Notes under the pieces: model-generated
Seen by the model: the letters and a program-made list of their open reading frames with translations, nothing else
Told to the model about the DNA's origin: nothing
Database searches by the model: none
Position numbers and translations under genes: made by a program
DNA from: Acidovorax sp. NB1
GTDB lineage: Bacteria > Pseudomonadota > Gammaproteobacteria > Burkholderiales > Burkholderiaceae_C
Direction: 5' to 3'
Assembly: GCF_005405905.1 (NCBI RefSeq)
Contig: NZ_BJHU01000016.1
Span: forward strand, 62,001 to 126,000
Length of the DNA: 64,000 nt
Shown here: one piece after another, positions 1-64,000 of the stretch
Position numbering within the stretch: the first letter of the stretch is position 1
How the letters are laid out: every line of letters starts with the position of its first letter

Positions 1-2
1 TG

Positions 3-1961
3 CGCGAGGCCGGTTTTGTGCTGACCCTGGATGCCGCCTTGAACGGCTGGATCACCCATGCCGAGGCGTTGAGCGTGGCATTGCAACCCAGCGGTGAGGA
101 CGAAGCCACATCGCCCTGGTTTGCGCTTTCGCTGGGCATCGAAATCAATGGCGTGCGCCACAACATCCTGCCGCTGCTGCCCATGCTGATTGCGGCCGCC
201 GCCCAGCAGCCGCCCGACCCTGCCACGGGCCAGCCGCAGCTGCCGCCGTTTGCCTATTTGCGGGGCATGGGTGTATCGGGTTTTGTGCGGGTGCCGACCG
301 ACGCGCTGCGCCCCTGGATGGCGGCCCTGCTCGACCTGGTGGGCGACCGCGCGCACGACTTCCGCGGCGACAGCCTGAAGCTCTCGCGCTTGGACGCGCT
401 GCGCACCAGCGCTGCGCTGAGTGAGGGGGCGTTGGGGGCGCTGGGCGAGGGCGCGGTGTGGAAGGGGGCCGACGCGTTGCAGGCCCTGGTGGCGCAGCTG
501 CGCGGCGCCAGTGCGCTGCCCACGGTGCCCGTGCCTGCGGGTGTGCAGGCCACCTTGCGGCCCTACCAGCAGCAGGGGCTGAACTGGCTGCAGTTCTTGC
601 GCGCGCATGGCCTGGCCGGGGTGCTGGCCGATGACATGGGCCTGGGCAAGACGCTGCAGACGCTGGCCCACATCCAGGTCGAAAAAGACGCGGGCCGCCT
701 GAGCGACCCCGCCCTCATCATTGCGCCCGTGAGCCTGATGGGCAACTGGCAGCGCGAGGCCGCGCGTTTTTGTCCTGGCCTGCGCTGCCTGGTGCTGCAC
801 GGCGCGGGCCGCCACGCCGTGGCGGATGCGGTGACCGAACACGACATCGTCATCGCCCCGTACTCGCTGCTGCAGCGCGACCGCGAACGCTGGCTGGCGC
901 AGCCCTGGCACCTGGTGGTGCTGGACGAAGCACAGAACATCAAGAACGCCAGCACCCACGCCGCGCAGGTGGTGGGCGAGCTGCAGGCGCGCCACCGCCT
1001 GTGCCTGTCGGGCACGCCCATGGAAAACCACCTGGGCGAAATCTGGAGCCTGTTCCACTTCCTGATGCCCGGGTTTCTGGGTAGCCAGCAGCGCTTCAAG
1101 GAACTCTTCCGCAACCCCATCGAAAAGCAGGGCGACACCGCCCGCCTGGCGCAGCTGCGCGCCCGCGTCACGCCGTTCATGCTGCGGCGCACCAAGGCGC
1201 TGGTGGCGGCCGAATTGCCGCCCAAGGTGGAGTCGGTGATGCCGGTGGAGTTGACTGGCCCGCAGGCCGATCTGTATGAAACCATCCGCCTGGGGATGGA
1301 GAAAACCGTGCGCGAGGCGTTGCAGACCAAGGGGCTGGCCAAGTCGCAGATCACCATCCTCGATGCGCTGCTCAAGCTGCGCCAGGTCTGCTGCCACCCT
1401 GCGCTGGTGCCGCTGGATGCCGCCAGGCAGGTCACCACCTCGGCCAAGCTGGAGCAGCTTATGGCGCTGCTGCCCGAAATGCTGACCGAGGGGCGGCGCA
1501 TCCTGCTGTTCTCGCAATTCACCAGCATGCTCACGCTGATCGAGGCCGAGCTGAAGAAGCAGGGCTTGCCCTGGGTCAAGCTCACGGGGCAGAGCCAAAA
1601 GCGCGACGCGATCATTGAGCGGTTCACCAGCGGGCAGGTGCCGCTGTTTCTCATCAGCCTGAAGGCGGGCGGGGTGGGGCTCAACCTGCCGCAGGCTGAC
1701 ACCGTGATCCATTTCGACCCCTGGTGGAACCCAGCCGTGGAAAACCAGGCCACCGACCGCGCCCACCGCATCGGCCAGACGCAGAGCGTGTGGGTGGTAA
1801 AGCTGGTGGCGCAGGGCACGATCGAGGAGCGCATCCTGGCGCTGCAGGAGCGCAAGGCGCAGCTCGCAGGCAGCCTCTACAGCGACGCGGCCGCACGCGA
1901 GCAACCGTTATTTACCGAGAGCGATCTCGCAGAGCTGCTGCAGCCGCTATCGTCGTTGTAG
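3..1961 (+). CDS. SNF2-family DNA helicase/ATPase, 5' end outside window
   Basis: This is the C-terminal part of a Swi2/Snf2-type ATPase, a DNA translocase that remodels protein-DNA or nucleic-acid complexes. The reading frame is open to the left edge, so the GTG at 18 is probably internal. Counting from that GTG, the Walker A motif DDMGLGKT lies near residue 205, the Walker B equivalent LDEAQ near 300 and the SGTPMENHLGEIWSLF motif near 330. The C-terminal helicase lobe ends with the canonical DPWWNPAVENQATDRAHRIGQ block near 575. Full-length bacterial homologues of about 1000 residues or more often carry an N-terminal SWIM zinc finger, which would lie outside this window. Its exact cellular role is unknown. 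Confidence 0.9.
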   Translation, partial: REAGFVLTLDAALNGWITHAEALSVALQPSGEDEATSPWFALSLGIEINGVRHNILPLLPMLIAAAAQQPPDPATGQPQLPPFAYLRGMGVSGFVRVPTDALRPWMAALLDLVGDRAHDFRGDSLKLSRLDALRTSAALSEGALGALGEGAVWKGADALQALVAQLRGASALPTVPVPAGVQATLRPYQQQGLNWLQFLRAHGLAGVLADDMGLGKTLQTLAHIQVEKDAGRLSDPALIIAPVSLMGNWQREAARFCPGLRCLVLHGAGRHAVADAVTEHDIVIAPYSLLQRDRERWLAQPWHLVVLDEAQNIKNASTHAAQVVGELQARHRLCLSGTPMENHLGEIWSLFHFLMPGFLGSQQRFKELFRNPIEKQGDTARLAQLRARVTPFMLRRTKALVAAELPPKVESVMPVELTGPQADLYETIRLGMEKTVREALQTKGLAKSQITILDALLKLRQVCCHPALVPLDAARQVTTSAKLEQLMALLPEMLTEGRRILLFSQFTSMLTLIEAELKKQGLPWVKLTGQSQKRDAIIERFTSGQVPLFLISLKAGGVGLNLPQADTVIHFDPWWNPAVENQATDRAHRIGQTQSVWVVKLVAQGTIEERILALQERKAQLAGSLYSDAAAREQPLFTESDLAELLQPLSSL

Positions 1962-2060
1962 CTGTTTGCGCTTGCTGGGCAAGGCTTCAAGTCTTTTCGG
2001 GCCGTGTGTGCCGCGCTGGCGGGTTAACAACAGCCATCGGGGTGCGCCATGGGCGCCGTC

Positions 2061-2090
2061 TTGGCAAAAGCGTGCTTTACGCGTTACAAT
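2061..2090 (+). promoter_or_regulatory. Candidate sigma-70 promoter of the rimP-nusA-infB operon
   Basis: TTGGCA (2061-2066) and TACAAT (2085-2090) are separated by 18 bp, each one mismatch from consensus. Transcription would begin near 2097, giving a leader of about 127 nt before rimP. No other gene is seen between the helicase stop and rimP. Confidence 0.6.
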
Positions 2091-2100
2091 AAGAGCCTCA

Positions 2101-2142
2101 CGACCAAACGGGCGGGTACCAACCGCCCGTTTTTTTTGGTCG
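2101..2142 (+). terminator. Extended U-bulged hairpin at the 5' end of the rimP leader
   Basis: CGGGCGG (2109-2115) pairs with CCGCCCG (2123-2129), followed by eight T residues as in an intrinsic terminator. The flanks CGACC (2101-2105) and GGTCG (2138-2142) also pair, and AAA can pair with three of the T residues. The whole thing can therefore fold as a 15-bp hairpin with a U bulge. Because it lies just downstream of the predicted start point, it may be an attenuator or a 5'-stabilising leader hairpin rather than the terminator of the upstream gene. Confidence 0.55.
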
Positions 2143-2223
2143 ATTGCTTTTCGAGCTCGAAGCTGCCGGAGAAGTCTCCGGGGGTTATCGGGTTTTTTGT
2201 TTTTCCGGGATTGAACTGAACAC

Positions 2224-2817
2224 GTGGCGCTACAGCAAGTCGTTGAACAAATTGTGACGGGCCTGGACTATGACCTGGTGGAGATTGAGCGCTCCGCCGG
2301 TGGTTTGCTGCGCGTCACCATCGACTTGCCCTGGGTGCAGCCGGCCGCCGATGCGCCCGCACCCGTGGTCGAGCAGTTCGTCACCGTCGAGGATTGCGAG
2401 AAGGTCACCCGCCAGCTGCAGTTTGCGCTGGAGGTCGATGGCGTCGAGTACAAGCGCCTCGAAGTGTCTTCCCCCGGCATCGACCGCCCCCTGCGCCATG
2501 AGCAAGACTTTGCGCGCTTCGAGGGTTCGGTCATCGATATCACCTTGAGGGCGCCCATTGGCGCTGCAGGCGGGGGGCAGGTCAACGCCACCCGCAAGAA
2601 ATTTCGCGGCACGCTGGAGCGCGCCGAGGCGGGTGGCTGGCAGATCGTCTGGAGCGACGAGCCGCCGGTCAAGCCAGGTCAAAAAGTGAGCAAGAAACGT
2701 GTGCCCGCCCCCTTGCAGGCGCTGGGCTTCACTCTGGATGAGCTGCGGGATGCGCGCCTGGCGCCCATCGTGGACTTCAAGGGGCGTGCAGGCAAGGCCG
2801 GGTCGGCAGCTGCCTGA
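2224..2817 (+). CDS. rimP: Ribosome maturation factor RimP
   Basis: RimP assists assembly of the 30S subunit (S12/S19 incorporation). The 197-residue product starts at GTG 2224 with MALQQVVEQIVTGLDYDLVE. It has the family block LEVSSPGIDRPLRHEQDFARF near residues 80-100 and a C-terminal Sm-like domain ending in the DARLAPIVDF segment. It is first in the conserved rimP-nusA-infB-rbfA-truB operon, 78 bp before nusA. The GTG start lacks a strong Shine-Dalgarno sequence, so translation may be weak. The family is somewhat shorter (about 150-160 residues) in enterobacteria; the extra length here is an internal proline-rich loop and a C-terminal tail. Confidence 0.95.
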   Translation: MALQQVVEQIVTGLDYDLVEIERSAGGLLRVTIDLPWVQPAADAPAPVVEQFVTVEDCEKVTRQLQFALEVDGVEYKRLEVSSPGIDRPLRHEQDFARFEGSVIDITLRAPIGAAGGGQVNATRKKFRGTLERAEAGGWQIVWSDEPPVKPGQKVSKKRVPAPLQALGFTLDELRDARLAPIVDFKGRAGKAGSAAA

Positions 2818-2895
2818 GTTGCTGAATGGATTGGGGTGGGTGGTCGCTGCGCGCAGCCTTCCATCTTCGGGTGATTGAAACAGGAGAGTCGTCGC

Positions 2896-4383
2896 ATGAA
2901 TCGCGAATTGTTGATGTTGGTTGAGGCCATTTCGCGCGAGAAGAACGTGGAGCGTGATGTGGTCTTGGGCGCCGTGGAGTCGGCCCTGGCCCAGGCTACC
3001 AAGAAGCTGTACCAGGGCGAGGTGGACATCCGCGTGGCGATTGATCGCGACAGCGGCAACTACGAGACTTTCCGCCGCTGGCTGGTGGTGCCCGACGACG
3101 CCGGCCTGCAGAACCCCGAAGCCGAAGAGCTGCTGATGGACGCGCAGGAGCGCATCCCCGACATCGAAGTCGGTGAATACATCGAAGAGGGCGTCGAATC
3201 CGTGCCCATCGGCCGTATCGGCGCCATGGCGGCCAAGCAGGTCATCCTGCAGAAGATCCGCGACGCAGAGCGTGAAATGCTGCTCAACGACTTCATGTCG
3301 CGCGGCGAAAAAATCTTCACCGGCACCGTCAAGCGCATGGACAAGGGTGACATCATTGTCGAGTCCGGCCGCGTGGAAGGCCGCCTGCGCCGTGGCGAGA
3401 TGATCCCCAAGGAAAACCTGCGCAGCGGCGACCGCGTGCGGGCCATGATCATGGAAGTGGACCTCACGCTGCGTGGCGCGCCCATCATCCTGTCGCGCTC
3501 GGCGCCTGAGTTCATGATCGAGCTCTTCCGCAACGAAGTGCCCGAAATCGAGCAAGGCCTGCTGGAGATCAAGTCCTGCGCCCGTGACCCCGGCTCGCGC
3601 GCCAAAATCGCCGTGCTGTCGCACGACAAGCGCGTGGACCCCATTGGCACCTGTGTCGGCGTGCGTGGCACCCGCGTGAATGCCGTGACCAACGAACTCG
3701 CTGGCGAGCGCGTGGACATCGTGCTGTGGTCCGAAGACCCAGCCCAGTTTGTGATTGGTGCGCTGGCCCCGGCCAACGTGTCCTCCATCGTGGTCGATGA
3801 AGAAAAACACGCCATGGACGTGGTGGTGGACGAGGAAAACCTCGCCATCGCGATTGGCCGCGGCGGCCAGAACGTGCGCCTGGCGTCCGATCTGACCGGC
3901 TGGAAGATCAACATCATGGACGCCGCCGAAAGCGCGCAGAAGCAGGCTAACGAGACCGACACGGCCCGCAAGCTGTTCATGGAAAAGCTGGATGTGGACG
4001 AGGAAATCGCCGACATCCTGATCTCCGAAGGCTTCAACAGCCTGGAAGAAGTGGCCTATGTGCCGCTGCAGGAAATGCTGGAGATCGAAAGCTTCGACGA
4101 AGACACCGTCAACGAGCTGCGCGCCCGCGCCAAGGATGCGCTGCTCACGATGGAAATCGCCCGCGAGGAAAGCGTGGAAGAGGTCTCCCAGGACCTGCGC
4201 GACCTCGAAGGCCTCACCCCCGAACTGATTGCCAAGCTGGCTGACGGTGGTGTGCACACACGTGATGACCTGGCCGACCTGGCCATCGATGAGCTGACCG
4301 ACCTGACCGGACAGTCTGCGGAAGACGCCAAAGCCTTGATCATGAAGGCGCGCGAACATTGGTTCGCGGGGCAACAAGAGTAA
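2896..4383 (+). CDS. nusA: Transcription termination/antitermination factor NusA
   Basis: NusA binds RNA polymerase and modulates pausing, intrinsic termination and antitermination. The ATG at 2896 is preferred because CAGGAGAG precedes it and [20 protein letters not shown] is the usual N-terminus; an in-frame start 21 bp upstream is unlikely. The product has 495 residues, the same length as the E. coli protein. It shows an N-terminal RNAP-binding domain, an S1 domain near residues 130-200, KH domains ([11 protein letters not shown] near 335) and two C-terminal acidic repeats, as in other Proteobacteria. It is 24 bp upstream of infB in the same operon. Confidence 0.97.
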
Positions 4384-4407
4384 GGGTCAGGGAGGCACGA
4401 ACCACAT

Positions 4408-7275
4408 ATGTCCAGTAACACTGTCGCCGAGTTCGCAACCGAACTCAAAAAATCGCCTGAAACCCTGCTCGACCAGCTCAAAGCTGCGGGCGTGGGCAAG
4501 GCTGCCCCTTCCGACGCACTGACCGAGTCGGACAAGCAAAAGTTGCTCGCCTATCTGCAGGCCAGCCACGGCACGGCATCTGCCGATCGCAAGAAGATCA
4601 CGCTGACCAAGAAGTCCACCAGCGAGATCAAGCAGGCCGACGCCACGGGCAAGGCCCGCACCATCCAGGTGGAAGTGCGCAAGAAGCGCACGTTCATCCA
4701 GCGTGATGAAGGCACCGAGGCGGCCGCCGAGGCCACGGCTTCGGTCATGGAAGAGGCTGCCGTGTCGAGCGAAGACCTGGAGCTGGCGCGCCGTGAGGAA
4801 GAAGCCCGCCGCCAGGCCGAGCTGATCCGCCGCCAGGAAACCGAGCTGGCCGAGAAGCGCGCCGAACGCGAAGCCCGCGAAAAGCGCGAGCGCGAAGCCG
4901 AAGAGCGCGCTGCTGCCTACGCCGCCCAGGAAGCCGAAAAGAAGGCCCAGGCCTCGGCCGTCAAGCAAGAAGCCACGCGTGAGCAGGCTGCCGAAGCTGC
5001 TGCACGTGCCGCCGCCCAGACGGAAGCCCGTGAAAAGGCCCAGGCAGAAGCCAAGGCCCGTGCGGATGAAGAGTCTGCACGCGCCCGTGATCTGGAAGAG
5101 CGCCGCCGCAAGGCCCTGGCCGAGGCGGAAGCCATTCGCGCCATGATGGCCACGCCCAAGAAGGCGGTCATGGTCGCCAAGAAGCCCGAAGAACCCAAGC
5201 CAGTGGCCAAGCCTGCTGCTGTGGGCGATGCCAAGAAGGGCACGCTGCACAAGCCTGCCGTTGGCACAGGCGGCCCGCGTGCGGGTGCCGCAGCTCCGGC
5301 CGGTGCTGGTGCTGCCCCGGGTGCGGGCAAGGAAGTCAAGTCGGCCAAGCTGTCGTCCAGCTGGGCCAACGACACGGCCAAGAAGAAGGAAATCAAGACC
5401 CGTGGCGACAGCAGCGGTGGTGTGGGCCGCAACAACTGGCGTGGTGGCCCCCGTGGCCGCCGTGGCGATGGCCGCGACCAGCGCGACGATCACCAGCAGT
5501 CTGCCCCGGTCGAGGCACGCATCATTGAAGTGCATGTGCCCGAAACCATCACGGTGGCAGAGCTGGCGCACAAGATGTCTATCAAGGCATCCGAAGTCAT
5601 CAAGGCGCTGATGAAGATGGGCCAGATGGTCACCATCAACCAGCCGCTGGACCAGGACACCGCCATGATCGTGGTGGAAGAGCTGGGCCACAAGGCTGTG
5701 GTGGCGGCGCTGGACGATCCCGAGGCGTTCACCGACGACGATTCGCAGCAGCAGAACGCTGAACTGCTGCCCCGCGCACCAGTTGTCACCGTCATGGGCC
5801 ACGTGGACCACGGCAAGACCTCGCTGCTGGACTACATCCGCCGCGCCAAGGTCGCAGCGGGCGAAGCGGGCGGTATTACGCAGCACATCGGCGCCTACCA
5901 CGTGGAAACGCCACGCGGCATGGTGTCGTTCCTCGATACCCCGGGTCACGAGGCCTTCACGGCCATGCGTGCCCGTGGCGCACAGGCCACCGACATCGTG
6001 ATCCTGGTGGTGGCAGCCGACGACGGCGTGATGCCCCAGACCAAGGAAGCCATCAAGCACGCCAAGGCGGCTGGTGTTCCTATCGTTGTGGCCATCACCA
6101 AGGCCGACAAGCCCGATGCCAACCCAGACCGCGTCAAGCAGGAGCTGGTGGTGGAAGAGGTGGTGCCGGAAGAATACGGCGGTGATTCGCCGTTCGTGCC
6201 GGTGTCTTCCAAGACCGGTATGGGCATCGACACGCTGCTGGAGCAGGTTCTGCTGCAGGCCGAAGTGCTGGAACTGAAGGCGCCTGTCGAATCGCTGGCC
6301 AAGGGCCTGGTGATCGAAGCCCAGCTGGACAAGGGCCGTGGCCCGGTGGCCACGGTGCTGGTGCAGTCCGGCACGCTCAAGGTGGGCGATGTGGTGCTGG
6401 CTGGCCAGACCTTTGGCCGCGTGCGCGCCATGCTGGACGAAAACGGCCGCGTGGCCAAGACGGCCGGTCCTTCGATCCCCGTGGAAATCCAGGGTCTGAC
6501 CGAAGTGCCGCAGGCGGGTGACGAGTTCATGGTGCTCACCGACGAGCGCCGTGCACGCGAAATCGCTACCTACCGCGCTGGCAAGTTCCGCAACACCAAG
6601 CTGGCCAAGCAGCAGGCTGCGAAGCTGGAGAACATGTTCGCCGACATGACGGCGGGCGAGGTCAAGACCCTGCCCATCATCGTCAAGGCCGACGTGCAGG
6701 GTTCGCAGGAAGCGCTGTCGCAGTCGCTGCTCAAGCTCTCGACCGACGAGATCAAGGTCCAGCTGGTGTATGCCGGCGTGGGCGGTATCAGCGAGTCCGA
6801 CATCAACCTGGCGATCGCCTCCAAGGCCATCGTGATCGGCTTCAACGTGCGTGCCGATGCCGGTGCGCGCAAGACGGCCGAGAGCAATGGCGTGGACCTG
6901 CACTACTACAGCATCATTTACGACGCTGTGGATGAGCTGAAGGTGGCGATGTCCGGCATGCTGGCTCCCGAACAACGCGAGGAAGTCATCGGCACGGCCG
7001 AGATCCGCACGGTGTTCGTCGCCACCAAGATCGGCACGATTGCCGGTTCGTACATCACGTCGGGCATGGTCCATCGCAACGCACGCTTCCGCCTGCTGCG
7101 CGACAACGTCGTGGTCTACACGGGCGAAGTCGATTCGGTCAAGCGCCTCAAGGACGATGTCAAGGAAGTCAAGGAAGGCTTCGAGTGCGGTATCAAGCTC
7201 AAGAACTACAACGACATCAAGGAAGGCGATCAACTCGAATTCTTTGACATCAAGGAAATCGCACGCACGCTGTAA
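4408..7275 (+). CDS. infB: Translation initiation factor IF-2
   Basis: IF-2 is a GTPase that delivers initiator tRNA to the 30S subunit and promotes subunit joining. The ATG at 4408 follows a good GGGAGG. The 955-residue product has an N-terminal IF2N helix domain and a long charged, Ala/Glu/Arg-rich linker (about residues 70-380, including a Gly/Arg-rich patch). A second IF2N domain follows. The G domain has GHVDHGKTS near residue 463, DTPGHEAF near 512 and TKAD near 565; domains II, III and IV follow. It sits between nusA and rbfA, as in most Proteobacteria. A long open frame on the opposite strand is a codon-bias shadow. Confidence 0.97.
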
Positions 7276-7307
7276 GGCGAGGCGACGACGAGAGCAACGA
7301 CAACGAC

Positions 7308-7688
7308 ATGGCTGCGAAGAAATCCGCCACTCCCAACCGCGCCTTCAAGGTGGCCGATCAGATCCAGCGTGATCTGACGGAACTGATCGCGCGCGAGTTG
7401 AAAGACCCGCGCGTGGGCATGGTGACGCTGCAGGGCGTGGAGGTGACCCCCGACTACGCCCACGCCAAGGTGTTCTTCAGCCTGCTGACAGGTGACCCTG
7501 TGGAAACCCAGGCGGCGCTCAACCAGGCGGCGGGCTTCCTGCGCAATGGCCTGTTCAAGCGCTTGCACATCCACACGGTGCCCACACTGCACTTCGTGTT
7601 CGACCGCACCTCCGAGCGTGCGGCCGACATGAATGCGCTGATTGCGCGCGCTGTGGCTTCCCGTTCCAAAGACGACGAGGCAACATGA
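7308..7688 (+). CDS. rbfA: 30S ribosome-binding factor RbfA
   Basis: RbfA is a cold-shock associated KH-fold protein that binds the 5' helix of 16S rRNA during 30S maturation. The 126-residue product contains the family signatures [20 protein letters not shown] and the C-terminal [17 protein letters not shown]. It starts 32 bp after infB, and its stop overlaps the truB start by 4 bp (ATGA), implying translational coupling. Confidence 0.95.
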
Positions 7689-8653
7689 CCGAGCGCGCTC
7701 CCCGCATCCGGGTGCAGCGGCGCCCGGTGCACGGAGTGCTGCTGCTCGACAAACCCCTGGGCCTGTCCAGCAATGACGCCTTGCAAAAGGCGAAATGGCT
7801 GCTGCGCGCCGAAAAAGCGGGCCACACCGGCACGCTAGACCCACTCGCCTCGGGTGTGCTGCCCTTGTGTTTTGGTGCGGCCACCAAGTTCAGCCAGCTG
7901 CAGCTCGAAGCCCCCAAAACCTACGAAGCCGTCGCGCTGCTGGGCACCACCACCACCACCGGCGATGCCGAGGGCGAGGTGCTGCAGCGCTGCGATGTGG
8001 ACGCCGCCCAGCTCACGCCCGAGCGCCTGGCCGCCGTGCAACAGCAGTTCACCGGTCCCATCCGCCAGGTGCCGCCCATGCACAGCGCGCTCAAGAAGGA
8101 CGGCAAGGCGCTGTACGAATACGCACGTGCAGGGGTCACGGTGGAGCGTGAGCCACGCGATGTGGTCATTCATGCATTAAAACTGACACTTACGCGCATT
8201 GATCAAGCACTGTTTGCTATCAAAATGGTAGTAACCTGCAGCAAAGGCACCTACATCCGTACCCTGGGTGAGGACATCGGTGCTGCGCTGGGCTGTGGGG
8301 CGCACCTCAGCTTCCTGCGGCGCATCGACACCGGTGGCATTGGTGTGGAGCGCTGTGTCACGCTGGCGCAGCTGGAGGCCATGCCCGAGGCCGAGCGCCT
8401 CGCCAGCCTGGAAGCCCCCGAATCGTTGCTGGCCGGGCACACGCGTGTCACTCTGGACAGCGACAATGCCGCTCGTTTCCTGTCGGGCGTGCGCCGCCGT
8501 GGTGCTTGGCCCGATGCTGGCACGGTGGCGGTGTTTGGAGAAAGCCCCCCGGCGTTGCTGGGGGTGGGCCACATTGCTGGCGGGGAGCTGGTGCCGGGCA
8601 GGCTCCTGAGTCCGCTGGAAATTCAACAAATCTTGGAAGCACGCCGCGCCTGA
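7685..8653 (+). CDS. truB: tRNA pseudouridine(55) synthase TruB
   Basis: TruB converts U55 of the T-loop in elongator tRNAs to pseudouridine. The 322-residue product has [14 protein letters not shown] near residue 17, the catalytic motif [15 protein letters not shown] with Asp52, and [15 protein letters not shown] later on. It overlaps rbfA by 4 bp. A short AT-rich stretch (8174-8230) inside the gene, coding for the strand just before CSKGTYIR, resembles the dispersed repeat found elsewhere in the window but keeps the frame open and the family spacing. Confidence 0.95.
8174..8230 (-). repeat. Dispersed AT-rich repeat, copy 1, inside truB
   Basis: Read on the minus strand this segment contains TTTTGATAGCAAACAGTGCTT followed shortly by ATCAATGCGCG and a terminal TTTTAATGC. 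That is the same order as the copy at 33846-33897 (TGATAGCAACCAGCGCTTG, then ATCAGGCGCCAG, then TTAAAAG). It is markedly more AT-rich than the surrounding gene and is read through in frame. Confidence 0.5.
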
Positions 8654-8680
8654 TACAGCCAGCGGCACATTGGAAAAACT

Positions 8681-10504
8681 ATGACTAAACAGATCCGCAA
8701 CATCGCCATCATCGCCCACGTTGACCATGGCAAAACCACCATGGTGGACCAGCTGCTGCGCCAGTCCGGCACCTTTGCCGACCACGAAAAGGTCGTCGAT
8801 ACCGTGATGGACAACAACGCGATTGAAAAAGAGCGTGGCATCACCATCCTGGCCAAGAACTGCGCCGTGAGCTGGAAGGGTACGCACATCAACATCGTGG
8901 ACACCCCCGGCCACGCGGACTTCGGCGGCGAAGTGGAGCGTGCCCTGTCGATGGTGGACAGCGTGGTGCTGCTGATCGACGCGCAAGAAGGCCCCATGCC
9001 CCAGACGCGTTTCGTGACCAAGAAGGCCCTTGCCCTGGGCCTGCGCCCCATCCTGGTGGTGAACAAGGTGGACAAGCCCGGTGCCAACCCCGACAAGGTG
9101 GTGAACGCTGCGTTCGACCTGTTCGACAAGCTGGGTGCGACCGACGAGCAACTGGACTTCCCCGTGGTGTACGCCTCGGGCATCAACGGCTGGTCTTCGC
9201 TGGAAGAAGGCGCGCCTGGCGAGCAGTGGGGCCCCGACATGTCGGCCCTGTTCGACACCATCCTTTCGCACGTGCCACCGAATACGGGTGACGCCAACGC
9301 CCCGCTGCAGCTGCAGATTTCGGCGCTGGACTTCTCCACCTTCGTGGGCCGCATCGGTGTGGGCCGTATCAGCCAGGGCACCCTCAAGCCCATGATGGAC
9401 GTGGTTGTCATGGAAGGCCCTGATGGCAAGGCCGTCAAGGGCCGTGTGAACCAGGTGCTGACGTTCCAGGGTCTGGACCGCATGCAGACGCCCCTGGCAG
9501 GCCCTGGCGACATCGTGCTGATCAACGGCATTGAAGACATCGGCATCGGCGTGACTGTGACCGACCCTGCCAACCCCGCGCCGCTGCCTATGCTGAAGGT
9601 GGACGAGCCCACGCTGACCATGAACTTCTGCGTGAACACCTCGCCACTGGCAGGCCGTGAAGGCAAGTTCGTGACCAGCCGCCAGATCTGGGACCGCCTG
9701 CAAAAGGAACTCCAGCACAACGTGGCCCTGCGCGTGAACGAGACCGACGAAGAAGGCATCTTCGAAGTGATGGGCCGGGGTGAACTGCACCTGACCATCC
9801 TCTTGGAAAACATGCGCCGTGAAGGCTACGAGCTGGCAGTGTCCAAGCCCCGCGTGGTGTTCAAGGACATCGACGGTGTCAAGCACGAGCCTATCGAGCT
9901 GGTGACGGCCGACATCGAAGAAGGCCACCAAGGCGGCGTGATGCAAGCCCTGGGCGAGCGCAAGGGCGAGCTGGTGAACATGGAGTCTGACGGCCGTGGC
10001 CGCGTGCGCCTGGAATACCGCATCCCGGCCCGTGGCCTGATCGGTTTCACCAACGAATTCCTGAACCTGACGCGTGGCTCTGGCCTCATCAGCAACATCT
10101 TCGACAGCTACGAGCCGCACAAGGGCGACATCGGTGGCCGCAAGAACGGCGTGTTGATCTCCATGGACGACGGTGAAATCTTCACCTACGCCCTGGGCAA
10201 GCTGGACGACCGTGGTCGCATGTTCGTGAAGGCCAACGACCCTGTGTACGAAGGCATGATCGTCGGCATCCACAGCCGCGACAACGACCTGGTGGTGAAC
10301 GCCACGCGCACCAAGCAGCTGACCAACTTCCGCGTATCCGGCAAGGAAGATGCGATCAAGATCACGCCCCCGATCGACCTCACGCTCGAATACGGCGTGG
10401 AATTCATCGAAGACGACGAGCTGGTCGAGATCACGCCCAAGTCCGTGCGTCTGCGCAAGCGCCACCTGACCGAAAACGAGCGCAAGCGCGCTTCCCGGTC
10501 CTGA
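8681..10504 (+). CDS. typA: Ribosome-associated translational GTPase TypA/BipA
   Basis: BipA is an EF-G-like GTPase that helps 50S assembly and stress or cold adaptation. The 607-residue product begins MTKQIRNIAIIAHVDHGKTT, with the P-loop at about residues 13-20. It continues with ERGITILAKN (switch I/G2 region), DTPGHADFGGEV (G3) and NKVDKPGA (G4). The elongation-factor domains and the BipA-specific C-terminal domain (GRMFVKANDPVYEGMIVG, NLTRGSGLISNIFD) follow. It lies 27 bp after truB, and a strong terminator follows. Confidence 0.97.
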   Translation: MTKQIRNIAIIAHVDHGKTTMVDQLLRQSGTFADHEKVVDTVMDNNAIEKERGITILAKNCAVSWKGTHINIVDTPGHADFGGEVERALSMVDSVVLLIDAQEGPMPQTRFVTKKALALGLRPILVVNKVDKPGANPDKVVNAAFDLFDKLGATDEQLDFPVVYASGINGWSSLEEGAPGEQWGPDMSALFDTILSHVPPNTGDANAPLQLQISALDFSTFVGRIGVGRISQGTLKPMMDVVVMEGPDGKAVKGRVNQVLTFQGLDRMQTPLAGPGDIVLINGIEDIGIGVTVTDPANPAPLPMLKVDEPTLTMNFCVNTSPLAGREGKFVTSRQIWDRLQKELQHNVALRVNETDEEGIFEVMGRGELHLTILLENMRREGYELAVSKPRVVFKDIDGVKHEPIELVTADIEEGHQGGVMQALGERKGELVNMESDGRGRVRLEYRIPARGLIGFTNEFLNLTRGSGLISNIFDSYEPHKGDIGGRKNGVLISMDDGEIFTYALGKLDDRGRMFVKANDPVYEGMIVGIHSRDNDLVVNATRTKQLTNFRVSGKEDAIKITPPIDLTLEYGVEFIEDDELVEITPKSVRLRKRHLTENERKRASRS

Positions 10505-10525
10505 TGGGCTGAGCGTTCCCGGAAG

Positions 10526-10552
10526 GGCCACTGCTGCGCAGTGGCCTTTTTT
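10526..10552 (+). terminator. Rho-independent terminator after typA
   Basis: Perfect 9-bp stem GGCCACTGC / GCAGTGGCC with a 3-nt loop, followed by six T residues. It closes the operon running from rimP to typA. Confidence 0.9.
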
Positions 10553-10572
10553 CCGTCTGCAACCCGAAATCC

Positions 10573-11448
10573 ATGTTGAAACTCACGCATTCCCGCGCTG
10601 TGCTGCTGATGGTGGCGGTCACCCTGATGTGGTCGATCGCCGGGGTGGTCACGCGCCATCTGGAGCACGCAGCGAGTTTCGAGGTGACCTTCTGGCGCAG
10701 CTTTTTTACGCTGGTGTCGCTGCTGGTCATCCTGCCGCTGCTGCAGGGGCGGGCGGTGTTTGTGGCCATGCGCCGGGGTGACAGCGCGTTGTGGATCTCC
10801 GGCATCTGCTGGAGCGTGATGTTCACGGCCTTCATGGTGGCCCTGGTGCTCATGCCCGTGGCCAATGTGCTCGTGACCATGGCGGTGGGGCCGCTGCTCA
10901 CGGCCTTGTTTGCACGCATCTTCATTGGCCACCATATTGCCGCGCGCACCTGGGGCGCGATTGCGGTGGCGGGCCTGGGCATTGGCTGGATGTACGGCTC
11001 GCAGATGGCGGGCCTGCCGCTGGCGGGCACGCTGGTGGCCCTGTGTGTGCCGGTGGCGGCGGCCGTCAACTGGACGGTGGTGCAGCATTCACAGCGCCAT
11101 GGCCATGCGGTGGACCTGGTGCCCGCCGTGCTGGTGGGAGCGGTGATCTCGTCCCTGGCGACCCTGCCGCTGGCCTTGCCGTTTCAGGCCTCGGGACACG
11201 ACCTGGCCTTGCTGGCGCTGCTGGGCGTGGTGCAATTGGCGATTCCCTGCGTGCTGGCCGTGCGCTGCGGCCGCGTGCTCAAGGCGCCCGAGTTGGCGCT
11301 GCTTGGCCTGCTGGAAGTGATTTTTGGCATTTTGCTGGCATGGCTGGGGGCGGGCGAAAAGCCCGCTGCAGCGGTGCTGACGGGGGGCGCATTGGTGATT
11401 GGTGCGCTAGTGTTCAATGAACTATTAGGTTGGAAGGAACAAAAATGA
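10573..11448 (+). CDS. DMT superfamily (EamA) permease
   Basis: A 291-residue integral inner-membrane protein with about ten hydrophobic helices arranged as two EamA repeats. The first starts at LLMVAVTLMWSIAGVVTRHL and the second near residue 150 (LVALCVPVAAAVNWTVV). Members export amino acids, metabolites or drugs; the substrate cannot be deduced. Its stop overlaps the start of the next gene by 4 bp (ATGA), so the two are probably co-translated. The pairing with a valine-catabolism-like hydrolase may hint at a branched-chain metabolite, but that is inference. Confidence 0.85.
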   Translation: MLKLTHSRAVLLMVAVTLMWSIAGVVTRHLEHAASFEVTFWRSFFTLVSLLVILPLLQGRAVFVAMRRGDSALWISGICWSVMFTAFMVALVLMPVANVLVTMAVGPLLTALFARIFIGHHIAARTWGAIAVAGLGIGWMYGSQMAGLPLAGTLVALCVPVAAAVNWTVVQHSQRHGHAVDLVPAVLVGAVISSLATLPLALPFQASGHDLALLALLGVVQLAIPCVLAVRCGRVLKAPELALLGLLEVIFGILLAWLGAGEKPAAAVLTGGALVIGALVFNELLGWKEQK

Positions 11449-12551
11449 CGGAGACGGTTGTGTCGGCAGTTGCGAGCGAAGTGTTGAGTGAAGTGCGGGG
11501 CCAGGTAGGCTTCATTACGCTGAACCGCCCCCGGGCGCTCAATGCGCTGTCGTTGTCCATGGTGCGCGACCTCATGGGCATCCTGCTGGCCTGGCAGAAC
11601 GATGCACGCGTGCTGGCGGTGGCGATCCGGGGCAGCAACAAGGAAGGCCCGTTTGGCGCCTTCTGCGCGGGTGGTGACATCCGCTTTCTGCACCAGGCGG
11701 GCAGCCAGGGCAATCCGCAGCTCGAAGACTTCTTCACCGAGGAGTACGCGCTCAACCACCTCATCCACAACTACGCCAAGCCCTACATCGCCTTCATGGA
11801 CGGCATCGTGATGGGCGGCGGCATGGGCATCAGCCAGGGCGCTGCGCTGCGTGTGGTGACCGAGCGCACCAAGATGGCCATGCCCGAGACCGCGATTGGC
11901 CTGTTCCCCGATGTTGGAGGCGGCTACTTCCTGAGCCGCTGCCCTGGCCGTGTGGGCGAGTGGCTGGCACTGACGGGCGACACCATCGGCGCTGGTGATG
12001 CCATCGACAGCCAGCTGGCCGACGGCTGCCTGCCTTCGGACCAGCAGGCCGCCGTGTGGGAGGCCCTGGCCACGCAGACCTTTGCCAGTGGCGCTGCAGT
12101 GAAAGACTTTGTTGCTTCTAAATTTGTAGCTACAAAGGCAATGCAGTCAGGCGACAGGGTGCAAATTGACCAGTATTTTGCGTTGCCCTCGGTGGGGGAG
12201 GTCGTGCTGGCTCTGGAGTCCGCCGACAGCGACTGGGCGCGCGCCACTGCCGCCACCTTGCGCAAGCGTTCGCCGTTGATGCTGAACGTGGTGCTGGAGC
12301 AGATCCGCCGCGCCCGCAGCATGGGCCTGGCCGACGACCTGCGCATGGAGCGCGACATGGTGCGCCACTGCTTCTACCTGCGCCCCGGCCAGAGCGAGAC
12401 GGTGGAAGGCATCCGCGCCCTGGCGGTGGACAAGGACCATGCCCCGAAGTGGAACCCCGAGCGCATCGAAGACGTGACCCCCGAGATGGTGGCCCCCTTC
12501 TTTGCCAGCCCCTGGCCTGCCCACGCGCACCCGCTCGCCATGCTGGCCTGA
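11445..12551 (+). CDS. 3-hydroxyisobutyryl-CoA hydrolase-like enoyl-CoA hydratase family protein
   Basis: A crotonase-fold enzyme of 368 residues. The ATG at 11445 follows GGAAGGA and overlaps the permease stop. The first oxyanion-hole segment is FCAGGDIRFLHQAG and the second is MDGIVMGGGMGIS. The block MAMPETAIGLFPDVGGGYFLSR and the long C-terminal tail are typical of 3-hydroxyisobutyryl-CoA hydrolases (valine degradation) rather than simple hydratases of about 260 residues. The Glu in MPETAIG and the Asp in FPDVGG match conserved acidic residues of that group. The exact acyl-CoA substrate is inferred. An AT-rich repeat-like patch lies inside the gene (12107-12180). Confidence 0.85.
   Translation: MTETVVSAVASEVLSEVRGQVGFITLNRPRALNALSLSMVRDLMGILLAWQNDARVLAVAIRGSNKEGPFGAFCAGGDIRFLHQAGSQGNPQLEDFFTEEYALNHLIHNYAKPYIAFMDGIVMGGGMGISQGAALRVVTERTKMAMPETAIGLFPDVGGGYFLSRCPGRVGEWLALTGDTIGAGDAIDSQLADGCLPSDQQAAVWEALATQTFASGAAVKDFVASKFVATKAMQSGDRVQIDQYFALPSVGEVVLALESADSDWARATAATLRKRSPLMLNVVLEQIRRARSMGLADDLRMERDMVRHCFYLRPGQSETVEGIRALAVDKDHAPKWNPERIEDVTPEMVAPFFASPWPAHAHPLAMLA
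12107..12180 (+). repeat. Dispersed AT-rich repeat, copy 2, inside the hydrolase gene
   Basis: The patch reads TTGTTGCTTCTAAATTTGTA, then GCTACAAAGGCAATG, then AGTCAGGCGACAGGGTGCAAATTGA. It parallels the intergenic copy at 22842-22912 (TGATTGCTATTGAATTGATA, GCTATCAAGGCATGATG, ACAGGCGGTAGC). The frame stays open across it and it codes for a segment between the crotonase core and the C-terminal region. Confidence 0.5.
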
Positions 12552-12656
12552 GGGCGTTGAAAAAGGGGGGCGGAAGGCTCTGTGCCTGAGCCTGCGGACG
12601 CTGCAGGCCGATGACGCGCTGACCGCCGTGGCCGGAACGATTTGGCTAGGCCGTTC

Positions 12657-13571
12657 TCAGGGCTGTAACTGCTGGTAGACAGCAGTGGCCAGTTCCAGCA
12701 GTTCGGCACGGGGCATCTGCCCGCTCAGCGCGTAGCCAAAACCGCCGTCCGTCCAATAGAACCCGGCCACGCTGCCTTCCTGGCTGAACTGGAACCCTGT
12801 GTCTGCGGCCATGGGCTGAGTCGCCTTCGCTGCAGAAGGTGGTGGCCTGGAGGCAGCCGGTGTCGTGGTCGGCACCAGTCCGCCCAGGTACAGCGTCACG
12901 CGCTGGCCCGCTCCGTTCTGGTACATGAATTGCGCGCGTGCGCCCGTGTCGCCCGGAAGCAGGCGGCCGCCCACCAGCTCGTAGCCCAGCGGGCCCAGGC
13001 TGGGCACTTTCAGCGCCCGGTCCAAGCGCTTGGAAAGCCACTGCACGAGGTGATCCTGCTGCGCCGCGGTCACTTCAACCGGGTGGCGCACTTCTGGCTG
13101 GTACACCGCGTGCGCTATTGCCGCCTGCTGCACAAAACGGTGGGCCACAGCCACCGGTTGGCTGGCGCTGTTCGGCATCATTGCGATGGTGCTGCCCGCC
13201 GGAGCCTGCCACTGCGCCCGGCCGGTCCAGCCCAGCACAAAGGCGAGCAGCACGGAAGCAGCCATGCCACCCCAGCGCCACCATTGCGCCTGCGCGGCGC
13301 GGCGGTCTGCCAGGCGCAGTGCGGCTGCATTCAGCGCATCGGGTGCCGGTGCATGCAGCAGGTCGCGGTGCAAGGCCTTCAGTTGTTCTCGCTGCCACTG
13401 CCAATGCGCCAACATGTCCGCCTTGGTCGCATCCTCCGTCAGTTGGCTGCGTAGCGCCGCTGCCTCATCGGGCGGCAACTGGCCATCTACCAGGGCATGC
13501 CAGCGCAGGCTGTCTTCGCTGTCTGGGTCCCGGCCGGCGATGAGGGAGGGGGTGTTTTTCGTCATCGTCAT
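12657..13571 (-). CDS. Anti-sigma factor, membrane-anchored
   Basis: Product of about 304 residues. It has a cytoplasmic N-terminal region (RWHALVDGQLPPDEAAALRS), a single membrane helix near residues 103-119 (GMAASVLLAFVLGWTG) and a periplasmic C-terminal half. This is the layout of anti-sigma factors that sequester ECF sigma factors at the membrane. The start at 13571 overlaps the sigma gene stop (TGATG); a GTG 3 bp upstream and an ATG 6 bp downstream are alternatives. The CxxC/HxxxCxxC zinc motif is not visible, so it is probably a non-zinc type. Signal and release mechanism are unknown. Confidence 0.8.
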   Translation of the reverse strand: MTMTKNTPSLIAGRDPDSEDSLRWHALVDGQLPPDEAAALRSQLTEDATKADMLAHWQWQREQLKALHRDLLHAPAPDALNAAALRLADRRAAQAQWWRWGGMAASVLLAFVLGWTGRAQWQAPAGSTIAMMPNSASQPVAVAHRFVQQAAIAHAVYQPEVRHPVEVTAAQQDHLVQWLSKRLDRALKVPSLGPLGYELVGGRLLPGDTGARAQFMYQNGAGQRVTLYLGGLVPTTTPAASRPPPSAAKATQPMAADTGFQFSQEGSVAGFYWTDGGFGYALSGQMPRAELLELATAVYQQLQP

Positions 13572-14101
13572 CACTTGAGGCGGCGCAGCGTGGGCGGCTG
13601 GCCGGCGGGGGCTGCCACCGGCGGTACTGCTGGAGCGGTGTGGTCCATGAGCGCACGCAGCCGCGTACGGGCGCGCGACAGGCGTGACATTACCGTACCC
13701 ACCGGTATGGACAGGATGCGCGCCGTGTCCTCGTAGCTCATGTCCTCCATGGCCACCAGCAGCAGCACGGCGCGCTGGTCGGCTGGCAGGCGCTGCAGGC
13801 AGCGCTCAAGGTCCAGGGCATCGTCAGAAGGGCTGCTTCGGGCATGGAGCTGATCCTGCACCTCCTCGATGTCGAGAGGCGCCAGGGCGGGCAAGGCTCG
13901 GCGCTGGTTGAGGTACAGGTTGTGCATCAGCGTGAACAGCCAGGCGCGCAGGTCGGTGCCAGTGCGCCACAGCAGCCATTTGCTGCAGGCGCGCTCCAGT
14001 GTGTCCTGTACGAGGTCGTCTGCGGCCCAGGCATCGCCTGTCAGCACCCGGGCATAACGCCGCAGGCCGGGCAACTGCTCAATGACTTGGGCGCGGTTCA
14101 T
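13571..14101 (-). CDS. ECF-type RNA polymerase sigma factor
   Basis: A 176-residue sigma factor with region 2 (RRYARVLTGDAWAADDLVQDTLERA, with DLVQDT contacting RNA polymerase) and region 4 (LPADQRAVLLLVAMEDMSYE followed by the helix-turn-helix ARILSIPVGTVMSRLSRAR). It probably directs transcription of its own operon, which is lipoprotein, then sigma, then anti-sigma. The C-terminus is a short Pro/Ala-rich tail. The gene is translationally coupled to the anti-sigma gene. Confidence 0.92.
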   Translation of the reverse strand: MNRAQVIEQLPGLRRYARVLTGDAWAADDLVQDTLERACSKWLLWRTGTDLRAWLFTLMHNLYLNQRRALPALAPLDIEEVQDQLHARSSPSDDALDLERCLQRLPADQRAVLLLVAMEDMSYEDTARILSIPVGTVMSRLSRARTRLRALMDHTAPAVPPVAAPAGQPPTLRRLK

Positions 14102-14179
14102 GCGGAGTGTGGCGTCACGGTTTGTATTGCCTCTGTCACGCAGCGAGACGTGGGGCGTGACAGGGGCGTTCCCACAGAC

Positions 14180-14545
14180 TTACGGGCGCGCAGTGCGCCA
14201 TACCTGGTTGACGCCTTCCCCGGTCTTGTCGCCGGGCTTGGTGTCTTTGGCCCAGTAGTAAAGGGGCTTGCCTTTGTAGGCCAGCTGGGTCTTGCCGTCG
14301 TCGCGCGTGACGATGCCGTAGTCGCCGCCAGGGGCCGTGGTGGCCAGCAGTGGAGGCCAGTTGGTGGCGCAGGGGCCGTTGCACACCGACTTGCCGCTGC
14401 CAGCCGTGTCGCGGTCGAACGTGTAAAGCGTCATGCCGCCCGCGCCAACGAGCACGCCGTCGATGGTTTTGACAGGGCCATCGGTCGCCATGGTGGAGCA
14501 GCCGGCAATGGCCAGGAACGCAGCGATGGACAGGATTGTTTTCAT
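14180..14545 (-). CDS. Lipoprotein of the COG4315 'secreted repeat' type
   Basis: A 121-residue exported lipoprotein. The ATG at 14545 is preceded by GGAGAAACC, and the signal peptide MKTILSIAAFLAIAGC ends in a lipobox Cys near residue 16. The mature part carries two related segments. The first is GGMTLYTFDRDTAGSG and CNGPCATNWPPL; the second is KGKPLYYWAKDTKPGD. These are typical of the small predicted periplasmic lipoproteins that often sit beside ECF sigma factors. A longer frame starting upstream lacks a signal peptide at its N-terminus and is rejected. Function is unknown; an envelope or oxidative-stress role is a guess from context. Confidence 0.85.
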   Translation of the reverse strand: MKTILSIAAFLAIAGCSTMATDGPVKTIDGVLVGAGGMTLYTFDRDTAGSGKSVCNGPCATNWPPLLATTAPGGDYGIVTRDDGKTQLAYKGKPLYYWAKDTKPGDKTGEGVNQVWRTARP

Positions 14546-14604
14546 GGTTTCTCCAGGTGCAAGAAGAGGGGTTGCAGGCAACGGCACATGCCGCCTTGCA
14601 CCTC

Positions 14605-14634
14605 CACAAACACATGGACATGACGGTTTATTCC
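14605..14634 (-). promoter_or_regulatory. Candidate ECF-sigma promoter of the lipoprotein-sigma operon
   Basis: On the minus strand a GGAATAAA box (14634-14627) lies about 60 nt before a plausible start point for the lipoprotein gene. GGAAT/GGAATAA is the usual -35 core of ECF-dependent autoregulated promoters. The -10 element is not clear (a CATGTCCATG stretch is at the right distance). Inference only. Confidence 0.35.
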
Positions 14635-14689
14635 ACCACGCACACAAAAAAATCCGCAAAGATCAGGCCTGCTCAGGCAGGTCTCCGCT

Positions 14690-14805
14690 TTCCACCGCGC
14701 CTCCAAGAGGCGCGGCGCCAGCCCAGCGCTCCCGTGCAAGGACTTCCCCGCCGCACCAGGGGCGTTCCTCCCCCACGGGAGGAAGGTGCGCGGCACCTCA
14801 GGGGG
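14690..14805 (-). repeat. REP-like GC-rich intergenic element downstream of smpB
   Basis: Minus-strand sequence right after the smpB stop starts CCCCCTGAGGTGCCGCGCAC and continues with a CCTCCC/GGGAGG hairpin. Further hairpins built on GGCGCGG and CCGCGCC follow. The CCCCCTGAG-stem-loop-CCTCCC pattern resembles an intergenic repeat frequent in Comamonadaceae genomes. Only one copy is visible here. It may serve as a transcription or mRNA 3'-end barrier between the smpB and sigma operons. Confidence 0.4.
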
Positions 14806-15279
14806 TTATCGGTTCCTGCTCTTCATCGCGCGCTCCACCTCGCGCTTGCCTTCGCGGTCCTTGATGGTGTCGCGCTTGTCATGTTCGGCCTTGCCCTTGG
14901 CCAGTGCGATCTCGCACTTCACAAAGCCGTTCTTCCAGTGCAGATTCAGGGGCACCAGCGTGTAGCCCTTTTGCTCGACCTTGCCGATCAGGCGCTTGAT
15001 GTCGTCCTTCTTGAGCAGCAGCTTCTTGGTGCGCGCCGACTCAGGGTTGACGTGGGTGGACGCCGTCTTGAGCGGGTTGATCAGGCAGCCCAGCAGGTAC
15101 AGCTCGCCTTCGCGTATCAGCACATAGCCGTCGGTCAGCTGCACCTTGCCCTCGCGCAGCGCCTTGACTTCCCAACCGTGCAGCACCATGCCTGCTTCGT
15201 GGCGCTCTTCGAAGAAGTAGTTGAATGCTGCCTTTTTGTTTTCGGCGATGCGGGAAGGGGAATCGGGGTTCTTGGCCAT
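14806..15279 (-). CDS. smpB: SsrA-binding protein SmpB
   Basis: SmpB binds tmRNA and brings it to stalled ribosomes for trans-translation. The 157-residue product starts at ATG 15279 ([20 protein letters not shown]), the usual N-terminus; the upstream open frame is a shadow. Visible motifs are the OB-fold [35 protein letters not shown] and the basic C-terminal tail [20 protein letters not shown] that threads the mRNA channel. It is divergent from ratA across 132 bp. Confidence 0.96.
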
Positions 15280-15303
15280 GAAGTTCAGATGCGGCGCTCT
15301 GCG

Positions 15304-15331
15304 GGAGATAAAAGATCTCCGTACATACAAT
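15304..15331. promoter_or_regulatory. smpB/ratA divergent intergenic region: small hairpin and -10-like box
   Basis: GGAGAT (15304-15309) and ATCTCC (15315-15320) form a perfect 6-bp inverted repeat with loop AAAAG. TACAAT (15326-15331, plus strand) could be a -10 for ratA, but no clear -35 accompanies it. Weak evidence. Confidence 0.3.
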
Positions 15332-15411
15332 TGTGGCCGTTCAAAGACCCGCGATTCTAGTTCCCTGGCCCATCTTCCCCTTACACAGAAAGTCTGGCGC
15401 CAGCCGTCTGC

Positions 15412-15852
15412 ATGAAAACCGTTCAAAAGTCCGTCCTCATCTGGTACAGCCCCGAAGAAATGTTTGCCCTGGTCACCGGGGTGGAGCACTACCCGCAGTT
15501 CTTGCCCTGGTGCGATCGTTCTGCAGTGCTGGAGCGGACCGAGGACGGCATGACCGCCGAGGTGGGCATAGCCTTGGGGGGCATTCGCCAGACCTTTGTG
15601 ACGCGCAACACCCACGAGGCAGGTCGGCGTGTACAGATGCACCTGGTCAAGGGCCCGTTCTCGCGCCTGGATGGGGACTGGCATTTCCACCCCGTGGGCG
15701 ATGGGCAGCAGCGCGCCTGCAAGGTGGAACTGCTCCTCAACTACGGTTTTGACAGTGCCGCGCTGGCTGCGCTGGTGGGGCCTGTGTTTGACCGCATCGC
15801 GGGCAGCATGGTGGACGCGTTTGTGAAGCGCGCAGAGCAGGTGTATGGCTGA
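15412..15852 (+). CDS. ratA: RatA family START-domain protein (coenzyme Q-binding/ribosome association factor)
   Basis: A 146-residue single-domain protein of the polyketide cyclase/START fold ([44 protein letters not shown]). E. coli RatA has been described as inhibiting 70S formation, while eukaryotic and other homologues (COQ10) bind ubiquinone, so its role may be in respiration. It is divergent from smpB and overlaps rnfH by 8 bp, the conserved smpB/ratA/rnfH arrangement of beta- and gammaproteobacteria. Confidence 0.9.
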
Positions 15853-16237
15853 GGCGTGCGCAGAGGGCACTATGGGGCCCGGTGGAGGTGGCGCCACGGT
15901 GCAGGTCACCGTGGTGATCTGCCTGGCGCCGCGCGAGACCCGGGAGTGGATTCTGGATCTGCCCCAGGGCGCTTTGGTGGCCGATGCCCTGCGGGCCTGC
16001 GGTGCCCTGCCGCCATCGTCTTCAGCGTTGGCCAGCGAGACCGTTGCGCCGCTGGTGGGGGTGTGGGGGCGGGCTGTGGCGCTGGAGGCGCGATTGCAGC
16101 ACCTGGACCGTGTGGAGGTCTACCGGCCCCTCAAGGTGGACCCCAAGGTGGCCCGCCGGGAGCGGTTTGCCCGCCAGGGGGCACGTTCCACGGGCCTGTT
16201 CGCTCGTCAGCGCCCCGGGGGCAAGTCAGGGTACTGA
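15845..16237 (+). CDS. rnfH: RnfH family ubiquitin-like protein
   Basis: A 130-residue protein with a beta-grasp domain: [20 protein letters not shown] near residue 21 and the conserved [21 protein letters not shown] followed by [19 protein letters not shown]. Family members (UPF0125) sit next to ratA; the function is unresolved. The N-terminal Gly-rich extension suggests that the GTG at about 15911 or a site near the VQVT segment could be an alternative start, but the overlap with ratA supports 15845. Confidence 0.85.
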
Positions 16238-16318
16238 AGGCCCTGTCGGGCACTACGGGCTCGCGCCGCCAGCCCTGTGCCCCATCACAAGGGCAAGGGC
16301 ATCAGGGACGTGCCGTGG

Positions 16319-16861
16319 TCAGCGCGCGCAGTCGGAGGCAACGATGCCGTCGATGCGTTTGGCTTCCGCTGCGCGGGCGGTGCCGTCCAGGAAGATGCGC
16401 TCGCCCTGGGCGTTGGTCTGGGTGATGGGTTTTCCTGCATCGAATGCGGCTTTGGCGGCACGGGCGCGGGTGCAGTTCTCGGCCTTGGTTTTGGCGATTT
16501 TCTCGTCTTCGGCCTTCTTCTTGGCTGCTTCGGCTGCTTCGGCCTGGGCCTTCTTCTCTTCCAGCTCCTTGTCCTTGCCACTGCCTGCGGCACTGGCTGC
16601 GAGCTTGGGGGCTGGTGCCGCCGCAGGTGCGGCGGCGGTGGCGGGCGCATCGCCCGTGGCCGCTGCTGCGGGCGCTGGCGCCGGGCGCGCTGGGAGGGCG
16701 CCTCCGGGCTGCTTCAGGATATTTTTTTCCTGAACATCAGCCGGTGGCGGGCGGTCGCTGAAGACCTTGCGCCCGTCCTTGTCGATCCACTGCCACTGCG
16801 CTGCCGCGCCCATGGCCCAGGTGCAGGCCACGGCCAGCAGAAGAATCTTGTGCATTTTCAT
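16319..16861 (-). CDS. Exported DUF4124-type protein
   Basis: A 180-residue product. It has a cleavable signal peptide ([21 protein letters not shown], cut near residue 21) and then the DUF4124 signature [19 protein letters not shown]. An Ala/Pro-rich linker, a charged coiled-coil stretch ([20 protein letters not shown]) and a C-terminal region with two Cys (ENCTRAR, SDCAR) complete it. GAGGAAG precedes the start. Probably periplasmic; function unknown. A 755-codon frame running antisense through guaB merely continues into this gene and is not real. Confidence 0.8.
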
Positions 16862-17047
16862 GCGAGGAAGTTTAGCCGTGTGGCCCGCCACCCGCCAGTG
16901 CGGCGGATAGGCGGCCACTTTGGGTTGGCGTGTTGCACGGGCGCTTGGCGTGTGGCCATGCTGCTTGCGCTGCCCGCAGTGGAGGGCTGCGCTGGTATTT
17001 GCTACGGCAGAGTAGGTGCGCAGCGCGGGGGAAATGGGCGTGTCGGC

Positions 17048-17075
17048 GGTGCACCACACGCGGCACGGGTACAAT
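17048..17075 (+). promoter_or_regulatory. Possible guaB promoter
   Basis: A TACAAT -10 box (17070-17075) lies 20 bp before the guaB ATG. The -35 region (GGTGCA, 17048-17053, 16-bp spacer) is poor. No PurR-like palindrome was recognised. Confidence 0.35.
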
Positions 17076-17095
17076 CCGTTTTTTGGAGCTTTCTC

Positions 17096-18571
17096 ATGCG
17101 CCTTCTTGGAAAAGCGCTCACCTTCGACGATGTGTTGCTGGTGCCAGCGTACTCCCAGGTCCTGCCCAAGGACACGTCCCTCGCGACGAAACTCTCCCGC
17201 AATATCCAACTGAACCTGCCGCTTGTGTCCGCCGCCATGGACACCGTGACCGAGGCACGCTTGGCCATCGCTATCGCCCAGGAGGGCGGCATCGGCATCG
17301 TGCATAAGAACCTCACCGCGCAGGAGCAGGCTGCCCACGTGGCCAAGGTCAAGCGCTACGAATCCGGCGTGCTGCGCGACCCCGTGGTCATCACCCCCGA
17401 GCACACCGTGCTGCAGGTGCTGCAGCTGTCCGAGCAGCTGGGCATCTCGGGCTTCCCGGTGTGCGACGGTGGCAAGGTGGTCGGCATCGTCACTGGCCGT
17501 GACTTGCGCTTCGAGACCCGCTACGACGTCAAGGTCCACCAGATCATGACCCCGCGTGAGAAGCTCATCACGGTCAATGAAAAAGAGGGCACCACGCCTG
17601 CACAGGCCAAGGCGCTGCTCAACAAGCACAAGCTCGAACGCATCCTGGTCGTGAACGACGCCTTTGAACTCAAGGGCCTGATCACGGTGAAGGACATCAC
17701 CAAGCAAACCAGCTTCCCCAACGCCGCGCGCGATGCTGCTGGCCGCCTGCGCGTGGGCGCAGCGGTGGGTGTGGGCGAGGGCACCGAAGAGCGCGTCGAG
17801 GCGCTGGTCAAGGCTGGTGTGGACGCCATCGTGGTGGACACGGCCCACGGCCACAGCAAGGGCGTGATCGAGCGCGTGCGCTGGGTCAAGCAGAACTACC
17901 CCCAGATCGACGTGATCGGCGGCAACATCGCCACCGGCGCGGCGGCGCTGGCGCTCGTTGAGGCGGGTGCCGACGCCGTCAAGGTCGGCATCGGTCCCGG
18001 CTCCATCTGCACCACCCGCATCGTGGCCGGTGTGGGCGTGCCTCAGATCATGGCCATCGATAACGTGGCCACGGCGCTCAAGGGCACGGGCGTGCCGCTG
18101 ATTGCCGACGGCGGCATTCGCTACAGCGGTGACATTGCCAAGGCCCTGGCCGCTGGCGCAGGCACGGTGATGATGGGCGGCATGTTTGCGGGTACTGAAG
18201 AAGCACCTGGCGAAGTGATCCTGTTCCAGGGCCGCAGCTACAAGAGCTACCGCGGCATGGGCTCCATTGGTGCCATGCAGCAGGGCAGTGCCGACCGCTA
18301 CTTCCAGGAATCGAGCACGGGCAACCCCAACGCCGACAAGCTCGTGCCCGAAGGCATTGAAGGCCGCGTGCCCTACAAGGGCTCCATGGTCAGCATCGTC
18401 TACCAGATGGCGGGCGGCGTGCGTGCCTCCATGGGCTACTGCGGTTGCGCCACCATCGAAGAGATGAACAACAAGGCCGAGTTCGTCGAGATCACCACCG
18501 CCGGTATTCGCGAAAGCCATGTGCACGATGTGCAGATCACCAAGGAAGCGCCGAACTACCGCGCTGACTGA
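17096..18571 (+). CDS. guaB: Inosine-5'-monophosphate dehydrogenase
   Basis: GuaB oxidises IMP to XMP with NAD+, the first committed step to GMP. The 491-residue product starts at ATG 17096 ([20 protein letters not shown], the family N-terminus). Two CBS domains span about residues 95-205 ([31 protein letters not shown]). The catalytic loop is [15 protein letters not shown] with Cys305, and the flap region contains [14 protein letters not shown] long in-frame upstream extension has no family similarity. It is separated from guaA by a toxin-antitoxin pair, whereas in many relatives guaB and guaA are close neighbours. Confidence 0.97.
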
Positions 18572-18596
18572 TCGTTGTCGATCCAATCTGGCCTGA

Positions 18597-18654
18597 TTGA
18601 AAAAATCTGGTCAGACTGATATAGTCTGGTCTGAATTCATTGTTCAGACCAGAC
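18597..18654 (+). promoter_or_regulatory. Strong promoter and operator repeats of the toxin-antitoxin operon
   Basis: TTGAAA (18597-18602), a 17-bp spacer and TATAGT (18620-18625) form a near-consensus sigma-70 promoter. Three TCTGGTC-type elements surround it: TCTGGTCAGAC inside the spacer (18606-18616), then GTCTGGTCTGAA (18624-18635), inverted exactly as TTCAGACCAGAC (18643-18654). The position is that expected for autorepression by the antitoxin or the toxin-antitoxin complex. Confidence 0.7.
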
Positions 18655-18667
18655 TTTTCTTTTTTGG
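18624..18667 (+). terminator. Hairpin with T-rich tail downstream of guaB (shared with the operator)
   Basis: The 12-bp perfect inverted repeat GTCTGGTCTGAA / TTCAGACCAGAC with a 7-nt loop is followed by TTTTCTTTTTT. In a transcript running out of guaB it would be an intrinsic terminator. In DNA it overlaps the -10 of the downstream operon. Confidence 0.65.
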
Positions 18668-18680
18668 GGTCCGCTTTTCC

Positions 18681-18941
18681 ATGCAGTCCGTCGGTATCTA
18701 CGAAGCCAAGAGCAGGTTCTCCGCCCTGATCGAGCTGGTCGAGCAGGGTGAAGAAGTGCGCATCACCCGCCACGGCAAAGAGGTGGTACGCATGCTGCCC
18801 GTGCGCCGTCGCCCCGTCATCACCGACGAGCAGATCGCCCGCGAGCTGGGGCAGATTGACGCGCTGCATGCCACGGTTCGCCCCGCAGTCGGGGCGGACA
18901 CTCCCGATACTTTGCGCCGCAAGGGCCGGAGCGCTGCATGA
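18681..18941 (+). CDS. Phd/YefM family antitoxin
   Basis: An 86-residue antitoxin. The N-terminal part MQSVGIYEAKSRFSALIELV followed by EEVRITRHGKEVVRMLP is the Phd/YefM DNA-binding fold. The C-terminal charged region (ITDEQIARELGQIDAL) would wrap the toxin. The ATG at 18681 gives the family N-terminus; an upstream in-frame start at 18597 would overlap the promoter. It overlaps the toxin gene by 4 bp (ATGA), the usual coupling. It should repress the promoter at 18597-18654. Confidence 0.9.
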   Translation: MQSVGIYEAKSRFSALIELVEQGEEVRITRHGKEVVRMLPVRRRPVITDEQIARELGQIDALHATVRPAVGADTPDTLRRKGRSAA

Positions 18942-19372
18942 CCGCCTTTGTGCTTGATGTCTCCGTCACCGCCGCGTGGCTGCTGCCCGACGCGGCCAGC
19001 GAACACACCCGCCGCCTGTACACCCTGATCCGCCGCGACGAGGTCGAACCGCAGGCGCCCAATCTTTGGCAATGGGAGTGCAGCAACCTCATCAGTAGCG
19101 GCGTGCACAGCGGCCGCATCCCGGCCGCCTCGGTTGAAGGCCTGTGGAGCGTGCTGGAGGCGATTCGCCACCGCGTAGAGCTGCACGACCTGGCCCCCGC
19201 CCAGCACAAGGCCGTGATGGACGTGGCGCTCGACACCGGCCTGCCCACCTTTGATGCCGCCTACCTGTGGCTGGCGCGCTCGTTGCGCCTGCCGCTGGCC
19301 ACTTTCGACCCCCAGCAGATCGCTGCTGCCCAGCGCAGCGGCCTCCCGCTTCTTGATCTCTCCAGCCTCTGA
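18938..19372 (+). CDS. vapC: PIN-domain toxin (VapC family)
   Basis: A 144-residue PIN-domain ribonuclease. Candidate metal-binding acidic residues are Asp7 (FVLDVSVTAAWLL), Glu47 (WQWECSNLI), Asp106 (PTFDAAYLWLA) and Asp124 (ATFDPQQ). All four conserved positions are present, so the toxin looks intact. VapC toxins cleave tRNA or rRNA; the target here is unknown. Located 12 bp before guaA, so guaA may be read partly from the toxin-antitoxin promoter. Confidence 0.88.
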   Translation: MTAFVLDVSVTAAWLLPDAASEHTRRLYTLIRRDEVEPQAPNLWQWECSNLISSGVHSGRIPAASVEGLWSVLEAIRHRVELHDLAPAQHKAVMDVALDTGLPTFDAAYLWLARSLRLPLATFDPQQIAAAQRSGLPLLDLSSL

Positions 19373-19384
19373 CGGACCACCACC

Positions 19385-21001
19385 ATGCAACACCAGAAAA
19401 TCCTCATCCTCGATTTCGGCTCGCAAGTCACCCAGCTCATCGCTCGCCGCGTTCGCGAGGCCAACGTCTACTGCGAAGTGCACCCTTGCGACGTGACCGA
19501 CGAATGGGTGCGCGAATACGCCAAGGACGGCTCGCTCAAAGGCGTGATCCTGTCTGGCAGCCACGCCAGCGTGTACGAGGTGGACGACAAGGCGCCGGAT
19601 GCGGTGTTTGAGTTGGGCATCCCCGTGCTGGGCATCTGCTACGGCATGCAGACCATGGCCCAGCAGCTAGGCGGCAAGGTCGAAGGCTCCAACACCCGCG
19701 AGTTTGGCTACGCCGAAGTGCGCGCCCATGGCCACACCGAGCTGCTCAAGGGCATCGAAGACTTCGCGACACCCGAAGGCCACGGCATGCTCAAGGTGTG
19801 GATGAGCCACGGCGACAAGGTCACCGCCTTGCCCCCGGGCTTCAAGGTGATGTGCTCCACGCCCTCGTGCCCCATCGCAGGCATGGCCGACGAAAGCCGC
19901 CGCTACTACGCCGTGCAGTTTCACCCCGAAGTCACGCACACCGTGCAGGGCAAGGCGCTGCTGGAGCGCTTTGTGCTGGGCATCTGCGGCACACGTGCCG
20001 ACTGGATCATGGGCGACTACATCGAAGAAGCCGTCCAGAAAATCCGTGATCAAGTCGGTGACGAAGAAGTGATTCTGGGCCTGTCGGGTGGTGTGGATTC
20101 GTCTGTGGCCGCAGCGCTCATCCACCGCGCCATCGGCGACCAGCTCACCTGCGTGTTTGTGGACCATGGCCTGCTGCGCCTCAACGAGGGCGACATGGTC
20201 ATGGACATGTTCGAAGGCAAGCTGCACGCCAAGGTCATCCGCGTGGATGCCAGCGATTTGTTCCTGGGCAAGCTGGCCGGGGTGAGCGAGCCCGAGCAGA
20301 AGCGCAAGATCATCGGCGGCCTGTTTGTGGACGTGTTCAAGGCCGAAGCTGCCAAGCTCAAGGCAGGTACCGGTGGCCACAAGGGCGCGACCTTTTTGGC
20401 CCAAGGCACGATCTATCCCGACGTGATCGAATCCGGCGGCGCCAAGAGCAAGAAGGCCGTCACCATCAAGAGCCACCACAACGTCGGTGGCCTGCCCGAG
20501 CAACTGGGCCTGAAGCTGCTGGAGCCTCTGCGCGATTTGTTCAAGGACGAAGTGCGCGAACTGGGCGTGGCCCTGGGCCTGCCGCCCGACATGGTCTACC
20601 GCCACCCCTTCCCCGGCCCCGGCCTGGGCGTGCGCATCCTGGGCGAGGTGAAGAAGGAGTACGCGGATCTGCTGCGCCGCGCCGACGCGATCTTCATCGA
20701 AGAGCTGCGCAACTTCCGCGACGAAGCCACCGGCAAGACTTGGTACGACCTCACCAGCCAGGCTTTCACGGTGTTCCTGCCCGTCAAGAGCGTGGGTGTG
20801 ATGGGCGATGGTCGCACGTACGACTACGTGGTGGCCCTGCGCGCGGTGCAGACCAGCGACTTCATGACCGCCGACTGGGCCGAGCTGCCTTACGCACTGC
20901 TCAAGAAGGTGTCGGGCCGCATCATCAACGAAGTGCGCGGCATCAACCGCGTGACGTACGACGTGAGCAGCAAGCCGCCAGCGACAATTGAGTGGGAGTG
21001 A
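19385..21001 (+). CDS. guaA: GMP synthase (glutamine-hydrolysing)
   Basis: GuaA aminates XMP to GMP with glutamine and ATP. In the 538-residue product the N-terminal class I amidotransferase has Cys85 (LGICYGMQ) and His180/Glu182 (FHPEVTH). The ATP pyrophosphatase domain has the PP-loop GLSGGVDSS near residue 232. The C-terminal dimerisation domain includes [17 protein letters not shown] and ends in the usual TIEWE. Just 12 bp separate it from vapC. Confidence 0.97.
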
Positions 21002-21080
21002 GTGGAGGGTAAATCGAAATACTGGTTATTTAAACAGTATTGGCGCACAATGCGACGGATCTTCCGGAGCTTTGTGTGCC

Positions 21081-21668
21081 ATGTTCCAGCTTCACGATCT
21101 CTACTATTTTCTCTCCCCTCCGCAGCTTGCCGCCGAGACGGCCAAGGGGTTACTGCAGCGCCTCCAAGAACCCCGTTGGGCGGGCAGAGGCGAGCCAATG
21201 TCCTTGGATCGGCTGCACATCACGCTCCATCACCTGGGGCGCTTCCTGAACAGCATCCCCCGAGAGGTAATCGACTTGGCGCTGGCGGCGGGTAGCGCTA
21301 TGGACTACGAACCGTTTGGGGTCCGCCTCGACGTGCTGCAGTCCCGGGGCGGCTTTGAAAAGGGGACTTTCGGCACCGTTGAGCTGGCGCCACAAGCGGG
21401 CGCCGCGCGTGACCTGCGAGGGTTTCAACATGCGCTTGGCAACACGATGCGCCGCATGGGCTTTGCAGAAACTCAGATCCGCAGCCATTTCAATCCGCAC
21501 ATGACATTGCACTACAAGCACGAACGCATTGACCGCATGGTTGTCGCTCCAGTGGCGTGGACTGTGGTGCAGTTTGCCTTGGTAGACAGCCTCTACGGCC
21601 TGAGCAGGCATGATGTGCTTGCGCGCTGGACTTTGAAGGCACGGCAGCAGGTCTTTCTTGACTGGTGA
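21081..21668 (+). CDS. 2'-5' RNA ligase / 2H phosphoesterase family (LigT/ThpR-like) protein
   Basis: A 195-residue protein with the two HxT/S motifs of the 2H phosphoesterase fold: LHITLHHLG near residue 47 and PHMTLHY near residue 143. Members act on 2'-5' linkages or 2',3'-cyclic phosphates of RNA. The ATG at 21081 follows CCGGAGC; the longer frame starting in the guaA 3' end is less likely. The physiological substrate is unknown. Confidence 0.82.
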   Translation: MFQLHDLYYFLSPPQLAAETAKGLLQRLQEPRWAGRGEPMSLDRLHITLHHLGRFLNSIPREVIDLALAAGSAMDYEPFGVRLDVLQSRGGFEKGTFGTVELAPQAGAARDLRGFQHALGNTMRRMGFAETQIRSHFNPHMTLHYKHERIDRMVVAPVAWTVVQFALVDSLYGLSRHDVLARWTLKARQQVFLDW

Positions 21669-21773
21669 TGTTGCGAAGCAAGCGGGCACCCATGCGTACT
21701 CGCGGTGCGGCACCGTCGTGCGGAAGCTTCCGCGGCTACCATCCCCTGAGGCCATCGGCTCTCTCATTTCCTC

Positions 21774-22844
21774 ATGACGACACTTCACGATTTCTGGCCC
21801 GGTTGTGGTTTCCAAACGCTCGATCACGATGTCCGTGGCTGGCTGCTCCCCACCGACGGATACCTGCTTTGGCTGCTGGCCCGACCAGAGCTGGCACTGG
21901 TGCCGGAGTCGTGCGCTGCTGAGATCGCACTGCATGAATCGCTGAAGGTGTCACCCGCGCGGGCGGTTATCTCTGCGGAGCTGGCTGCATTGCAGGACGA
22001 TGACGCCCGTGAGAACTACACCGTGTTCCTGCGCTTCCGCGATGGCCTGCTGGCCGCCGGCACGCTGGAGGCTTATTACCTGCAACTCATGCGCAGTGGG
22101 GCGGTGAATGTGCCCGCCGTGTTCATCGACGCCGTGGTGCAGGCCCTGCTGCGCAACCTACTGGACAACTGCAACGACGCCTTCGAAGCCCGCGCTGCCG
22201 AGATGCTGTTTCGGCCCCAGCGCATCACCTTGCAAGAGGGGCAAATGCTGGCAGGCGACCGGGCAACCCTGGACATGCTCAATGAAACAGCAGGCCTGGG
22301 CGAAGTCGGGCGGCTGCTGCTGCAAAGCGGCGCACTGCAGCCCACTGCCCAGGTCAAGGTGCTGTCGGCCGACAATGCGGCGCAATATTGGCATGAGAGC
22401 GAACGACACCACTTTCTGCTCGACTTGACTCATGAGCTGACGCAGGACCTGAGCCATGGCCTGACCTTCAAGATGACCCGTGCACGCTCAGGCCTGAAAG
22501 CCTTGGCCCGCGTGCTGGAGCGCTGGGTGGCGCATCTGTTGGGTGTGCAGGTGCAGATCGAGCCTGTGCACCAGGTCATCGACAGCGCGTGGCGCTGGCA
22601 TGTGGGGCTGGATGTGGAGTCCACCGCCATCCTCAACGACCTGTACCAGGACCGGCCCGTGGAGCCAGAGCGTATGGCACGGCTGGTCAGCCTGTTTACG
22701 CTGATCTTTGCGAACCCGGCCGAGATGCGTGCCGATGTGGCGGGCAAGCCGGTGTACCTGGGGCTGGCGACCAACGCCGAGGGCGTGGTGCGCATCAAGC
22801 CGCAGAACCTGTTGCTCAATCTGCCGCTGGCATCAGCATCCTGA
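21774..22844 (+). CDS. Conserved protein of unknown function (possibly DUF6352 family)
   Basis: A 356-residue, soluble, Leu/Ala-rich product starting MTTLHDFWPGCGFQTLDHDV. No catalytic motif, signal peptide or membrane helix is visible. Homologues of this length are, to my recollection, restricted mainly to Burkholderiales and are annotated only as an uncharacterised family; the family name is not certain. A copy of the dispersed repeat begins at its stop codon. Confidence 0.7.
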   Translation: MTTLHDFWPGCGFQTLDHDVRGWLLPTDGYLLWLLARPELALVPESCAAEIALHESLKVSPARAVISAELAALQDDDARENYTVFLRFRDGLLAAGTLEAYYLQLMRSGAVNVPAVFIDAVVQALLRNLLDNCNDAFEARAAEMLFRPQRITLQEGQMLAGDRATLDMLNETAGLGEVGRLLLQSGALQPTAQVKVLSADNAAQYWHESERHHFLLDLTHELTQDLSHGLTFKMTRARSGLKALARVLERWVAHLLGVQVQIEPVHQVIDSAWRWHVGLDVESTAILNDLYQDRPVEPERMARLVSLFTLIFANPAEMRADVAGKPVYLGLATNAEGVVRIKPQNLLLNLPLASAS

Positions 22845-22912
22845 TTGCTATTGAATTGATAGCTATCAAGGCATGATGAACAGGCGGTAGCAGCCCCTTT
22901 GATTCAAAAAGT
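22842..22912 (+). repeat. Dispersed AT-rich repeat, copy 3, intergenic
   Basis: Contains TGATTGCTATTGAATTGATA, GCTATCAAGGCATGATG, ACAGGCGGTAGCAGCCCC and TTTGATTCAAAAAG. It lies in the convergent gap between the unknown gene and putA. One of the two clearest intergenic copies (see also 63096-63160). Confidence 0.7.
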
Positions 22913-22944
22913 ATCCCCTTGGTTGGTAGTCTGGTAACCAGCCC

Positions 22945-25900
22945 TCATCCAATCGTCATCAGGCTTGCGTTTCCGCCAGCTGCTGCGGTGTTCACACTCA
23001 GCGCCCGTTCGATCAGCAAGCGCTCCAACGGGATGTCGGTGGCGCCGGGCTGCAGCGCGGTCACGCCCACGATGGGCCCGGGGCGGCGGGCGAGGGTGGT
23101 GCATACCGTCTGCAGCGATGCGGCGTCGCCATGGTGCAGTACGGCGTCCAGTGCCACGGTGGCATCGCTCAGGGCGTTGTCTTGCAGCATGACCTGGGCC
23201 TGCACGTGGGTGGGCAGCTTCGCGCGCAGCCCTGCATGGGCGTGGGGCCACAGGGCTGTCCCTCCGCTGGCGAGCACGGCGGCCGTCTGCACCAGCAGAT
23301 CGTCCGCGCTGGGTGCCAGGCACAGCACACGGGCGCGGGGGGCCAGGGTGTAGACATTGCGCTCACCCGTGGGGCCGGTCAGGGTGCGGGCGGTGCCGCT
23401 CTGTGTTTCTCGCGCAAAACGCTGGCAGTGGCCCGCCAGGGCCAGGTTGCCCTGGTTATGTGCCCATTGCTGCAAGGTGCCTAGTGGGGCCAGCTGGCGC
23501 TCGCGCCGCTCGGTATCGGGCGGGCTGGTGCGGTCGGCCTCGGCCAAGGTGCGCGCCAGTGCATTGGCTGGGCGCTGCGACAGCAGGCGCAGCAGGTACA
23601 GCGGCCCACCGGCCTTGGGCCCCGTGCCGGACAGGCCTTCGCCACCAAACGGCTGCACGCCCACCACGGCGCCGACCATGTTGCGGTTCACGTACACGTT
23701 GCCCGCATGGGCGCGGTTGACCACGCGGGCAATGGTTTCGTCGATGCGGGTGTGCACGCCTTGTGTGAGGCCGTAGCCGGTGGCGTTGATCTGATCGAGC
23801 AACTGGTCCAGGTCATTGCGGGCGTAGCGCACTAGGTGCAGCACGGGGCCGAAGACTTCTCGCTGCAACTCGCCAATGTGCTTCAGCTCGATCAGCGTGG
23901 GCGGCACGAAAGTGCCCTGTGCGCTGCTCATTGCCAGATGGCTGGAGTGCTGGAACACGCGGTGGCCTTGGGCCTTGAATTTTTCGATGTGCTGGGTGAT
24001 GCCTGCCTGCGCCTCGGCATCAATGACGGGGCCTACATCCACGCGCAATTCGCCGGGGTTGCCCACGCGCAGCTCGCCCATGGCGCCCTGCAGCATCTCG
24101 ACCACGCGGTCGGCGGCTTCTTCCTGTACGCACAGCACGCGCAGGGCAGAGCAGCGCTGGCCCGCGCTGTCAAAGGCGGACGACACGGCATCGCCCACCA
24201 CCTGTTCCACCAGCGCGGACGAGTCCACGATCATCGCGTTCTGCCCACCCGTTTCGGCGATCAGCGGGATGGGGCGGCCTGCGGCATCCAGCCGCCCGGC
24301 CACGGTGCGCTGCAGGATGCGGGCGACTTCGGTAGAGCCCGTGAACATCACGCCCATCACGCGGGCGTCGCCAATCAAGCGCGCGCCCACGGTCTCGCCC
24401 TGGCCGGGCAGCAGTTGCACTGCCGCGCGGGGCACACCCGCCTGCCACAGCAGGCGCACGGCTTCGGCGGCGATCAGCGGGGTTTGCTCTGCCGGCTTGG
24501 CCAGCACGGGGTTGCCTGCGGCCAATGCTGCGGCCACCTGACCCATGAAGATGGCTAGCGGGAAGTTCCAGGGGCTGATGCAGGCCATGGGGCCCAGCGG
24601 GATGTGGGTGGCGTTGTCGAAGGTGCTTTGCACCTGCGCGGCGTAGTAGCGCAAAAAGTCCACCGCTTCGCGCACTTCGGCCACGGCGTTGCTGGCGCTT
24701 TTGCCCGCTTCGCGCATCAGCAGGCCCAGCAAGGGCAGCATGCGCTCTTCCAGCAGGTCGGCGGTGCGCAGCAGGGCTGCAGCACGCTCGGCGGGTGGCG
24801 TGGCGGCCCAGGGGGCTGCGGCGGCCTGGGCTTGGGCCAGGGCCTGGTCTACGTCGGCGGCGGTGGCTTCTTGCACCTGGCCCACCACGTCGTTGTGGTC
24901 GGCGGGGTTGCGCACGGGTTGGGTGGGGCCTGCGGGCACATCAGCGGCCAGCAGGGGCGCTGCCGCCCAGGGCTGGCTTGCCGTGGCTTGCAGCGTGGCG
25001 GCCAGATCGGTCAGCGTGTTCTCGTTTGACAGGTCCAGCCCGCGCGAGTTGGTGCGGTGCGTGCCATACAGGCTCTTGGGGGGGGCAATGCGGGGGTGGG
25101 GCAGGCCAGCGGTGCCTTCGGTGGCAGCTTGCTGGTCTACCACCTGCACGGGGCTTTTCACTAGCTCATCCAGCGCAATGGTTTCGTCGGCAATGCGGTT
25201 CACGAAGGATGTGTTGGCACCGTTCTCCAGCAGGCGGCGCACCAGGTAGGCCAGCAGCGTTTCGTGCGTGCCCACGGGGGCGTAGATGCGGCAGGGGCGG
25301 CCCAGCTTGCCCGCAGCGATGGCGCCCACCACCTGCTCATACAGCGGCTCGCCCATGCCGTGCAGGCACTGGAACTCGTACTGCCCAGCGTAGTAGTTGC
25401 TGCCCGCCAGTTGGTAGATGGTGGCTACCGTTTCTGCGTTGTGCGTGGCGAACTGGGGGTACACGGCCTCGGGTGCTGCCAGCAGTTTCTTGGCGCAGGC
25501 GATGTAGGAAATGTCGGTGTGCACCTTGCGGGTGTAGACGGGGTAGTCCGTGAGGCCATCGACCTGGGCGCGCTTGATTTCGCTGTCCCAGTACGCGCCT
25601 TTGACCAGGCGCACCATCAGGCGGCGCTGGGTGCGGCGGGCCAAGTCCACCACATAGTCGATGACGAAGGGGCAGCGCTTTTGGTAGGCCTGGATGACGA
25701 AGCCAATGCCGTTCCAGCCCGCCAGCGTGGGCTCGTGGCACAGGCGCTCCAGCAGGTCCAGCGACAGCTCCAGCCGGTCGGTTTCTTCGGCGTCGATGTT
25801 CAGGCCAATGTCGTATTGCTTCGCCAGAGCTGTGAGGCGCAGCACCAGCGGGTACAGCTCGTCCATCACCCGGCCCAACTGTGCGCGGCTGTAGCGCGGG

Positions 25901-26703
25901 TGCAGGGCCGAGAGCTTGATGGAGATGCCCGGGCCTTCGTAGATGCCGCGCCCGGCCGAGGCCTTGCCAATCGCGTGGATGGCCTGCTCGTACGATGCGT
26001 AGTAGCGCTGGGCATCTTCGCTGGTCAGCGCGGCCTCGCCCAGCATGTCGTACGAATAGCGAAAGCCCTCGGCCTCCATCGTGCGGGCGTTGCGCAGGGC
26101 TTCGTCAATGGTCTCGCCGGTCACAAACTGCTCGCCCATCATGCGCATGGCCATGTCCACGCCCTTGCGGATGAGTGGCTCGCCGCCCTTGCCGATCAGG
26201 CGGCTGAGCGAGTTGCCCAGGCTGCTTTCGCTGTGCGTGGCCACCAGCTTGCCGGTGATGAGCAGGCCCCAGGTGGCGGCGTTAACGAAGAGCGAGGGGC
26301 TCTTGCCCAGGTGTGCATCCCACTGGCCATTGCTGATCTTGTCGCGGATGAGCGCGTCGCGCGTGGCCTTGTCGGGGATGCGCAGCAGCGCCTCGGCCAG
26401 GCACATCAGCGCCACGCCTTCTTGGGACGACAGCGAAAACTCTTGCAGCAAGCCCTGCACGATGCCTGCGCGCCCGGCGCTGGCCTTGCGTTCGCGCAGC
26501 GCCTTGGCAATGCGCAGGGCCAGTTGCTCGGCCGCTGTGGCTTGATCGGCAGGCAGGCGGGCCTGGGCCAGCAGCGGGGCCAGGGCCTCGGGCTCGGGGC
26601 GGCGGTAGACGGCTGTGATGGATGCGCGCAGCGGGTTGGAGAGCGGCGTGCGGGGCGCGAAGTCTGCAAACGGAGTGGAGTGCTGGACGGAGGGCTGCGT
26701 CAT
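22945..26703 (-). CDS. putA: Bifunctional proline dehydrogenase / L-glutamate gamma-semialdehyde dehydrogenase PutA
   Basis: PutA oxidises proline to glutamate with FAD and NAD+. In the 1252-residue product the proline dehydrogenase barrel (about residues 150-470) includes GPGISIKLSALHPRYSRAQ, RLMVRLVKGAYWDSEIKRAQ and FATHNAETV. The aldehyde dehydrogenase domain (about 570-990) includes the SPWNFPLA loop, Glu in LIAETGGQNAM near 816 and catalytic Cys in SAGQRCSALRV near 850. A C-terminal ALDH-like domain follows. There is no N-terminal ribbon-helix-helix, so it should not autoregulate like E. coli PutA. The divergent Lrp-type gene is the likely regulator. Confidence 0.96.
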   Translation of the reverse strand: MTQPSVQHSTPFADFAPRTPLSNPLRASITAVYRRPEPEALAPLLAQARLPADQATAAEQLALRIAKALRERKASAGRAGIVQGLLQEFSLSSQEGVALMCLAEALLRIPDKATRDALIRDKISNGQWDAHLGKSPSLFVNAATWGLLITGKLVATHSESSLGNSLSRLIGKGGEPLIRKGVDMAMRMMGEQFVTGETIDEALRNARTMEAEGFRYSYDMLGEAALTSEDAQRYYASYEQAIHAIGKASAGRGIYEGPGISIKLSALHPRYSRAQLGRVMDELYPLVLRLTALAKQYDIGLNIDAEETDRLELSLDLLERLCHEPTLAGWNGIGFVIQAYQKRCPFVIDYVVDLARRTQRRLMVRLVKGAYWDSEIKRAQVDGLTDYPVYTRKVHTDISYIACAKKLLAAPEAVYPQFATHNAETVATIYQLAGSNYYAGQYEFQCLHGMGEPLYEQVVGAIAAGKLGRPCRIYAPVGTHETLLAYLVRRLLENGANTSFVNRIADETIALDELVKSPVQVVDQQAATEGTAGLPHPRIAPPKSLYGTHRTNSRGLDLSNENTLTDLAATLQATASQPWAAAPLLAADVPAGPTQPVRNPADHNDVVGQVQEATAADVDQALAQAQAAAAPWAATPPAERAAALLRTADLLEERMLPLLGLLMREAGKSASNAVAEVREAVDFLRYYAAQVQSTFDNATHIPLGPMACISPWNFPLAIFMGQVAAALAAGNPVLAKPAEQTPLIAAEAVRLLWQAGVPRAAVQLLPGQGETVGARLIGDARVMGVMFTGSTEVARILQRTVAGRLDAAGRPIPLIAETGGQNAMIVDSSALVEQVVGDAVSSAFDSAGQRCSALRVLCVQEEAADRVVEMLQGAMGELRVGNPGELRVDVGPVIDAEAQAGITQHIEKFKAQGHRVFQHSSHLAMSSAQGTFVPPTLIELKHIGELQREVFGPVLHLVRYARNDLDQLLDQINATGYGLTQGVHTRIDETIARVVNRAHAGNVYVNRNMVGAVVGVQPFGGEGLSGTGPKAGGPLYLLRLLSQRPANALARTLAEADRTSPPDTERRERQLAPLGTLQQWAHNQGNLALAGHCQRFARETQSGTARTLTGPTGERNVYTLAPRARVLCLAPSADDLLVQTAAVLASGGTALWPHAHAGLRAKLPTHVQAQVMLQDNALSDATVALDAVLHHGDAASLQTVCTTLARRPGPIVGVTALQPGATDIPLERLLIERALSVNTAAAGGNASLMTIG

Positions 26704-26829
26704 GGCGTCGTCTTTCTGTGATTTGTGGGGCCAAGCGAGGGTTTGGCGCGTTATGGGCGATGATCCTTGGGATGGTGGTGAATAAATGGTCGAAAATTCG
26801 CGTTAAAGCCGAATAAATATCTAATCGAA
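26704..26829. promoter_or_regulatory. putA-lrp divergent control region
   Basis: A 126-bp intergenic region, AT-rich near the regulator. GAATAAAT occurs twice (26780-26787 and 26811-26818), 31 bp or about three helical turns apart, flanking a CGAAAATTCG near-palindrome. This spacing suits an Lrp/AsnC octamer or dimer array. No individual promoter could be fixed. Confidence 0.45.
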
Positions 26830-27303
26830 ATGCAAACAGAACCCGATCTGGACCGCATCGACCGCAAGATTCTGTCAATCCTGCAGGAAGATGGCCGCAT
26901 TGCCAACCTCAAGCTGGCCGAGGCCGTGGCCTTGTCGCCCACGGCTGTTCTGGCTCGGGTGCAGCGTCTCACGCGCGACGGCTTCATCCTGGGCTACGAG
27001 GCCCGCCTGAACCCGCTCAAGCTGGGCGCAGGCATGCTGGTGTTTGTGGAGGTGCTGCTGGACCGCACCACGCCCAACGTGTTCGACCAGTTCAAGGCCG
27101 CCGTGCAGGTGCACCCGGAGATCATGGAATGCCACATGGTGGCGGGCGGGTTCGACTACCTGCTCAAGACGCGATCCGCTGACATGAACGCCTACCGCGT
27201 GTTTGCGGGCAATGTGTTGTGGCAACTGCCCGGCGTGCGCGAGACGCGCACCTATGCAGTGATGGAAGAGGTCAAGCACACCAACCATTTGCACCTGCGG
27301 TGA
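26830..27303 (+). CDS. putR: Lrp/AsnC family transcriptional regulator, likely proline-responsive activator of putA
   Basis: A 157-residue regulator. The N-terminal helix-turn-helix (DRIDRKILSILQEDGRIANL, VALSPTAVLARVQRLTRDG) is followed by a RAM/AsnC ligand-binding domain (ECHMVAGGFDYLLKTRSADM, YRVFAGNVLWQLPGVRETRT). Divergence from putA and the absence of a DNA-binding domain in that PutA point to the PutR role known in other Proteobacteria. The symbol is by context, not proof. Confidence 0.8.
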   Translation: MQTEPDLDRIDRKILSILQEDGRIANLKLAEAVALSPTAVLARVQRLTRDGFILGYEARLNPLKLGAGMLVFVEVLLDRTTPNVFDQFKAAVQVHPEIMECHMVAGGFDYLLKTRSADMNAYRVFAGNVLWQLPGVRETRTYAVMEEVKHTNHLHLR

Positions 27304-27416
27304 GAGGGCGGGGCGGTGGCAGAAGACTAGTACGGCCGCAGCCCGAGCCAGATTGGCTCTGCAGGGCAAAGCCCGCATAATGCAACGCAGCAACCGTCAG
27401 ACTGAGGAGAAGAACC

Positions 27417-27722
27417 ATGAGAGCCCTTCCAACCGCTGCCGCCGCCTTGTTGGCCGCCCTTTTCAGCCAGTCGGCCGCCGCCGGGTGTTATGTGGTCTAT
27501 GGCCCCAACAAGGACATCGTCTACCGCGCCCCCGAGCCACCGGTCGATATGTCGCGCCAGATCCACGAAACCCTGCCGCGTGTGGCTCCGGGGGGCACCC
27601 TGGTGTTCTCACCCGACGATTTTGGCTGCGAACTCACCATCAACAAGCTGCCGCTGGCTTCGGCCGCTTCAGCCGTATCGGCGCCAGGGGGCATGCGCCC
27701 CGCACGCGCAGACCGGGGCTAA
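27417..27722 (+). CDS. Small exported protein of unknown function
   Basis: A 101-residue product with a signal peptide (MRALPTAAAALLAALFSQSA, cut near AAAG at residue 23). The mature domain CYVVYGPNKDIVYRAPEPPV is followed by PRVAPGGTLVFSPDDFGCEL. Two Cys could form a disulfide. A GAGGAGA Shine-Dalgarno sequence precedes the start. It resembles short uncharacterised periplasmic proteins of Comamonadaceae. The preceding intergenic stretch holds a small GAGCCA/TGGCTC hairpin (27345-27359). Confidence 0.75.
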   Translation: MRALPTAAAALLAALFSQSAAAGCYVVYGPNKDIVYRAPEPPVDMSRQIHETLPRVAPGGTLVFSPDDFGCELTINKLPLASAASAVSAPGGMRPARADRG

Positions 27723-27780
27723 ACCAGCCCCACGACTCGGCCCGCTGCAGCGGCGGCCCTGGGCCTGAGACAATCGGGGG

Positions 27781-29241
27781 ATGAGCGAACCGAAAGAACT
27801 ATCCCCCTCGTTTGAACCCGTGGCGCAGGATGCCACCGACCTGCCCGAGGGCTGGCTGCAGGTGCAGTCCATGGACCTTGACGCCCAGGGCGTTGCCCGT
27901 AAGCCCGACGGCAAGGTCGTCTTCATCGATGGCGCCCTCACGTCCGAGCTGGTCACTGCCAACACCCACCGCAAGAAGAACAACTGGGAGCAGGCCAGCC
28001 TGGTGGCCATCCACCGCGAGTCGTCGCAGCGCGTGCGCCCTGGCTGCCAGCACTTTGGCCTGCATGCAGGGGCCTGCGGAGGCTGCAAGATGCAGCACTT
28101 GCACGTGAGTGCGCAGGTGGCCGTCAAGCAGCGTGTGCTGGAGGACAACCTCTGGCACCTGGGCAAGGTCAAGGCCGAGACCGTGATGCGCCCCATTGAA
28201 GGGCCCGCCTGGGGCTACCGCTTCCGTGCCCGCCTGGCTGTGCGCCATGTGATCAAGAAGGGCCAGGTGCTGGTGGGCTTTCATGAGCGCAAGAGCCGCT
28301 ACATCGCCGACATGCAGACCTGCAAGATACTGCCCCCGCATGTGGACGCGATGCTGATGCCGCTGCGTGCGCTGATCGCCAGCATGGACGCGCGCGACAC
28401 CTGCCCGCAGATCGAACTGGCCTGTGGCGACAGCGTGACCGCCATGGTGCTGCGCCATCTGGAGTCGCTCTCCGCAGACGACATCGTCCGGCTGCGTGCC
28501 TTTGGCGCGGAGCATGGCGTGCAGTGGTGGCTGCAGCCCAAGGGTCCCGACACGGTGAAGCTGCTGGACGAAGTTGGCGAGCAGCTGTCGTATGCGCTGC
28601 CGGACTTTGGCATCACCATGCCCTTCAAGCCCACGGACTTCACCCAGGTGAACCCGCACATCAACCAGGTGCTGGTGACCCGGGCGCTGCGCCTGCTGGA
28701 TGTGAAGCCGCACGAGCGCGTGATCGACTGGTTCTGCGGCCTGGGCAACTTCACGCTGCCGCTGGCCACGCAGGCCCGCGAGGTGCTGGGCATCGAGGGC
28801 AGTGAGGCCCTGGTGGCCCGTTCGCGCGAAAACTATGCATTGAATCAGGCCCTTGCGCGCGACCAGAAAGTGCTGGCAGCTACTGATTTTGTAGCGCGCA
28901 ACCTGTTTGAGATGACCCCCGAAATGCTGGTGGCCGATGGCACTGCCGACAAGTGGCTGGTGGACCCGCCGCGCGAAGGCGCGTTTGCGCTGGCCAAGGC
29001 GCTGGCCGACATCGAACAGGCCCGCATCGGTGCCGAGGGCGCTGGCCCGTTGCCCGCCGGGGCTGAGGGCTGGACGCCCCCGAAGCGCATCGTGTACGTG
29101 AGCTGCAACCCCGCCACCCTGGCGCGGGATGCAGGCCTGCTGGTGCACCTGGCAGGCTACAAATGCACAGCGGCGGGCATGGTCAACATGTTCCCGCACA
29201 CTGCGCACGTTGAGAGCATGGCGGTGTTCGAGCGGGTGTAG
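27781..29241 (+). CDS. rlmD: 23S rRNA (uracil(1939)-C(5))-methyltransferase RlmD
   Basis: RlmD (RumA family) methylates U1939 of 23S rRNA using SAM. The 486-residue product has an N-terminal TRAM-like part and a Cys cluster for a 4Fe-4S centre ([27 protein letters not shown]). The Rossmann SAM site is [16 protein letters not shown]. Later blocks are VDPPREG and the catalytic [14 protein letters not shown] repeat-like AT-rich patch (28834-28895) codes for a surface segment, [20 protein letters not shown], between the SAM-binding core strands. Confidence 0.92.
28834..28895 (-). repeat. Dispersed AT-rich repeat, copy 4, inside rlmD
   Basis: On the minus strand the patch reads CTACAAAATCAGTAGCTGCC, AGCACTTTCTGGTCGCGCG and CAAGGGCCTGATTCAATGCA. 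It shares the order TAGCTGC, GC-CTT, GGCG, GGGCCTGATT with the copy at 63096-63160. Frame stays open. Confidence 0.45.
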
Positions 29242-29341
29242 AGGAGGGGCAATGCTGCCGGGGCGTGTGGCCCTGGCGTGCATGCCAGCCGAAAGACTCG
29301 GAGACGAGAGGCGGGGCCTTGCCCCTGGCGAGCCAGACCGC

Positions 29342-29722
29342 TCAGCTGCGGCTGCGGCTGGACGCGGGGTCGCGGGTTTCTGTTTCGATCTCGGTGTTGC
29401 TGCTGCCCTTGCGCGGCTCGGGCTTCTCGGCCTTGGTCAATACCGAGGGCGTGCCCTCGATCTTGTTCTCGCGCATGTAGGCGTCCATCTCTTTCCACCC
29501 CGCAAACACCGAGGCCTTGGCGGCCTTGGGGTTCAGGGTGTAGCAGTCTTCCAGTCCACGCAGCGCGTGGCGGCAGGCTCCGCCAATGGCCTTGGCCTCG
29601 GCGTCGCGTTGCGCAACGCGAGGGTCAGGGCCCAGGCCGGGGATCTTGTCGCAGCCAGCAAGCAGCAGAAGGCCCGCCAGAACCGTCAGGCGTATCGCGG
29701 TGGAGGGGCTTTGTGGATACAT
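29342..29722 (-). CDS. Putative lipoprotein of unknown function
   Basis: A 126-residue product with a lipobox signal peptide (IRLTVLAGLLLLAGC, Cys24). The mature region contains two further Cys (GGACRHALRGLEDCYTLNP) that could pair, then a charged, disordered C-terminus rich in Lys, Glu and Ser. Nothing in the mature part was recognised. It is convergent with rlmD. Confidence 0.7.
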   Translation of the reverse strand: MYPQSPSTAIRLTVLAGLLLLAGCDKIPGLGPDPRVAQRDAEAKAIGGACRHALRGLEDCYTLNPKAAKASVFAGWKEMDAYMRENKIEGTPSVLTKAEKPEPRKGSSNTEIETETRDPASSRSRS

Positions 29723-29782
29723 GTACTTGCATTATCGGCACACTGGCCGCGCTATTGAGGCCTGATCCGGGTGCGCGGTCCA

Positions 29783-29805
29783 CAAAAAAGGCTCCCGAGG
29801 GAGCC
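29783..29805 (-). terminator. Terminator of the BI-1 family gene
   Basis: On the minus strand GGCTCCC / GGGAGCC forms a 7-bp stem with a 2-nt loop, extended by A-T pairs, followed by TTTTTT. It lies 30 bp beyond the stop of the gene at 29835-30533. Confidence 0.85.
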
Positions 29806-29834
29806 TTTTGGTGGTGGTCAAGGGAACGGCGGGG

Positions 29835-30533
29835 TTATTCGCGCTCGCCGCCCATGATGCCCAGCAGGGCCAGCAGGCTCTGGAACACGTTGAAGATGTC
29901 CAGGTACAGGGCCAGCGTGGCGCTGATGTAGTTGGTTTCGCCACCGTCCAGGATCTGCTTCAGGTCATACAGCATATAGGCGCTAAAGATGCCGATGGCC
30001 AGCATCGAGATCACCATCATGCCCACGGTGGAACCCACGAACACATTGATGATGCCGCCCACCATGAGCACCAGCGCGCCCACCATCAGCCACTTGCCCA
30101 TGCCCGACAGGTCGCGCTTGATCACGCTGGCCAGGCTGGCCATCACGAAGAACACACCGGCGGTGCCGGCAAACGCCGTCATGATCAGGTCGGTGCCGTT
30201 CTTGAAGCCCAGCACCATGCCGATCAGGCGCGAGAGCATCAGGCCCATGAAGAACGTGAAGGCCAGCAGCACGGGCACACCGGCCGCCGAGCGCTTGGTC
30301 TTTTCGATCGCGAACATGAAGGCGAACGCGCCGCCCAGGAACACGATCAGGCCCACGCCGCCGCGCAGCGACTGGGTGATGCCAGTGGCCACACCGATCC
30401 AGGCGCCCAGCACCGTGGGGATCATGCTCAGGGCCAGCAGCCAGTAGGTATTGCGCAGCACCTTGTGGCGCTCTTCCTGCGAGATGCCATAGCCCGCAGA
30501 GTGGCCCAGGGTGGTGACTTGGTCGTTCATCAT
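29835..30533 (-). CDS. Bax inhibitor-1 (YccA/YbhL) family membrane protein
   Basis: A 232-residue inner-membrane protein with seven hydrophobic helices, starting MMNDQVTTLGHSAGYGISQE at ATG 30533 with AAGGAGA upstream. The C-terminal segment IFSAYMLYDLKQILDGGETN carries the conserved Asp expected in BI-1 proteins. E. coli YccA interacts with FtsH; YbhL-type members may conduct calcium or protons. Monocistronic, with its own terminator. Confidence 0.9.
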   Translation of the reverse strand: MMNDQVTTLGHSAGYGISQEERHKVLRNTYWLLALSMIPTVLGAWIGVATGITQSLRGGVGLIVFLGGAFAFMFAIEKTKRSAAGVPVLLAFTFFMGLMLSRLIGMVLGFKNGTDLIMTAFAGTAGVFFVMASLASVIKRDLSGMGKWLMVGALVLMVGGIINVFVGSTVGMMVISMLAIGIFSAYMLYDLKQILDGGETNYISATLALYLDIFNVFQSLLALLGIMGGERE

Positions 30534-30771
30534 CTTGTGTCTCTCCTTGTTGGCCTGCACAGCGCAGACGCCCCAAATTTTAGGCGTTGGTGGTTTTTGG
30601 CCGCCCAATAACCGCATCCGGTCACCTACTTTTGGTAAGGGTACTTTCACCCTGCGTGGGGGTGAGCGCGCCCCGTGATGCCGCTATGCTTGCGGCTTCC
30701 TCGGTCCGGGCGCTCCAACAGGGCGGCCCGCGCGATCTTTCTCCTTCCTTCTCCTATCCGGACACCTCGCC

Positions 30772-31179
30772 ATGAAAACCAAGCATGAACTCGAACTGGC
30801 CGACGTCAAGGCCGTTGCCGCCGCTGCCGAAGCCGAGGCCCTCAAGAACAACTGGGCCGTGACCATCGCCATCGTGGACGACGGCGGCCACCTGCTGTGG
30901 CTGCAGCGCCTGGACGGCGCCGCTGCCGTGTCCTCGCACATTGCCCCCTCCAAGGCCCGCACGGCCGCGCTGGGCCGCCGCGAGAGCAAGGTGTACGAAG
31001 ATGTCATCAACGGTGGCCGCACCTCGTTCCTGAGCGCGCCCACCATCGACGGCCTGCTTGAAGGCGGCGTGCCGATCATGAAGGACGGCCAATGTCTGGG
31101 TGCCGTGGGCGTGAGCGGCGTAAAGTCCACCGAAGACGCGCAGATCGCCCGCGCAGGGATTGCGGCCCTGGGCCTGTAA
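30772..31179 (+). CDS. GlcG/HbpS family (DUF336) protein
   Basis: A 135-residue single-domain protein (ADVKAVAAAAEAEALKNNWA, TIAIVDDGGHLLWLQRLDGA, GGVPIMKDGQCLGAVGVSG). Family members include GlcG of the glycolate locus and the haem-binding HbpS; both roles are possible and neither is proven here. No signal peptide. Transcribed alone, ending at the terminator at 31268. Confidence 0.85.
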   Translation: MKTKHELELADVKAVAAAAEAEALKNNWAVTIAIVDDGGHLLWLQRLDGAAAVSSHIAPSKARTAALGRRESKVYEDVINGGRTSFLSAPTIDGLLEGGVPIMKDGQCLGAVGVSGVKSTEDAQIARAGIAALGL

Positions 31180-31502
31180 GGACTGGACTGCACGCGTGGA
31201 TGGGCCGTGTGGCGTCATCCTGAAGCGGGGGGCGTCACAGACCTGCACTTCGCGTCACGCATAAAAAAACCGGCTGAAGAGCCGGTTTTTTTATGGTGCC
31301 TTCGCTGCATGTTCTGACAGCGGTGACCGAGAGATCGGTGGAGAAAAAAAGCCTGGCTACGCGGGCGAACCCGTTGGCTGGCAAAAACGACCCTTGCGAG
31401 CTTGTTGCAAGCCCGGGAGTCGCCCCACGATGAAACTGTTGGGGGCCTGGCAGCAGCCTGAATGTGCTGCCGAGGGGGAGGAGGGGAGCAGGGCGGCTGC
31501 GC
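31180..31502. other. Gene-free interval between the GlcG-type gene and hemP
   Basis: 323 bp. It contains the bidirectional terminator described separately; the rest shows no credible coding region, promoter or repeat. Confidence 0.6.
31268..31293. terminator. Bidirectional terminator
   Basis: CCGGCT (31270-31275) and AGCCGG (31280-31285) with loop GAAG, flanked by A and T runs on both sides. Serves the GlcG-type gene on the plus strand and can also stop minus-strand transcripts from hemP. Confidence 0.85.
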
Positions 31503-31724
31503 TTATTTGGTCAGGATCAGCTTGCCCAGCTTGGTGGCCTGCAGGCGGTACACCGAGCCGTTGTGGCTGATCGCCACGGCTTTCTGGCCCTGCAGCAAGG
31601 CGCTGCTGTCCACGGCGGCCGACACGGCTTCGGCGCTCTGGGCGCCTTCGCCAGGGGCGAGCGAGGCCGCCTTGTCGGAGGCGACAGAGCGCAGGAGCGA
31701 GGCGGCGGTCATGGTGGCTTGCAT
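31503..31724 (-). CDS. hemP: Haemin uptake protein HemP
   Basis: HemP is a small iron-regulated protein. The C-terminus VAISHNGSVYRLQATKLGKLILTK contains the conserved Y-RL-T--GKLILTK end of the family. The start at 31724 (73 residues) has an AGGAA upstream and leaves room for the promoter. Two upstream ATGs (31745, 31790) would place the Fur box next to or inside the gene. HemP homologues in Burkholderia activate haem receptor genes; no haem receptor or hmu operon is seen nearby, so the target lies elsewhere. Confidence 0.8.
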   Translation of the reverse strand: MQATMTAASLLRSVASDKAASLAPGEGAQSAEAVSAAVDSSALLQGQKAVAISHNGSVYRLQATKLGKLILTK

Positions 31725-31758
31725 GGAGGTTTTTTCCTGTGTCATTGCATTGCGTTTT

Positions 31759-31790
31759 GCTAATGATAACGATTCGCAATTACGAGTCAA
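31759..31790 (-). promoter_or_regulatory. hemP promoter with Fur box
   Basis: Minus strand: TTGACT (31790-31785), 16-bp spacer, TATCAT (31768-31763). The 19-bp segment 31759-31777, GCGAATCGTTATCATTAGC on the minus strand, matches the classical Fur consensus at about 13 of 19 positions and covers the -10. Confidence 0.7.
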
Positions 31791-31927
31791 GCGAATTGCA
31801 TGTTTCTTTTTGTTCTTTTTTCCCGGCGGTCAGCACGTGAGAAATTGAACGGTGGCATGCCCTGGTGTTGATCCGCCTTGCGCCTGGCTTGTAGGGCCGG
31901 ACAAGGCCCGGCGATGTGGCGGCCCAC

Positions 31928-31958
31928 AAAAAAGCCCGGCAAGCAAGGCTGGCCGGGC
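31928..31958 (-). terminator. Terminator of the bfd-tonB-exbBD operon
   Basis: On the minus strand GCCCGGC / GCCGGGC with an 11-nt loop, followed by TTTTTT, 28 bp beyond the exbD stop. Confidence 0.85.
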
Positions 31959-31985
31959 GGGGGCAACAAACCCTTTGGGGGGCTG

Positions 31986-32393
31986 TTACTGCGGGTCGGT
32001 CACAAACCCGATCTTGCGCACCCCGGCGCGCTGCGCAGCGGCCATGGCCTGGGCCACGTATTCGTAGCGCACGCTCTTGTCGCCCCGGATGTGCAGGTCG
32101 GGCTGGGGCTCCTTGGCGGCCTCGGCCTGCAGGCGGGGGAAGAGTTCTTCTTCCGTCACCTGCGATTCGTTCCAGTAGAACTTGCCATCGGCCGCCACCG
32201 ACAGGCGCACGGTTTCCGGCTTGACGTTTTCGGGCTGGTTCGTGGCCCGGGGCAGGTCTACGTTGACCGAGTGTTTCATCACCGGCACGGTGATGATGAA
32301 GATGATGAGCAGCACCAGCATGACGTCCACCAGGGGCGTCATGTTGATCTCGTTCATCACATCATCGGCATCGTCTTGCGTTCCGAAAGCCAT
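31986..32393 (-). CDS. exbD: Biopolymer transport protein ExbD
   Basis: Stator component of the TonB energy-transducing complex. In the 135-residue product a single N-terminal membrane helix follows MNEINMTPLVDVMLVLLIIF, in which the Asp of VDVML is the conserved proton-carrying residue. The rest is periplasmic. It starts 3 bp after exbB and ends the operon bfd-tonB-exbB-exbD. Confidence 0.93.
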   Translation of the reverse strand: MAFGTQDDADDVMNEINMTPLVDVMLVLLIIFIITVPVMKHSVNVDLPRATNQPENVKPETVRLSVAADGKFYWNESQVTEEELFPRLQAEAAKEPQPDLHIRGDKSVRYEYVAQAMAAAQRAGVRKIGFVTDPQ

Positions 32394-32396
32394 GGC

Positions 32397-33116
32397 TTAG
32401 TTGCCTTTCTTGATGGGCAGGACCTTGCCCTGTTCGCCACTGGCAGACACGCGGGCACCGGTCACGAAGTAGGCATGCAAGTCGTGCGCAAAGCTGTTGA
32501 GGCCGCCCAGGATGGATTTATTGCCACGCACCAGCGCGTTGTAGCCCAGCACGGCGGGGATGGCCACGGCCAGGCCCAGGGCGGTCATGATCAGCGCTTC
32601 GCCGATGGGGCCGGCCACCTTGTCGATGGTGGACTGGCCCGAGGTGCCGATGGCCACCAGCGCATGGTAGATGCCCCACACGGTGCCAAACAGGCCGATG
32701 AACGGGGCGGTAGAGCCCACCGAGGCCAGGATGGCCAGGCCCGATTGCAGGCGGGCGGTGAATTCGTCGATGCAGTTGCGCAGGCAGCGTGTGACCCAGT
32801 CGCTCACGTCCAGGCTGTCGTGCAGGTGGGCCTTGGTGTTGCGGTGGTGGGCGGTGGCTTCACGGCCTTCCAGCGCCAGGTGGCGGAAGGGGTTGGTGGG
32901 GTCGGCGCCCAGCTTGGTCAGGCCGGCGGCAAAGTCCTCGCTGTGCCAGAAATCTTGTGCGGCGCGGGTGTGCTTCTTGAACTTGATGATGTCCAGCGCC
33001 TTGATGAGGATGACAACCCACGAGGCCAGTGACATGGCCAGCAGGATGATGGCGACGGCGCGGGTGACGAAGTCGCCCTGGATCCATACGTTGGCGATGC
33101 CGAATTGCGATTCCAT
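32397..33116 (-). CDS. exbB: Biopolymer transport protein ExbB (MotA/TolQ/ExbB family)
   Basis: Pentameric proton channel that drives TonB with ExbD. The start at 33116 (MESQFGIANVWIQGDFVTRA) follows GGGAG; the upstream extension of the frame is a shadow. In the 239-residue product the first membrane helix is near residues 15-38 (AVAIILLAMSLASWVVILIK), and helices 2 and 3 are in LAILASVGSTAPFIGLFGTVWG and ALIMTALGLAVAIPAVLGYNA. Confidence 0.93.
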   Translation of the reverse strand: MESQFGIANVWIQGDFVTRAVAIILLAMSLASWVVILIKALDIIKFKKHTRAAQDFWHSEDFAAGLTKLGADPTNPFRHLALEGREATAHHRNTKAHLHDSLDVSDWVTRCLRNCIDEFTARLQSGLAILASVGSTAPFIGLFGTVWGIYHALVAIGTSGQSTIDKVAGPIGEALIMTALGLAVAIPAVLGYNALVRGNKSILGGLNSFAHDLHAYFVTGARVSASGEQGKVLPIKKGN

Positions 33117-33159
33117 GAAAAAACTCCCTGAAGCGGTGATCTGAAACTGTGAACTGTGG

Positions 33160-33846
33160 TTATTCGAGAACGAAGTTGACCGGGACCAGGTTCCACATGG
33201 TCTCGACCACTCCGTTGCGTTTGCCGGGCACGAAGCGCCAGCGCATGACGGCCTCCTGGGCCTGGCGGTCCAGGCGCTCAAAGCCGCTGGACTTGTTGAC
33301 TTCCACCTTCTGCGGCGTGCCGTCGGTGCCGATCAGCACCCGCAGCACCACCTTGCCTTGCTCGCCCATGCGTTTGCTGATGGCGGGGTAGCTGGGCTTG
33401 GGGTTGTTCAGGTAAGCGGCGTCGCTGGAAGGCAGCTCGATCTTGGGCGGCGCAGGCGGTGCCGGTGGGGCGGGCGGCGCCGGGGGTGCAACAGGCGCCT
33501 CGATGGGAGGTGCGGGTGGCTGGGGCGTGGTGATGCCCGTGGGGGCATTGGGCGCCGGTGTCGGGTCGGCAATGGCCACAGGCATGGGGGCCGGGCGCGG
33601 CGCGACCTTGGGGGCCGGGCGGGGCGGTGGTGGCGGCGCCGGGGGCGGCGGTGTGACCTTGGGGGGGGCGGGCGGGGCGATGAACTCGCTCAGTAGCTCG
33701 GCGGGCACGATGACCTCGGCCGCGCGGCGCAGCAGGCCGGACTGCAGGGCCCAGATGCCTGCCACGTGCAGGGCAATCACGGAGCCCACGATCACGGTGT
33801 TGCGGCTGACACCCCCGGGAGTGGCAAAACGATCAGGGTGAGACAT
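33160..33846 (-). CDS. tonB: Energy transducer TonB
   Basis: A 228-residue protein. An N-terminal membrane anchor (TVIVGSVIALHVAGIWAL) is followed by a long Pro-rich spacer with PPAPPAPPAPPAPPK repeats (about residues 55-140). The C-terminal TonB domain contains AYLNNPKPSYPAISKRMGEQ and KSSGFERLDRQAQEAVMRWRF. It supplies proton-motive energy to outer-membrane receptors such as the one at 36429-38678. The start codon touches a dispersed repeat copy. Confidence 0.93.
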   Translation of the reverse strand: MSHPDRFATPGGVSRNTVIVGSVIALHVAGIWALQSGLLRRAAEVIVPAELLSEFIAPPAPPKVTPPPPAPPPPPRPAPKVAPRPAPMPVAIADPTPAPNAPTGITTPQPPAPPIEAPVAPPAPPAPPAPPAPPKIELPSSDAAYLNNPKPSYPAISKRMGEQGKVVLRVLIGTDGTPQKVEVNKSSGFERLDRQAQEAVMRWRFVPGKRNGVVETMWNLVPVNFVLE

Positions 33847-33897
33847 AAAAATGATAGCAACCAGCGCTTGTGTATCAGGCGCCAGGGGCTTAAAAGA
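33846..33897 (+). repeat. Dispersed AT-rich repeat, copy 5, between bfd and tonB
   Basis: AAAATGATAGCAACCAGCGC, TTGTGTATCAGGCGCCAG and GGGCTTAAAAG. It fills the bfd-tonB gap, so the tonB 5' region of the operon mRNA contains this element. Confidence 0.6.
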
Positions 33898-33903
33898 CCG
33901 ATG

Positions 33904-33978
33904 TTACTTGCGGAAGATCCACCAGGCAGAGCCTGCCACGAGGATCAGGCTGCCAGCGAGTGTTGAGAGGAGTTCCAT
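33904..33978 (-). CDS. Candidate 24-residue membrane peptide overlapping bfd
   Basis: An ATG-started frame of 24 codons begins MELLSTLAGSLILVAGSA and ends WWIFRK: an almost uninterrupted hydrophobic helix with a basic tail, as in single-helix small proteins. TGGAAAG lies 9 nt upstream. It overlaps the 3' end of bfd by 34 nt in another frame, within the iron-regulated operon. Could be a chance frame; conservation is the deciding test. Confidence 0.35.
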   Translation of the reverse strand: MELLSTLAGSLILVAGSAWWIFRK

Positions 33979-34217
33979 GACTTGCTTTCCAGGATGGAGC
34001 TGGCAAGCTGGATCGGCTGCGGTGCCACGTCATTGTGCAGGGCGGCCACAGGATTCGAAACACTGCACTGCGCCACCACGTCGCGGGCGCAGCTTTCGCA
34101 GCAACCGCATTGGGTGGCCACGCCCAACTCGAACTGGATTTCGTCAAAGCTCATGCCAGCACGCGCATGGCGGGCAATCTCACGGTCGGAAACCCGGCGG
34201 CAAACACAGACGATCAT
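33945..34217 (-). CDS. bfd: Bacterioferritin-associated ferredoxin
   Basis: A 2Fe-2S protein that reduces bacterioferritin iron for release. In the 90-residue product the ligand Cys pairs are Cys4-x-Cys6 (MIVCVCRRVSDREI) and Cys37-x-x-Cys40 (QCGCCESC), in the family spacing. The C-terminus past about residue 65 is a low-conservation tail. First gene of the Fur-controlled bfd-tonB-exbB-exbD operon. No Shine-Dalgarno sequence is evident. Confidence 0.9.
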   Translation of the reverse strand: MIVCVCRRVSDREIARHARAGMSFDEIQFELGVATQCGCCESCARDVVAQCSVSNPVAALHNDVAPQPIQLASSILESKSWNSSQHSLAA

Positions 34218-34258
34218 GGGGAGCAGGCAGTGTGGCTGGCTGTTGAAGGGGTGACGAG

Positions 34259-34288
34259 ATTATAAATACGAATCTATCGCATTTGCAA
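34259..34288 (-). promoter_or_regulatory. Promoter with Fur box upstream of bfd
   Basis: Minus strand: TTGCAA (34288-34283), 18-bp spacer, TATAAT (34264-34259). A 21-bp near-palindrome with arms AAATGCGA and TCGTATTT (34264-34284) occupies the spacer. These arms match the betaproteobacterial Fur box form AAATGCGA...TCGCATTT in 15 of 16 arm positions. Confidence 0.8.
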
Positions 34289-34393
34289 TAAATCATTCCT
34301 GCCGACAGGGGCAAGGCTTTGATCGGCGTCAACACCTGTCCCGGCCATGGTCGCTGGCCATGGTTTTTGGCCATCCTCGGCCATCGCCAGGCA

Positions 34394-35539
34394 TCACGCG
34401 CCGGGGCGCAACGCCTGGGTCTCTGTGGCGTCCAGCAGCGCAGGGCGGGCGTCAGCCAGTGTGGCGCAGCCGGTGAGGGCCATGGCAACCTCCAGCTCGT
34501 CACGCAGCACGCGCAGCACATGGGCCACGCCTGCGGCCCCGGCATTGGCCAGGCCCCACACGGCGGGGCGTCCCACCAGCACGGCCGATGCGCCCAGGGC
34601 CATGGCCTTGAGCACATCGGTGCCGCGCCGGATGCCGCCGTCCACCAGCACCGGCAGCGCGCCGCCCACGGCCTGCACCACGCGGGGCAATGCGGTGGCG
34701 GTGGCGGGCGCAGTGTCCAGCGTGCGGCCGCCGTGGTTGGAGACGATCAGGCCCGCCGCGCCCGCTGCCACCGCCTGGCGTGCGTCGGCCGGGTGCAGCA
34801 CACCTTTGAGCAGCACGGGCAGGCGGGTGATGGACCGCAGCCAGGCCACGTCGTCCCAGGTGGGGGCCTGGTGCAGCAGTCCGTCAAACAGCGCGCTCTG
34901 GCTGGGGCGCAGATCGGGTTGTGGAGGCGGGGGCAGGCCTGCGAGGTTGACCGGGCCCACGCCAGGCGGCAGCCGGAAGCCCGCCCGCCGTTCGCGGTCG
35001 CGCACGCCGCTGGCGGGTGCATCCACCGTCAGCACCAGGGCCTCGTAGCCCGCTGCCTCGGCCCGCTGTACCAGCGCCTGGGTAAAGCCCCGGTCGTGCT
35101 GCAGGTAGAGCTGGAACCACAGCGGGCCGCGCCCCGGGTCGGGCTGCACGGCCTCGGCCACGGCTTCGAGCGTCACGCTGGCCTGGGTGCTGAGCACCAC
35201 GCCCGCACCCAGCGCCGCCGCCGCGTAGGCCATGGCCAGTTCGCCATCGGGATGGGCCAGGCGCTGGAAGGCCACCGGCGCCAGCAAGATGGGGTGGGCC
35301 AGCGTGCGGCCCAGCAGCTGTACCCGGGTGTGGCCGCCCGCCAGCGGCCGCAGCACGCGGGGCCACAGGGGTAGGGCGTCCCAGGCGCTGCGGTTGGCGC
35401 ACAGGGTGATTTCATCGCCCGCGCCCCCGCTGAAGTAGGCCCAGGCGTTGTCGTCCAGCTGCTGGTGCGCCTGCAGTTCGTGGTCGGCCAGGTTGGCGAT
35501 CTCGGGGGGCAGCCGGTGGCGGGCGGGGGTGTAGGTCAT
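34394..35539 (-). CDS. FMN-dependent alpha-hydroxy acid oxidase/dehydrogenase
   Basis: A 381-residue TIM-barrel flavoenzyme of the lactate/glycolate/mandelate oxidase family. Visible blocks are NAWAYFSGGAGDEIT, HPILLAPVAFQRLAHPDGE, WFQLYLQHDR, VLTVDAP and the active-site SNHGGRTLD (His near 268). VLVDGGIRRGTDVLKA and GRPAVWGLA bind phosphate. It lies last in a minus-strand run with piuC and a siderophore receptor, but a terminator-like repeat separates it from piuC, so it may have its own promoter. The substrate cannot be deduced. Confidence 0.88.
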   Translation of the reverse strand: MTYTPARHRLPPEIANLADHELQAHQQLDDNAWAYFSGGAGDEITLCANRSAWDALPLWPRVLRPLAGGHTRVQLLGRTLAHPILLAPVAFQRLAHPDGELAMAYAAAALGAGVVLSTQASVTLEAVAEAVQPDPGRGPLWFQLYLQHDRGFTQALVQRAEAAGYEALVLTVDAPASGVRDRERRAGFRLPPGVGPVNLAGLPPPPQPDLRPSQSALFDGLLHQAPTWDDVAWLRSITRLPVLLKGVLHPADARQAVAAGAAGLIVSNHGGRTLDTAPATATALPRVVQAVGGALPVLVDGGIRRGTDVLKAMALGASAVLVGRPAVWGLANAGAAGVAHVLRVLRDELEVAMALTGCATLADARPALLDATETQALRPGA

Positions 35540-35541
35540 AC

Positions 35542-35606
35542 CAATGAAAAAAGCACCTTGCGCGCGTTCAGTATGCGCGAGGTGCTATTGAAATAGGAGT
35601 AAATCT
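35542..35606 (-). terminator. Dispersed repeat copy 6 that also forms a terminator hairpin after piuC
   Basis: On the minus strand AGCACCT (35586-35580) pairs with AGGTGCT (35558-35552), with an inner CGCGC/GCGCG stem and a run of six T residues after it. The flank TACTCCTATTTCAATAGCAC resembles the TAG-ATTGATAGC arm of the repeat family. Acts as terminator of piuC transcripts. Confidence 0.6.
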
Positions 35607-35665
35607 GGCAAGGCAGGGGCCATGGCCTGAAGGAGCCGTGGTGCCTGGGTGCCGGAGGAGGCGGG

Positions 35666-36358
35666 TCACACGTCGGCCCACATGCGCAGCAGGTTGTGGT
35701 AAGTGCCCGACAGCGCAATGACCGAGGGCTCCGTTTCGCCCACGCTCTGGCGCAGCCGCAGCAGCGACATGTCCATGTCGAACAGCAGCTGCCGCTGCTC
35801 CAGCCCGCGCACCATGCTCTCGACCCAGAAGAAGCTGCTGATGCGCTGCCCGCGTGTGACGGGCGACACCTGGTGCACGGTGCTGCTGGGGTACACCACC
35901 ATGTCGCCCGCGGGCAGCTTGATGCGCTTTTCGCCCCAGGCTTCGGTGGCCACGAGTTCGCCGCCTTCGTATTCGTCCGGCGGGGTGAGAAACAGCGTGC
36001 ACGACAGGTCGCTGCGCACCCAGGCGTTGTCGGCCGTGGAGTGCATGACGGCGCTGTCCACGTGCTTGCCGTAGAAGTTGGCGCCGTCGCCGTAGCGGTT
36101 GAACAGCGGGTTGTAGATGCGCCGGGGCAGGGCGGCCGAGAAGAACAGTGCGTTACGCGCCAAGGCGGCCTTGACCAGGCCTTGCAGCTGGGCCGACAGC
36201 TCGCTGCCCTGCGCCAGCTGCAGGTTGTTCTTCTGGTGCACGGCCTGGCCGCCTGCGCTGCGGGCGCCGTCCACCCAGGGGGCGTCGGGGGCCCAGAGCT
36301 GCTGTCGGAAGAACGCGACTTCTTCAACGGTGAGAACGTGGGGGATGTGCAGGAACAT
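35666..36358 (-). CDS. piuC: PKHD-type 2-oxoglutarate/Fe(II) hydroxylase (PiuC/YbiX)
   Basis: A 230-residue dioxygenase. The Fe ligands are His99-x-Asp101 (YGKHVDSAVMH) and His162 (SSTVHQV), and Arg172 (GQRISSFFW) should bind 2-oxoglutarate. Family genes (E. coli ybiX beside fiu, Pseudomonas piuC beside piuA) accompany catecholate siderophore receptors, as here. Starts 70 bp after the receptor gene, probably co-transcribed. The hydroxylated substrate is not established. Confidence 0.92.
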   Translation of the reverse strand: MFLHIPHVLTVEEVAFFRQQLWAPDAPWVDGARSAGGQAVHQKNNLQLAQGSELSAQLQGLVKAALARNALFFSAALPRRIYNPLFNRYGDGANFYGKHVDSAVMHSTADNAWVRSDLSCTLFLTPPDEYEGGELVATEAWGEKRIKLPAGDMVVYPSSTVHQVSPVTRGQRISSFFWVESMVRGLEQRQLLFDMDMSLLRLRQSVGETEPSVIALSGTYHNLLRMWADV

Positions 36359-36428
36359 GGGGGCCCATTGTGACTCCGCCCCAGTGAAGGGGCGGAGTCG
36401 TTTCGTCAGAGCATCAGCGCATCAAAGG

Positions 36429-38678
36429 TCAGAAGCGCGTCTTGATGGACACCTGCACGGCGCGGGGAGCGCCCGGCGTGTAGAAGCCACGGTAGAGGCC
36501 GTCGGCGTAGGTGCGGTCGAACAGGTTGCTCACGTTCAGCTTGAGCGAGGTCTTGTCGTCAAACGCGTACTCGGCCATGGCGTCCATCACGGCAAAGCCG
36601 CTGGCGTACACCGCGCGCGAACCCTCGGGGTTCTGCTTGCTGCGGTAGGTCAGGCCTGCGCCCACGCGCAGCTTGGACGTGACGGCGTAGGTGCTCCACA
36701 CGCTGCCGCTGTGCTTGGGCGTGAGGCCGGGGCGGTCGCCCTGCACCTGTGCGCCACCACCGTTGGCTGCCAATGCCACGTTGCTCTTGTCGATCTTGGC
36801 CGAGGGGATCCAGGTGTGGTTGACGAACAGTTCCCACTTCGGCGTCAGGCGGCCTGCCAGGTTGAACTCCATGCCCGTGGCGTGGCGCTTGCCGGACAGC
36901 AGCTCTTGCGCGGCGGCGGTGTCGGGGTCGGTGTTGCGCTCGTTGTACTTCTCGGTGCGGAACAGGGCCACACCCAGCAGTGCGCGGCGCTCGAACAGCT
37001 CGAACTTGCTGCCGATCTCGAAGTTGCGGCTCTTTTCGGGGTCGGTGTTGGCGGTGCGGGCCGTGTTGGCACCGGGGTTGCCGAACTGGTAGGTGTCGCC
37101 CGAGGTGTTGTACGAAGTGCCGAACGAGGCGTAGTAGGAAGCCAGCTCATTGGGCTGGAACAGCAGGCCCACGCGCGGGCTGACCAGGCTGTCGGAGCGT
37201 GAGTTGCTCAGCGCGCCGGTGGCGTTCTTGTAAGAGGCCTTGAAGTTGTCATAGCGCAGGCCGCCCACCAGCTTGAGGGTGTCGTTCAGCGCCATCGTGT
37301 CCTGGAAGTACAGGCCCAGGTTGCGTGACTTGAAGGTGTTCCACTGCACGGGCGCACGGCCATCGGCCACCCAGGCGCCATCATTCGGCGAGCCGACGGT
37401 GGTGGTGGGGCGGGTGGTGGTGTTGGGGTAGTTCTGGTTGCGCTTGGCATCGTCGTCAAAGTAATCGACGCCCGCCAGCACGGCGTGCTTCTTGCCGCCC
37501 CAGTTGAAGGTGTTGCTGTAGTCGCTTTGCACCTGCAGCACGTCGCTTTCGCCCAGGCGGCCCTTGGAGCCGCGCGTCAGCACGGTGTTGCCGTTGATCT
37601 GGTCGAGCGTGATGGCGCTGTTCTGGAAGCCGATGGTGCTGGCCAGCAGGTCGCGCTCGTAGGTGCCGTAGCGCAGGCGCGTGTTCAGCTCGCCGTTGTC
37701 GTCAAAGCGGTGGATGTGGCCCAGAGTGACGTGTTGCGCCGAGGTGTTGTTGTGGTCGCTGGCCAGGCCGTAGTAGTTGCGGGCTTCGAGCGGCGTGTTG
37801 ATCTTGCCGTCCACCACGCGCCAGGGGTGGTTGTACAGCGGGCGGCCCTTGGATTCGAGGTAGTACAGGCCGATGGAGAACTCATCGCGCGTGCCGATGC
37901 CCCAGGCGAATGTGGGTGCAATGCCGCGCTTGTCCTGTTTGGCGCCGTAGTTGTCGAACTCCTGCACCATGGCGTTCAGGCGGAAGGCCGCGTTTTCGCC
38001 GGTCTTGAAGTTGAAGTCGCCCGTGGCGCGGTGGTATTGGCCGGTGCCGTAGGTGTACGAGGCTTCGTGCTGGTCAATCAGCAGCGGGGCCTTGTTGACC
38101 TGGTTGACGACGCCGCCGGTCGAACCCTTGCCGAACAGCATGGATGCCGAGCCCTTGAGCACTTCGACGCGGTCCAGGTTGAAGGTGTCGCGCTCGATCA
38201 GCGGGGCGTCCTTCATGCCGTCCACATAGATGTCGCCCGCCTGGCCCAGCGAGAAACCGCGCAGGCGCACGTCTTCTTCACCCGTTTCGCCCGACTGGAA
38301 GGTCACGCCCGCGGTGTTGCGCAGCACCTCGCGGAAGTCGTCCAGGTTGCGGTCGTTCATCTGCTTTTCGGTGAACACCGTCACGGACTGGGGGATGTCC
38401 TTGATGTCCTGGTTGCCCTTGCCGACCGTGGTTTTCTTGAGCAGCAAGGTGTCCTTGCCTTGCACGTCGGCGGCTTCCTGCACCGTTACGGTGGACAGGG
38501 TGGCTTCCTTGGTGGCGGTCTGTGCCATGGCGCCCATGGAGGCGGCCAGCATCAGCGCGCCCAGGGGCAGCAGAGCCTTGTCGGACGCGGCGACGGGGGC
38601 AAGGGAAATGGGGGATGCGGTTTTACGCAGCGCGGAGCTGCGGCGCAGAGCGCGTGATTTTGCCAAGATGGCCTCCAT
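36429..38678 (-). CDS. fiu: TonB-dependent catecholate siderophore receptor, Fiu/PiuA-like
   Basis: Outer-membrane receptor of 749 residues. A long signal peptide (about 52 residues, hydrophobic LLPLGALMLAASMGAMA) is followed by a TonB-box-like STVTVQEA. The plug domain contains IPQSVTVFTEKQMNDRN, and a 22-strand barrel ends GAPRAVQVSIKTRF with a terminal aromatic Phe. Neighbouring piuC supports a Fiu/PiuA assignment. GGAGG lies inside the first codons, 5 nt before an in-frame TTG (38666), so translation may start there rather than at ATG 38678. Confidence 0.88.
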   Translation of the reverse strand: MEAILAKSRALRRSSALRKTASPISLAPVAASDKALLPLGALMLAASMGAMAQTATKEATLSTVTVQEAADVQGKDTLLLKKTTVGKGNQDIKDIPQSVTVFTEKQMNDRNLDDFREVLRNTAGVTFQSGETGEEDVRLRGFSLGQAGDIYVDGMKDAPLIERDTFNLDRVEVLKGSASMLFGKGSTGGVVNQVNKAPLLIDQHEASYTYGTGQYHRATGDFNFKTGENAAFRLNAMVQEFDNYGAKQDKRGIAPTFAWGIGTRDEFSIGLYYLESKGRPLYNHPWRVVDGKINTPLEARNYYGLASDHNNTSAQHVTLGHIHRFDDNGELNTRLRYGTYERDLLASTIGFQNSAITLDQINGNTVLTRGSKGRLGESDVLQVQSDYSNTFNWGGKKHAVLAGVDYFDDDAKRNQNYPNTTTRPTTTVGSPNDGAWVADGRAPVQWNTFKSRNLGLYFQDTMALNDTLKLVGGLRYDNFKASYKNATGALSNSRSDSLVSPRVGLLFQPNELASYYASFGTSYNTSGDTYQFGNPGANTARTANTDPEKSRNFEIGSKFELFERRALLGVALFRTEKYNERNTDPDTAAAQELLSGKRHATGMEFNLAGRLTPKWELFVNHTWIPSAKIDKSNVALAANGGGAQVQGDRPGLTPKHSGSVWSTYAVTSKLRVGAGLTYRSKQNPEGSRAVYASGFAVMDAMAEYAFDDKTSLKLNVSNLFDRTYADGLYRGFYTPGAPRAVQVSIKTRF

Positions 38679-38777
38679 CGATGGGGTGCAGGGGGGCGAT
38701 GTGTGAATGGTGCGCGGGGCGCCAGAAGCGGCGAGAGGCAGTGGCTAGATCAACATGGCTGTGCGTCGTCGTGCTGC

Positions 38778-38811
38778 TTGATGTTACATCAAATGCGGGT
38801 CATTCTCATTT
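38778..38811 (-). promoter_or_regulatory. Fur box and adjacent palindrome upstream of the receptor gene
   Basis: A 21-bp Fur-box candidate (38791-38811, plus-strand ends AAATGCGGG and TTCTCATTT) is followed toward the gene by the perfect palindrome TTGATGTTACATCAA (38778-38792), overlapping by 2 bp. The pair lies about 100 bp before the receptor start, suggesting dual control. Confidence 0.65.
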
Positions 38812-38857
38812 GTGTTGATGTTCGCATGCCACACCTCGGTGACACGCCCAATAAAAA

Positions 38858-38881
38858 AAGCCGGCAAAGCCGGCTTTTTTT
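38858..38881. terminator. Bidirectional terminator after the SWIB gene
   Basis: AAGCCGGC / GCCGGCTT, 8-bp stem with AAA loop, with A run upstream and T run downstream. On the minus strand it ends the SWIB gene 25 bp after its stop. Confidence 0.85.
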
Positions 38882-38905
38882 GTGCTGCGGGTGCAGTGCG
38901 TCTGT

Positions 38906-39226
38906 TTACTTGACGTGCTTGCCGATCAGGCCAGCCAGTTCAAACATGGAGACCTGGGGCTTGCCGAACAGCTCCTTGAGCTTGGCATCGGCGTTGATGT
39001 TGCGCTTGTTGGTGGCGTCCTGCAGGTTGTTGGCCTTGATGTAGACCCACAGCTTGCTGATGATCTCCGTGCGTGGCAGCGGTGCCGAGCCCACCACGGC
39101 GGCCAGCGCGGGGCTGGGCGTGAGCGCCTTCATGAAGGCGGCGTTGGGGGTGCGCTTCTTGGCGGGGGCAGCGGCCTTCTTGGCTGCTGGGGCTGTGGTT
39201 GCCGGAGCTTTTTTTGCAGTTGCCAT
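38906..39226 (-). CDS. SWIB/MDM2 domain protein
   Basis: A 106-residue protein. The Ala/Lys-rich N-terminal tail (MATAKKAPATTAPAAKKAAA) resembles histone H1-like tails. A SWIB domain follows (SAPLPRTEIISKLWVYIKAN, NINADAKLKELFGK). The start at 39226 has AAGGAAAA upstream. Such proteins are common in Chlamydiae and Burkholderiales and are thought to be nucleoid- or DNA-associated; function unproven. The gap to rraA (39227-39503) shows no further feature. Confidence 0.85.
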   Translation of the reverse strand: MATAKKAPATTAPAAKKAAAPAKKRTPNAAFMKALTPSPALAAVVGSAPLPRTEIISKLWVYIKANNLQDATNKRNINADAKLKELFGKPQVSMFELAGLIGKHVK

Positions 39227-39503
39227 GTTGGGTTTTCCTTGTTGGAAGTAAATTTTCACCAGCGAAAACGACGCTTTCCCACTGGCAGAGCGATGCTAAT
39301 GGGAAAAAAACGGGTTTCCAAGGGAGAAACGGCTTTTTTTGCCTCGATTTGTAGCTGTGGCGCCGCGCAGCGCGCAGCAATTCAACGCAAAGCCGCACCA
39401 GCCTTGACAAAAGCGGGGCGGCCTGGGGCAGGCGTTGGGCTGACAATCCCGTTCTGGCCCGTTTCAGTGTCACCGACCCACTTTCTAAAAGGTTTTTGTC
39501 GAT

Positions 39504-40016
39504 ATGTCTGCAGCTTCCGCCCCTTCCTTCTCCACCTGCGACTTCTGTGACGAACACAAGACCGATGTGAGCGGCGCGTTCCGCGTTCTGCCACCCGTCT
39601 TTCACAGCTACGGCGGCAAACCTGCCTTTGCGGGCCCGGTCACCACCGTCAAGTGCCACGAAGACAACTCCCTGGTCAAGGCGGCCGTGGAGTCGCCGGG
39701 CGAGGGCCGCGTGCTGGTGGTGGACGGTGGGGGCTCACTGCGCCGCGCGCTGGTGGGGGGCAATCTGGCGGCCGCAGCGGCACGCAATGGCTGGGCGGGC
39801 CTGGTGGTGGACGGCTGCGTGCGCGACGTGGCAGAGCTGAATGCTGCCGCCGTGGGCATCCGGGCGCTGGCGCTCATGCCGCTGCCGACGGAGCGGCGGG
39901 GCGAAGGGCAGCGCGATGTGGCTGTGCTGATACAGGGTGTCTGGGTGCGGCCCGGCGATTGGCTGTATGCCGATGCCGACGGCATGGTGGTGAGCGCGCA
40001 GGCGCTGGCGGCCTGA
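39504..40016 (+). CDS. rraA: RraA family protein (regulator of ribonuclease E activity A / HMG aldolase-like)
   Basis: A 170-residue protein with family blocks TCDFCDEHKTDV, GPVTTVKCHEDNSLVKAAVE, VLVVDGGGSLRRALVGGNLA and VVDGCVRDVAELN. The RD pair of CVRDV is the aldolase metal/substrate site in plant and Pseudomonas HMG/CHA aldolases. Homologues may inhibit RNase E or be aldolases; both sets of residues are compatible. AAAAGG precedes the ATG. Confidence 0.85.
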   Translation: MSAASAPSFSTCDFCDEHKTDVSGAFRVLPPVFHSYGGKPAFAGPVTTVKCHEDNSLVKAAVESPGEGRVLVVDGGGSLRRALVGGNLAAAAARNGWAGLVVDGCVRDVAELNAAAVGIRALALMPLPTERRGEGQRDVAVLIQGVWVRPGDWLYADADGMVVSAQALAA

Positions 40017-40040
40017 CGGCCTCACGGCAGTGGGGCTGCG

Positions 40041-40997
40041 TCAGCCGGTGCGGTCGCCCCGGCCCACGCGCAGTGCGGCACGCGAGGGCAGGGTGGCCAT
40101 GATGACGCTGGCCAGGGCAATCGCGAAGGCAAACCACTGCATGCCCGTGAGTGACTCTCCCAGCACCAGCACACCCACCAGGGCCGCACTGACCGGCAGC
40201 AGCACCGAGAACACGCCGCCCTGTGCTGCAGGCACGGCCTTGAGCCCTGTCATCCAGAGCCACACGGTCCACATGCAGGCCGCCAGGGCATAGAACAGCA
40301 GCAGTGCCCAGGTGCCCCAGCCGACGGCTGCAAAGTCGAAATCGAGCGCCAGGTACAGCCCGAACGGCGTGGTCAGCACAAAACCCCACAGGTTGATGAG
40401 CGAGGTGATGCGTTTGGGCCCCAGGCTGCCCGTGAGTTTTTTGCCGATCACCGTATAGGCCGCTTCGCAAACCACCGCGCCTATCAACAGCAACTGCCCC
40501 AGCCACGCTGTGTTCTGGGAGTTTTTGGGGCCTGCCGCCTGTCCCATATGGGATGAGTGCTCTGGTTTTGATAGTGCAAACAGCGCAATCCCTGCCACCG
40601 CGCAGACCACGGCCAGCCAGGTGCGTGGCGCCACCCGTTCGCGCAGAAACGCCCAGCCCATCAGCGCCACGGCGGCCGGGATGGCGGCCATGGTTACGCC
40701 TGCTGACACTGCATCGGTCAGGCTCACGCCGTAAATCATGCAGATGGTGAACAGGAAGTTGCCCAAAAACGACTCCAGGAACAGCAGCCGCCGGGTTTGC
40801 GGTGTCAGCGGGGGCTCGTCCGCTGGCTTCTTGAGCCAGTGCAGCATGGCCACACCGCCGATCCCAAAACGCATCCAGGCCAGCAAAAACACCGGCAGCA
40901 CCGCTGCTAGTGGTTTGGACAGCGCCACATAACTTCCCACCAGCGACATGCTAAGTGCCAGGCACAGGTAGGCAAAGGGGCGGTTGGGCGTGTTCAC
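40041..40997 (-). CDS. DMT superfamily (EamA) permease
   Basis: A 318-residue membrane protein with ten predicted helices in two EamA repeats (FAYLCLALSMSLVGSYVALS; LGQLLLIGAVVCEAAYTVIG). The loop between the repeats, SKPEHSSHMGQAAGPKNSQN, is encoded by an AT-richer segment resembling the dispersed repeat. Substrate unknown. It is convergent with rraA and divergent from the GGCT-like gene. Confidence 0.85.
   Translation of the reverse strand: MNTPNRPFAYLCLALSMSLVGSYVALSKPLAAVLPVFLLAWMRFGIGGVAMLHWLKKPADEPPLTPQTRRLLFLESFLGNFLFTICMIYGVSLTDAVSAGVTMAAIPAAVALMGWAFLRERVAPRTWLAVVCAVAGIALFALSKPEHSSHMGQAAGPKNSQNTAWLGQLLLIGAVVCEAAYTVIGKKLTGSLGPKRITSLINLWGFVLTTPFGLYLALDFDFAAVGWGTWALLLFYALAACMWTVWLWMTGLKAVPAAQGGVFSVLLPVSAALVGVLVLGESLTGMQWFAFAIALASVIMATLPSRAALRVGRGDRTG
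40519..40578 (-). repeat. Dispersed AT-rich repeat, copy 11, inside the permease loop
   Basis: Minus strand CACTATCAAAACCAGAGCAC, TCATCCCATATGGGACAGGC and GGCAGGCCCCAAAAAC parallel AAAAGCTTATCCATCAGGCG and GTAGGGCCTGATTTGA of the copy at 63096-63160. It falls exactly on the variable loop between the two EamA repeats and keeps the frame. Confidence 0.45.
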
Positions 40998-41033
40998 TAG
41001 ACTGGGCGCTATTCAAAAAAAAGAGTGCGCATC

Positions 41034-41453
41034 ATGCCCGACGAATCCGTGCCCTCTCGCCCGCTCCGCTGCGTTTTTGTCTACGGCACGCTGCGCCGTG
41101 GCGGCAGCAATGACATCACGCGGCTCAAGCCCGCGCCCCGCTATGTAGGGCCTGCACAAGTGGCCGGGGTGCTGTACCACCTGGGGGCCTACCCCGGCAT
41201 GTTGCTGGGCGGTGGCCGGTGCGTGGTGGGCGAGGTCTATGCCATCACGCCAGCGCTGGAGGCGGTGCTCGACGGCATCGAGGACGTGCAGGGCGAACCC
41301 GGTGACGAGTACATCCGGCGAGAGGTGGCCGTGCAGGTGGCGGGGCAATTGCTCCCGTGCCTGGTGTACGAGATCAACCCGCAGCATGTGGTGGCGGCCC
41401 CGGAGATCCCGCACGGCGACTGGCTCCGTGCGGTGGGTCGCCAAACCAATTGA
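41034..41453 (+). CDS. Gamma-glutamylcyclotransferase-like protein
   Basis: A 139-residue protein of the GGCT-like/AIG2 fold: CVFVYGTLRRGGSND (the YGTLR substrate loop), YPGMLLGGGRCVVGEVYAI and LDGIEDVQGEPGDEYIRREV, with the catalytic-type Glu in the GIEDV block. ATG 41034 is preferred over an in-frame GTG at 41025. The exact substrate (gamma-glutamyl amino acid or glutathione) is unknown. Confidence 0.82.
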   Translation: MPDESVPSRPLRCVFVYGTLRRGGSNDITRLKPAPRYVGPAQVAGVLYHLGAYPGMLLGGGRCVVGEVYAITPALEAVLDGIEDVQGEPGDEYIRREVAVQVAGQLLPCLVYEINPQHVVAAPEIPHGDWLRAVGRQTN

Positions 41454-41577
41454 ATTTATCGCAATGTGAAAGTTATTTTTCTTGATGCGGAATGCGATAG
41501 ATGTTGCATTGCCGCAATTTTTCTCGATATGAGAAATCAATTTCTGTATTGAGAAATCGCGTGGTTAAGTAGTTGTT

Positions 41578-41640
41578 TTGCAAGGAGAAAATTTATCTCT
41601 TCTATAAGACATAAGAGCTTGCGCAAGTCTTATAGAAGAC
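41578..41640 (+). promoter_or_regulatory. aceA control region with two palindromic operators
   Basis: TCTTCTATAAGA (41598-41609) and GTCTTATAGAAGAC (41627-41640) are two palindromes sharing TCTT and AAGA arms, centres 30 bp apart. Together they form a 13-bp perfect inverted repeat around ATAAGAGCTTGCGCAA. TTGCAA (41578-41583) with CTATAA (41602-41607) is a possible promoter whose -10 falls in the first palindrome. The whole 41454-41706 interval is strikingly AT-rich compared with its surroundings; no gene is seen in it. Confidence 0.65.
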
Positions 41641-41706
41641 TTAAAGTTGTCTTCAAGGGCGGCACACAGCAGCCCGGCGTTTTCAACCAACCCCTGGAGT
41701 GATCTC

Positions 41707-43038
41707 ATGCCCCAATCCCTCAACGAACAACTGAGCCGCGAACAGCAAATTGCCGCCCTGGAAAAAGACTGGGCGACCAACCCCCGCTGGAAGGGTGTGA
41801 AGCGCGGTTACAGCGCAGCCGACGTGGTGCGCCTGCGTGGCTCGCTGCCTATCGAGCACACGCTGGCCAAGCGCGGTGCTGAAAAGCTGTGGGACAAGAT
41901 CAACGGCGGCGCCAAGAAGGGCTATGTGAACGCGTTCGGCGCGATCTCTGCCGGCCAAGCCATGCAACAAGCCAAGGCCGGTCTCGAAGCCGTGTACCTG
42001 TCGGGCTGGCAAGTGGCTGCCGACGGCAACACCAGCGAAACCATGTACCCCGACCAGTCGCTGTATGCGTATGACTCGGTGCCCACCATGGTCCGCCGCA
42101 TCAACAACACCTTCAAGCGCGCTGACGAAATCCAGTGGGGCCGTGGCATCAACCCCGGCGACAAGGAATTCATCGACTACTTCCTGCCCATCGTGGCCGA
42201 CGCAGAAGCTGGTTTCGGCGGCGTGCTGAACGCCTTCGAACTGATGAAGAACATGATTCAAAGCGGCGCTGCTGGCGTTCACTTTGAAGACCAGCTGGCT
42301 GCCGTGAAGAAGTGCGGCCACATGGGTGGCAAGGTGCTGGTGCCTACGCAAGAAGCCTGCGAAAAGCTGATCTCCGCACGTTTCGCTGCTGACGTGATGG
42401 GCGTGTCCACCATCGTGCTGGCCCGCACCGATGCCGAAGCCGCCAACCTGATCACGTCCGACCACGACGCCAACGACAAGCCTTTCCTGACCGGCGAGCG
42501 CACGCAAGAAGGCTTCTACCGCGTGAAGAACGGTCTGGAGCAAGCTATCAGCCGTGGCGTGGCCTACGCCCCTTACGCCGACCTGGTGTGGTGCGAAACC
42601 GGCGTGCCAGACATCGGCTTTGCCCGTGAATTCGCTCAGGCCGTGCACGCGGCCTGCCCTGGCAAGCTGCTGTCCTACAACTGCTCGCCATCGTTCAACT
42701 GGAAGAAGAACCTCAACGACAAGCAGATCGCATCGTTCCAGGAAGACCTGTCGGCTCTGGGCTACAAGTACCAGTTCATCACGCTGGCCGGTATCCACAT
42801 CAACTGGTTCAACACCTTCCAGTTCGCCCATGCATACGCCCAAGGCGAAGGCATGAAGCACTACACCGAAATGGTGCAAGAGCCAGAATTCGCAGCACGC
42901 GAAAAGGGCTACACCTTCGTGTCGCACCAACAAGAAGTGGGCGCAGGCTACTTCGACGACGTGACCACCGTGATCCAGGGCGGCTCGTCCAGCGTGAAGG
43001 CCCTGACGGGTTCGACCGAAGAAGAGCAGTTCCACTGA
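41707..43038 (+). CDS. aceA: Isocitrate lyase
   Basis: AceA splits isocitrate to glyoxylate and succinate in the glyoxylate bypass. The 443-residue product starts at ATG 41707 ([20 protein letters not shown]). The catalytic loop KKCGHMGGK has Cys203, and other blocks are [26 protein letters not shown] and [12 protein letters not shown]. The upstream in-frame extension overlaps the operator region and is rejected. Malate synthase is not in the window. A strong terminator follows. Confidence 0.96.
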
Positions 43039-43090
43039 TCTTGAGGGGCTGATGCGCTGCCAGGGTGTGGCGCAAAATGCACCGAATGAA

Positions 43091-43119
43091 AGCCCGAAGC
43101 GCCCGCTTCGGGCTTTTTT
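43091..43119 (+). terminator. Rho-independent terminator after aceA
   Basis: AGCCCGAAGC / GCTTCGGGCT, 10-bp stem, GCCC loop, followed by TTTTT. Confidence 0.92.
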
Positions 43120-43133
43120 GTTGGTGGCAAGGT

Positions 43134-43139
43134 TAAAAT
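43134..43139 (+). promoter_or_regulatory. Possible -10 box of the thrS leader transcript
   Basis: TAAAAT lies 49 bp before the leader-peptide ATG. No convincing -35 was found at 16-18 bp, so the promoter position is tentative. Confidence 0.3.
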
Positions 43140-43182
43140 GCCAGCAAATTCACTGCACAAGAGCGAGAAAGGCAATCTGGTT

Positions 43183-43224
43183 ATGACACCGCGAACTACA
43201 TCGGAGATGTTGACCGGCCTCTAA
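43183..43224 (+). CDS. Putative thrS leader peptide (Thr-rich, 13 residues)
   Basis: MTPRTTSEMLTGL followed by TAA. Four of thirteen residues are Thr, encoded ACA, ACT, ACA, ACC; ACA and ACT are uncommon in a GC-rich genome. GAGAAAGG lies about 10 nt upstream of the ATG. Translation of the adjacent Thr codons 5 and 6 should sense threonyl-tRNA charging and choose between the RNA folds at 43190-43294. Seen in sequence: codons, spacing and complementarity. Inferred: that it is translated. Confidence 0.6.
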   Translation: MTPRTTSEMLTGL

Positions 43225-43294
43225 GGCTGGCTGTTCGCGCCTGCACGAGATTGCACACACCTCCAAAAAGCGCGGACCTGTTCCGCGCTTTTTT
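43190..43294 (+). promoter_or_regulatory. Candidate transcription attenuator controlling thrS
   Basis: Segment 1 CGCGAAC (43190-43196, inside the leader peptide) pairs with segment 2 GTTCGCG (43233-43239). Segment 2 GTTCGCGC (43233-43240) also pairs with segment 3 GCGCGGAC (43270-43277), 8 bp with one G-U. Segment 3 GCGCGG (43270-43275) pairs with segment 4 CCGCGC (43283-43288), extended by three A-T pairs and followed by a T run, forming an intrinsic terminator. Stalling at Thr codons 5-6 (43195-43200) would mask segment 1 and favour 2:3 antitermination; a ribosome at the stop codon would mask segment 2 and favour termination. Confidence 0.65.
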
Positions 43295-43356
43295 GTTTTA
43301 CGGGCCTGGCGCGTGCCCGCACCCCTTGCACTGATTGAAAAGAAAGAGTTACTCCC

Positions 43357-45276
43357 ATGATTCACATCACGCTTCCTGATGGCTCGCAACGCGAATTCCC
43401 GGGCCCTGTGACGGTGGCCGAAGTGGCGGCCTCCATTGGCACGGGCCTGGCCAAGGCAGCCCTGGCGGGCAAGATTGACGGCAAGGTGGTGGATACCAGC
43501 TACCAGATCACGGCCGACAGCCCGCTGTCCATCGTCACTGCCAAGGATGCTGATGGCCTCGAAGTCATCCGCCACTCCACGGCCCACTTGCTGGCCTATG
43601 CGGTGAAGGAGCTGTTTCCTGATGCGCAGGTCACCATCGGCCCGGTGATCGAGAATGGCTTCTTCTACGATTTCTCGTACAAGCGCCCCTTCACGCCCGA
43701 AGACCTGGTGGCCATCGAAAAGCGCATGGCCGAACTCGCCGCCAAGGACGAGCCCGTGGTGCGCCGCGTTCTGCCACGCGACGAGGCTGTGGCCTATTTC
43801 AAGGGCCTGGGCGAGCACTACAAGGCCGAGATCATTGCGAGCATCCCCAGCAATGAGGATGTGAGCCTGTACCGCGAAGGCAATTTTGAAGATCTGTGCC
43901 GTGGCCCCCACGTGCCCAGCACGGGCAAACTGAAGTTCTTCAAGCTCATGAAGGTGGCGGGTGCCTACTGGCGTGGCGATCACCGTAATGAGATGCTGCA
44001 GCGTATCTATGGCACGGCCTGGACTTCCAAGGAAGAACTGCAGCAGTACCTCACCATGCTGGAAGAGGCTGAAAAGCGCGACCACCGCAAGCTGGGGCGT
44101 GAGCTGGACCTGTTCCACATGGACGAGCATTCGCCCGGCACCGTGTTCTGGCACCCCAAGGGCTGGGCACTGTGGCAGGAGGTCGAGCAGTACATGCGCC
44201 GCGTGTACCGCAACAACGGCTACCAGGAGGTCAAGGGCCCGCAGATCCTGGACAAGAGCCTGTGGGAGAAAACGGGCCACTGGGACAAGTACCGCGACAA
44301 CATGTTCACGACCGAATCGGAAAAGCGCGACTACGCGCTCAAGCCGATGAACTGCCCCGGCCACATCCTGATCTACAAGCAGGGTATCAAGAGCTACCGC
44401 GACCTGCCGCTGCGGTACGGCGAGTTCGGTGCCTGCCACCGCAACGAGCCCACGGGTGGCCTGCACGGCATCATGCGCGTGCGCGGTTTCACGCAGGATG
44501 ATGGCCACATCTTCTGCACCGAAGAGCAGGTGCAAGAGGAGTGCGCAAACTACACGGCTTTGGTGCAGAAGGTCTACAAGGACTTCGGCTTCACCGACAT
44601 CATCTACAAGGTGGCCACGCGGCCCGAGGCGCGCATCGGCACTGAAGAGGCCTGGGATCGCGCCGAAAAGGCGCTGATGGATGGCTTGCGCTATTCGGGC
44701 TGCGAGTTTGAGATCGCTGAAGGCGAGGGTGCGTTCTATGGCCCCAAGATCGAGTACACGCTGAAGGACGCGCTGGGTCGCCAGTGGCAATGTGGCACGA
44801 TGCAGATCGACCCCAATCTGCCCGAGCGCCTGGACGCTGAGTACGTGGCCGAAGACGGCAGTCGCAAGCGCCCGCTGATGCTGCACCGCGCGACGGTGGG
44901 CAGCATGGAGCGTTTCATTGGCATGCTGATCGAGCACTACGCGGGCGCGTTCCCTGTCTGGCTTGCTCCTGTGCAGGTGGCGGTGCTTAACATCACCGAT
45001 GCACAGGCCGATTACTGTCGCGAAATTGCAGCAAAGCTGCAAAAAGCACTGCCGAATCAAGACCTTAGAGTGGAGACCGATCTGCGCAACGAGAAGATTA
45101 CGTATAAAATACGTGAGCATTCGTTGCAAAAGCTGCCGTACATCCTTGTCGCGGGCGACAAGGAGAAGGCCGCAGGAGCCGTCGCAGTGCGCGGCCGGGG
45201 CAATCGTGACCTCGGCGTGATGTCTGTTGAAGCGTTCGCCGAGCTGATCGCCCAAGACATCGCCACCAAAGCCTGA
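43357..45276 (+). CDS. thrS: Threonyl-tRNA synthetase
   Basis: Class II synthetase charging tRNA-Thr. The 639-residue product has a TGS domain at residues 1-60 ([20 protein letters not shown]) and an editing domain with [10 protein letters not shown] near 70. The catalytic core has the zinc ligands Cys333 (NCPGH), His384 (DDGHIFC) and His510 (LHRATVG). A C-terminal anticodon-binding domain completes it. First structural gene of thrS-infC-rpmI-rplT-pheS-pheT-ihfA-merR. The leader carries a candidate Thr-responsive attenuator instead of a recognisable E. coli-type translational operator. Confidence 0.97.
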
Positions 45277-45284
45277 CTCTTGCA

Positions 45285-45352
45285 TGAAAAAGTGCTTTGG
45301 CGCCTGCCAGTTGTGCGGTTGTTGCTACAAAAATTGTAGTGTTTTGATTCAA
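45285..45352 (-). repeat. Dispersed AT-rich repeat, copy 7, between thrS and infC
   Basis: On the minus strand: CCTTGAATCAAAACACTACA, ATTTTTGTAGCAACAACCGC, and then GGCAGGCGCCAAAGCACTTTTT. Its plus-strand end, TTTTGATTCAAGG, runs into and supplies part of the infC Shine-Dalgarno sequence. Confidence 0.55.
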
Positions 45353-45363
45353 GGAAGATAGCC

Positions 45364-45963
45364 ATCGCTACTGAATTTCGTGATCGTCGCCACCGTGAAG
45401 AGCGCAAGCATCGCCTGAACCGTGAAATCATGGCCCCGGAAGTGCGTCTTTCCGGGCCTGATAACGAGCCTTTGGGTGTTGTCAGCCTGATGGAGGCCCT
45501 GCGCATGGCTGGCGAGCTGGACGTGGATCTGGTGGAAATTGCTGCCACTGCAAATCCACCGGTGTGCCGCCTCATGGACTACGGCAAGTTCAAGTACCAA
45601 GAGCAAAAGCGTGCGGCGGAAGCCAAAGCCAAGCAGACGGTCATTGAGATCAAGGAAGTCAAGTTCCGTCCCGGTACGGACGATGGCGACTACAACATCA
45701 AGATGCGCAATATCCGCCGCTTTCTGGCGGATGGCGACAAGTGCAAGATCACGCTGCGTTTTCGTGGCCGCGAGATCACGCACCAGGAGCTGGGCCTTGC
45801 ACTGCTCAATCGCATTCGCGATGAGCTGGCAGACACCATCATCATCGAGCAGTTTCCCAAGCTGGAAGGCCGTCAGATGATCATGATGATTGCGCCGGGC
45901 CGCAAGAAGCCGGCTGCCAAGCCGGCTGCAGAAGGTGCTCCGGCACCAGGAGCAGCTGCCTGA
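45364..45963 (+). CDS. infC: Translation initiation factor IF-3, with a non-canonical ATC start
   Basis: IF-3 prevents subunit association and proofreads start codons. The frame is open upstream of ATG 45430. The family N-terminus [20 protein letters not shown] is encoded there, beginning at ATC 45364, which sits 8 nt after AAGGA. This gives 199 residues. E. coli infC uses AUU so that IF-3 represses its own translation; ATC would act the same way. N domain: [18 protein letters not shown] domain: [20 protein letters not shown]. An Ala/Pro tail follows. Confidence 0.93.
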
Positions 45964-46146
45964 GCGGCATCGGCATAGATGCCAGGATTTGAGCATTGCG
46001 CCTGAAAGGGCGAGGTGCTTGAAGGCGGTGTGAAAGCACCGCCAAACGAGAAAGGCGAAAGCCTTTCGAAAAAGTGGCTCGGGGCCAACAAGTTTGCAGA
46101 TCGGTTTGCAAACGCCTCACGAGCACAATGAAAAAGGAGCATTCAC
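45964..46146 (+). promoter_or_regulatory. Structured infC-rpmI spacer, possible L20 operator
   Basis: 183 nt with three visible hairpins: GGCGGTG / CACCGCC with a 6-nt loop, AAAGGC / GCCTTT closed by GAAA, and GTTTGC / GCAAAC. In E. coli the equivalent region carries the L20 binding pseudoknot that represses rpmI-rplT. The position and degree of structure agree; the L20 recognition motif was not verified. Confidence 0.4.
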
Positions 46147-46350
46147 ATGCCCAAAATGAAGACCAAGAGCAGCGCGAAAAAACGTTTCCGCGTTCGTCCC
46201 GGTGGCACCGTCAAGCGCGGTCAAGCCTTCAAGCGTCACATCTTGACCAAGAAGACCACCAAGAACAAGCGCCATCTGCGTGGTGCGGTTGCTGTGCACG
46301 AGACCAATATGGGCTCGATTTCACAGATGCTGCCCGGCATGGGCGTTTAA
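46147..46350 (+). CDS. rpmI: 50S ribosomal protein L35
   Basis: A 67-residue basic protein ([36 protein letters not shown]). AAAGGAG precedes the ATG. It lies 26 bp before rplT in the thrS operon. Confidence 0.97.
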
Positions 46351-46376
46351 TTTACTGACGAACAAGGAGTACATAC

Positions 46377-46736
46377 ATGCCTCGCGTCAAACGTGGTGTA
46401 ACGGCCCGTGCCCGTCACAAGAAAGTTCTCGCCCTTGCTAAGGGTTTCCGTGGTCGCCGCGGTAATGTCTACCGTATCGCCAAACAGGCGGTAATGAAGG
46501 CTGGGCAATATGCCTACCGTGACCGCCGCACCAAGAAGCGCGTGTTCCGCCAGCTGTGGATCGCCCGTATCAACGCCGCTGCCCGTGAGCTGGGCCTGAC
46601 CTACAGCCAGTTCGCCAACGGCCTGAAGAAGGCTTCCATCGAGATCGACCGCAAGATGCTGGCCGACCTCGCAGTGCACGACAAGGCTGCCTTCGGTAGC
46701 ATCGTGGAGCAAGTCAAGGCCAAGCTGGCTGCTTGA
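46377..46736 (+). CDS. rplT: 50S ribosomal protein L20
   Basis: A 119-residue basic 23S rRNA-binding protein ([60 protein letters not shown]). In E. coli it also represses rpmI-rplT translation. AAGGAG lies upstream. Confidence 0.97.
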
Positions 46737-46756
46737 GTTCACGATGAGCGGCTATC

Positions 46757-46817
46757 GTTCTGATAGCTGCTTGCGCAATAACAGCAAGGGCTAGGGCTTG
46801 AAAAGGCACTAGCCCTT
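46757..46817 (+). repeat. Dispersed AT-rich repeat, copy 8, with hairpin before pheS
   Basis: TTCTGATAGCTGCTTGCGCA, ATAACAGCAAGGGCTAG and GGCTTGAAAAGG. The AAGGGCTAG (46786-46794) and CTAGCCCTT (46809-46817) arms form a 9-bp stem followed by TGTTCATTTTC, a weak U-rich tail. E. coli pheST has a Phe-rich attenuator leader here; no Phe-rich peptide is present in this gap. Confidence 0.5.
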
Positions 46818-46837
46818 GTTCATTTTCAAGAGTCGAT

Positions 46838-47890
46838 ATGAACGAGTTGGATTCCCTGATCGAAAGCGCGACGCAGTTGTTTGCCCAAAGCGCTACCCCC
46901 GCTGATCTGGAAAATGCCAAGGCGCAGTTTCTGGGCAAGTCGGGCCGCGTGACCGAACTCATGAAGGGCATGGCACAGCTTTCCGTCGAGGAAAAAAAAT
47001 CTCGCGGTGCCGCCATCAACGTAGCCAAGCAGGCGATCGAGGCAGCACTGACGGCGCGCCGTCAGGCCCTGGCCGATGCGGAACTGCAAGTGCAGCTCAA
47101 GGCCGAAGCGCTGGATGTGAGCCTGCCAGGCCGCCAGCGCGGGCAAGGTGGATTGCATCCCGTTTCCCTCACGCTGGAGCGTATCCAGGGCATCTTCGGC
47201 TCCATGGGCTTTGATGTGGCTGAAGGCCCCGAGATCGAAACCGACTGGTTCAACTTCACAGCATTGAACACGCCGGAAGACCATCCTGCGCGTTCCATGC
47301 ACGACACTTTTTATGTGGAAGGCGGCACGCCCGAAGCGCCCAACCTGCTGCGCACCCACACCAGCCCCATGCAGATCCGCCACGCGGTGCAGCATGTGAA
47401 AAAACACCGTGCGCTGCTTGACGCGGGCCAGACCATGCCCGAGATCCGTGTGATCGCCCCGGGCCGCACCTACCGCGTGGACAGCGATGCCACGCATTCG
47501 CCCATGTTCCACCAGTGCGAAGGCCTGTGGGTGGGCGAGAACGTGAGTTTCAAGGACCTGAAGGTGATCTTCACCGCCTTCTGCCGCACCTTCTTCGAAA
47601 GCGACGATCTGGTGCTGCGTTTCCGTCCGAGCTTCTTCCCCTTCACGGAGCCCAGCGCCGAAATCGATATCCAGTTCCAGACAGGCCCGCTCGCCGGCCG
47701 CTGGCTGGAGGTGGCCGGCTCCGGCCAAGTGCATCCCAACGTGGTGCGCAACATGGGGCTGGACCCTGAGAAGTACATCGGCTTTGCCTTTGGCATGGGC
47801 CCCGACCGCCTGACCATGCTGCGCTATGGTGTGAACGATCTGCGCTTGTTCTTCGACGGCGACGTCCGCTTCTTGTCGCAGTTCCAGTAA
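46838..47890 (+). CDS. pheS: Phenylalanyl-tRNA synthetase alpha subunit
   Basis: Catalytic alpha subunit of the heterotetramer. In the 350-residue product an N-terminal coiled coil is followed by [19 protein letters not shown]. Class II motifs follow: [25 protein letters not shown] (motif 2 region), HQCEGLWVG and the motif 3 block [14 protein letters not shown]. Weak AAGAG Shine-Dalgarno sequence. 89 bp before pheT. Confidence 0.97.
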
Positions 47891-47979
47891 GCAACAAGGC
47901 CCGGGCCCACAAGCCATTTTCGCCCTGGCGCGCGCACTGACCCTGGCCGCGCGGGCACCTTCCGTACAAGAGTTCGACT

Positions 47980-50427
47980 ATGCAATTCCCTGAATCCTGG
48001 TTGCGTGAGTTCTGCAACCCACCCCTTTCGACCGCCGAGTTGGCCGAGACGCTGACCATGGCCGGCCTGGAGGTGGAGGAGCTGCGCCCTGTGGCGCCAC
48101 CGTTCTCCAAGATCGTCGTGGGCGAGATCAAGGAGGCCGTGCAGCACCCCGACGCTGACCGCCTGCGCGTGTGCCAGGTGGACGTGGGGCAGGGCGCCTT
48201 GCTCAACATCGTCTGTGGTGCACCCAATGCGCGTGTGGGAATCAAGGTGCCCTGCGCCCTGGTGGGTGCCGAGTTGCCGCCGGGCGACGATGGCAAGCCC
48301 TTCCTCATCAAGGTTGGCAAGCTGCGCGGTGTGGAAAGCCAGGGCATGCTGTGCTCGGCCCGCGAGCTCAAGCTGTCGGAAGACCACGGTGGTCTGCTGG
48401 AGCTGGATGCCTCTGCGCCCGTGGGCCAGGACATCCGCAAGCACCTGAACCTGGACGACACACTGTTCACCCTCAAGCTCACGCCCAATCTGGCGCATTG
48501 CCTGAGCGTCTACGGTATTGCGCGTGAAGTGTCGGCCTTGACCGGCGCGCCGCTGCAGCAACCGTCGTTCCCTGCGGTGGCTGCCAAGCTGTCCGACAAG
48601 CTGGCTGTAAAGGTGAGTGCACCAGACCTGTGTGGCCGCTTCTCCGGCCGCATCGTGCGCAACGTGAATACGCGCGCTGCCACGCCCCAGTGGATGCTGG
48701 ACCGCTTGGCACGCTGCGGCCAGCGCGGCGTGTCGCCCCTGGTGGATATCTCCAACTACGTGATGTTCGAGCTGGGTCGTCCTTCGCATATTTTTGACCT
48801 GGACAAGATCCACGGTGGCCTGGATGTGCGTTGGGGCAAGGCTGGCGAGCAGCTCAAGCTGCTCAATGGCAGCACCATCGCGGTGGATGACAAAGTGGGT
48901 GTGATCGCAGATGACAACCAGGTGGAATCGCTGGCCGGCATCATGGGCGGCGATGCCACGGCGGTGTCCGACGACACGAAACATATCTACATTGAGGCGG
49001 CCTTCTGGTGGCCTAAGGCGGTGGCAGGTCGTTCTCGCCGTTTCAACTTCTCGACCGATGCAGGCCACCGCTTTGAGCGTGGTGTGGACCCGAGCCTGAC
49101 GGTCGAGCACATCGAACGCATCACCCAGCTGGTCGTCGATATCTGCGGCACGCCGGACACCGCCTGCGGCCCGATGGACGACCAGTCGGTGAACCTGCCG
49201 GTGCCGCAAGCCGTCACGCTGCGCGTGGCGCGCGCGGCCAAGGTCATCGGCATGCCTCTCACGCAGGCGCAATGCGCTGATGCGTTGCGCGGCCTGGGCC
49301 TGCCGGTGACGGAGGGGGATGGCTTGCTCACCGTCGTGCCGCCCTCGTACCGCTTCGACATCACCATCGAGGAGGACCTGATCGAAGAGGTGGCGCGCAT
49401 GGTGGGCTACAACAACCTGCCCACCACACCTCCGCTGGCGCCCATCACGCCCAAGCTGGCACGCGAAGCCACGCGCAGCCCTTTTGCCGTGCGCCGCTCG
49501 CTGGCGGGGCTGGGTTACCAGGAAACCATCAATTTCAGTTTTGTGGAAGAGCGCTGGGAGCACGAACTGGCGGCCAATGCGCAGCCCATCAAGCTACTCA
49601 ATCCAATTGCCAGTCAGATGAGTGTGATGCGTTCGACCCTGCTGGGTTCGCTGCTGCAGGTTTTGAAGTTCAATCTGGACCGCAAGGCCCAGCGTGTGCG
49701 CGTGTTCGAGCTCGGCCGTGTGTTTCTGCGTGATGCGGCCGTGCGCAACACCGACACGACGGTGGAAGGCTTCCACCAGCCCATGCGCGTGGCGGGGATG
49801 GCTTATGGCCCGGGCGACGTGCTGCAATGGGGCCGCAAGGAGCAGTCCATTGACTTCTTCGACGTGAAGGGCGATGTGGAAGCACTGCTGGCTCCGTTGA
49901 AGGCAACCTTTGAGCCTGCCACCCATCCCGCCATGCACCCGGGCCGTTGCGCACGCGTGCTGGTGCAAGGCCGCGCGATTGGCTTTGTGGGCGAGTTGCA
50001 TCCTCAGTGGCGCCAGTCCTGGGACTTGCCCCAGGCCCCCGTGATGTTCGAGCTGGAGCTGGATGCCGTCCTGCAGCGTTTGGTGCCGCAGTTCAAGCCC
50101 GTGGCAAAGCACCAGGCGGTGGAGCGCGATCTGGCTGTGGTGGTCGCGGAGCGTGTGACGCACGCTGACATCATGGAAGCGGTGCAGCAGGCAGTGCCCG
50201 GTGCCACGCTTCGCTCGGCCGTGCTGTTTGATGTGTATCGCCCCAAGGTACTGCGTGCAGGCGAAGAGGCCTCTGCAGGTGGACTGGCGCAAGGTGAGAA
50301 GAGCCTTGCCGTGCGCTTGACGCTGGGCAGCGACGACGCCACGCTGACGGAGGCTGAGATCGATGCTGCGGTGCAGGCCGTAGTGACTCAACTGGTCCAG
50401 CGCACGGGTGCAAGGCTGCGTGTTTGA
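47980..50427 (+). CDS. pheT: Phenylalanyl-tRNA synthetase beta subunit
   Basis: An 815-residue subunit carrying the editing and tRNA-binding modules. The N-terminal EMAP/OB domain spans about residues 40-150 ([20 protein letters not shown]). B3/B4 editing and B5 domains follow, then a catalytic-like core ([40 protein letters not shown]). The C-terminal ferredoxin-fold anticodon domain contains [20 protein letters not shown]. Its stop overlaps a possible upstream start of ihfA. Confidence 0.97.
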
Positions 50428-50465
50428 TGACCGACAAAGATAACGCCCAACCGGGGAGGGATGCC

Positions 50466-50792
50466 ATGATCGAATTTGCCGTCGAAAGCCTGGAGACACC
50501 GGCACTGACCAAGGCACAGCTGGCCGATCTGCTGTTCGACCAGATCGGCCTGAACAAGCGCGAGTCCAAGGACATGATCGACGCATTCTTCGATCTGATC
50601 GCGCAAAGCCTGGTTGAGGGCAAGGACGTCAAGCTCTCGGGTTTTGGCAACTTCCAGATCCGTACCAAGGCGCCGCGCCCAGGACGCAATCCGCGTACTG
50701 GGGAGGCCATTCCGATCAAGGCGCGCCGGGTGGTGACTTTTCATGCCAGCAGCAAGCTCAAGGAGCAGATCCAGACAGCGGCTGTGGTGTGA
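50466..50792 (+). CDS. ihfA: Integration host factor subunit alpha
   Basis: DNA-bending heterodimer subunit. The ATG at 50466 is chosen because GGGGAGGG lies just upstream; an ATG at 50427 overlapping the pheT stop would add 13 residues. In the 108-residue product the core reads [20 protein letters not shown] and [15 protein letters not shown], with the DNA-intercalating [14 protein letters not shown] arm. Last-but-one gene of the operon, the usual place in Proteobacteria. Confidence 0.95.
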
Positions 50793-50889
50793 ATTTGTAC
50801 CGAATTTGTGTGCAAGATGAAATCGGTGGCTGGCAGTATTGGCGCGTCTGCAGTACGCTTGTCGGCTTTCCGGTTTGAATCCGCATCCC

Positions 50890-51321
50890 ATGGGCACCAC
50901 CCTTCCCTCCATTCCTGCCAAGCGATACTTCACGATTGGTGAGGTTGCGGAGTTGTGCGGCGTCAAGCCCCATGTGCTGCGCTACTGGGAGCAGGAATTC
51001 ACGCAGCTGCGGCCCATGAAGCGGCGCGGAAATCGGCGCTACTACCAGCACCATGAGGTGCTCATGATTCGCCGCATCCGCGACCTGCTGTACGACCAGG
51101 GCTTCACCATCAGCGGGGCCCGCAATCGACTTCAGGAGTTGGCCCATCCCACACGTGAAGAGGCTGCAGGGGCTGCGGTGGAGTCGTTCGACAGCGAGTT
51201 GCCGAGCATGCTGCTCGACAGCGCTCAGGATCTTTCGATTCCTTCCGTGGGCTTCGCATTGGACTCCAATGCAGTGCGCAAAGAGTTATTTGAGATTCGT
51301 GCGCTACTTTCTCTGGGCTGA
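50890..51321 (+). CDS. MerR family transcriptional regulator
   Basis: A 143-residue regulator with an N-terminal winged helix: YFTIGEVAELCGVKPHVLRY, then WEQEFTQLRPMKRRGNRRYY, followed by a short dimerisation helix (EVLMIRRIRDLLYDQGFTIS). No effector-binding Cys motif, so not a metal sensor of the classical type. It follows ihfA in most beta- and many alphaproteobacteria; its regulon is not established. An in-frame start at 50839 is less likely. Confidence 0.88.
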   Translation: MGTTLPSIPAKRYFTIGEVAELCGVKPHVLRYWEQEFTQLRPMKRRGNRRYYQHHEVLMIRRIRDLLYDQGFTISGARNRLQELAHPTREEAAGAAVESFDSELPSMLLDSAQDLSIPSVGFALDSNAVRKELFEIRALLSLG

Positions 51322-51335
51322 GGTTTTTTTGTGTA

Positions 51336-51341
51336 TATAAT
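51336..51341 (+). promoter_or_regulatory. -10 box of tRNA-Pro
   Basis: Consensus TATAAT 11 bp before the tRNA 5' end, within a TGTATATAAT context. The -35 is not convincing. Confidence 0.55.
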
Positions 51342-51352
51342 CTAAGTCTTGT

Positions 51353-51429
51353 CGGCGTGTAGCGCAGCCTGGTAGCGCACTTGCATGGGGTGCAAGGGGT
51401 CGCGAGTTCGAATCCCGCCACGCCGACCA
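51353..51429 (+). tRNA. tRNA-Pro (anticodon GGG), CCA encoded
   Basis: 77-nt cloverleaf: acceptor CGGCGTG / CACGCCG, D arm with GCGCAGCCTGGTAGCGC, anticodon stem CTTGC / GCAAG around ATGGGGT (anticodon GGG), and T arm GCGAGTTCGAATCCCGC. Discriminator A and encoded CCA follow. The C1-G72 start pair is typical of proteobacterial tRNA-Pro. Confidence 0.97.
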
Positions 51430-51437
51430 TTGTTAGC

Positions 51438-51471
51438 AAAAGCCCAGAACCGAAAGGTTCTGGGCTTTTTT
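51438..51471 (+). terminator. Terminator after tRNA-Pro
   Basis: AGCCCAGAACC / GGTTCTGGGCT, 11-bp stem closed by a GAAA tetraloop, followed by a T run. Confidence 0.93.
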
Positions 51472-51629
51472 GCTTTTATGCCGCTTTGGGTAGGCTGAGA
51501 GGTTGCGCACACCTCTCTTGCGCTGAAACGGTGGAGCCGCTCTCGACATGTGGCCGAAGCAGCACATTGCCTTGTGTTGAGTGCGCCAAGACGGAACAAA
51601 ACAACGCCCACATTGGGTCAAGGATCTTC

Positions 51630-51938
51630 ATGATCGACGGGTTGGTGGCCGGACGGCTTTACGGCGAAATCGAACAGCGTATGGACAAGGCGGGCAAAAC
51701 TTTCGCTCTGGCCAAGGTGCGGGCCAGCACCGCCGATGGGGAGGTGTTGTTCGTCAACGTGATTGCGTTTGATGCAGGTGTCTGCGCCTCGCTGCTCTCC
51801 CTGCAAGATGGTGACTCGGTGGCGCTCTCTGGCAGCCTGACTCCACGTGTGTGGACCGACAAACAAGGCAACACCCGACCCGCGCTGGACATGGTGGCGC
51901 ACCGGGTAGTCGTGCTGCCAGGGGTGGAGTCGGTGTGA
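51630..51938 (+). CDS. Single-stranded DNA-binding protein-like OB-fold protein
   Basis: A 102-residue protein starting MIDGLVAGRLYGEIEQRMDK, 6 nt after AAGGA. The pattern TFALAKVRASTADGEVLFVN followed by GDSVALSGSLTPRVWTDKQG and a terminal hydrophobic strand matches short SSB/PriB-like OB folds. It lacks the acidic SSB tail. Housekeeping ssb would be longer, so this is an accessory or specialised paralogue. Its place just after a tRNA gene may reflect an old insertion, but no att repeat or integrase is present. Confidence 0.65.
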   Translation: MIDGLVAGRLYGEIEQRMDKAGKTFALAKVRASTADGEVLFVNVIAFDAGVCASLLSLQDGDSVALSGSLTPRVWTDKQGNTRPALDMVAHRVVVLPGVESV

Positions 51939-52120
51939 TCTGAGGCAGGGGCTTAGCGCCGCTTCGGGCGACCATGGCTCTGCGCTGCGTCGTGCTGACA
52001 TGCTGGCCGCCCGCTTTGTGCTGAGCGGTGGGTGACCTGCTTGTTTTTTAGAGTGCTAGGCCTCCGTTGCTGGCCTCGCGGTGGGCCGTTCCGTTCCAGG
52101 CTGCCGTGATATTGACGCTT

Positions 52121-52318
52121 CTATTTTTGAGGTGCGTGTTTCCCAGGCGCAAATCCCAGGGCCTTGAGTTCGTCCTCACTCAGGTGTAGCTCGGTCAGTT
52201 CGGGCTGCCGTGCTTCTACATTGCGCCGCCGCTCAAAATTGGTTGGCGGGCCTGCTTCTGTCAGTCGTCGGTCCTTCCCGCTGCGCCGGTCGGTGGCGAC
52301 TCTGCGTTCTACGCTCAT
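52121..52318 (-). CDS. Small basic protein of unknown function
   Basis: A 65-residue product beginning MSVERRVATDRRSGKDRRLT; the repeated DRR pattern is seen in several short Burkholderiales proteins of unknown role. The C-terminal part ELTELHLSEDELKALGFAPG looks helical. No membrane segment or known domain. The 182-bp gap before it (51939-52120) shows nothing recognisable. Confidence 0.55.
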   Translation of the reverse strand: MSVERRVATDRRSGKDRRLTEAGPPTNFERRRNVEARQPELTELHLSEDELKALGFAPGKHAPQK

Positions 52319-52515
52319 GGTCGTGATCTGCTGTTGGCGTTACAAAAATGGGGTTTGGCGCCTGCATTCGCCTGGGGCCTGTGCAAAGCGTGTGCTTCGC
52401 AGTCTGCCCGAGTTGATGCTGTTTGGAAAACAAAAAAGCGACCCGCTGTGAGGAACTGGCGAGGAGATCAACACCTTGTCAGACATTGGGAATTCCCCAT
52501 GTTGGGGATGTCTCG

Positions 52516-52532
52516 CGCACCGCATTGATGCG
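52516..52532 (+). promoter_or_regulatory. NtrC-like enhancer site upstream of nirB
   Basis: CGCACCGCATTGATGCG. Compared with TGCACC-N5-GGTGCA it keeps GCACC and TGC at the right spacing (9 of 12 fixed positions). It is centred about 114 bp upstream of the sigma-54 -12 element, a typical NtrC distance. Confidence 0.45.
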
Positions 52533-52623
52533 CCTTCACCTTGGTGGCGAACAAGCAGCCCGGGCTGTGCCCTTTGCCGCTCGGAATGGGCGTTTGCGTT
52601 TCCTGTCCGGGGATGAAAAAGAT

Positions 52624-52639
52624 CGGCATGGATATTGCT
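52624..52639 (+). promoter_or_regulatory. Sigma-54 type (-24/-12) promoter of nirBD
   Basis: CGGCATGGATATTGCT: the GG (52625-52626) and GC (52637-52638) dinucleotides are separated by exactly 10 nt, and the motif agrees with TGGCACG-N4-TTGCW except at two positions. Start point expected near 52650. The motif also lies in an 8-bp inverted repeat (GATCGGCA / TGCTGATC). Confidence 0.55.
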
Positions 52640-52688
52640 GATCTCTTGGTGATCCTCCGGTAATGCTGCCCGGGATCCCATGAAACCC

Positions 52689-52706
52689 TCCGCTAAAGAT
52701 GGCGGA
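52689..52706 (+). promoter_or_regulatory. Hexaloop leader hairpin, possible ANTAR (NasR) target
   Basis: TCCGCT / GGCGGA stem (one U-G pair) closing the loop AAAGAT, which has A at position 1 and G at position 4 as required for ANTAR-binding hairpins. A second hexaloop hairpin (TGGGC / GCCCA, loop GCATTG, 52721-52736) follows 14 nt later but lacks A1/G4, and no clear U-tract terminator follows. Tentative. Confidence 0.35.
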
Positions 52707-52873
52707 ACCCAAGCGAGTGCTGGGCGCATTGGCCCACGTTTGGCTGTTCCAACCCACGCCCCGTGCTGTCTGCGGAGGGTGTGTTGCTTCGTTGCCCTGG
52801 ACGGGTACCGAGGTGCGCATCCTGCCTGTATCTCCCCCTTGGCGACGCACCGGGCCCTTGCAGGATGAAAAGC

Positions 52874-55417
52874 ATGAAGATTGTTCTTATTGGCCACGGT
52901 ATGGTGGGCCACAAGTTCCTGGATAGCCTGGCTGAAACGGGGCTGTCCAATGTCGAAGTGACGGTGCTGTGCGAAGAGCCTAGGGCTGCATACGACCGGG
53001 TCCATTTGTCCGAATTCTTCAGCGGCAAGACGGCGGAGGACCTCTCGCTGGTCGAGGGGGACTTCTTCGAACGCACAGGCTTTTCGCTGCGGCTGGGAAC
53101 GCGTGCTGCGTCCATCGACCGGCGCACTCACACCGTGACTACCGTCAGCGGCGACGTCTTTCACTACGACAAGCTGGTGTTGGCCACTGGATCCAATCCG
53201 TTTGTGCCGCAGGTGCCAGGGCGTGAGCGCGACCATTGTTTCGTCTACCGCACCATCGAGGACCTGGAGGCCATGCAAGCCTCAGGCGCCAAGTCTAAGA
53301 CCGGTGTGGTGGTGGGCGGCGGCCTGCTGGGCCTGGAATGTGCCAAGGCGCTGCGTGACATGGGCCTGGAGACCCATGTGGTCGAGTTTGCTCCCCGTCT
53401 GATGGCCGTCCAGGTCGATGAAGGCGGTGGGCGTGTGCTAAAGGCCAAGATTGAGGAGCTGGGCGTGCAGGTGCACACTGGCCGCAACACCCAAGAGATC
53501 ACGGACGGTGCACGTGCGCGCCACCGCATGAAGTTTGCGGATGATTCGTACCTGGAGACCGACATGATCGTGTTCTCTGCTGGCATCCGCCCACGCGATG
53601 AACTGGCTCGCCAGTGTGTGCTGGCCATCGGCCCGCGCGGTGGTGTGGCCATCGATAGCGCCTGCCGCACCAGCGACCACAATGTGTATGCCATTGGCGA
53701 ATGTGCCTCGTGGAACGAGCAGACCTTCGGGCTGGTGGCGCCGGGCTACGACATGGCGCGCGTGGCCGCCCGCCACATCGCCGGCGATGCCGAGGCGGCC
53801 TTCGTCGGCGCCGACATGAGCACCAAGCTCAAGCTCATGGGCGTGGACGTCGCCAGCATCGGCGACGCCCATGGCAAGACGCCGCACAGCCGCAGCTGCC
53901 AGTACGTGGATGAGCGCCGCCAGGTCTACAAAAAGATCGTCATCAGTGAGGATGGCAAGCAGCTGCTGGGCGCCGTGCTGATCGGCGACGCCACCGAATA
54001 CGGCACGCTGCTGCAGATGGCGCTGAACGGCATCACCCTGCCCGAGGACCCCGAGTTCCTGATCTTCCCGTCCAGCGACGGCAAGGCCAAGCCAGGCCTG
54101 GGCGTGGACGCGCTGCCCGACACCGCACAGATCTGCTCGTGCAACAACGTCACCAAGGGCGGCATCTGCGAGGCTGTGGGGAATGGTGTCTGCACCATCG
54201 CCGAGATGAAGGCCTGCACCAAGGCTGGTGCCACCTGTGGCGGCTGTGTGCCCCTCGTTACCCAGGTCATGAAGGCCGAGATGGCGCGCCGCGGCATGGC
54301 CGTGAACAACCACCTCTGCGAGCACTTCGCGTACTCGCGCCAGGAGATTTACCACCTGGTGCGCGTGGGCCAGATCAAGAGCTTCGAGGACCTGCTGGCA
54401 AAGCACGGCAAGGGCATGGGCTGCGACATCTGCAAGCCCGTGGCGGCCAGCGTGTTCGCCTCGTGCTGGAACGAATTCGTGCTCAAGAAAGAGCTGGCCA
54501 GCCTGCAGGACAGCAACGACTACTACCTGGGCAACATCCAGAAGGATGGCTCCTACTCGGTGGTGCCGCGCATGCCCGGTGGCGAGGTCACACCCGACGG
54601 CCTGATCGCTGTGGGCCAGGTGGCCAAGAAGTACGGCCTGTACACCAAGGTCACGGGCGGCGCGCGCGTAGATATGTTTGGCGCGCGGGTCGAGCAGTTG
54701 CCGTTGATCTGGGAGGAGCTGATCGCTGCCGGTTTCGAGTCGGGTCATGCCTACGGCAAGTCCCTGCGCACCGTTAAGAGCTGCGTGGGCTCTACCTGGT
54801 GCCGTTACGGAGTGCAGGACAGTGTGGGCCTGGCTGTAGAGCTGGAGAACCGTTACAAGGGCCTGCGCGCCCCGCACAAGATCAAGTTCGGCGTCTCGGG
54901 CTGCACGCGCGAATGCGCCGAAGCGCAGGGCAAGGACATCGGCGTCATCGCGACCGAGAAGGGCTGGAACCTGTACATCTGCGGCAATGGCGGCATGAAG
55001 CCGCGCCATGCCGAGTTGTTCGAGTCCGACCTGTCCAAGGAAGACCTGGTGCGCATGATCGACCGGGTGCTGATGTTCTACGTGCGCACGGCCGACCGGC
55101 TGCAGCGCACCAGCACCTGGCGCGAAAACCTCGAAGGCGGCCTGGACTACCTGAAAGACGTTTTGCAGAAGGACAGCCTGGGCCTGTGTGCAGAGCTGGA
55201 GTCGCAGATGCAGAACGTGGTGAACACCTACCAATGCGAGTGGAAGACGGCGGTGACCGACCCCGAAACACGCAAGCGCTTCCGCTCGTTCGTGAACAGC
55301 GACAAGGCCGATGAGAACGTGCTCTTCGTCGAGGAGCGTGGTCAGATCCGCCCCGCGCGCGCCGAAGAACGTGGCCAGGCCGTTGCAAAAGTGATACCCA
55401 TCCGTCAGGCCGCTTGA
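52874..55417 (+). CDS. nirB: Assimilatory nitrite reductase [NAD(P)H], large subunit
   Basis: NirB reduces nitrite to ammonium with NAD(P)H. In the 847-residue product the FAD/NAD domains come first (MKIVLIGHGMVGHKFLDSLA, VVVGGGLLGLECAKALRDMG). A BFD-like 2Fe-2S domain has ICSCNNVTKGG and CTKAGATCGGCVP near 420-460. The sirohaem/4Fe-4S reductase domain has the Cys set KSCVGSTWCRYG and VSGCTRECAEAQGKD. ATG 52874 is favoured by AGGA 8 nt upstream; ATG 52865 is an alternative. Followed 17 bp later by nirD. Confidence 0.95.
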   Translation: MKIVLIGHGMVGHKFLDSLAETGLSNVEVTVLCEEPRAAYDRVHLSEFFSGKTAEDLSLVEGDFFERTGFSLRLGTRAASIDRRTHTVTTVSGDVFHYDKLVLATGSNPFVPQVPGRERDHCFVYRTIEDLEAMQASGAKSKTGVVVGGGLLGLECAKALRDMGLETHVVEFAPRLMAVQVDEGGGRVLKAKIEELGVQVHTGRNTQEITDGARARHRMKFADDSYLETDMIVFSAGIRPRDELARQCVLAIGPRGGVAIDSACRTSDHNVYAIGECASWNEQTFGLVAPGYDMARVAARHIAGDAEAAFVGADMSTKLKLMGVDVASIGDAHGKTPHSRSCQYVDERRQVYKKIVISEDGKQLLGAVLIGDATEYGTLLQMALNGITLPEDPEFLIFPSSDGKAKPGLGVDALPDTAQICSCNNVTKGGICEAVGNGVCTIAEMKACTKAGATCGGCVPLVTQVMKAEMARRGMAVNNHLCEHFAYSRQEIYHLVRVGQIKSFEDLLAKHGKGMGCDICKPVAASVFASCWNEFVLKKELASLQDSNDYYLGNIQKDGSYSVVPRMPGGEVTPDGLIAVGQVAKKYGLYTKVTGGARVDMFGARVEQLPLIWEELIAAGFESGHAYGKSLRTVKSCVGSTWCRYGVQDSVGLAVELENRYKGLRAPHKIKFGVSGCTRECAEAQGKDIGVIATEKGWNLYICGNGGMKPRHAELFESDLSKEDLVRMIDRVLMFYVRTADRLQRTSTWRENLEGGLDYLKDVLQKDSLGLCAELESQMQNVVNTYQCEWKTAVTDPETRKRFRSFVNSDKADENVLFVEERGQIRPARAEERGQAVAKVIPIRQAA

Positions 55418-55434
55418 AGAAAGAAGAGAACACC

Positions 55435-55791
55435 ATGAGCGCACTCCCCATGACCAGTACCGACGCCCTCGCATGGACCGACATTTGCGCGGTCGATGAC
55501 ATCCTGCCCAGCACCGGCGTATGCGCCCTGGTGGCCAACCGCCATGTGGCGGTTTTCCGCGTCGGCGCCGATCAGTTTTTTGCCATCGACAACGTGGACC
55601 CTAAGTCCGGTGCCAGCGTGCTGGCTCGGGGCTTGGTGGGCAGCATTGGCGATCGCGTGGTGGTGGCCTCACCGCTGTACAAAAACCACTTTGATCTGCA
55701 GACCGGCGAATGCCTGGAGACACCAGAGCAATCGGTGAGCGCCCACAGCGTGCGCGCCGTGGGTGGCCGCGTCAGCGTGGCTGTGGCCTGA
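55435..55791 (+). CDS. nirD: Nitrite reductase [NAD(P)H], small subunit
   Basis: A 118-residue Rieske-fold subunit without iron-sulphur ligands: the place of the first CxH motif reads NVDPKSGASVL, as in other NirD proteins, and the second reads SPLYKNHFDLQTGECLE. It pairs with NirB. The ATG at 55435 follows AGAAGAG. 57 bp before the ANTAR regulator gene. Confidence 0.93.
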   Translation: MSALPMTSTDALAWTDICAVDDILPSTGVCALVANRHVAVFRVGADQFFAIDNVDPKSGASVLARGLVGSIGDRVVVASPLYKNHFDLQTGECLETPEQSVSAHSVRAVGGRVSVAVA

Positions 55792-55848
55792 CACAATCGC
55801 AGTCACGACGCGGCACTCCTGCTGCGCCACAACAACCAGGAACCCTGC

Positions 55849-57162
55849 ATGCCAGACCCGGCCGCGCCTTTGTCGGTATCGAACCTTGTGCTCCGCTCCA
55901 AACAGCTGGAGATCGATGCCGTGCGCCATCTGGCGAGCCGTGCCGAGCTGGTGGATGTGATCGGGCAACTGATCCAGGGCCTGCAGCGGGAGCGTGGTGT
56001 TTCGGGCGCGTACCTGGCGTCCAAGGCGCAGCGGTTTGCGGATGTGCGTTTGCGCGTCATCGAGGAGGTCTCGCCCCTGGAGGTGCGGCTGCGCGACGTG
56101 TTTGCGCAGCACATTGAGCCGGGGCAGGGCGCCACTGCCAAGGCGCTTTCGCTGATGGCGTGGGCTTTACTGGGCCTGGAATCGCTGCCCGCGCTGCGCA
56201 TCCAGATCGAGCGCCAAGCCATGTCGGCGCACGACTCCGTGGCGGCCTACAGCCACCTCATCGCGGGACTGATAGAGCTGGTTTTCCACGTTGCTGACGC
56301 GGCAGGCCTGCCCAGCGTGTCGCGCATGCTGGTGGCTTTGCTGCACCTGGTGCAGGCTGAAGAAGAGGCGGGCCAGGAGCGGGCCCTGGGAGCCTTGTTG
56401 TATGCCTCCGGCAGCAGCAACGAGGCCCACCAGCAACGCGTGATTCACCTCATTGATGCCCAGGAGCGCAGCCTGCGTGTGTTCGCTGAATTTGCTGAGC
56501 CTGCGCTGCGCGCTCGCTGGGAGCAGCAGCAGCTGGTGCCCGGCATGGCCCAGCTGGAGCGCCTGCGCCGTGCGTTGTGTGTGGCCCGGCCGGGCGCCTC
56601 TCTCGACAGCGACCTCAGCGACACCTGGTTCGATGTGTGCTCCGAACGCATCAATGCGCTGTGGCACCTGCAGGTGGATCTGGTCAAGCGCCTGCGTGAA
56701 GACTGCGAGGCGCGCATCCTGGAGGCCCAGCAAGACTTGCAGGACTCCAAGGGCCTGCTGCGCGGCCTGCGTGACAACCCGCCACAACGCACCCATGCGG
56801 TAGACCGCTTCTTCGACATGGCCCAGGTGCCATCGGCCTTGCCTGAGCCGGTAGGGGGAGGGCACACGGGTGAAGCAGCCTCGCTGGTGGACCTGCTGCA
56901 GACCCAGTCTGCGCGCATGGCCAGCATGGAAGCCGAGCTGGAAGTCGCCCGCCGCACGCTCAACGAGCGCAAGGTGATCGAGCGGGCCAAGGGTGTGCTG
57001 ATGGCGCGGCTGGGCATGAACGAGGAGGTGGCCTTCCGGGCACTGCAGAAAACCTCCATGGACCAGAACCGCCGTCTGCTGGAAGTGGCCGAAGCCACGC
57101 TGTCGCTGCCGGATTTTGCATTTGCACAGCAGGCGACTCAAAACCCCAAGCCCGGGCCCTGA
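55849..57162 (+). CDS. nasR: NasR-like nitrate/nitrite-sensing ANTAR antitermination regulator
   Basis: A 437-residue protein. The N-terminal NIT (nitrate/nitrite sensing) helical domain, about residues 25-320, contains LVDVIGQLIQGLQRERGVSG. The C-terminal ANTAR RNA-binding domain (about 355-418) contains LNERKVIERAKGVLMARLGM and EEVAFRALQKTSMDQNRRLL. In Klebsiella, NasR binds leader RNA of nasF upon sensing nitrate and prevents termination. Its place directly after nirBD makes the nirB leader the obvious target. No membrane helix. Ends near a shared terminator. Confidence 0.88.
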   Translation: MPDPAAPLSVSNLVLRSKQLEIDAVRHLASRAELVDVIGQLIQGLQRERGVSGAYLASKAQRFADVRLRVIEEVSPLEVRLRDVFAQHIEPGQGATAKALSLMAWALLGLESLPALRIQIERQAMSAHDSVAAYSHLIAGLIELVFHVADAAGLPSVSRMLVALLHLVQAEEEAGQERALGALLYASGSSNEAHQQRVIHLIDAQERSLRVFAEFAEPALRARWEQQQLVPGMAQLERLRRALCVARPGASLDSDLSDTWFDVCSERINALWHLQVDLVKRLREDCEARILEAQQDLQDSKGLLRGLRDNPPQRTHAVDRFFDMAQVPSALPEPVGGGHTGEAASLVDLLQTQSARMASMEAELEVARRTLNERKVIERAKGVLMARLGMNEEVAFRALQKTSMDQNRRLLEVAEATLSLPDFAFAQQATQNPKPGP

Positions 57163-57280
57163 AGGGCTCGGTGGTTTTTCTCAAAGGCTTGACCCACCAG
57201 ACAGGTCTGCACTCTGCCAAGCGCCATGGCGCCGATGCCCTGAGTTCGCCGCAAAGAAGGCCTTTCGAGAACCATGAAAA

Positions 57281-57312
57281 AAGCCCTGACTCTTGCGAAT
57301 CAGGGCTTTTTA
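57281..57312. terminator. Bidirectional terminator between nasR and tRNA-Thr
   Basis: AAGCCCTGA (57281-57289) / TCAGGGCTT (57300-57308) with a 10-nt loop, flanked by A run and T run. Ends nasR on the plus strand and tRNA-Thr on the minus strand. Confidence 0.88.
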
Positions 57313-57314
57313 TT

Positions 57315-57390
57315 TGGTGCCGGAGAGATGAATCGAACACCCGACCTTCTCATTACGAATGAGCTGCTCTACCGACTGAGCTACACCGGC
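57315..57390 (-). tRNA. tRNA-Thr (anticodon CGT), CCA encoded
   Basis: 76-nt cloverleaf on the minus strand: acceptor GCCGGTG / CTCCGGC with one U-U mismatch, D arm GCTCAGTCGGTAGAGC, anticodon stem CTCAT / ATGAG around TCGTA (anticodon CGT), T arm CGGGTGTTCGATTCATCTC-like, discriminator A and CCA. Reads ACG codons. Confidence 0.95.
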
Positions 57391-57402
57391 GTAAGACTTA
57401 AA

Positions 57403-58410
57403 TTATAGCGTGGAATGGTAGCTTGTCACGCGCTCGACCTCATTTTTTGAGCCGAGGATCACGCTGACGCGCTCGTGCAGCTGGGTGGGCTGGATGTCCA
57501 GGATGCGCTGCTTGCCGTTGGTGGCGGCGCCGCCTGCCTGCTCGACCAGCCAGCCCATGGGGTTGGCCTCGTACATCAGGCGCAGCTTGCCGGGCTTGTT
57601 GGGTTCACGCTTGTCCCAGGGGTACATGAAGACGCCGCCACGGGTCAGGATGCGGTGCACGTCTGCCACCATGCTGGCAATCCAGCGCATGTTGAAGTCC
57701 TTGCCGCGCGGGCCTTCCTTGCCCTGTAGGCATTCGTCGATGTAGCGCTTCACGGGTTCGTCCCAGTGGCGCATGTTGCTCATGTTGATCGCGAATTCCT
57801 TGGTGTCCTCAGGAATGCGGATGTTCTCTTCGGTCAGCACGAACGAGCCCTGCTCGCGGTCGAGCGTGAACATGGCCACGCCGTCGCCCACGGTGAGCAC
57901 CAGCGTGGTCTGCGGGCCATAGATGCAGTAGCCCGCGGCCACTTGCTGCGTGCCGGGTTGCAGGAAGTCGCCTTCCTCCACACCCCGGTCGCCATCGGGC
58001 TTCTTCAGCACGCTGAAGATGGTGCCGATGCTCACGTTCACGTCGATGTTGCTGGAGCCGTCGAGGGGGTCGAACAGCAGCAGGTATTCGCCTTGTGGGT
58101 AGCGGTTGGGCACCAGGTAGATGCCGTCCATTTCCTCGGACGCCATGGCGGCCAGGTGGCCGCCCCATTCGTTGGCTTCGATCAGCACCTCGTTGGCGAT
58201 GATGTCGAGCTTTTTCTGGATCTCGCCCTGCACGTTTTCGCTGCTGGCCGTGCCCAGCACGCCGCCCAGCGCGCCCTTGTTCACAGCGTGGCTGATGCTT
58301 TTGCAGGCGCGGGCCACCACTTCGAGCAGCAGGCGTAGCTGCGAGGGGATGAGGCCGTCCACCCGTTGCTGCTCAACAAGGTAGCGGGTCAGGCTGATGC
58401 TTTTTGCCAT
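57403..58410 (-). CDS. fbp: Fructose-1,6-bisphosphatase class I
   Basis: Gluconeogenic phosphatase. In the 335-residue product ATG 58410 gives [20 protein letters not shown]. Metal-binding motifs are ASEEMDG and [20 protein letters not shown]. The substrate block [20 protein letters not shown] and the late [21 protein letters not shown] complete the active site. 22 bp after pepN, probably last in the prfB-HAD-pepN-fbp run. Confidence 0.95.
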
Positions 58411-58432
58411 GGGGGTTTTGCTTTCAGGTGGG

Positions 58433-61192
58433 TTAGTCGGCCAGTGCGCGAGTGACGACCTCGCGCACGTCGTTGGACAGATCGGGCTTGGCGGCGACGC
58501 GGGCGATGGCCTCGCGGGCAGCGCTGCGCCAAGGGTCTGCCAGCTTCTTCCAGCGGTCGAGCGCGCGCGCAAGGCGGGCGGCGACCTGCGGGTTGATGGC
58601 ATCCAGCTCGATCACGCGGTCGCTCCAGAACACATAGCCTGCCGCGTCGGCACGGTGGAAGGCGCCGGGGTTGGCGCTGCAGTAGCTGAAGATCACGCTG
58701 CGCGCGCGGTTCGGGTTCTTGAGGCTGAAGTCCGGGTGTGCCATGAGCTGGCGCACGGCGGGCAGCACATTGCCACCCCGGTCCGGCGCACCGGCTTGCA
58801 GCGCGAACCACTTGTCGATGACCAGCGGCTCGTCCTTGAACAGGGCGTGAAAGCGCGCCAGCGCCGGGGCGGCCAGCTCGCTGCCACTGGCCACCAGGGC
58901 GGTGAGCGCGTTGAAGCGGTCCGTCATGTTGCCCGCCACCTTGAAGCGCTGGTAGGCCTTGCCGGGCCAGACTGCATCGCCCGTCTTCTGTGCGGCAATG
59001 CACAGCATGTGCAGCGCCAGGCCGCTGAGTGCGCGGCGGCCGGAGGAAACGGGATCGGGGCGGTAGCCGCCGGTGTCCTGATTCTGTTCCCAGGCCCATT
59101 CCCAGTCGGCCTGCAGCGAGACGGCCAGTTGCTCGCGCATGGCTTCGCGCACGGCGTGAATGCGCTGGGGGTCCACCACGTCCTGCTGCTCTGCAATGTA
59201 AGTTTCAGACGGCAGCGTGAGCACCAGTTCCTTGAAGGCGGCATCCAGCAGGGGGTTGCGCAGCACGGCGCGCATGGCTTCCACAAACTCTGCAGGCAGA
59301 ATTTGATGCTCAAATCGGCCGTTTCCGCCTGTCTGTAAAGCGTTGTTAGCTATTGAATTAATAGCGATTCGCAGCGCCAGGCGCTGACCGGCTTCCCAGC
59401 GGTTGAAGGCGTCGGCGTCGTGTGCCAGCAGGGTGAGCAACTGTGCGTCGGTGTAGTCGATGTCCAGCACCACGGGCGCGCTGAAGCCGCGCAGCAGCGA
59501 GGGCACGGGCTCGGCATCCAGGTTGGTGAAGGTCAGCGTCTGCGATGCCTCGGTGAGCACGATCACGCGCGAGGTGCTGCCCGACGATTCTTCGCCCGAC
59601 AGGTGCAGGGGCAGGGCGGCGCCGGTGCTGGCGTCGATCAGGCCCAGCTCCACCGGGATGACGAAGGGCTGCTTCTCGCTTTGGCCGGGCGTGGCCGTGC
59701 AGCTTTGTGACAGCGTGAGCGCATAGCAGCGTGTGGCAGCGTCGTAGCGGCCCGTGGCGCGCACGCGAGGCGTGCCAGCCTGGCTGTACCAGCGCTTGAA
59801 CTGGGGCAGGTGCTGCGCCAGCGGGCTGTCCGGGTTGGCATCGGCGATGGCCTGTACAAAGTCGTCGCAGGTCACAGCCTGGCCGTCATGGCGCTCGAAG
59901 TACAGCTTCATGCCCTTGGCAAAGCCTTCGCGGCCCACCAGGTTGTGCTGCATGCGCACCACTTCCGCACCCTTTTCGTAGATGGTGACGGTGTAGAAGT
60001 TGTTGATCTCGACGTAGCTGTCGGGCCGCACCGGGTGGGCCATGGGGCCTGCGTCTTCAGGGAACTGGGCGGTGCGCAGCACGCGCACGTCCTCGATGCG
60101 CTTGACGGCGCGGGCCGACGGGCTGCCCGCGAGGTCCATGCTGAACTCCTGGTCGCGGAAGACGGTGAGGCCTTCCTTCAGGCTCAGCTGGAACCAGTCG
60201 CGGCAGGTCACGCGGTTGCCCGTCCAGTTGTGGAAGTATTCGTGGCCGACCACACTTTCGATGTTGGCGAAGTCGGTGTCGGTGGCCGTGGATTCGCTGG
60301 CGAGAACGTACTTCGTGTTGAAGATGTTCAGGCCCTTGTTCTCCATGGCACCCATGTTGAAGTCGCTGGTGGCGACGATCATGAAGCGCTCCAGGTCCAG
60401 CGGCAGGCCGAAGCGGGCTTCGTCCCAGGCCACGCTGTACATCAGCGAGTTCATCGCGTGTTCGGTCTTGCCCAGATCACCGGGGCGCACGTAGACCTGC
60501 AGCAGGTGGTCGCTACCCGAGCGGCTCTTGATGAGCTGCTCGCGCGCCACCAGCTTGCCCGCCACCAGGGCGAACAGGTAGCAGGGCTTCTTGTGCGGGT
60601 CCACCCATTTGGCGAAATGCCGTGCGCCATTGGGGCCGTCTTCCAGCGGGCCGCTGTCCACCAGATTGCCGTTGGACAGCAGCACCGGGTACTGGGCCTT
60701 GTCGGCGCGCAGCGTGACGGTGTAGCTGGCCATCACATCGGGGCGGTCCAGGAAGTAGGTGATGCGGCGGAAGCCCTCGGCCTCGCACTGCGTGAAGAAC
60801 GTGCCCTGGCTCACATAGAGGCCCATGAGCTGCGTGTTCTTGGCGGGGCAGCAGGTGGTGAAGATCTCCAGCGCGAAAGGCTCTTCGCCCTCAGGCAGGT
60901 TCTCCAGCACCAGGCGCGCACCCTCCATCTTGAACGAGGTGCCCTGGCCGTTGACCAGCACACGGGCCAGGTTCAGGTCTTCGCCGTCGAGCTTCAGCGG
61001 CTGGGCGGGGGCTGCGGGGTTGCGGCGCACCGTCATGCGGTTGAGCACGCGGGTCTTGGCCGGGTCCAGGTCGAAGGTCAGCTCGACACTGTCGATCCAG
61101 TAGGCGGGGGCGGTGTAGTCCTCGCGGCGGATGGCGATGGTCTGGCCCGCTCCGTCTCCACTTCCGTCGGCGCTAAGCAGTTGCTGCAACAT
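58433..61192 (-). CDS. pepN: Aminopeptidase N (M1 family)
   Basis: Zinc metallopeptidase of 919 residues. GAMENKGLN (exopeptidase signature) near residue 282 is followed by [20 protein letters not shown] with the HExxH zinc site near 315-319 and the third ligand Glu in [14 protein letters not shown]. The C-terminal helical domain is the E. coli PepN type. The segment [20 protein letters not shown] near residue 615 is encoded by an AT-rich repeat-like patch and is a few residues longer than in E. coli. Overlaps the upstream HAD gene by 20 bp. Confidence 0.96.
59342..59388 (+). repeat. Dispersed AT-rich repeat, copy 9, inside pepN
   Basis: GTTGTTAGCTATTGAATTAA, then TAGCGATTCGCAGC and GCCAGGCGCTGAC. 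The first part matches TGATTGCTATTGAATTGATA and the end matches the CAGGCG element of copy 3. Read through in frame on the opposite strand. Confidence 0.5.
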
Positions 61193-61856
61193 GGATGCTC
61201 TCCAGAAAGTCGGTGTTCATGAGTTCGGTGTAGTCGCGCACGGCGGCCAGCACATGGGGCCCGGCCAGTTGCTCGGGCGTGTGGGTGCTGCAGATGGCCA
61301 CGGCGCGCATGCCCGCGCGGCGCGCGGCCTCAATGCCGAAGGGCGCATCTTCAAAAACGATGCAGTGCGCCGGGTCGGCAGCGATGCGGCGCGCGGCTTC
61401 GAGAAAGATGGCGGGCTGGGGCTTGCCGGGCAGGCCCTCGTCGCCGCGCACGATGGCCTGCGGCGCAGGGTCCAGCCCCAGATGGCCCAGGGCAAATTCC
61501 ACGTTGCCAATGTCGCCCGCTGTGCCCACGGCCAGCTTGAGGCCACGTGCGCGCACCTGGGCGGCAAACTGGCGAAAGCCCGCCACCTCGGCAAAGCGGG
61601 GGGCGAACAGTTCGCGGTAGATGGTTTCTTTTTCGTGCGTGAGCGCGTCGGCCTCGTCCTGCGACACGGGGCGGCCCAGCAGTTCCACGATGCACTCGGT
61701 GCCATTCTTGCCCGTGGTGCGCGCCATGAGGTCGGGCACGTCGATGTCCATGCCCCGGCGGCGCGCAAACTCGACCCACGCCTGGGCGTGCCAGGGCATG
61801 GAGTCGATCATGGTGCCGTCCATGTCGAAGATGATGGCGTCGGTGCGCATACGCAT
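61173..61856 (-). CDS. HAD-superfamily phosphatase (beta-phosphoglucomutase-like)
   Basis: A 227-residue HAD subfamily IA enzyme. Motif I DMDGTMIDS carries the nucleophile Asp11, motif II is VGTAGD, the motif III Lys lies in LPGKPQPAIF and motif IV is FEDAPFGIEAA. The cap domain is helical. The substrate could be a sugar phosphate or phosphoglycolate. It starts 3 bp after the prfB stop and overlaps pepN by 20 bp. Confidence 0.88.
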   Translation of the reverse strand: MRMRTDAIIFDMDGTMIDSMPWHAQAWVEFARRRGMDIDVPDLMARTTGKNGTECIVELLGRPVSQDEADALTHEKETIYRELFAPRFAEVAGFRQFAAQVRARGLKLAVGTAGDIGNVEFALGHLGLDPAPQAIVRGDEGLPGKPQPAIFLEAARRIAADPAHCIVFEDAPFGIEAARRAGMRAVAICSTHTPEQLAGPHVLAAVRDYTELMNTDFLESIHVAATA

Positions 61857-61859
61857 CGC

Positions 61860-62964
61860 TTAGACGCCTTGCTTCAACGAAGCTTCGATGAAGGCGTCCA
61901 GGTCGCCGTCCAGCACCTTCTGCGTGGCCGAGATTTCGACGTTGGTGCGCAGGTCCTTGATGCGGCTGTTGTCCAGCACATAGCTGCGGATCTGGTGGCC
62001 CCAGCCCACGTCGGTCTTGGTATCTTCCAGCTTTTGCTGCTCTTCCATGCGCTTGCGCATCTCGAAGTCATACAGGCGGCTGCGCAGGCGTTGCCAGGCC
62101 ACGTCGCGGTTGCTGTGCTGGCTGCGGCCGTCCTGGCACTGCACCACGATGCCCGTGGGAATGTGCGTCAAGCGCACGGCCGAGTCGGTCTTGTTGATGT
62201 GCTGGCCGCCCGCGCCGGAGGCACGGAAGGTGTCGGTGCGCACGTCGGCCGGGTTGATGTTGATCTCGATGGAGTCGTCGATCTCAGGGTAGACGAACAG
62301 CGAGGCGAACGAGGTGTGGCGGCCGCCCGAGCTGTCGAACGGGCTCTTGCGCACCAGGCGGTGCACGCCGGTTTCGGTGCGCAGCAGGCCAAAGGCGTAT
62401 TCGCCTTCGATCTTGATCGTGGCGCTCTTGATGCCCGCCACGTCGCCGGGGGTCTCGTCTTCGACGGTGGCCTTGAAGCCCTTGCGCTCGGCGTACTTGA
62501 GGTACTGGCGCAGCAGCATGCTGGCCCAGTCGCAGGCCTCGGTGCCACCGGCGCCGGCCTGGATGTCCACAAAGCAGTTGAGCGGGTCGGCCTCGTTGCG
62601 GAACATGCGGCGGAACTCCAGCTCTTCCACCGCTGCGCGCATCGTGGCGGCTTCTGACTCGATGGTCAAAAGGCCGGCTTCATCGCCTTCCTCTTTGCTC
62701 ATCTCGTACAGCTCGGCGTTGTCGGCCAGATCGCGGGTGAGCTTGTCCAGCGTGACGACCACGCTGGAGAGCGACTTCTGTTCCTTGCCCAGCTCCTGGG
62801 CCTTCTTGGGATCGTTCCAGACCGAAGGGTCTTCCAGCGACGCGTTTACCGTGCGCAGGCGTTCAAATTTGGCATCGAAGTCAAAGATACCTCCGTAACT
62901 CTGCCGTGCGCAGAGCCAGGTCGCTGAGGGTGGTGCCGATGAGGTTGATGCGTTCTGCGTCCAT
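61860..62964 (-). CDS. prfB: Peptide chain release factor 2, with programmed +1 frameshift
   Basis: RF2 reads UAA and UGA. Translation starts at ATG 62964 ([20 protein letters not shown]) and reaches an in-frame UGA (62883-62881) after CTT at codon 27. The slippery site TATCTTTGAC with an internal GGAGG (62894-62890) just upstream is the classic autoregulatory +1 frameshift. Skipping T62883 joins the main frame for a 367-residue product. It contains SPF ([10 protein letters not shown]) for stop recognition and GGQ ([17 protein letters not shown]) for hydrolysis. Confidence 0.96.
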
Positions 62965-63095
62965 GATTCTTGTCCTGGGTGTTCTGTGGAATAACCCGCG
63001 ATTTTCTCATGGGATGACAAACCGCCCTGCCAAAGCCCTGCGAAGGGCTTTGGAGCGCGTGGGCCCGGGTTGGCAGGGGCCCTCCTGGTGTGCTG

Positions 63096-63160
63096 TTGAA
63101 TCAAAAATGATAGCTATAAAAGCTTATCCATCAGGCGGTAGGGCCTGATTTGATTCAAAT
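63096..63160 (+). repeat. Dispersed AT-rich repeat, copy 10, intergenic
   Basis: GAATCAAAAATGATAGCTAT, AAAAGCTTATCCATCAGGCG, GTAGGGCCTGATTTGATTCA. The ends GAATCAAA and TTTGATTC are perfectly inverted, so the unit can fold on itself. It lies between the hydrolase and prfB. Confidence 0.7.
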
Positions 63161-63165
63161 CTGCG

Positions 63166-64000
63166 TCAGGGCTGCTCCAGAAACTCCTCGATCAGCCATG
63201 CCACCTGGGCGGGCTGGTCGTGGTGCAGCATGTGCGCGGCGTCGTGCACCACGGCCGTGCGGCAGTTGCCCACATGGGTCAGGCGCTGGTGGTATTCCTC
63301 CAGCGTGTAGCGGCCCTTCCACCACTGGCCCAGGCTGTCGTCGCTGGCCTCCACGGCAAGCACGGGCGCGGTGATGTTCTTGTACAGCTCCATTGCCTCG
63401 TCCAGGCGGTACAGCTGGGCGCTGGTGATCTTGTGGGCCGGGTCGCCCAATATCTCCCACTGGCCCTGCGCATTGGGCTGCGCCCAGTGGCCTGCCAGCC
63501 ATTGGGCTTTGTCTTCGGACAGGCGCGGGTTGGTTTTCATCAGCCTGCGGGCCACGCCTTCCTGGCTGTCGTAGCTCTTGAGCGCCATGTCGCCAGTGTG
63601 CAACTGCTTGATCTCGTCAATCCACTGCGCGTAGCGCTTGGGCGCCTGCGCAGGCCGCGTGGCGGGCATGCCAAAGCCCTCCAGGTTCACCAGGCGGCGG
63701 ATGCGCGCGGGCCGCACGCCCGCATACATCATGGCCACGTTGCCGCCCATGCTGTGGCCCACCAGGTCGATGGCTTCGCCGGGGGCGTAGTGGTCCAGCA
63801 GCAGATCCAGGTCGGCCAGGTAGTCGGCAAACACATAGTGGTCCACCGGCGCGCCGGTGGTCAGGCCAAAGCCACGCCAGTCGGGGGCGATGATGCGGCG
63901 CTCGTGCTGCAGCGCGTCCACCGTGAACTGGTACGAGGCGCTCACATCCATCCAGCCGTGCAGCAGCATCAGCGTGGGCAAGGTGCTGGTGTCCGGCCCC
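63166..64000 (-). CDS. Alpha/beta hydrolase, 5' end outside window
   Basis: Serine hydrolase fold. The oxyanion strand LMLLHGWMDVS comes first, then the nucleophile elbow VGHSMGGNVAM (Ser), the acid near LAVEASDDSLGQW and His in VVHDAAHMLHHDQP. The frame is open to the right edge (residues GPDTSTLPTL precede the hydrolase core), so the TTG at 63981 is probably internal and the N-terminus is missing. Substrate unknown; similar proteins are annotated as epoxide or ester hydrolases. Confidence 0.85.
   Translation of the reverse strand, partial: GPDTSTLPTLMLLHGWMDVSASYQFTVDALQHERRIIAPDWRGFGLTTGAPVDHYVFADYLADLDLLLDHYAPGEAIDLVGHSMGGNVAMMYAGVRPARIRRLVNLEGFGMPATRPAQAPKRYAQWIDEIKQLHTGDMALKSYDSQEGVARRLMKTNPRLSEDKAQWLAGHWAQPNAQGQWEILGDPAHKITSAQLYRLDEAMELYKNITAPVLAVEASDDSLGQWWKGRYTLEEYHQRLTHVGNCRTAVVHDAAHMLHHDQPAQVAWLIEEFLEQP

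Follow-up and report, generated by a model that had tools for sequence, protein, structure and literature searches.

What controls thrS, the gene for threonine-tRNA ligase (ThrRS), in Acidovorax sp. NB1? In E. coli, ThrRS binds tRNA-like arms near the ribosome-binding site of thrS and represses its translation, while attenuation by leader peptides is known in that species for trp, thr, his, and pheST. The locus studied here lies in a 64,000-nucleotide stretch of contig NZ_BJHU01000016.1, referred to as the window. Feedback on thrS would be common to both organisms, but thrS in the window is instead preceded by a coding leader and a terminator, which a first-pass annotation described as a complete Thr-peptide attenuator. 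On the evidence below we consider it highly likely that this leader attenuates transcription of the thrS operon by a ribosome-mediated mechanism that responds to the charging of Thr-tRNA. The reading is built on sequence and comparison: an open reading frame (ORF) whose Thr codons are under selection, a terminator, alternative helices, and linkage to thrS. The promoter, ribosome stalling, its timing, and the response to threonine are what we infer from these.

Organization of the thrS Leader and Probable Operon

Downstream of a gene for isocitrate lyase (NCBIfam), which has its own terminator at 43088-43117, the 5′ leader of thrS holds a short, translated-looking ORF with a ribosome-binding site, and its frame is preserved among relatives (Table 1). 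The codons read ATG ACA CCG CGA ACT ACA TCG GAG ATG TTG ACC GGC CTC TAA, with Thr control codons at positions 2, 5, 6, and 11 (ACA, ACT, ACA, and ACC); both the 13-codon frame with four Thr codons and the Shine-Dalgarno-like site GAGAAAGG that had been claimed upstream of thrS were confirmed by direct reading. With up to two mismatches allowed, ATGACACCGCGAACTAC occurs once in the genome, which rules out a second copy of the leader. Transcription probably starts near 43146, the -10-like hexamer TAAAAT standing at -33 relative to GAAAGG; a stricter sigma-70 scan of 42900-43600 gave no promoter match. The terminator sits between the leader ORF and the first gene and ends 63 nt upstream of thrS, and 42900-43600 holds 3 terminator-like sites against 0.8 in shuffles.

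Table 1. Features of the thrS leader and the genes that follow it (window coordinates).
Feature	Position	Strand	Basis or remark
-10-like hexamer TAAAAT	43134-43139	+	Direct reading; position typical of leaders
Shine-Dalgarno-like GAGAAAGG of leader ORF	43165-43172	+	Direct reading
Conserved core GGTTATGACACCGCGAACTAC, 21-mer	43179-43199	+	At least 118 loci in named genomes
Leader ORF MTPRTTSEMLTGL, 13 codons	43183-43224	+	Read from sequence; conserved, Thr frame-specific
Segment 1 CGCGAAC, partner of segment 2	43190-43196	+	Folding and duplex energies
Segment 2 GTTCGCGC, partner of segment 1 or 3	43233-43240	+	Duplex energies
Strong intrinsic terminator (segments 3 and 4)	43265-43293	+	Independent scan, folding
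Segment 3 GCGCGGAC	43270-43277	+	Terminator scan, folding, duplex energies
Segment 4 TTCCGCGC, then TTTTTTG	43281-43288	+	Terminator scan, folding, duplex energies
thrS, threonine-tRNA ligase	43357-45276	+	TIGR00418, 720.7 bits
infC, rpmI, rplT, pheS, pheT, ihfA	45364-50792	+	NCBIfam; probable rest of transcription unit

The gene order given for the region after the leader (thrS, infC, rpmI, rplT, pheST, ihfA) agreed with the NCBIfam names. Cotranscription of thrS with infC-rpmI-rplT-pheST-ihfA is probable, and a plus-strand terminator scan from thrS to 51438 returned one weak terminator-like site (46331-46345). Farther downstream, a tRNA-Pro(GGG) gene and a strong terminator at 51353-51469 of the window may close the thrS-ihfA transcription unit. 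The infC gene has no ATG at the conserved start, its frame running from ATC at 45364 with an internal ATG at 45430; elsewhere, infC is known to use a rare start codon.

Alternative Helices and a Model for Attenuation

All four pairing segments previously described are present, with a T run after segment 4, which is longer (43281-43288) than had been drawn; likewise the stop codon does lie shortly before segment 2, with a gap of 8 nt and not 9. Duplex folding gave energies of -11.5, -14.3, and -18.7 kcal/mol for helices 1:2, 2:3, and 3:4, which are mutually exclusive, and the fold of 43160-43300 came to -52.5 kcal/mol (z -3.87), equalled by 0 of 200 shuffles. When a stall was modelled, with RNA covered to 43212 and polymerase at 43282, 2:3 was predicted to form; with RNA covered to 43236 the sole remaining predicted helix was the 3:4 terminator, and with no ribosome both 1:2 and 3:4 were predicted. 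By these models the window has in 2:3 a mutually exclusive antiterminator, so placed that a ribosome could decide its formation. At equilibrium the 3:4 terminator beats 2:3 even in the stalled state, and timing must therefore decide.

In the proposed mechanism, polymerase would make a leader of about 150 nt. While charged Thr-tRNA is plentiful, the ribosome would reach the stop codon and cover segment 2, and the 3:4 terminator would form. Under a shortage of Thr-tRNA it would stall at Thr codon 2, 5, or 6, over segment 1, and 2:3 would pair before segment 4 exists, giving readthrough into thrS that probably extends into infC-rpmI-rplT-pheST-ihfA. If the leader were not translated, 1:2 would form and the terminator would then follow.

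Conservation of the Leader and Its Thr Codons

Our family sample comprised 120 genomes, nearly one per genus, in 116 of which thrS was matched. An MTPRT-type core leader and a terminator stand before thrS in 94 of these 116, and 88 of the 94 have an ORF with at least three Thr. The strict core is absent from the other 22/116, some of which carry variants (MVVTPRTPCELF..., MAPRTPFQL..., MTTRTRRSP...), with nothing seen in the rest. Of 114 family genomes, 87 have a short upstream ORF with three or more Thr, compared with 4.1 (sd 2.1) in shuffles, which, like all shuffles and permutations used here, ignore relatedness. In the same test Thr was the sole strongly enriched residue of these short ORFs, the next after it being Arg (25 against 16.2 in shuffles).

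Codon-level comparisons were made on 93 leaders (87 from the window's family and 6 from other families), preselected by the pattern ATGAC.CC.CG.AC with third bases free; outside the set are the genus loci, L031, L033, L037 (false terminator), and six further leaders that the first terminator finder did not catch. Past the core, ACN codons account for 212/835 codons in frame (25.4%) versus 11/742 (1.5%) and 20/742 (2.7%) in the other frames. Threonine occupies codon 6 in 68 of the 93 leaders, encoded there by all four of its codons, and synonymous change is seen at leader codons 6 and 7; the retention of Thr codons in relatives that the first-pass annotation had set as a check was thus borne out. 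Thr kept in frame while its third bases change points to selection on the residue itself, which a sensor of Thr-tRNA needs, and frame-specific Thr codons together with the shuffle test led us to reject a chance pairing of ORF and terminator. Nine of the 93 leaders have only two Thr. A GAAAGG-like site is present in 85/93 leaders, spaced 10 nt from the ATG in 63 of those 85; in 61 of the 85 a -10-like hexamer precedes GAAAGG by at most 60 nt, and in 36 of those 61 it falls at -32 to -36. No conservation is seen upstream of the ribosome-binding site or in the C-terminal half of the peptide.

Pairing was also compared across leaders. The energy of 2:3 lay below its own shuffled mean in 82/93 leaders and that of 1:2 in 79/93 (shuffles that ignore relatedness), and the best 1:2 and 2:3 duplexes overlap by at least 4 bases in 85/93. 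Taken one leader at a time the helices are weak, with the level of the best 3 of 60 shuffles reached by 40/118 for 1:2 and 36/118 for 2:3. The flanks of 2:3 were tested on 70 of the 93 leaders, the remainder having no anchor. Covariation is seen at one base beside the 2:3 core, which is paired in 42/70 leaders against a permutation mean of 30.8 (reached by 1 of 5000 permutations, relatedness ignored), while the other three flanks have no excess of pairing in these 70 leaders (43 versus 42.0, 9 versus 9.9, and one invariant column); the covariation sought in 2:3 thus appeared at one variable flank and not at the rest. In relatives, then, support for the antiterminator comes from the mean and from the single covarying flank, and is weak for leaders taken singly. 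The 1:2 helix held for the window; as drawn, it exists in only 22/93 leaders, this being the number with a 7-nt complement of segment 1 (1.3 expected by shuffling), and segment 1 is for that reason not general.

Closer to the window, a ThrS query matched in 47/47 genus genomes, at full length in 43, and the core leader is present in 29 of the 30 genus loci listed (L022 is without it); L014 carries a 3-nt insertion in the leader that keeps the frame. Among named genomes, the 21-mer GGTTATGACACCGCGAACTAC was found in at least 118 loci. Among the matches listed, it lies upstream of thrS in 116/116 testable loci, the ATG of the leader preceding it by 123-323 nt. L137 and L139 are not counted because their sequence ends too near the match; all 116 of the linked frames close, and their Thr content is 3 to 7. 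The nearest thrS among the named loci listed is that of Acidovorax facilis (L120), at 92.7%.

Wider Distribution and the tRNA-Val Arrangement

The sample outside the family consisted of 81 of 114 order genomes with a thrS match (117 matched in all). An ORF with at least three Thr was found in 25 of the 81, against 3.1 (sd 1.3) in shuffles; Val was likewise raised (21 versus 6.8 in shuffles), an excess that we put down to ORFs inside a tRNA-Val gene. By the rule of a terminator plus an ORF with at least three Thr, 15 of 40 outside families score; because f33 and f10 do so through tRNA-gene ORFs and f35 is doubtful, about a dozen of the 40 are counted. Leader peptides of other families diverge (MFRTSTTTQS, MSFRTTTTGTLNLG, MQLNRTTTTS, MFKRTTTTRISR) but have in common an Arg-Thr pair spelled CGA-AC. 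Under a mechanical rule, Arg-Thr as CGA-AC(T/G/C) occurs in short upstream ORFs with at least two Thr in 16/40 outside families, of which some, e.g., in family f13, may be chance. A reverse-strand control for Arg-Thr gave CGA in 14/34 versus 26/32 on the leader strand; it is not clean, since one forward site was counted twice, and we suspect the influence of the tRNA T-arm. In the class beyond the order, the sample covered 29 of 52 genomes with a thrS match, and a qualifying Thr leader was found at 0/29 loci, the window's genome excluded.

Many families of the order have the arrangement tRNA-Val(GAC), terminator, thrS; those that possess a leader carry it between the tRNA gene and the terminator. 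Examples of tRNA-Val(GAC) before thrS are L074, L081, L084, L321, L324, and L338, some of which have a Thr leader. In the 93-leader set, a T-arm-like motif lies upstream in 3/93, tRNA-Val being mostly gone from just upstream. The attenuator may have arisen by insertion of a coding leader into a tRNA-Val-terminator-thrS unit.

The Invariant Core and Alternative Explanations

Third bases of the core are nearly fixed (ACA 93/93, CCG 93/93, CGA 89/93, ACT 83/93), while those of the first thrS codons vary in the same genomes. In six genes of the window CGA accounts for 0/177 Arg codons and ACA plus ACT for 11/123 Thr codons. A complement to CGAAC is absent in 59/93 leaders, 55 of which keep CGAAC, so that 1:2 pairing explains the core only in part and was rejected as its sole general cause. 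The conservation may also stem from the way CGA is decoded, from a site bound by a protein, or from a function in trans. One tentative idea, which we regard as rather doubtful, is that ACA-CCG-CGA-ACT is a built-in decoding element, in which the rare CGA would slow or weaken the ribosome before the Thr control codons; in its favor, CGA-AC recurs in other families, also where the complementary segment is absent. If true, it would make stalling very sensitive to Thr-tRNA or timed to polymerase.

The near-invariance of GGTTATGACACCGCGAAC, third bases included, which 1:2 pairing does not account for, is what would be expected if the leader served chiefly as a structured RNA to which a protein binds, as in ThrRS autorepression in E. 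coli, with the ORF secondary. We think this quite unlikely, since downstream Thr is kept as a residue, in frame only and with changing third bases, and divergent families retain Thr runs and not the same sequence. A second control layer of the E. coli thrS operator type may nonetheless be present in 43294-43356. The unexplained nucleotide conservation of the core could also reflect action in trans by the released leader RNA or peptide, for which the accessible part of PMC7298713 reports a precedent in the trp leader of Sinorhizobium meliloti; such an additional role appears very improbable here, because neither the sequence upstream of the ribosome-binding site nor the C-terminal half of the peptide is conserved. 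Finally, in many order families thrS follows tRNA-Val and a bare terminator, and there is no leader. This would suit a plain terminator, or one inherited (e.g., from a tRNA-Val unit upstream), together with an ORF arisen by chance and thrS expressed by constant leakage. That Thr codons are frame-specific and exceed shuffles, and that the leader is kept in 94/116 genomes of the family, in which tRNA-Val has mostly been lost from the position immediately upstream (a T-arm-like motif is seen in 3/93 leaders), makes this extremely unlikely. Attenuation sensing Thr-tRNA charging, by contrast, fits what was found at the locus: a leader ORF with a ribosome-binding site, Thr control codons before thrS, a terminator, and the antiterminator 2:3.

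Relation to Known Systems

In E. coli, thrL controls biosynthesis (thrABC) by means of a short leader ORF that contains Thr and Ile codons, together with competing hairpins and an intrinsic terminator. The thrS leader resembles this attenuator in its Thr-codon ORF, competing hairpins, and terminator; it differs in target and in the Ile codons of the E. coli leader. Against the whole Rfam model RF00506 (Thr_leader), 43175-43297 scored 17.2 bits (E 0.74), the gathering score being 55; Rfam holds no family for a thrS leader and gave sub-threshold matches only. E. coli pheST has an attenuator with the leader peptide PheM and Phe codons, and it too is a synthetase operon with codons for its own amino acid, differing in that these are for Phe and stand before pheST. 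T-boxes bind uncharged tRNA directly. They share with the proposed thrS attenuator a synthetase-gene terminator that answers to tRNA charging, but the window has no match to a T-box family model, and only two tRNAs in it reach the gathering score.

At locus L377 (G000:C25, near 370 kb, minus strand), a second leader, with Thr and Ile (MITTITAAAT), lies about 140 nt upstream of the second homoserine dehydrogenase frame. The terminator CCCAGCTCTGGCAGCTGGGTTTTTTT follows it and directly precedes the gene, an arrangement that resembles an attenuator of the E. coli thrL type. At L378, where a homoserine dehydrogenase gene adjoins thrC, a leader was rejected, no terminator having been found in about 400 nt upstream.

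In bacilli, hisS/hisZ have a His leader peptide according to the accessible part of PMC2965389; control of a synthetase gene by a terminator is shared with the model for thrS, the codons (His) and the phylum being different. The available sections of that paper (Naville and Gautheret, 2010) discuss hisS leaders and mention ThrRS autoregulation in E. coli. We found no description of a thrS leader peptide in the accessible main text of open papers, although a 2010 survey of attenuation in aminoacyl-tRNA operons may already have predicted one. Switches of this type are known, yet the type does not seem to be generally recognised at thrS, where four of the five features that define an attenuator appear, judging from sequence, to be present.

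A large group of beta-proteobacteria, which includes Acidovorax, Delftia, Variovorax, Cupriavidus, Massilia, and Janthinobacterium, would control thrS in a manner unlike the translational repression of E. coli, the regulation of an essential synthetase having been rebuilt within the class, possibly by a path from the tRNA-Val-terminator-thrS unit. The thrS leader could be entered in Rfam and used to report on the charging of Thr-tRNA. Through the operon, the Thr-tRNA sensor may also govern initiation factor 3, L35, L20, PheRS, and IHF-alpha. Very probably, the leader lets this bacterium and many of its relatives make more ThrRS when charged Thr-tRNA is short.
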